Notes under the pieces: model-generated
Databases searched by the model: none
Seen by the model: the letters and a program-made list of their open reading frames with translations, nothing else
What the model was told of the DNA's origin: nothing
Shown here: positions 1 to 11,593 of the stretch, in pieces
Layout of the letters: every line of letters begins with the position of its first letter
How positions within the stretch are numbered: position 1 is the first letter of the stretch
NCBI GenBank assembly: GCA_023150835.1
Contig: JAKLKB010000169.1
Location: 1 to 11,593 of the forward strand
Direction of reading: 5' to 3'
DNA from: Myxococcota bacterium
Lineage (GTDB): Bacteria > Myxococcota_C > UBA6777
Length of the DNA stretch: 11,593 nucleotides
Program-made: the position numbers and the translations under genes

Positions 1-2
1 GC

Positions 3-116
3 TGGCAAGATACGAAAGGAGACGGAAAGATCGGATGGCAGAAGCTGTGGGAAGGTTACGAGCAATTTCTCGACATCCTCCAAGGATGGGAAATGTCAAA
101 AACATCAAGTGCATAG
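3..116 (+). CDS. C-terminal end of an unidentified protein with an EF-hand-like loop (partial)
   Basis: Thirty-seven codons stay open from the window edge to TAG at 114-116; the start lies outside. The peptide looks like real protein: four Trp, mixed charged and aliphatic residues, ending in EMSKTSSA. Near its start, DTKGDGKIGWQK fits positions 1, 5, 6 and 8 of an EF-hand loop (D-x-D/N-x-D-G-x-I), but position 12 is Lys instead of the usual Glu, so calcium binding is doubtful. It converges on the matrixin-like gene and overlaps its 3' end by 12 bp. Too little is visible to name the protein, and it could be a chance open frame. Confidence 0.4.
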   Translation, partial: WQDTKGDGKIGWQKLWEGYEQFLDILQGWEMSKTSSA

Positions 117-749
117 AAAAGAAGTGTCCAAGAGAAAGCCCCAAGGGAGGTTGGGGTTAAAGATCACGTCGCCATCGCTGAGATCGCCTTGGGAGTTGAT
201 GGGGATAGGGCGCGCAAAGGCCAGAGTTGAACTGCCTGCACCAAACTGCGCCCACTCCGCTTGGGTGGGAAAATACAGCACCACACTGCCGTCGCGTGTC
301 GAAGGGGCGAGGTTGGTGCGGATACCGCCGTAGGTTGCTTTGAACGAAGTACAGGTGGGTTTGCTCCACGCATCGACGGCTTCTTGGAGCGCGGTGGCGA
401 ACTGTGCCTCGGTGCGGCGCTGAAATCCGCCCGGTCGGTTGTTGGGGTTCCAATACCATGTCAGCGGAATGGTCTTCCATTTGTAGGCTGCGCCGCCCGA
501 ACAAGCGTTGCGGTTGGCACAATCGGGGACGCTGTTGTATCCGTTGGCTCGTGGGTTGGCGGGGTCACAACAAGCACCCGCTCCTCCGGCGTTTCCAACG
601 GTGGAGTCGCAACGGTTGCCTTTTTCTGCGCAGCGTCCGTTATAAACGAGAGGGTTCCATGCGAAAACATCGGTAGGAAGGACAAAAGTCGACACCAACA
701 AGATCGCGGCCATCTGCAACGAGCGGTGTGCGGTGGTTCGTTTGGTCAT
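105..749 (-). CDS. Secreted matrixin-like (M10-type) protein lacking the zinc-binding half
   Basis: The 214-residue product starts at ATG 749, preceded by AGGAG; a longer reading to 854 would run into the upstream gene. Residues 1-30 look like a signal peptide (hydrophobic 13-24, cleavage near VFA-WNP). Residues 40-83 are Cys-rich. Residues 91-200 resemble the N-terminal half of myxobacterial matrixin-like proteases: WKTIPLTWYWN, a helix FATALQEAVDAW, CTSF, a strand GSVVLYF, then GDLSDGDVIFNPN. Family proteases follow this with HExxHxxGxxH within a few dozen residues. Here the protein ends in FLLDTSFLCT, and no HExxH appears in any leftward frame from there to the window edge. As read it should be catalytically dead: a 3'-truncated pseudogene or a non-catalytic relative. 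It begins 31 bp after the preceding gene, so the two are probably co-transcribed. Confidence 0.72.
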   Translation of the reverse strand: MTKRTTAHRSLQMAAILLVSTFVLPTDVFAWNPLVYNGRCAEKGNRCDSTVGNAGGAGACCDPANPRANGYNSVPDCANRNACSGGAAYKWKTIPLTWYWNPNNRPGGFQRRTEAQFATALQEAVDAWSKPTCTSFKATYGGIRTNLAPSTRDGSVVLYFPTQAEWAQFGAGSSTLAFARPIPINSQGDLSDGDVIFNPNLPWGFLLDTSFLCT

Positions 750-780
750 AATTGAGGGTCTCCTGTGGGATCCGCGTTGC

Positions 781-1608
781 TTAGGGATGCGTGTGTTTGT
801 GGGGGGTGGATCGGGGGGCTTGTTTTGGGGCGATCTTGGGGATCTGTTGAACACCTTTGGGCAGAGGGTGTCGGGTGTTGAGCTTGATCGCTGGTGGGAG
901 GATCTTGAGTGTCGGCAGCGGCAAGACTTTGACTTGCTGGAAGTCTTGCCAATGTTGACGCATCCGGCTTTTCAGGACGCGCAGGCTGGTAAGTGCGGTG
1001 ATATCTTTGATCTGTGCTTGGGGGGTCGGATAGGCCGAGAGCTTGTGGTAACTTCGCGCAACGATGGGTTCGGCTGAAAAGGTGGCACCTGTGGGAGGGC
1101 GCAAGATGTGCCACTGGCCTTGGGTCCAACCAACAAGCAGATACTCGTTGGCAGGGAGATAGCGGCTCGCCTCCAAGACGGCGATCACTTCTTGGCCGAC
1201 TTCAAAGTGCGGGCTGTTGGGCATCACCACTTTTACATCGCCGATCTGGCCGCCGTAATGACGGATCACCACTTCCTTGGGGGCTTTGCGACCGACGACT
1301 TCTTCTTGGACAGCAAGCGTCACCAATGTCACCACGCCCATCTTGCGCGGAGCCCACACATAACGTTTTGCCGTCACACGGCCTTGCACGATCAACGTCG
1401 ACTTGGCGACGACTTCTTTCTCACTGAGCTTGATCAGCGAGAGCGCGTGGGCGTCTTGCATCGAACCCGCCAACAGCACAAAAGCGAGACACGTCCATAG
1501 ATAGCCCAACCACGGGTGCTGGGGGGATGTTTCTTTTTGGAAAGATCGAAGGGAAAGGATACAACGCTGATCTGCATATCCTTTGCTCATCCGTTTGCTG
1601 CCTTGCAT
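781..1608 (-). CDS. Secreted protein of unknown function, upstream of the matrixin-like gene
   Basis: The product has 275 residues. ATG 1608 is chosen because AGGAG lies 8 nt upstream; a second ATG at codon 7 lacks such a site. Residues 31-55 form a hydrophobic segment ending DAHA, a plausible signal-peptidase site, after an unusually long basic N-terminal region. The mature part begins LSLIKLSEKEVVAKSTLIVQGRV, then strand-rich sequence with HYGGQIGDVKVVMPNSPHFEVGQEVIAVLE around 140-170. This style (a substance conveyed 'with GRV', then GG...G...F..G.E...FL) recalls hypothetical secreted proteins encoded beside matrixins in Myxococcota; that link is from memory. Residues 230-275 are rich in Pro, Lys and His and probably disordered. 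It is likely the first gene of a two-gene operon. No enzymatic motif is visible. Confidence 0.75.
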   Translation of the reverse strand: MQGSKRMSKGYADQRCILSLRSFQKETSPQHPWLGYLWTCLAFVLLAGSMQDAHALSLIKLSEKEVVAKSTLIVQGRVTAKRYVWAPRKMGVVTLVTLAVQEEVVGRKAPKEVVIRHYGGQIGDVKVVMPNSPHFEVGQEVIAVLEASRYLPANEYLLVGWTQGQWHILRPPTGATFSAEPIVARSYHKLSAYPTPQAQIKDITALTSLRVLKSRMRQHWQDFQQVKVLPLPTLKILPPAIKLNTRHPLPKGVQQIPKIAPKQAPRSTPHKHTHP

Positions 1609-1791
1609 TCTCTATCTCCTGTTGAGTCCTAGGCTTTGTGGAACTTGAAAACGATGAAGTTTCCAGAAAAGACGGGAGCTTACTTGTAGCAGAAAGGTCT
1701 TGGCTTTTTGCGTTCGTTTTTGGAACCGACGAGGGGCTTGTCGAAAAGGCGGGAAACGCGGGACGTGGGCGCGAAAAGGCATCCGATGCGC

Positions 1792-3273
1792 TCAAGCCAA
1801 ACGCACGACTTTGTGCCAAAGCGAAAGGCGATCTTGCACGATGGCAGCATCCATCTTCGGAGAAAATGTGCGGTCTTCTTTCCAAGTCTCCCGAATCTCC
1901 TCTGTCGAAGACCACAGCCCTGCCCCCAATCCCGCAAGAAAAGCCGCACCAAGAGCCGTCGTTTCAAGCATTTGTGGACGCACGATCGGCGCTTGCAAAA
2001 GATCCGATTGAAACTGCATCATCAAGTTGTTTTGCGAAGCTCCCCCATCCACCTTCAGTCCAGTAATCGGTTTGCCCAAGTCCGAGGCCATCGCCGTCAA
2101 GACATCGTGCGTCATAAAGGCGATGCCTTCGAGCGTTGCGCGTGCAAGATGCGCTGTGTTGGTTCCGCGTGTAATCCCCCAGATCAAACCCCGCGCATCA
2201 GGATTCCAATACGGCGCACCAAGCCCCGTCAAGGCCGGCACAAAGATCACACCCCCGCTGTCTTCCACCGAGGCCGCAAGCTCCTCACTTTCGGGACTTT
2301 TGGGAATGAACTTCATCTGATCGCGTAGCCATTGCACCGCAGCACCCGCAATAAACACACTCCCTTCAAGCGCGTACTGCGCGGCCTGCCCTTGGATCTG
2401 CCATGCCACCGTCGTCAGTAGCCCATGTTCCGAAGGGATCGGCTTGTTCCCTGTGTTGACCAGCAAAAATGCTCCCGTTCCGTATGTGCATTTTGCATCC
2501 CCCACCGAAAAACAAGCCTGACCAAACAACGCCGATTGCTGATCGCCTGCCATCCCCGCGATCGGAATGCCCGATGGCAACGCACCTTCCGCAACGGTAT
2601 GACCATAGATCTCCGCGCTGCTGCGGATACTCGGCAACATCTTCATCGGTACACGCAGTGGACCGCACAGATCTTCCGACCATTCAAGCGTATGCAGATC
2701 CATCAACAGCGTCCGTGATGCGTTGCTCACATCCGTCACAAAGCTCCCCCCGCCCGTCAGTCGCCACACCAGATAGGTGTCGATCGTACCAAAGCAAAGC
2801 TCGCCCTGTTCGGCCTTGGCGCGTGCGCCTTCCACATTGTCCAAGATCCAGCGCACCTTGGTCCCCGAAAAATAAGGATCCAACACAAGACCCGTTTTTT
2901 CCCGATAACGCGGCTCCAATCCCGCTTCTTTGAGTTCTCGACACAAGTCCGTTGTGCGGCGACATTGCCAGACGATCGCGTTGTAGATCGGCTTGTGCGT
3001 CTTGCGATCCCAGACCACCGTCGTCTCCCGTTGGTTGGTGATCCCGATCGCTCCGATCTGATCGCCTCCCACTCCTGCCTCTTCTAAACACGCTTTGATC
3101 GCCTGTTGCACCGATCGCCAGATCGCTTCGGGATCATGCTCCACCCAGCCCGGCCTCGGATAGATCTGCGCGTACTCGCAATTCGCCCGACCTTTGACCT
3201 CCAACGCCCGATCCAAAAGCATCACTGTACTGCCCGTCGTCCCTTGATCGATCGACATCACATAACCCGCCAT
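1792..3273 (-). CDS. glpK: Glycerol kinase
   Basis: The enzyme phosphorylates glycerol with ATP to sn-glycerol 3-phosphate in the cytoplasm. The product is 493 residues; E. coli GlpK is about 502. ATG 3273 is preceded by GAGGAG at good spacing; the open frame extends to 3453, but the extra residues are basic and unlike the family. FGGY-kinase landmarks occur in order: SIDQGTTGST at 7-16 (phosphate-binding loop), NQRETTVVWDR at 80-90 with glycerol-contacting Arg82 and Glu83, DPYFSGTK at 132-139 with Tyr134, AGDQQSALFG at 242-251 with catalytic Asp244, YGTGAF at 264-269, GLGAPYW at 350-356, and VDGGASQNN at 408-416. All key residues are intact. There is no glpF, glpD or glpR in the window. It is divergent from the PEP-utilising enzyme gene, with 291 bp between starts. 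A TATAGT at 3378-3373 (minus strand) could be its -10, but no good -35 was found. Confidence 0.97.
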   Translation of the reverse strand: MAGYVMSIDQGTTGSTVMLLDRALEVKGRANCEYAQIYPRPGWVEHDPEAIWRSVQQAIKACLEEAGVGGDQIGAIGITNQRETTVVWDRKTHKPIYNAIVWQCRRTTDLCRELKEAGLEPRYREKTGLVLDPYFSGTKVRWILDNVEGARAKAEQGELCFGTIDTYLVWRLTGGGSFVTDVSNASRTLLMDLHTLEWSEDLCGPLRVPMKMLPSIRSSAEIYGHTVAEGALPSGIPIAGMAGDQQSALFGQACFSVGDAKCTYGTGAFLLVNTGNKPIPSEHGLLTTVAWQIQGQAAQYALEGSVFIAGAAVQWLRDQMKFIPKSPESEELAASVEDSGGVIFVPALTGLGAPYWNPDARGLIWGITRGTNTAHLARATLEGIAFMTHDVLTAMASDLGKPITGLKVDGGASQNNLMMQFQSDLLQAPIVRPQMLETTALGAAFLAGLGAGLWSSTEEIRETWKEDRTFSPKMDAAIVQDRLSLWHKVVRLA

Positions 3274-3446
3274 CCGCTTTCTCCTCAGATGATGCTTGCG
3301 TCGCTTCTTTTGCCCTTTGTTCGGCTCTTTTCGCGACGGGTGACTCGTTCTCTTCTTCCTCAACAAAAACGCACTATACAAACCCCCTTCTATCAAGGGA
3401 AGGCCCATCCCTCCTGCCCCCCCTTTCGTGACCCTGATTTCTTTCC

Positions 3447-3475
3447 TTGACAAACCTCTTTCTTTCTTTTATTTG
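3447..3475 (+). promoter_or_regulatory. Candidate sigma70-type promoter of the PEP-utilising enzyme gene
   Basis: A perfect TTGACA at 3447-3452 is followed, after 17 bp, by TATTTG at 3470-3475, a weak -10 matching only TAT. The predicted transcription start is near 3482, leaving an 80-nt leader before ATG 3565. The TGTTCA repeats begin immediately at that start, the expected place for a repressor. The rest of the 291-bp divergent region is pyrimidine-rich on this strand. Confidence 0.5.
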
Positions 3476-3482
3476 ATGACCA

Positions 3483-3519
3483 TGTTCATCGAGTGTGTTC
3501 AATGAGCTTGTTCACTAAG
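3483..3519 (+). promoter_or_regulatory. Three 13-bp-phased TGTTCA repeats: probable TetR operator
   Basis: TGTTCATCGAG (3483-3493), TGTTCAATGAG (3496-3506) and TGTTCACTAAG (3509-3519) are direct repeats at exact 13-bp spacing, each sharing TGTTCA plus a trailing AG. The middle unit is identical over 11 bp to 8642-8652 in front of the tetR-type gene. The array lies at the predicted transcription start of the 843-aa enzyme, so bound protein would block transcription. That the TetR protein of this window binds here is inferred. Confidence 0.55.
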
Positions 3520-3564
3520 AAATGAGACGGGGATCTCCGAGCGGAAGAGAAGGCGGGTAAAGAC

Positions 3565-6096
3565 ATGGCGGTGCATTGGTTTGGAGACGAAGAGACGAAG
3601 GAACTGAGTTTGGTGGGAGGGAAGGGCTGGAATCTGGGCGAGATGTATCGTGCAGGATTTCCAGTACCGAAGGGTTTTTGTGTGAGCGCAAAAGCGTATG
3701 AGCGTGTGTTAAAGATGCCGAGGATGTGGGAGCAGATCAGCGAGTATTTGGAGAAGATGAAAGGAGCGGATATCACGGCGAAACAGGTGTATGCGGAGCA
3801 GATACGTTCGTTGTGGTGGGAAGTGGAGATCCCGACAGATATCGCACAGGCTGTAAGCGAGGCTTACGAAGCGTTGGGGGGAGAGCGGTTGGTGGCGGTG
3901 CGGTCTTCGGCGACGGCGGAGGATCTGCCTGAGGCGAGCTTTGCGGGCCAACAGGAGACCTTTTTGGGGGTGAGAGGGCAAGAGTCGTTGTTGTCGAAGG
4001 TGCGGTCTTGTTGGTCTTCGTTGTGGGCGCTGCGTTCGATGGATTACCGAGAGCGACAAGGTTTTCCACATGAGAGCGTGCGGCTGTCGGTGGTTGTGCA
4101 GGAGATGATCTCGCCCGATGTTGCGGGAGTGTTGTTTACGGTAAATCCGTTGAATGGGCAGCCACAGCAGATGCTGTTGAATGCGTCGTATGGACTTGGA
4201 GAGACGGTGGTTTCGGGGCGGGTGACACCGGATACATACACGTTGCACAAGGGCGAGCCGTTGCGTGTGATCGAACGTGTGTTGGGTGAGAAGGCCGAGC
4301 GTTTGGATATGTTGCCTGAGAGCGGAACGGTGGCAACGCCCGTGGATGCGGAGGCAAGGGGCCGCTTTTCTTTGAGCGAGGGTGCGTTGCAAAAGCTGGT
4401 GCAGCTCGGGATGCGGGTGGAAGGGCATTACAGCGCGCCACAAGATATCGAGTGGGGTGTGGTGGGAGAGGACGTGTTTTTGTTGCAAACGCGGCCGATC
4501 ACGACGCTTGCGCAGATCCCGCCGTCTGTGGAGGTGAGACCCACGAAGAAACTATCTTCTCTTCAATCACGGATCTTGGACGATATCTTGGAGCATTTTC
4601 CTGACGCTCCGTATCCCTTGGATCATGCGTCGGTGGTCGATACGTATCAGCAATTCTTGGATGCGACGCGGGCTTTGGGGATCACCATGACCGAGGCCAA
4701 GCAGATGATCCGTATGGACGAGGAGGGTCGGCCTTTTGTGGAGATCGGGCGGATGGGGGCGAATCTGCGGTTGTTGGGGTTGCCGTGGATTGTTTGGCGC
4801 AAGATGCGGCGAGATCCGTCGTTGTGGAGAACAGCCGAAGAAGAAGGGGTTGCGCTGCGTTTGCAAGCGCTTGGAGAAGTGGATCTCGATCCTCTCGATG
4901 ACAAGGGACTTGTGGAGCATACAAAACAAGCGAATGCTTTGGCTTCGGCGGTGGGCAAGACGCGCTTTGCGGACTACATCTATCCAGCGATCTTGCGCTC
5001 TGTTTGGCTCAAGCTGTTGATGCGTTTGGCGGGGCAGCGCGGAGCAGAGAGCTTTGATCTGTTGGGCGATCTCTCCTTCAAGACCGCAGAGATCCATCAT
5101 GCTTTGTCCGAAATGGCGAAGACAGCGCGGCGCGTCCCTTCGGTGGCGGCTTGGTTTCGTGAGGCGACGCCTCCGCTGCGTCTGGAGGATGTCGCACAAA
5201 ATCCCGAAGCATCGGCGTTTGTGACCGAGTTTGGTGCATTTTTGAAGCGCTACGGAGCGCGCACAAACAAGGTGTATCTGCCTTTTTCCAATCTTTCGTG
5301 GGGTGAACAGCCTTCGGCGCTGCTTGCGACGCTTGCGGTGATGGTGCGTTCTTCCGAAGCAGAACAAGACGAAGAGGCCCAACGCATCGAGCGATATCGC
5401 CAGCTTGTGCAACGGATCACGGCGAAGTTGCCGTGGTTGTTGAGGCGGTCTTTTACGCGGACGCTGGAGCGTTTTCGTGAAGGGCATATCGCACGAGAAG
5501 CCACGTTGTTTGCGATCGAAGGGGCTTTTGTGCAGGCGCGGCGCGGGGTGTATGCTTTGGCGCAGCGCTTTGTTGCACGAGGTCTGCTGCAAGACGCAAA
5601 CGATGTGCGCTATCTTACACTCGAAGAGATCGAGGGGGGCGTTGACAAAAAGCTCGAACCAGAAGCGATCAAGGCGAGGGTTGCGTCACGGAAAAAAGCG
5701 CGTCGAACAGCGCAGTCCTTTTGGCAAGCAAGGCCCATCCTCTCAGGAAGCTCCGAAAAAGGCGTATACAAGGGCATTGCAGGAAGCCCGGGCCAAGCGA
5801 CAGGAACGGTTTGTGTGGTGATGGGTGTCGATGCGTTTTTTAAGCTGCAAGAAGGGGATATCTTGGTCTGCCCTTACACAGATCCAACATGGACGCCGCT
5901 GTTTGCGATGGCGTCAGCGGTTGTGGCCGACACAGGCGGGCCTCTTTCACACGCCGCGATTGTTGCGCGAGAGTACCAGATCCCCGCTGTCTTGGGTTTG
6001 TCCAACGCCACCACGATCTTCCAAGATGGGATGCGCGTCTCTGTGGACGGAACAACGGGCCTCGTGCGCATCTTGGCGCAAGTGTCCGAGGCGTAG
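3565..6096 (+). CDS. PEP-utilising / PEP-synthase-like phosphotransferase with rifampicin-phosphotransferase-like architecture
   Basis: The product has 843 residues; ATG 3565 follows an AAGGCGG-type site. Residues 1-313 form the PPDK/PEP-synthase ATP-grasp domain: LVGGKGWNLGEM (16-27), VPKGF (34-38), VAVRSSATAEDLPEASFAGQ (110-129), QEMISPDVAGVLFTVNP (179-195), NASYGLGE (206-213), and LLQTRPIT (306-313). Residues about 320-735 form a long, mostly helical region. Residues 737-843 form the swivelling phosphohistidine domain, starting GIAGSPG, with VADTGGPLSHAAIVARE carrying the predicted phosphohistidine His796. In PEP synthase and PPDK this domain is central and followed by a PEP-binding TIM barrel; here the protein ends after it. 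That order (ATP-grasp, helical substrate region, C-terminal His domain) and the length match rifampicin phosphotransferase (about 867 aa), which moves the ATP beta-phosphate to the drug. The substrate here is unknown because the middle domain is the variable part. It probably heads an operon with the next gene. Confidence 0.9.
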   Translation: MAVHWFGDEETKELSLVGGKGWNLGEMYRAGFPVPKGFCVSAKAYERVLKMPRMWEQISEYLEKMKGADITAKQVYAEQIRSLWWEVEIPTDIAQAVSEAYEALGGERLVAVRSSATAEDLPEASFAGQQETFLGVRGQESLLSKVRSCWSSLWALRSMDYRERQGFPHESVRLSVVVQEMISPDVAGVLFTVNPLNGQPQQMLLNASYGLGETVVSGRVTPDTYTLHKGEPLRVIERVLGEKAERLDMLPESGTVATPVDAEARGRFSLSEGALQKLVQLGMRVEGHYSAPQDIEWGVVGEDVFLLQTRPITTLAQIPPSVEVRPTKKLSSLQSRILDDILEHFPDAPYPLDHASVVDTYQQFLDATRALGITMTEAKQMIRMDEEGRPFVEIGRMGANLRLLGLPWIVWRKMRRDPSLWRTAEEEGVALRLQALGEVDLDPLDDKGLVEHTKQANALASAVGKTRFADYIYPAILRSVWLKLLMRLAGQRGAESFDLLGDLSFKTAEIHHALSEMAKTARRVPSVAAWFREATPPLRLEDVAQNPEASAFVTEFGAFLKRYGARTNKVYLPFSNLSWGEQPSALLATLAVMVRSSEAEQDEEAQRIERYRQLVQRITAKLPWLLRRSFTRTLERFREGHIAREATLFAIEGAFVQARRGVYALAQRFVARGLLQDANDVRYLTLEEIEGGVDKKLEPEAIKARVASRKKARRTAQSFWQARPILSGSSEKGVYKGIAGSPGQATGTVCVVMGVDAFFKLQEGDILVCPYTDPTWTPLFAMASAVVADTGGPLSHAAIVAREYQIPAVLGLSNATTIFQDGMRVSVDGTTGLVRILAQVSEA

Positions 6097-6109
6097 CGTT
6101 ATTTCGCCG

Positions 6110-6232
6110 TTGTTGTGTGTTGCGGATGAGCCGAGGTGATCGATGTGAAGTGTGCTGTGGCCTTTGTTGTTTGTTGCGGATGAACCGAGGTGATCGATGT
6201 TAAGCGTGCTGTGGCCTTCGTTGTTTGTTGCG
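6110..6232 (+). repeat. 54-bp tandem duplication spanning a ribosome-binding site and start codon
   Basis: Copy 1 (6110-6163) and copy 2 (6164-6217) match at 50 of 54 positions, and a third partial copy runs over 6218-6232. Each full copy contains GAGGTGATCGATG, a ribosome-binding site and ATG. Copy 2 supplies the start of the membrane-protein gene. Copy 1 reads ATG-TGA at 6143-6148 because of one substitution, giving a start directly followed by stop. The period is 18 codons, so the duplication is in frame. Confidence 0.9.
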
Positions 6233-6859
6233 TTGAGCGGATCGTTGTCTGTGGGATCGATCTTGATCGTGCTGTTGTTGTTGAGCAGCCAGCGCGGGGC
6301 GTGGGTTGCTTCTTCGTATGTTTTCGGATACTGCGCGGGATATCTTAGCTTGGGCGGAGTTCTCTGGCTCGCAAGTCAACGCACTGCCGCGCTTTCCGTT
6401 TCCAAAACCGTCTCATCCAGCGTGTTGATCGGCTTGGGCGGGCTGTTGTTGTTCTTTGCCTTCCGTTCGTGGAAAAAAGAGGCATCCGAAGAAAAACCGA
6501 GCTTTTTTTCTTTTTTTGATGCGATCTCTCCCCAAAAATCTGCTTTCTTTGGGTTTCTTGTGGCATTACTCAATGTCAAAAATCTGGCTCTTTTTTTGTC
6601 CTCACTTTCTTTTTTGCTTGCAAGTCATCTTGCGATCAACGAAGGGCTTGTTGTCTTGTTTTCGATCGTCCTTGTTTTTTGTTTTGGAGTGTATTTACCG
6701 CTGTTTGTGTACCTACTTTTTCCTAAGCGCTCTGCTGCTTTTTTGGCGTGGATGCGTTGGTGGCTTGAGGCCAAAAAGCGCGCCTTGTCGATCGGCGTGT
6801 TGCTCTTCTTTGGAGTGATCTTTTCGGGTCGTGGCTTACTGTTTTTTTTGAGGGGATGA
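6197..6859 (+). CDS. Six-helix membrane protein, probable GAP / Sap (sulfolipid-1-addressing-like) family
   Basis: The 220-residue inner-membrane protein starts at ATG 6197, just after GAGGTGATCG. Hydrophobic spans lie at about 7-30, 36-59, 72-90, 114-143, 148-176 and 196-217. A basic/acidic loop (RSWKKEASEEK, 90-100) and SPQKSAFFGFLVALLNVKNLALFL (111-134) match the GAP/SfLAP pattern of a loop, then SP...GF..A.LN.KNL at the head of helix 4. This family is LysE-like and is linked to export or addressing of lipids and small molecules, mainly from actinobacterial work, so the substrate is unknown. It starts 100 bp after the PEP-utilising enzyme on the same strand, with the 54-bp duplication between; shared transcription is likely. 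Family assignment rests on topology and the LNxKNL motif, so a LysE/RhtB-type exporter is the alternative. Confidence 0.75.
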   Translation: MLSVLWPSLFVALSGSLSVGSILIVLLLLSSQRGAWVASSYVFGYCAGYLSLGGVLWLASQRTAALSVSKTVSSSVLIGLGGLLLFFAFRSWKKEASEEKPSFFSFFDAISPQKSAFFGFLVALLNVKNLALFLSSLSFLLASHLAINEGLVVLFSIVLVFCFGVYLPLFVYLLFPKRSAAFLAWMRWWLEAKKRALSIGVLLFFGVIFSGRGLLFFLRG

Positions 6860-6927
6860 TAATACAGGCGGATCTCGTATGACGGGCGGGGATGATACAA
6901 CAGGCGGATCTCATATTATGGGCGGGG
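6852..6927. repeat. 36-bp tandem duplication between convergent genes
   Basis: Copies at 6852-6887 and 6888-6923 match at 31 of 36 positions, and 6924-6927 (GGGG) begins a third. The first copy contains the TGA of the membrane-protein gene and the second the TAA of the leftward lipoprotein gene. No hairpin plus T-run terminator was found here. Confidence 0.85.
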
Positions 6928-7398
6928 AGAGGTGACACGAGAAAAGAGCAAGGGTTGTTTTTTTCCCGTGTCATCGCTTGCACAGACGATCTTTTCTTTG
7001 CTCCAAGAACACAGCGAGATCGCGGCTTCTGTTTTTCCTTGAGGTGTGAGTGTGAGCTTCAATCGGCCTTCCACAAATCGCCATTCGCCCCGATCGACCT
7101 GTGTTTCTACATGGCCTTTGATCAACGGATTGATCATCGCCATCTTCATCTCTGCCGAACCATCGGAGCGTAGCACCAAGATCACACCCATGCGCCCCAA
7201 CATCGCTCTCTGGAATTGCGCGAATTGCGCTTTTTCTTTCGGAAGCCCTGCGACTTCTTCGCGGGCGACTTGTTTCATCGCACTCTCTTCGAGCCGGTAC
7301 TCTCCCGCCACTTCACTGGCTTTGCAGCCTGTGCCGATCAACAAAAGCGCCGTCCATCCGAGCGTTCCCGCGAGTTTTCGCACACCATACCAATCCAT
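6916..7398 (-). CDS. Small predicted lipoprotein of unknown function
   Basis: The 160-residue product starts at ATG 7398, with GGAG 7 nt upstream. Residues 12-25 are hydrophobic and end LLIGTGC, an acceptable lipobox with Cys25, so it is probably a periplasm-facing lipoprotein. The mature part starts VAGEYRLEESAMK, a helical region (38-68), then strand-like VILVLRSDGSAEMKMAMINP, RGEWRFVEGRLKLTLTP, and two Cys (LCSW and VCAS) before LLFSRV. 'GEY.L...' followed by a helix and a small beta barrel recalls lipocalin-like exported proteins, but this is only an impression. It is a diverged paralogue of the gene 13 bp upstream (same layout, NP, EW, two Cys, LxFxR), and the two are almost certainly co-transcribed. 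Confidence 0.78.
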   Translation of the reverse strand: MDWYGVRKLAGTLGWTALLLIGTGCKASEVAGEYRLEESAMKQVAREEVAGLPKEKAQFAQFQRAMLGRMGVILVLRSDGSAEMKMAMINPLIKGHVETQVDRGEWRFVEGRLKLTLTPQGKTEAAISLCSWSKEKIVCASDDTGKKQPLLFSRVTSPRP

Positions 7399-7411
7399 CT
7401 TTTTTCTCCAT

Positions 7412-7888
7412 CTATTTTTTGCGACGCCGAAAATAAAGCTGCGGGATGCCTTTGGCGTCTTTGCAGTTCAGGTGCTCGCCTTCTCGCAAGCAAAACAGCG
7501 TTTTTTTGCCGCGTTTGTCTTTGGGCGGGCCGATCACGAGGTGCGCACCGTCGATCTTCCATTCCATCTCGTCGGTCTTGCTTTTTGGTTTTTCTGTAAA
7601 CGGGTTGACGGCTTTGGATTCAAGGATCGCGACTTTCTTCGGAGAGAAGCGCAAAGTCAGTTTGACGCGCATCTTTTGGATGGAGGCGATCATGCGCTTG
7701 ATCATCGGTTGCGCATTCGCTGGCAGCTTTGCAAAACGTGGCTTGAGTGTTTCCAAAAGCCGCTCTCTGTCTAGCGTATAACGCTCTTCTTTTTGATCGC
7801 TCGGTGCTTTGGGCTTTGTTTTGTTGTCTCCGCCGTTCCACAAAAACGGAACGAATGCCAACAAGATCAAACACTCACGCAAACGCAT
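7412..7888 (-). CDS. Small exported protein, paralogue of the adjacent lipoprotein
   Basis: The 158-residue product starts at ATG 7888, supported by AAGGAG 7 nt upstream. The frame is open to 8104, but the extra 72 residues overlap the TetR gene and look non-coding. Residues 7-17 are hydrophobic, a short export signal ending FLWNGGDNK. No lipobox Cys is present, unlike the paralogue, so it may be cleaved differently or stay membrane-anchored. The rest has RYTLDRERLLETLKPRF, a helical stretch, RVKLTLRFSPKKVAILESKAVNP, DEMEWKIDGAHLVIGPP, Cys in LFCLREGEHLNC, and LYFRRRKK at the end. It is very Lys/Arg-rich. It follows the TetR gene by 112 bp and precedes the lipoprotein by 13 bp, so it may be in the TetR transcript. 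No enzymatic motif is seen. Confidence 0.75.
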   Translation of the reverse strand: MRLRECLILLAFVPFLWNGGDNKTKPKAPSDQKEERYTLDRERLLETLKPRFAKLPANAQPMIKRMIASIQKMRVKLTLRFSPKKVAILESKAVNPFTEKPKSKTDEMEWKIDGAHLVIGPPKDKRGKKTLFCLREGEHLNCKDAKGIPQLYFRRRKK

Positions 7889-8000
7889 TCTCAACTCCTT
7901 CGGGGTATTCGACTTTTCCCTTGCCTTTGCTTTGTACCGCCGTGACGCGGACGACTCTCTGTTGTGCGGCCTTTTGCAAGATGCACAAACAAGCCCTTCT

Positions 8001-8612
8001 TCACAAGCCCCCACTTGCTCGGTAGCCCCGTAAAGATTGCTCGAACAGTCGCAAAAACATCTCCACAAAATGTTCCACAGGCTCCATCCCCTCGCGCAAT
8101 CCAAAGATCAATGCCAACTGATAATGCGACCACACCCCCATACAGGCCAAGCCGATATCCAAGTCCTCTCGTAGCCGACCTTGCGCACGTTCTTGTTCCA
8201 ATAAGCCCGCCACCCAGTCCAAAAAGCCCGCTGCTTGGACCGCCATGCGCTCTCCCCATTCACCTTGCAAAAAAAACACGTGCTGCACCAACGTCCGCGA
8301 AAGTGACGGATTCTCCGCATAACGTGTAAACAAACAACGCATCATGTGCTCCAGTTGGGACTCTATCTTGGCCGTCCGATCGAGGCTTGCATACGCAACC
8401 TCCATCGTCTCCTCTATAAACTCGTAAAAGATCGCCGCCAGCAAAGAAGGCTTGTCTGGAAAGTGCGCAAACACCGTCCCCGTCGCAACCCCCGCATGTT
8501 GCGCCAATTGCCGCATCGTCGTCTCTTCGTACCCACGCTCTACAAACAACGCCCGCGCTGACGACAACAACGTCGCTCGCGTCTCTTCTTTTTGTTGCTC
8601 TCGCTTGCCCAA
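8001..8612 (-). CDS. TetR-family transcriptional regulator
   Basis: A cytoplasmic dimeric DNA-binding repressor in known family members. The N-terminal domain is standard TetR: EETRATLLSSARALFVERGYEE (helix 1), TTMRQLAQHAGVATGTVFAHF (helix-turn-helix), then PDKPSLLAAIFYEF. The C-terminal part is helical and variable, as expected for ligand binding. No ATG exists near the start. TTG 8648 (215 aa) has no ribosome-binding site and lies inside the predicted operator; TTG 8612 (203 aa) has AAAGG 9 nt upstream and leaves about 11 residues before helix 1, normal for the family. I therefore prefer 8612. The gene probably regulates itself through the inverted repeat at 8641-8668 and the enzyme gene at 3565 through related repeats. 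The ligand is unknown. Confidence 0.93.
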   Translation of the reverse strand: MGKREQQKEETRATLLSSARALFVERGYEETTMRQLAQHAGVATGTVFAHFPDKPSLLAAIFYEFIEETMEVAYASLDRTAKIESQLEHMMRCLFTRYAENPSLSRTLVQHVFFLQGEWGERMAVQAAGFLDWVAGLLEQERAQGRLREDLDIGLACMGVWSHYQLALIFGLREGMEPVEHFVEMFLRLFEQSLRGYRASGGL

Positions 8613-8640
8613 TCTGTCTCGCCTTTCTTCTTGTGTGAAC

Positions 8641-8668
8641 TTGTTCAATGAGTTTGATCAATGAACAA
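8641..8668. promoter_or_regulatory. Inverted-repeat operator in front of the TetR gene
   Basis: TTGTTCAATGA, 6 bp, TCAATGAACAA: 11-bp arms with one mismatch. The left half, TGTTCAATGAG, is identical to 3496-3506, and the following 13 bp (TTTGATCAATGAA against CTTGTTCACTAAG) also align partly. The site lies just downstream of the predicted promoter at 8712-8684, the usual arrangement for autorepression by a TetR protein. Confidence 0.65.
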
Positions 8669-8683
8669 GGTCAGCCCACGCAA

Positions 8684-8712
8684 AAGATAGCGCGCAGCCT
8701 CCAAAAAGCCAA
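8684..8712 (-). promoter_or_regulatory. Candidate promoter of the TetR gene
   Basis: Read leftward: TTGGCT (8712-8707), 17 bp, TATCTT (8689-8684), each matching 4 of 6 consensus bases. The predicted start is near 8677, placing the inverted repeat at about +10 to +37 and leaving a leader of about 65 nt to TTG 8612. If correct, TTG 8648 would have only a short leader lacking a ribosome-binding site. Confidence 0.4.
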
Positions 8713-8883
8713 AGAAAAAAGCGAGAAACATGGCGAAAGGTGAGCGGATCCACAAAGGAAAAGTATGTAGGAATGCGTTATGGGGGGGATTTTTGTTCAC
8801 TGCGCCACTTCGATTCACAGTCGTGTCGTTTGAATAGGCGTGAAAACACGGGGGTTTTTGAAACAGTGTCGATCCGAAGTGAG

Positions 8884-8909
8884 AGAGGCGGAGAGGCAGG
8901 AGAGGCGGG
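8884..8909 (+). repeat. Short tandem repeat, AGAGGC(G/A)GG x3
   Basis: AGAGGCGG, AGAGGCAGG and AGAGGCGGG lie end to end. A minor purine-rich microsatellite of the same period as the large array 250 bp downstream but of different sequence. Confidence 0.7.
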
Positions 8910-9070
8910 TATGTCCGCTTGCGGGGGGATGGTTGTACGAAATCCGTTCATTGTGTGATCGTAAAGACGTAGGGGCAGACAGGTGTGCATTTGATCCGAC
9001 GAATTGGACGTCTTTTTACGAAGAATTTGATTTTATTGAAAAAAATGGCGGCACGTCGTTTGACCCTCAC

Positions 9071-9105
9071 CCCCATAGGCGTTAGGTGAAGCCACAGCTG
9101 GCCCC
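9071..9105 (+). repeat. Dispersed repeat, left part
   Basis: CCCCATAGGCGTTAGGTGAA at 9071-9090 matches 11454-11473 with one difference, and the likeness continues weakly to TGGCCCC. This equals the left third of the fuller element at 11454-11579; the right part of that element recurs at 9698-9769. It is preceded by TGACCCTCACCCC, also found at 9964. Confidence 0.75.
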
Positions 9106-9160
9106 TCTTACATGGGTACAAAACGCGGGCATCACGCAGAGGATATCGAAAAGAAGAGTC

Positions 9161-9552
9161 CACGGAAAGCACGGAAAGCACGGAAAGTACGGAAAGTACG
9201 GAAAGTACGGAAAGTACGGAAAGTACGGAAAGTACGGAAAGTACGGAAAGTACGGAAAGTACGGAAAGTGCGGAAAGTGCGGAAAGTACGGAAAGTGCGG
9301 AAAATGCGGAAAGTGCGGAAAGTGCGGTAAGTACGGAAAGTGCGGAAAGTGCGGAAAGTGCGGAAAGTGCGGAAAGTGCGGAAAGTACGGAAAGTACGGA
9401 AAGTACGGAAAGTACGGAAAGTACGGAAAGTGCGGAAAGTACGGAAAGTACGGAAAGTACGGAAAGTACGGAAAATACGGAAAGTACGGAAAGTACGGAA
9501 AGTACGGAAAGTACGGAAAGTACGGAAAGTGCGGAAAGTGCGGAAAGTACGG
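9161..9552 (+). repeat. Minisatellite: 43 tandem copies of a 9-bp unit
   Basis: Read as 9-mers xxCGGAAAG, 43 units fill 9161-9547 and a partial unit follows to 9552. Variation is almost confined to the first two bases: CA in units 1-3, TA in 26 units, TG in 14. Only units 16 and 35 (GGAAAA) and 19 (GGTAAG) differ elsewhere. TG units cluster in the middle (13-14, 16-19, 21-25) and at the end (42-43), between homogeneous TA blocks, as expected from block-wise slippage or unequal exchange. Nine is a multiple of three and the unit has no stop, so all six frames stay open; one frame would encode GK(Y/C) repeats. I regard it as non-coding. Confidence 0.95.
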
Positions 9553-9576
9553 CGACGGGGTTTCTCTGTGCGCTCA

Positions 9577-9671
9577 GACTTTCTGCCTTCCTCCCCCTCG
9601 CGGCAGCAGCGAGGCTTTGCGAGCGTCGCAGGGAGAGGGGTGTCGCGAAGCGACGGAGTGAGGGTCACGCG
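9577..9671 (-). repeat. REP-like dispersed element with hairpins
   Basis: Read leftward it starts GCGTGACCCTCAC and includes CCCCTCTCCCTGCGACGCTC, closely resembling 9958-10013 in the opposite orientation. It contains the hairpin GTCGC-GAA-GCGAC (9642-9654) and a weaker CCTCG/CGAGG pair around 9597-9615. Its look matches short palindromic intergenic repeats widespread in bacterial genomes. Confidence 0.65.
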
Positions 9672-9697
9672 ATTTGTCCCCCAGTAAGAGCCAAAGA

Positions 9698-9769
9698 CCG
9701 TGAACAGGGGAGGGAGAGAAAGTCGGAGGCAGCGAGGTTTTGGTTTTCCATGCTGTAGGCTGTTTGCAC
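9698..9769 (+). repeat. Dispersed repeat, right part
   Basis: CCGTGAACAGGGGAGGGAG at 9698-9716 is identical to 11506-11524, and the match continues through AAAGTCGG, GCAGCG, GTTTT..CATG to GCTGT.TGCAC with scattered differences, about 72 bp in all. It is the right part of the element present more completely at 11454-11579. Confidence 0.85.
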
Positions 9770-9797
9770 AAGAGATCGTCTTTGCCTGCTCCAACTT

Positions 9798-9902
9798 CCC
9801 CCCGTAGGGGGGATTGAGGGGGGATTGAGGGGGGATTGAGGGGGGATTGAGGGGGGATTGAGGGGGGATTGAGGGGGGATTGAGGGGGGATTGAGGGGGG
9901 GG
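9798..9902 (+). repeat. G6-tract array: 8 tandem copies of GGGGGGATTGA, preceded by a C6/G6 hairpin
   Basis: Eight 11-bp units fill 9807-9894 and a run of eight G follows to 9902, so nine G-tracts of at least six are separated by ATTGA. Such spacing is well suited to G-quadruplex formation on the plus strand. Immediately before it, CCCCCC (9798-9803), GTA, GGGGGG can form a hairpin with the first tract. The 11-bp period is close to one helical turn. Confidence 0.93.
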
Positions 9903-9957
9903 CGAGCAAAAGAAAAGGCGATCAAGACCGACTCGACGAGGTTTCCACCTTAACAAG

Positions 9958-10013
9958 GCGCGTATGACCCTCACCCCCCCAGCCCCCCTCTCCCTGCTGT
10001 CGCTCTTGCGAGG
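9958..10013 (+). repeat. REP-like dispersed element, inverted relative to 9577-9671
   Basis: GCGCGTATGACCCTCACC, then CCCCCCTCTCCCTGC and CGCTCTTGCGAGGA, match the element at 9577-9671 read on the other strand. The two copies bracket the G-tract array and the 9698-9769 repeat. Confidence 0.6.
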
Positions 10014-10240
10014 ATGGAGAAAAAAGCGTACGGATGGCAGAGACTTTGGCTTTGCTTTCCCCATAACGCACAGCAAACCTTGTTTGCGCTTGTGGGTCAT
10101 GGGGATGTCCGCCTTTGACAGGGGTGAGGTGCGAAACCCCGCACTGCCCGATATGATCGTTCGCAGGTTTGAACTCGAAATGAATTCGTTGGAGCAAATG
10201 CCCCGTGGCTGCCCAATCACAGGGCGTTTACAACAAACCG

Positions 10241-10261
10241 CATCGACGCTTGTGGATACGC
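10241..10261 (+). repeat. Direct repeat flanking the Cys-rich gene, first copy
   Basis: CATCGACGCTTGTGGATACG plus C. The second copy at 11279-11298 differs by one substitution and one missing base. The pair brackets the Cys-rich lipoprotein gene, about 1.04 kb apart. Confidence 0.55.
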
Positions 10262-10325
10262 TTTTGACGGATATTGTAGGAATTATGATCGCAAACCTTT
10301 GTGTACACATCACTCGGGTATCGTA

Positions 10326-10532
10326 TTATTTGCACTGGCCGTTTTGGCAGACTTGGCCAGCGGCGCAATTGGCGTTGCTTGTGCAGGGGGTGGTGTGAGG
10401 TTGGCATTGGCCATTTTGGCAGACTTGGCCAGCGGCGCAATCGGCGTCGCTTGCGCAGGGGGTGATGTGAGGTTGGCATTGGCCGTTTGAGCAGACTTGG
10501 CCAGCGGCGCAATCGGCGTTGCTTGCGCATGG
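10326..10532 (-). repeat. 72-bp in-frame tandem repeats at the 3' end of the Cys-rich gene
   Basis: Units at 10532-10461, 10460-10389 and 10388-10326 (the last shortened by the stop codon) each encode P-C-(A/T)-S-(N/D)-A-(D/N)-C-AAGQVC-x-NGQC. DNA identity is high between units, so copy number could change by slippage without breaking the frame. Confidence 0.9.
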
Positions 10533-11258
10533 CGGCGGAACAACGGGCTTGCAGGAGCCTGCTTTGCAACCTGTGCCGATGCCACATTTTTGGCCGCAAG
10601 CACCGCAATGATCGTTGTTGGTTTGGAGATCGACGCAGATCGAGCCACAACGGGTCTGACCAGACGGGCAAGTGCAGTTGTTGTCGATTACGCCGTCGCA
10701 GTCGTCATCAAGGCCGTTGCAGATCTCTGTCGAAGCTTTACAAGCGATGTCGCATTTCCCGCTGCTTTGGTTCTTGACGAAGTTTGTGTTGCATTGGCAA
10801 GTTCCGTCTTTGAGGCAAGTTCCCGCTAAGGCCGACATCTCAAGACGGTGGTTGCAGGTTTGATCTTGGCCGAATGTGCAGACAGGCTGGGTGACGGCCT
10901 TGCATTGGCCGTTTTGGCAGACTTGGCCCGTGGGGCATTCTGCGTTGCTTTGACAGGGTTTGGTGACGGCCTTGCATTGTCCGTTTTGGCAGGTTGAGCC
11001 GATGCCGCATTTGGTTGCGCAGGCACCGCAATGATCGTTGTTGGTGCGCAGATCGACACAGGCCGAGCCGCAGGAAGTGCCGCCTGTTGCAGCGCAGGGA
11101 TCGGCTTGAGCGATGCAGGTTCCATTTTGGCAGATGTATTTAACTGGGCAATCTTTACCGGTAATACATTCTTGGACGACACCACAGCCAGAAAAAGAGG
11201 TCAGCCAAAGGCAACAAACAAGGGCCAATGGAATGGGATAAAAACGCAATCGATACAT
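10326..11258 (-). CDS. Cys-rich repeat lipoprotein with Stig1-like and MopE-type motifs
   Basis: The 310-residue product starts at ATG 11258 with GGAG 8 nt upstream. Residues 10-25 are hydrophobic and end SFSGC, a lipobox with Cys25, suggesting a lipoprotein displayed in the periplasm or at the surface. Two Stig1-like modules (63-95 and 204-236) share CVDLxTNNDHCGAC..KCGIG..C..G.CK. EICNGLDDDCDGVIDNNC (178-195) is the putative metal-binding motif known from MopE-type proteins. Five copies of C-x5-C-x5-C-x-NG-x-C begin at Cys31, 102, 244, 268 and 292; the last three are tandem 24-residue units with PH(I/T)T linkers, and the protein ends inside the third. Many Cys residues imply disulfide-bonded knots outside the cytoplasm. 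Such mosaics are frequent in Myxococcota and their roles (adhesion, matrix, metal binding) are mostly unproven. It appears to be a single-gene unit. Confidence 0.88.
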   Translation of the reverse strand: MYRLRFYPIPLALVCCLWLTSFSGCGVVQECITGKDCPVKYICQNGTCIAQADPCAATGGTSCGSACVDLRTNNDHCGACATKCGIGSTCQNGQCKAVTKPCQSNAECPTGQVCQNGQCKAVTQPVCTFGQDQTCNHRLEMSALAGTCLKDGTCQCNTNFVKNQSSGKCDIACKASTEICNGLDDDCDGVIDNNCTCPSGQTRCGSICVDLQTNNDHCGACGQKCGIGTGCKAGSCKPVVPPPCASNADCAAGQVCSNGQCQPHITPCASDADCAAGQVCQNGQCQPHTTPCTSNANCAAGQVCQNGQCK

Positions 11259-11278
11259 GGTTATACTCCGATAAGGTC

Positions 11279-11298
11279 CATCGTGCTTGTGGATACGC
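11279..11298 (+). repeat. Direct repeat flanking the Cys-rich gene, second copy
   Basis: CATCGTGCTTGTGGATACGC, matching 10241-10261 apart from one substitution and one missing base. It lies 21 bp upstream of the gene's start codon, so it may also be part of the untranslated leader. Confidence 0.55.
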
Positions 11299-11453
11299 CG
11301 CTTGGGGCGTTGTGATCAGGTGAACGAATGGTCTTGCAAGATCCTTCGATCTCATTGACAAGGCAGCCCTTGAAAATCGAACCCAAAGAAAAAAAAAGAG
11401 GAGATCTGCTCCAGAGAGGAGCGAGGCAGTTTCATGGTGTTTGTGGGGCATTG

Positions 11454-11579
11454 CCCCATAGGCGTTAGGTTAAGCGCTTGTTGGCCCCCCCACCCCAGCC
11501 CTCCCCCGTGAACAGGGGAGGGAGCGAAAGTCGGAAGCAGCGGGGATTTTGTTTTTTCATGACGCACGCTGTATGCACG
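11454..11579 (+). repeat. Dispersed REP-like element, fullest copy
   Basis: The left end matches 9071-9105 and the right end (11506-11579) matches 9698-9769. The centre has CCCTCCCC, a loop CGTGAACA, then GGGGAGGG: an 8-bp perfect stem (11499-11522 region). No coding capacity. It looks like a non-autonomous or REP-type repeat present in several copies per genome. Confidence 0.8.
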
Positions 11580-11593
11580 ACGCGCAGACGCTG

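Follow-up and report, generated by a model that had tools for sequence, protein, structure and literature searches.

Does a TetR-family regulator control a PEP-utilising enzyme gene that lies 5 kb from its own gene? The question arises from a window (the whole stretch of DNA analysed, 11,593 nucleotides) in which the promoters of the two genes share an operator-like sequence. An earlier note on this DNA had proposed a TetR regulon whose main target lies 5 kb away, across a convergent gene pair. The distance and the convergence hold; what intervenes is two convergent operons, PEP-enzyme-SfLAP and tetR-orf-orf (Table 1). At a probability of roughly 0.84, our reading of the sequence is that TetR is an autoregulated repressor with one other main target, acting at putative operators downstream of the -10 elements of these two operons.

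Table 1. Coordinates of the genes, putative promoters and candidate operators in the window
Feature	Position	Strand	Details
Putative promoter, PEP-enzyme operon	3447..3475	+	-35 TTGACA 3447-3452, 17-bp spacer, -10 TATTTG 3470-3475; by eye
Operator A (candidate)	3477..3514	+	units TGACCATGTTCA-t-CGAGTGTGTTCA-a-TGAGCTTGTTCA; first unit one base past -10
PEP-utilising enzyme, predicted target	3565..6096	+	843 aa; PPDK_N ATP domain 15-317, His swivel domain 762-832
SfLAP/Sap-like membrane protein (PF11139)	6197..6859	+	probably in PEP-enzyme operon
Small predicted lipoprotein	6916..7398	-	probably downstream in tetR operon; no Pfam family
Small predicted exported protein	7412..7891	-	probably downstream in tetR operon; no Pfam family
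tetR	8001..8612	-	PF00440 E=2.9e-16; likely start TTG 8612
Operator B (candidate)	8636..8673	-	units, + strand letters: TGAACTTGTTCA-a-TGAGTTTGATCA-a-TGAACAAGGTCA
Putative tetR promoter	8684..8712	-	-35 TTGGCT 8712-8707, 17-bp spacer, -10 TATCTT 8689-8684; by eye

The array at the two promoters

As had been noticed before, the 11-mer TGTTCAATGAG occurs exactly at 3496-3506 and 8642-8652; it has no further copy within the window. Each copy is part of an array of three tandem 13-bp units, site A ahead of the enzyme gene and site B ahead of tetR. The unit consensus is TGAACNNGTTCA at both sites, and every unit is the palindrome TGAAC-NN-GTTCA in imperfect form. The earlier note had described three direct repeats with a 13-bp phase at site A and an inverted repeat at site B, and had called the combination of directly phased and dyad-symmetric repeats unusual for TetR sites. 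Both elements exist: TGTTCA is found at 3483, 3496 and 3509, and the 28-bp inverted repeat TTGTTCAATGAGTTTGATCAATGAACAA spans 8641-8668. The apparent mixture is an artefact: each is a partial view of a single triple tandem palindrome. In site A each direct repeat starts at the right half of a unit; the left half-sites there are degenerate (unit 2 matches at 2 of 5 positions). The inverted repeat has its centre at unit 2 of site B and thus shows that this array is symmetrical as a whole. Since a single triple-unit model fits both sites, a division into direct-repeat and inverted-repeat site types was ruled out.

Comparison with related arrays (described below) indicates which dyad a dimer would bind. 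Among relatives, the spacing between units is 1, 2, 4 or 5 bp, while the N2 within TGAAC-NN-GTTCA is invariant. Since the spacer is constant and the distance from unit to unit is variable, TGAAC-NN-GTTCA is the likely dimer site, and the dyad at the unit junctions (GTTCA-N-TGAAC) is a less likely one.

Neither putative promoter was called by an automatic sigma-70 consensus scan. The PEP-enzyme promoter, whose -35 is a perfect TTGACA, was missed because its -10 is poor; the tetR promoter matches at 4 of 6 positions in each hexamer. The operators begin 1 bp (A) and 11 bp (B) past these plausible -10 elements, consistent with the earlier description of sites just downstream of a promoter. Each array would therefore coincide with, or follow, the predicted start site, a placement that fits classical repression. 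At the tetR end the reading frame is open up to TTG 8648, which is probably not used as the start codon. TTG 8612 agrees with the N-termini of orthologues in an alignment and is preceded by an AGG-type ribosome site, GAAGAAAGGCGAGACAGATTG. With this start, operator B falls outside the coding sequence, in the leader.

The position of the arrays also bears on the direction of control. A few TetR-family members activate transcription, and the activator FasR is among the distant NCBIfam relatives of this protein, so TetR might activate the enzyme operon or act as a dual regulator. We consider this improbable, given that both arrays occupy the classical repression position. As a repressor, TetR would regulate its own synthesis, its dimers recognising three TGAAC-NN-GTTCA sites at 13-bp phase downstream of the -10 of its own operon and, likewise, of the convergent PEP-enzyme operon. 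The array may be occupied cooperatively, blocking promoter clearance or polymerase binding. At ~10.5 bp per turn, dimers 13 bp apart would be rotated by ~85 degrees, and three of them could surround the helix. A small-molecule ligand, probably the substrate of the enzyme or a relative of it, would free TetR, so that both operons are induced together.

Occurrence in the genome and in a sister genome

The earlier note held that finding the 11-mer at many unrelated positions would speak against the link. Exact copies of TGTTCAATGAG number four in the 7.56-Mb genome, and the remaining two (contigs C151 and C232) are solitary, without an array. To score arrays, we used a 30-position consensus derived from the perfect palindromes of relatives. 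Site A matched it at 25/30 and site B at 26/30, and the best score in 8 Mb of simulated sequence (first-order Markov, from the dinucleotides of the window) was 21/30. A pattern of two units, with at most 3 mismatches allowed, gave 5 overlapping matches in the window, all within sites A and B, and 0 in 200 shuffles. Genome-wide (7.56 Mb), the same 5 matches, at two loci, were the only ones, and a reversed control pattern gave 1. The R in the two-unit pattern was picked after site A had been seen, a small bias; the 30-position score has no R. The exact gapped pattern TGANNNNGTTCA-N1-5-TGANNNNGTTCA had no match in any of five genomes, since no adjacent unit pair fits it exactly. The genome-wide scan for paired sites, of the kind that had been suggested as a check, confines the array to the two promoters.

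We also compared the enzyme side of the locus with that of a sister genome of the same genus (G001), in which the enzyme is 92% identical. The core promoter (3431-3476) differs at 0 of 46 bases, compared with 18 of 157 farther upstream; the leader differs at 11 of 50. Array A differs at 3 of 38 bases. Unit 2 accounts for two of these, in its left half or spacer, and unit 3 for one, in its left half; the three GTTCA halves (15 bases) are identical throughout. The G001 contig stops within the enzyme gene, so that the comparison concerns operator A, and a search of G001 for tetR and operator B matched a dispersed repeat only. Conservation in relatives, named earlier as support for the link, is thus seen for operator A in G001 and, farther away, in related arrays upstream of TetR orthologues.

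These results bear on the possibility that the resemblance of the two sites is fortuitous, or that they belong to a family of dispersed repeats with no role in regulation, as could be suspected in a window rich in simple and dispersed repeats. With two array loci only, an empty set of shuffles, a maximum of 21/30 in 8 Mb of simulated sequence and promoter-specific conservation in G001, we regard it as extremely improbable. At the level of sequence, the case for linking the two promoters is strong.

Association of the motif with TetR

Related arrays accompany TetR relatives in other lineages. In another genus of the same family (G004), where the TetR orthologue is 34-37% identical, three units at 13-bp phase (TGAACACGTTCA-a-TGTTCATGTTCA-a-TGAACACGTTCA) sit upstream of a DoxX-like gene that heads the operon. 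A further genus of that family (G003; TetR 42% identical) has the array TGAGTGTGTTCAC-TGAGTGAACTCAT-tcat-TGAGTTTGTTCAA. The top-scoring array matches in both of these genomes (2 mismatches) sit at the TetR orthologue. In another family (G032; 35% identical), there are two perfect units 16 bp apart, TGAACGCGTTCA-attt-TGAACGTGTTCA; two TetRs from Cellulomonas each have a pair of perfect units at a distance of 14 bp, and locus L098 (43% identical) has one perfect unit, TGAACATGTTCA, shortly upstream. Among 80 broader TetR homologues, a perfect 12-mer lies near the start in only 4, against ~0.5 expected.

The neighbour of tetR in G003, G004 and G032 (loci L006, L007 and L008) is a FAD_binding_3 monooxygenase rather than the PEP enzyme, and the monooxygenase protein has no match in the genome of the window. 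Since the TetRs of these relatives keep their arrays while adjoining the monooxygenase, without the PEP enzyme, the motif appears to follow TetR and not the target gene; conservation of the target is thus only genus-deep. Longer paralogues of the PEP enzyme adjoin different TetR genes (G004, contig C29, 59412-61019; G003, contig C32, 55667-59239), so pairing of a TetR with a PEP enzyme recurs in the family. The array is absent beside these TetR genes.

A different regulator, such as Rex or a TetR paralogue, could own the arrays, with tetR merely another of its targets. The genome holds about ten further TetR-like genes, and Streptomyces Rex operators contain TGAACGCGTTCA (PMC5355995). However, the Rex operator, TTGTGAA-N4-TTCACAA (PMC5355995), is matched at only 6-10 of 14 positions by the six units, and a score of 10 is found at four unrelated places in the window as well; we rejected Rex identity because this score is no better than background. 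A global regulator such as Rex would not be expected to have its array confined to two loci, and the motif accompanies this TetR clade in other genera, and in another family, that lack the second target. We consider ownership by another regulator unlikely. The assignment to TetR rests on this comparative evidence, and the single TetR regulon proposed earlier for the tetR and PEP-enzyme promoters is supported by an array that is unique genome-wide, kept in G001, associated with TetR orthologues and placed as repression would require.

The proteins and known systems

The regulator, of about 200 aa, has the N-terminal helix-turn-helix domain of the TetR family (TetR_N, PF00440; 59.4 bits against a cut-off of 24), a divergent ligand-binding domain and, as in that family, a dyad operator at its own promoter, candidate operator B. 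It gives long alignments to solved TetR-family chains, KstR chains included. None of the named subfamilies (NCBIfam equivalogs for KstR, FadR, ScbR, AcrR and others) scored above its curated cut-off, the best being ScbR (57.1 bits against 150; KstR, 34.9 against 280).

The enzyme has the layout of an RPH-like small-molecule dikinase: a PPDK_N domain first, a His swivel domain last and a catalytic His near the C terminus. ATP-grasp and His swivel domains with a C-terminal catalytic His are shared with rifampin phosphotransferase and other small-molecule dikinases (RPH, HpeHI). Alignment to rifampin phosphotransferase predicts His796 of 843 as the catalytic residue, 47 residues before the C terminus; in the RPH family no more than 50 residues separate this His from the C terminus (PMC12167813). 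A domain search found none after PEP-utilizers (762-832), and thus no PEP-binding barrel. Unlike RPH and PEP synthase themselves, the enzyme scores far under the NCBIfam cut-offs for both: 444.3 against 999 bits for RIF_Ptrans_rph and 416.7 against 739.75 bits for PEP synthase (pyruvate, water dikinase). As it reaches neither cut-off, the most fitting name for it is RPH-like small-molecule dikinase. Its best solved matches are RPH, and no solved structure aligns to residues 372-505. The SfLAP-like gene follows on the same strand after a gap of 100 bp.

It is conceivable, if rather doubtful, that this TetR clade keeps a tandem TGAACNNGTTCA operator code and swaps the enzyme by lineage (FAD monooxygenase or RPH-like dikinase), both enzymes acting on one aromatic or drug-like compound class. 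If so, the locus would encode an inducible detoxification or catabolic system, with a three-dimer array wound round the DNA at 13-bp phase.

Multi-dimer TetR operators are already known (QacR, CprB, RolR and EthR). The QacR operator is 28 bp long and holds two dimers. EthR oligomerises cooperatively, as an octamer, on a 55-bp operator. Like EthR-ethA of Mycobacterium tuberculosis, the system described here has a long repetitive candidate operator and a predicted control of self plus one enzyme; ethR and ethA are divergent and share one operator, whereas here two operators 5 kb apart serve convergent operons. The CprB operator, of 22 bp, also takes two dimers (PMC4150764). Binding of more than one dimer to a compact operator, cooperative for QacR and CprB (PMC4150764), is predicted here from sequence, and unlike those two-dimer operators the array could hold three dimers, with centres 13 bp apart. 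Autoregulation, predicted here, is known for KstR of mycobacteria, whose sites share the AAC-NN-GTT palindrome as their core (TnnAACnnGTTnnA; PMC1995591). KstR, however, has single sites dispersed through a large regulon, whereas here a tandem array is confined to two promoters. As quoted in PMC9210681, RolR of Corynebacterium glutamicum has TGAAC/GTTCA half-sites and several dyads per operator, a pair of dimers binding a 29-bp site with TGAAC-N4-GTTCA and TTCAT-N2-ATGAA. Set against that description, the spacer here is N2, three units at 13-bp phase cover 38 bp, and two separate promoters carry them.

A literature search did not find the consensus TGAACNNGTTCA as written. The kind of system is well known, and the novelties, a triple phased operator and a swapped target, are modest. 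An RPH-like enzyme in a thinly sampled lineage (n=5 genomes of the phylum in our comparison set) gains a candidate regulator, operator code and co-regulated operon, and the locus would be a clear example of a rewired regulon, whose repressor has kept its motif and exchanged its target. Apart from the operator assignment and this rewiring, the logic is standard for TetR.

The window has other features of its own. Two tandem repeats flank the SfLAP-like gene: a 54-bp repeat in 2.4 copies (6106-6232) in the gap on the enzyme side, and a 36-bp repeat in 2.1 copies (6852-6928) in the gap on the other side. The segment 8935-8994 is a copy of a dispersed repeat of ~50-60 bp, with at least 40 further matches in the genome and at least 40 in G001. 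Beyond it lie 43 copies of the 9-bp ACGGAAAGT (9162-9552) and 8.6 exact copies of the 11-bp AGGGGGGATTG (9806-9900). Finally, a Cys-rich, lipoprotein-like protein is encoded at 10326-11258 on the minus strand; its matches are of the STIG1/Dickkopf/DUF7107 type, and a 72-bp repeat lies within the gene.
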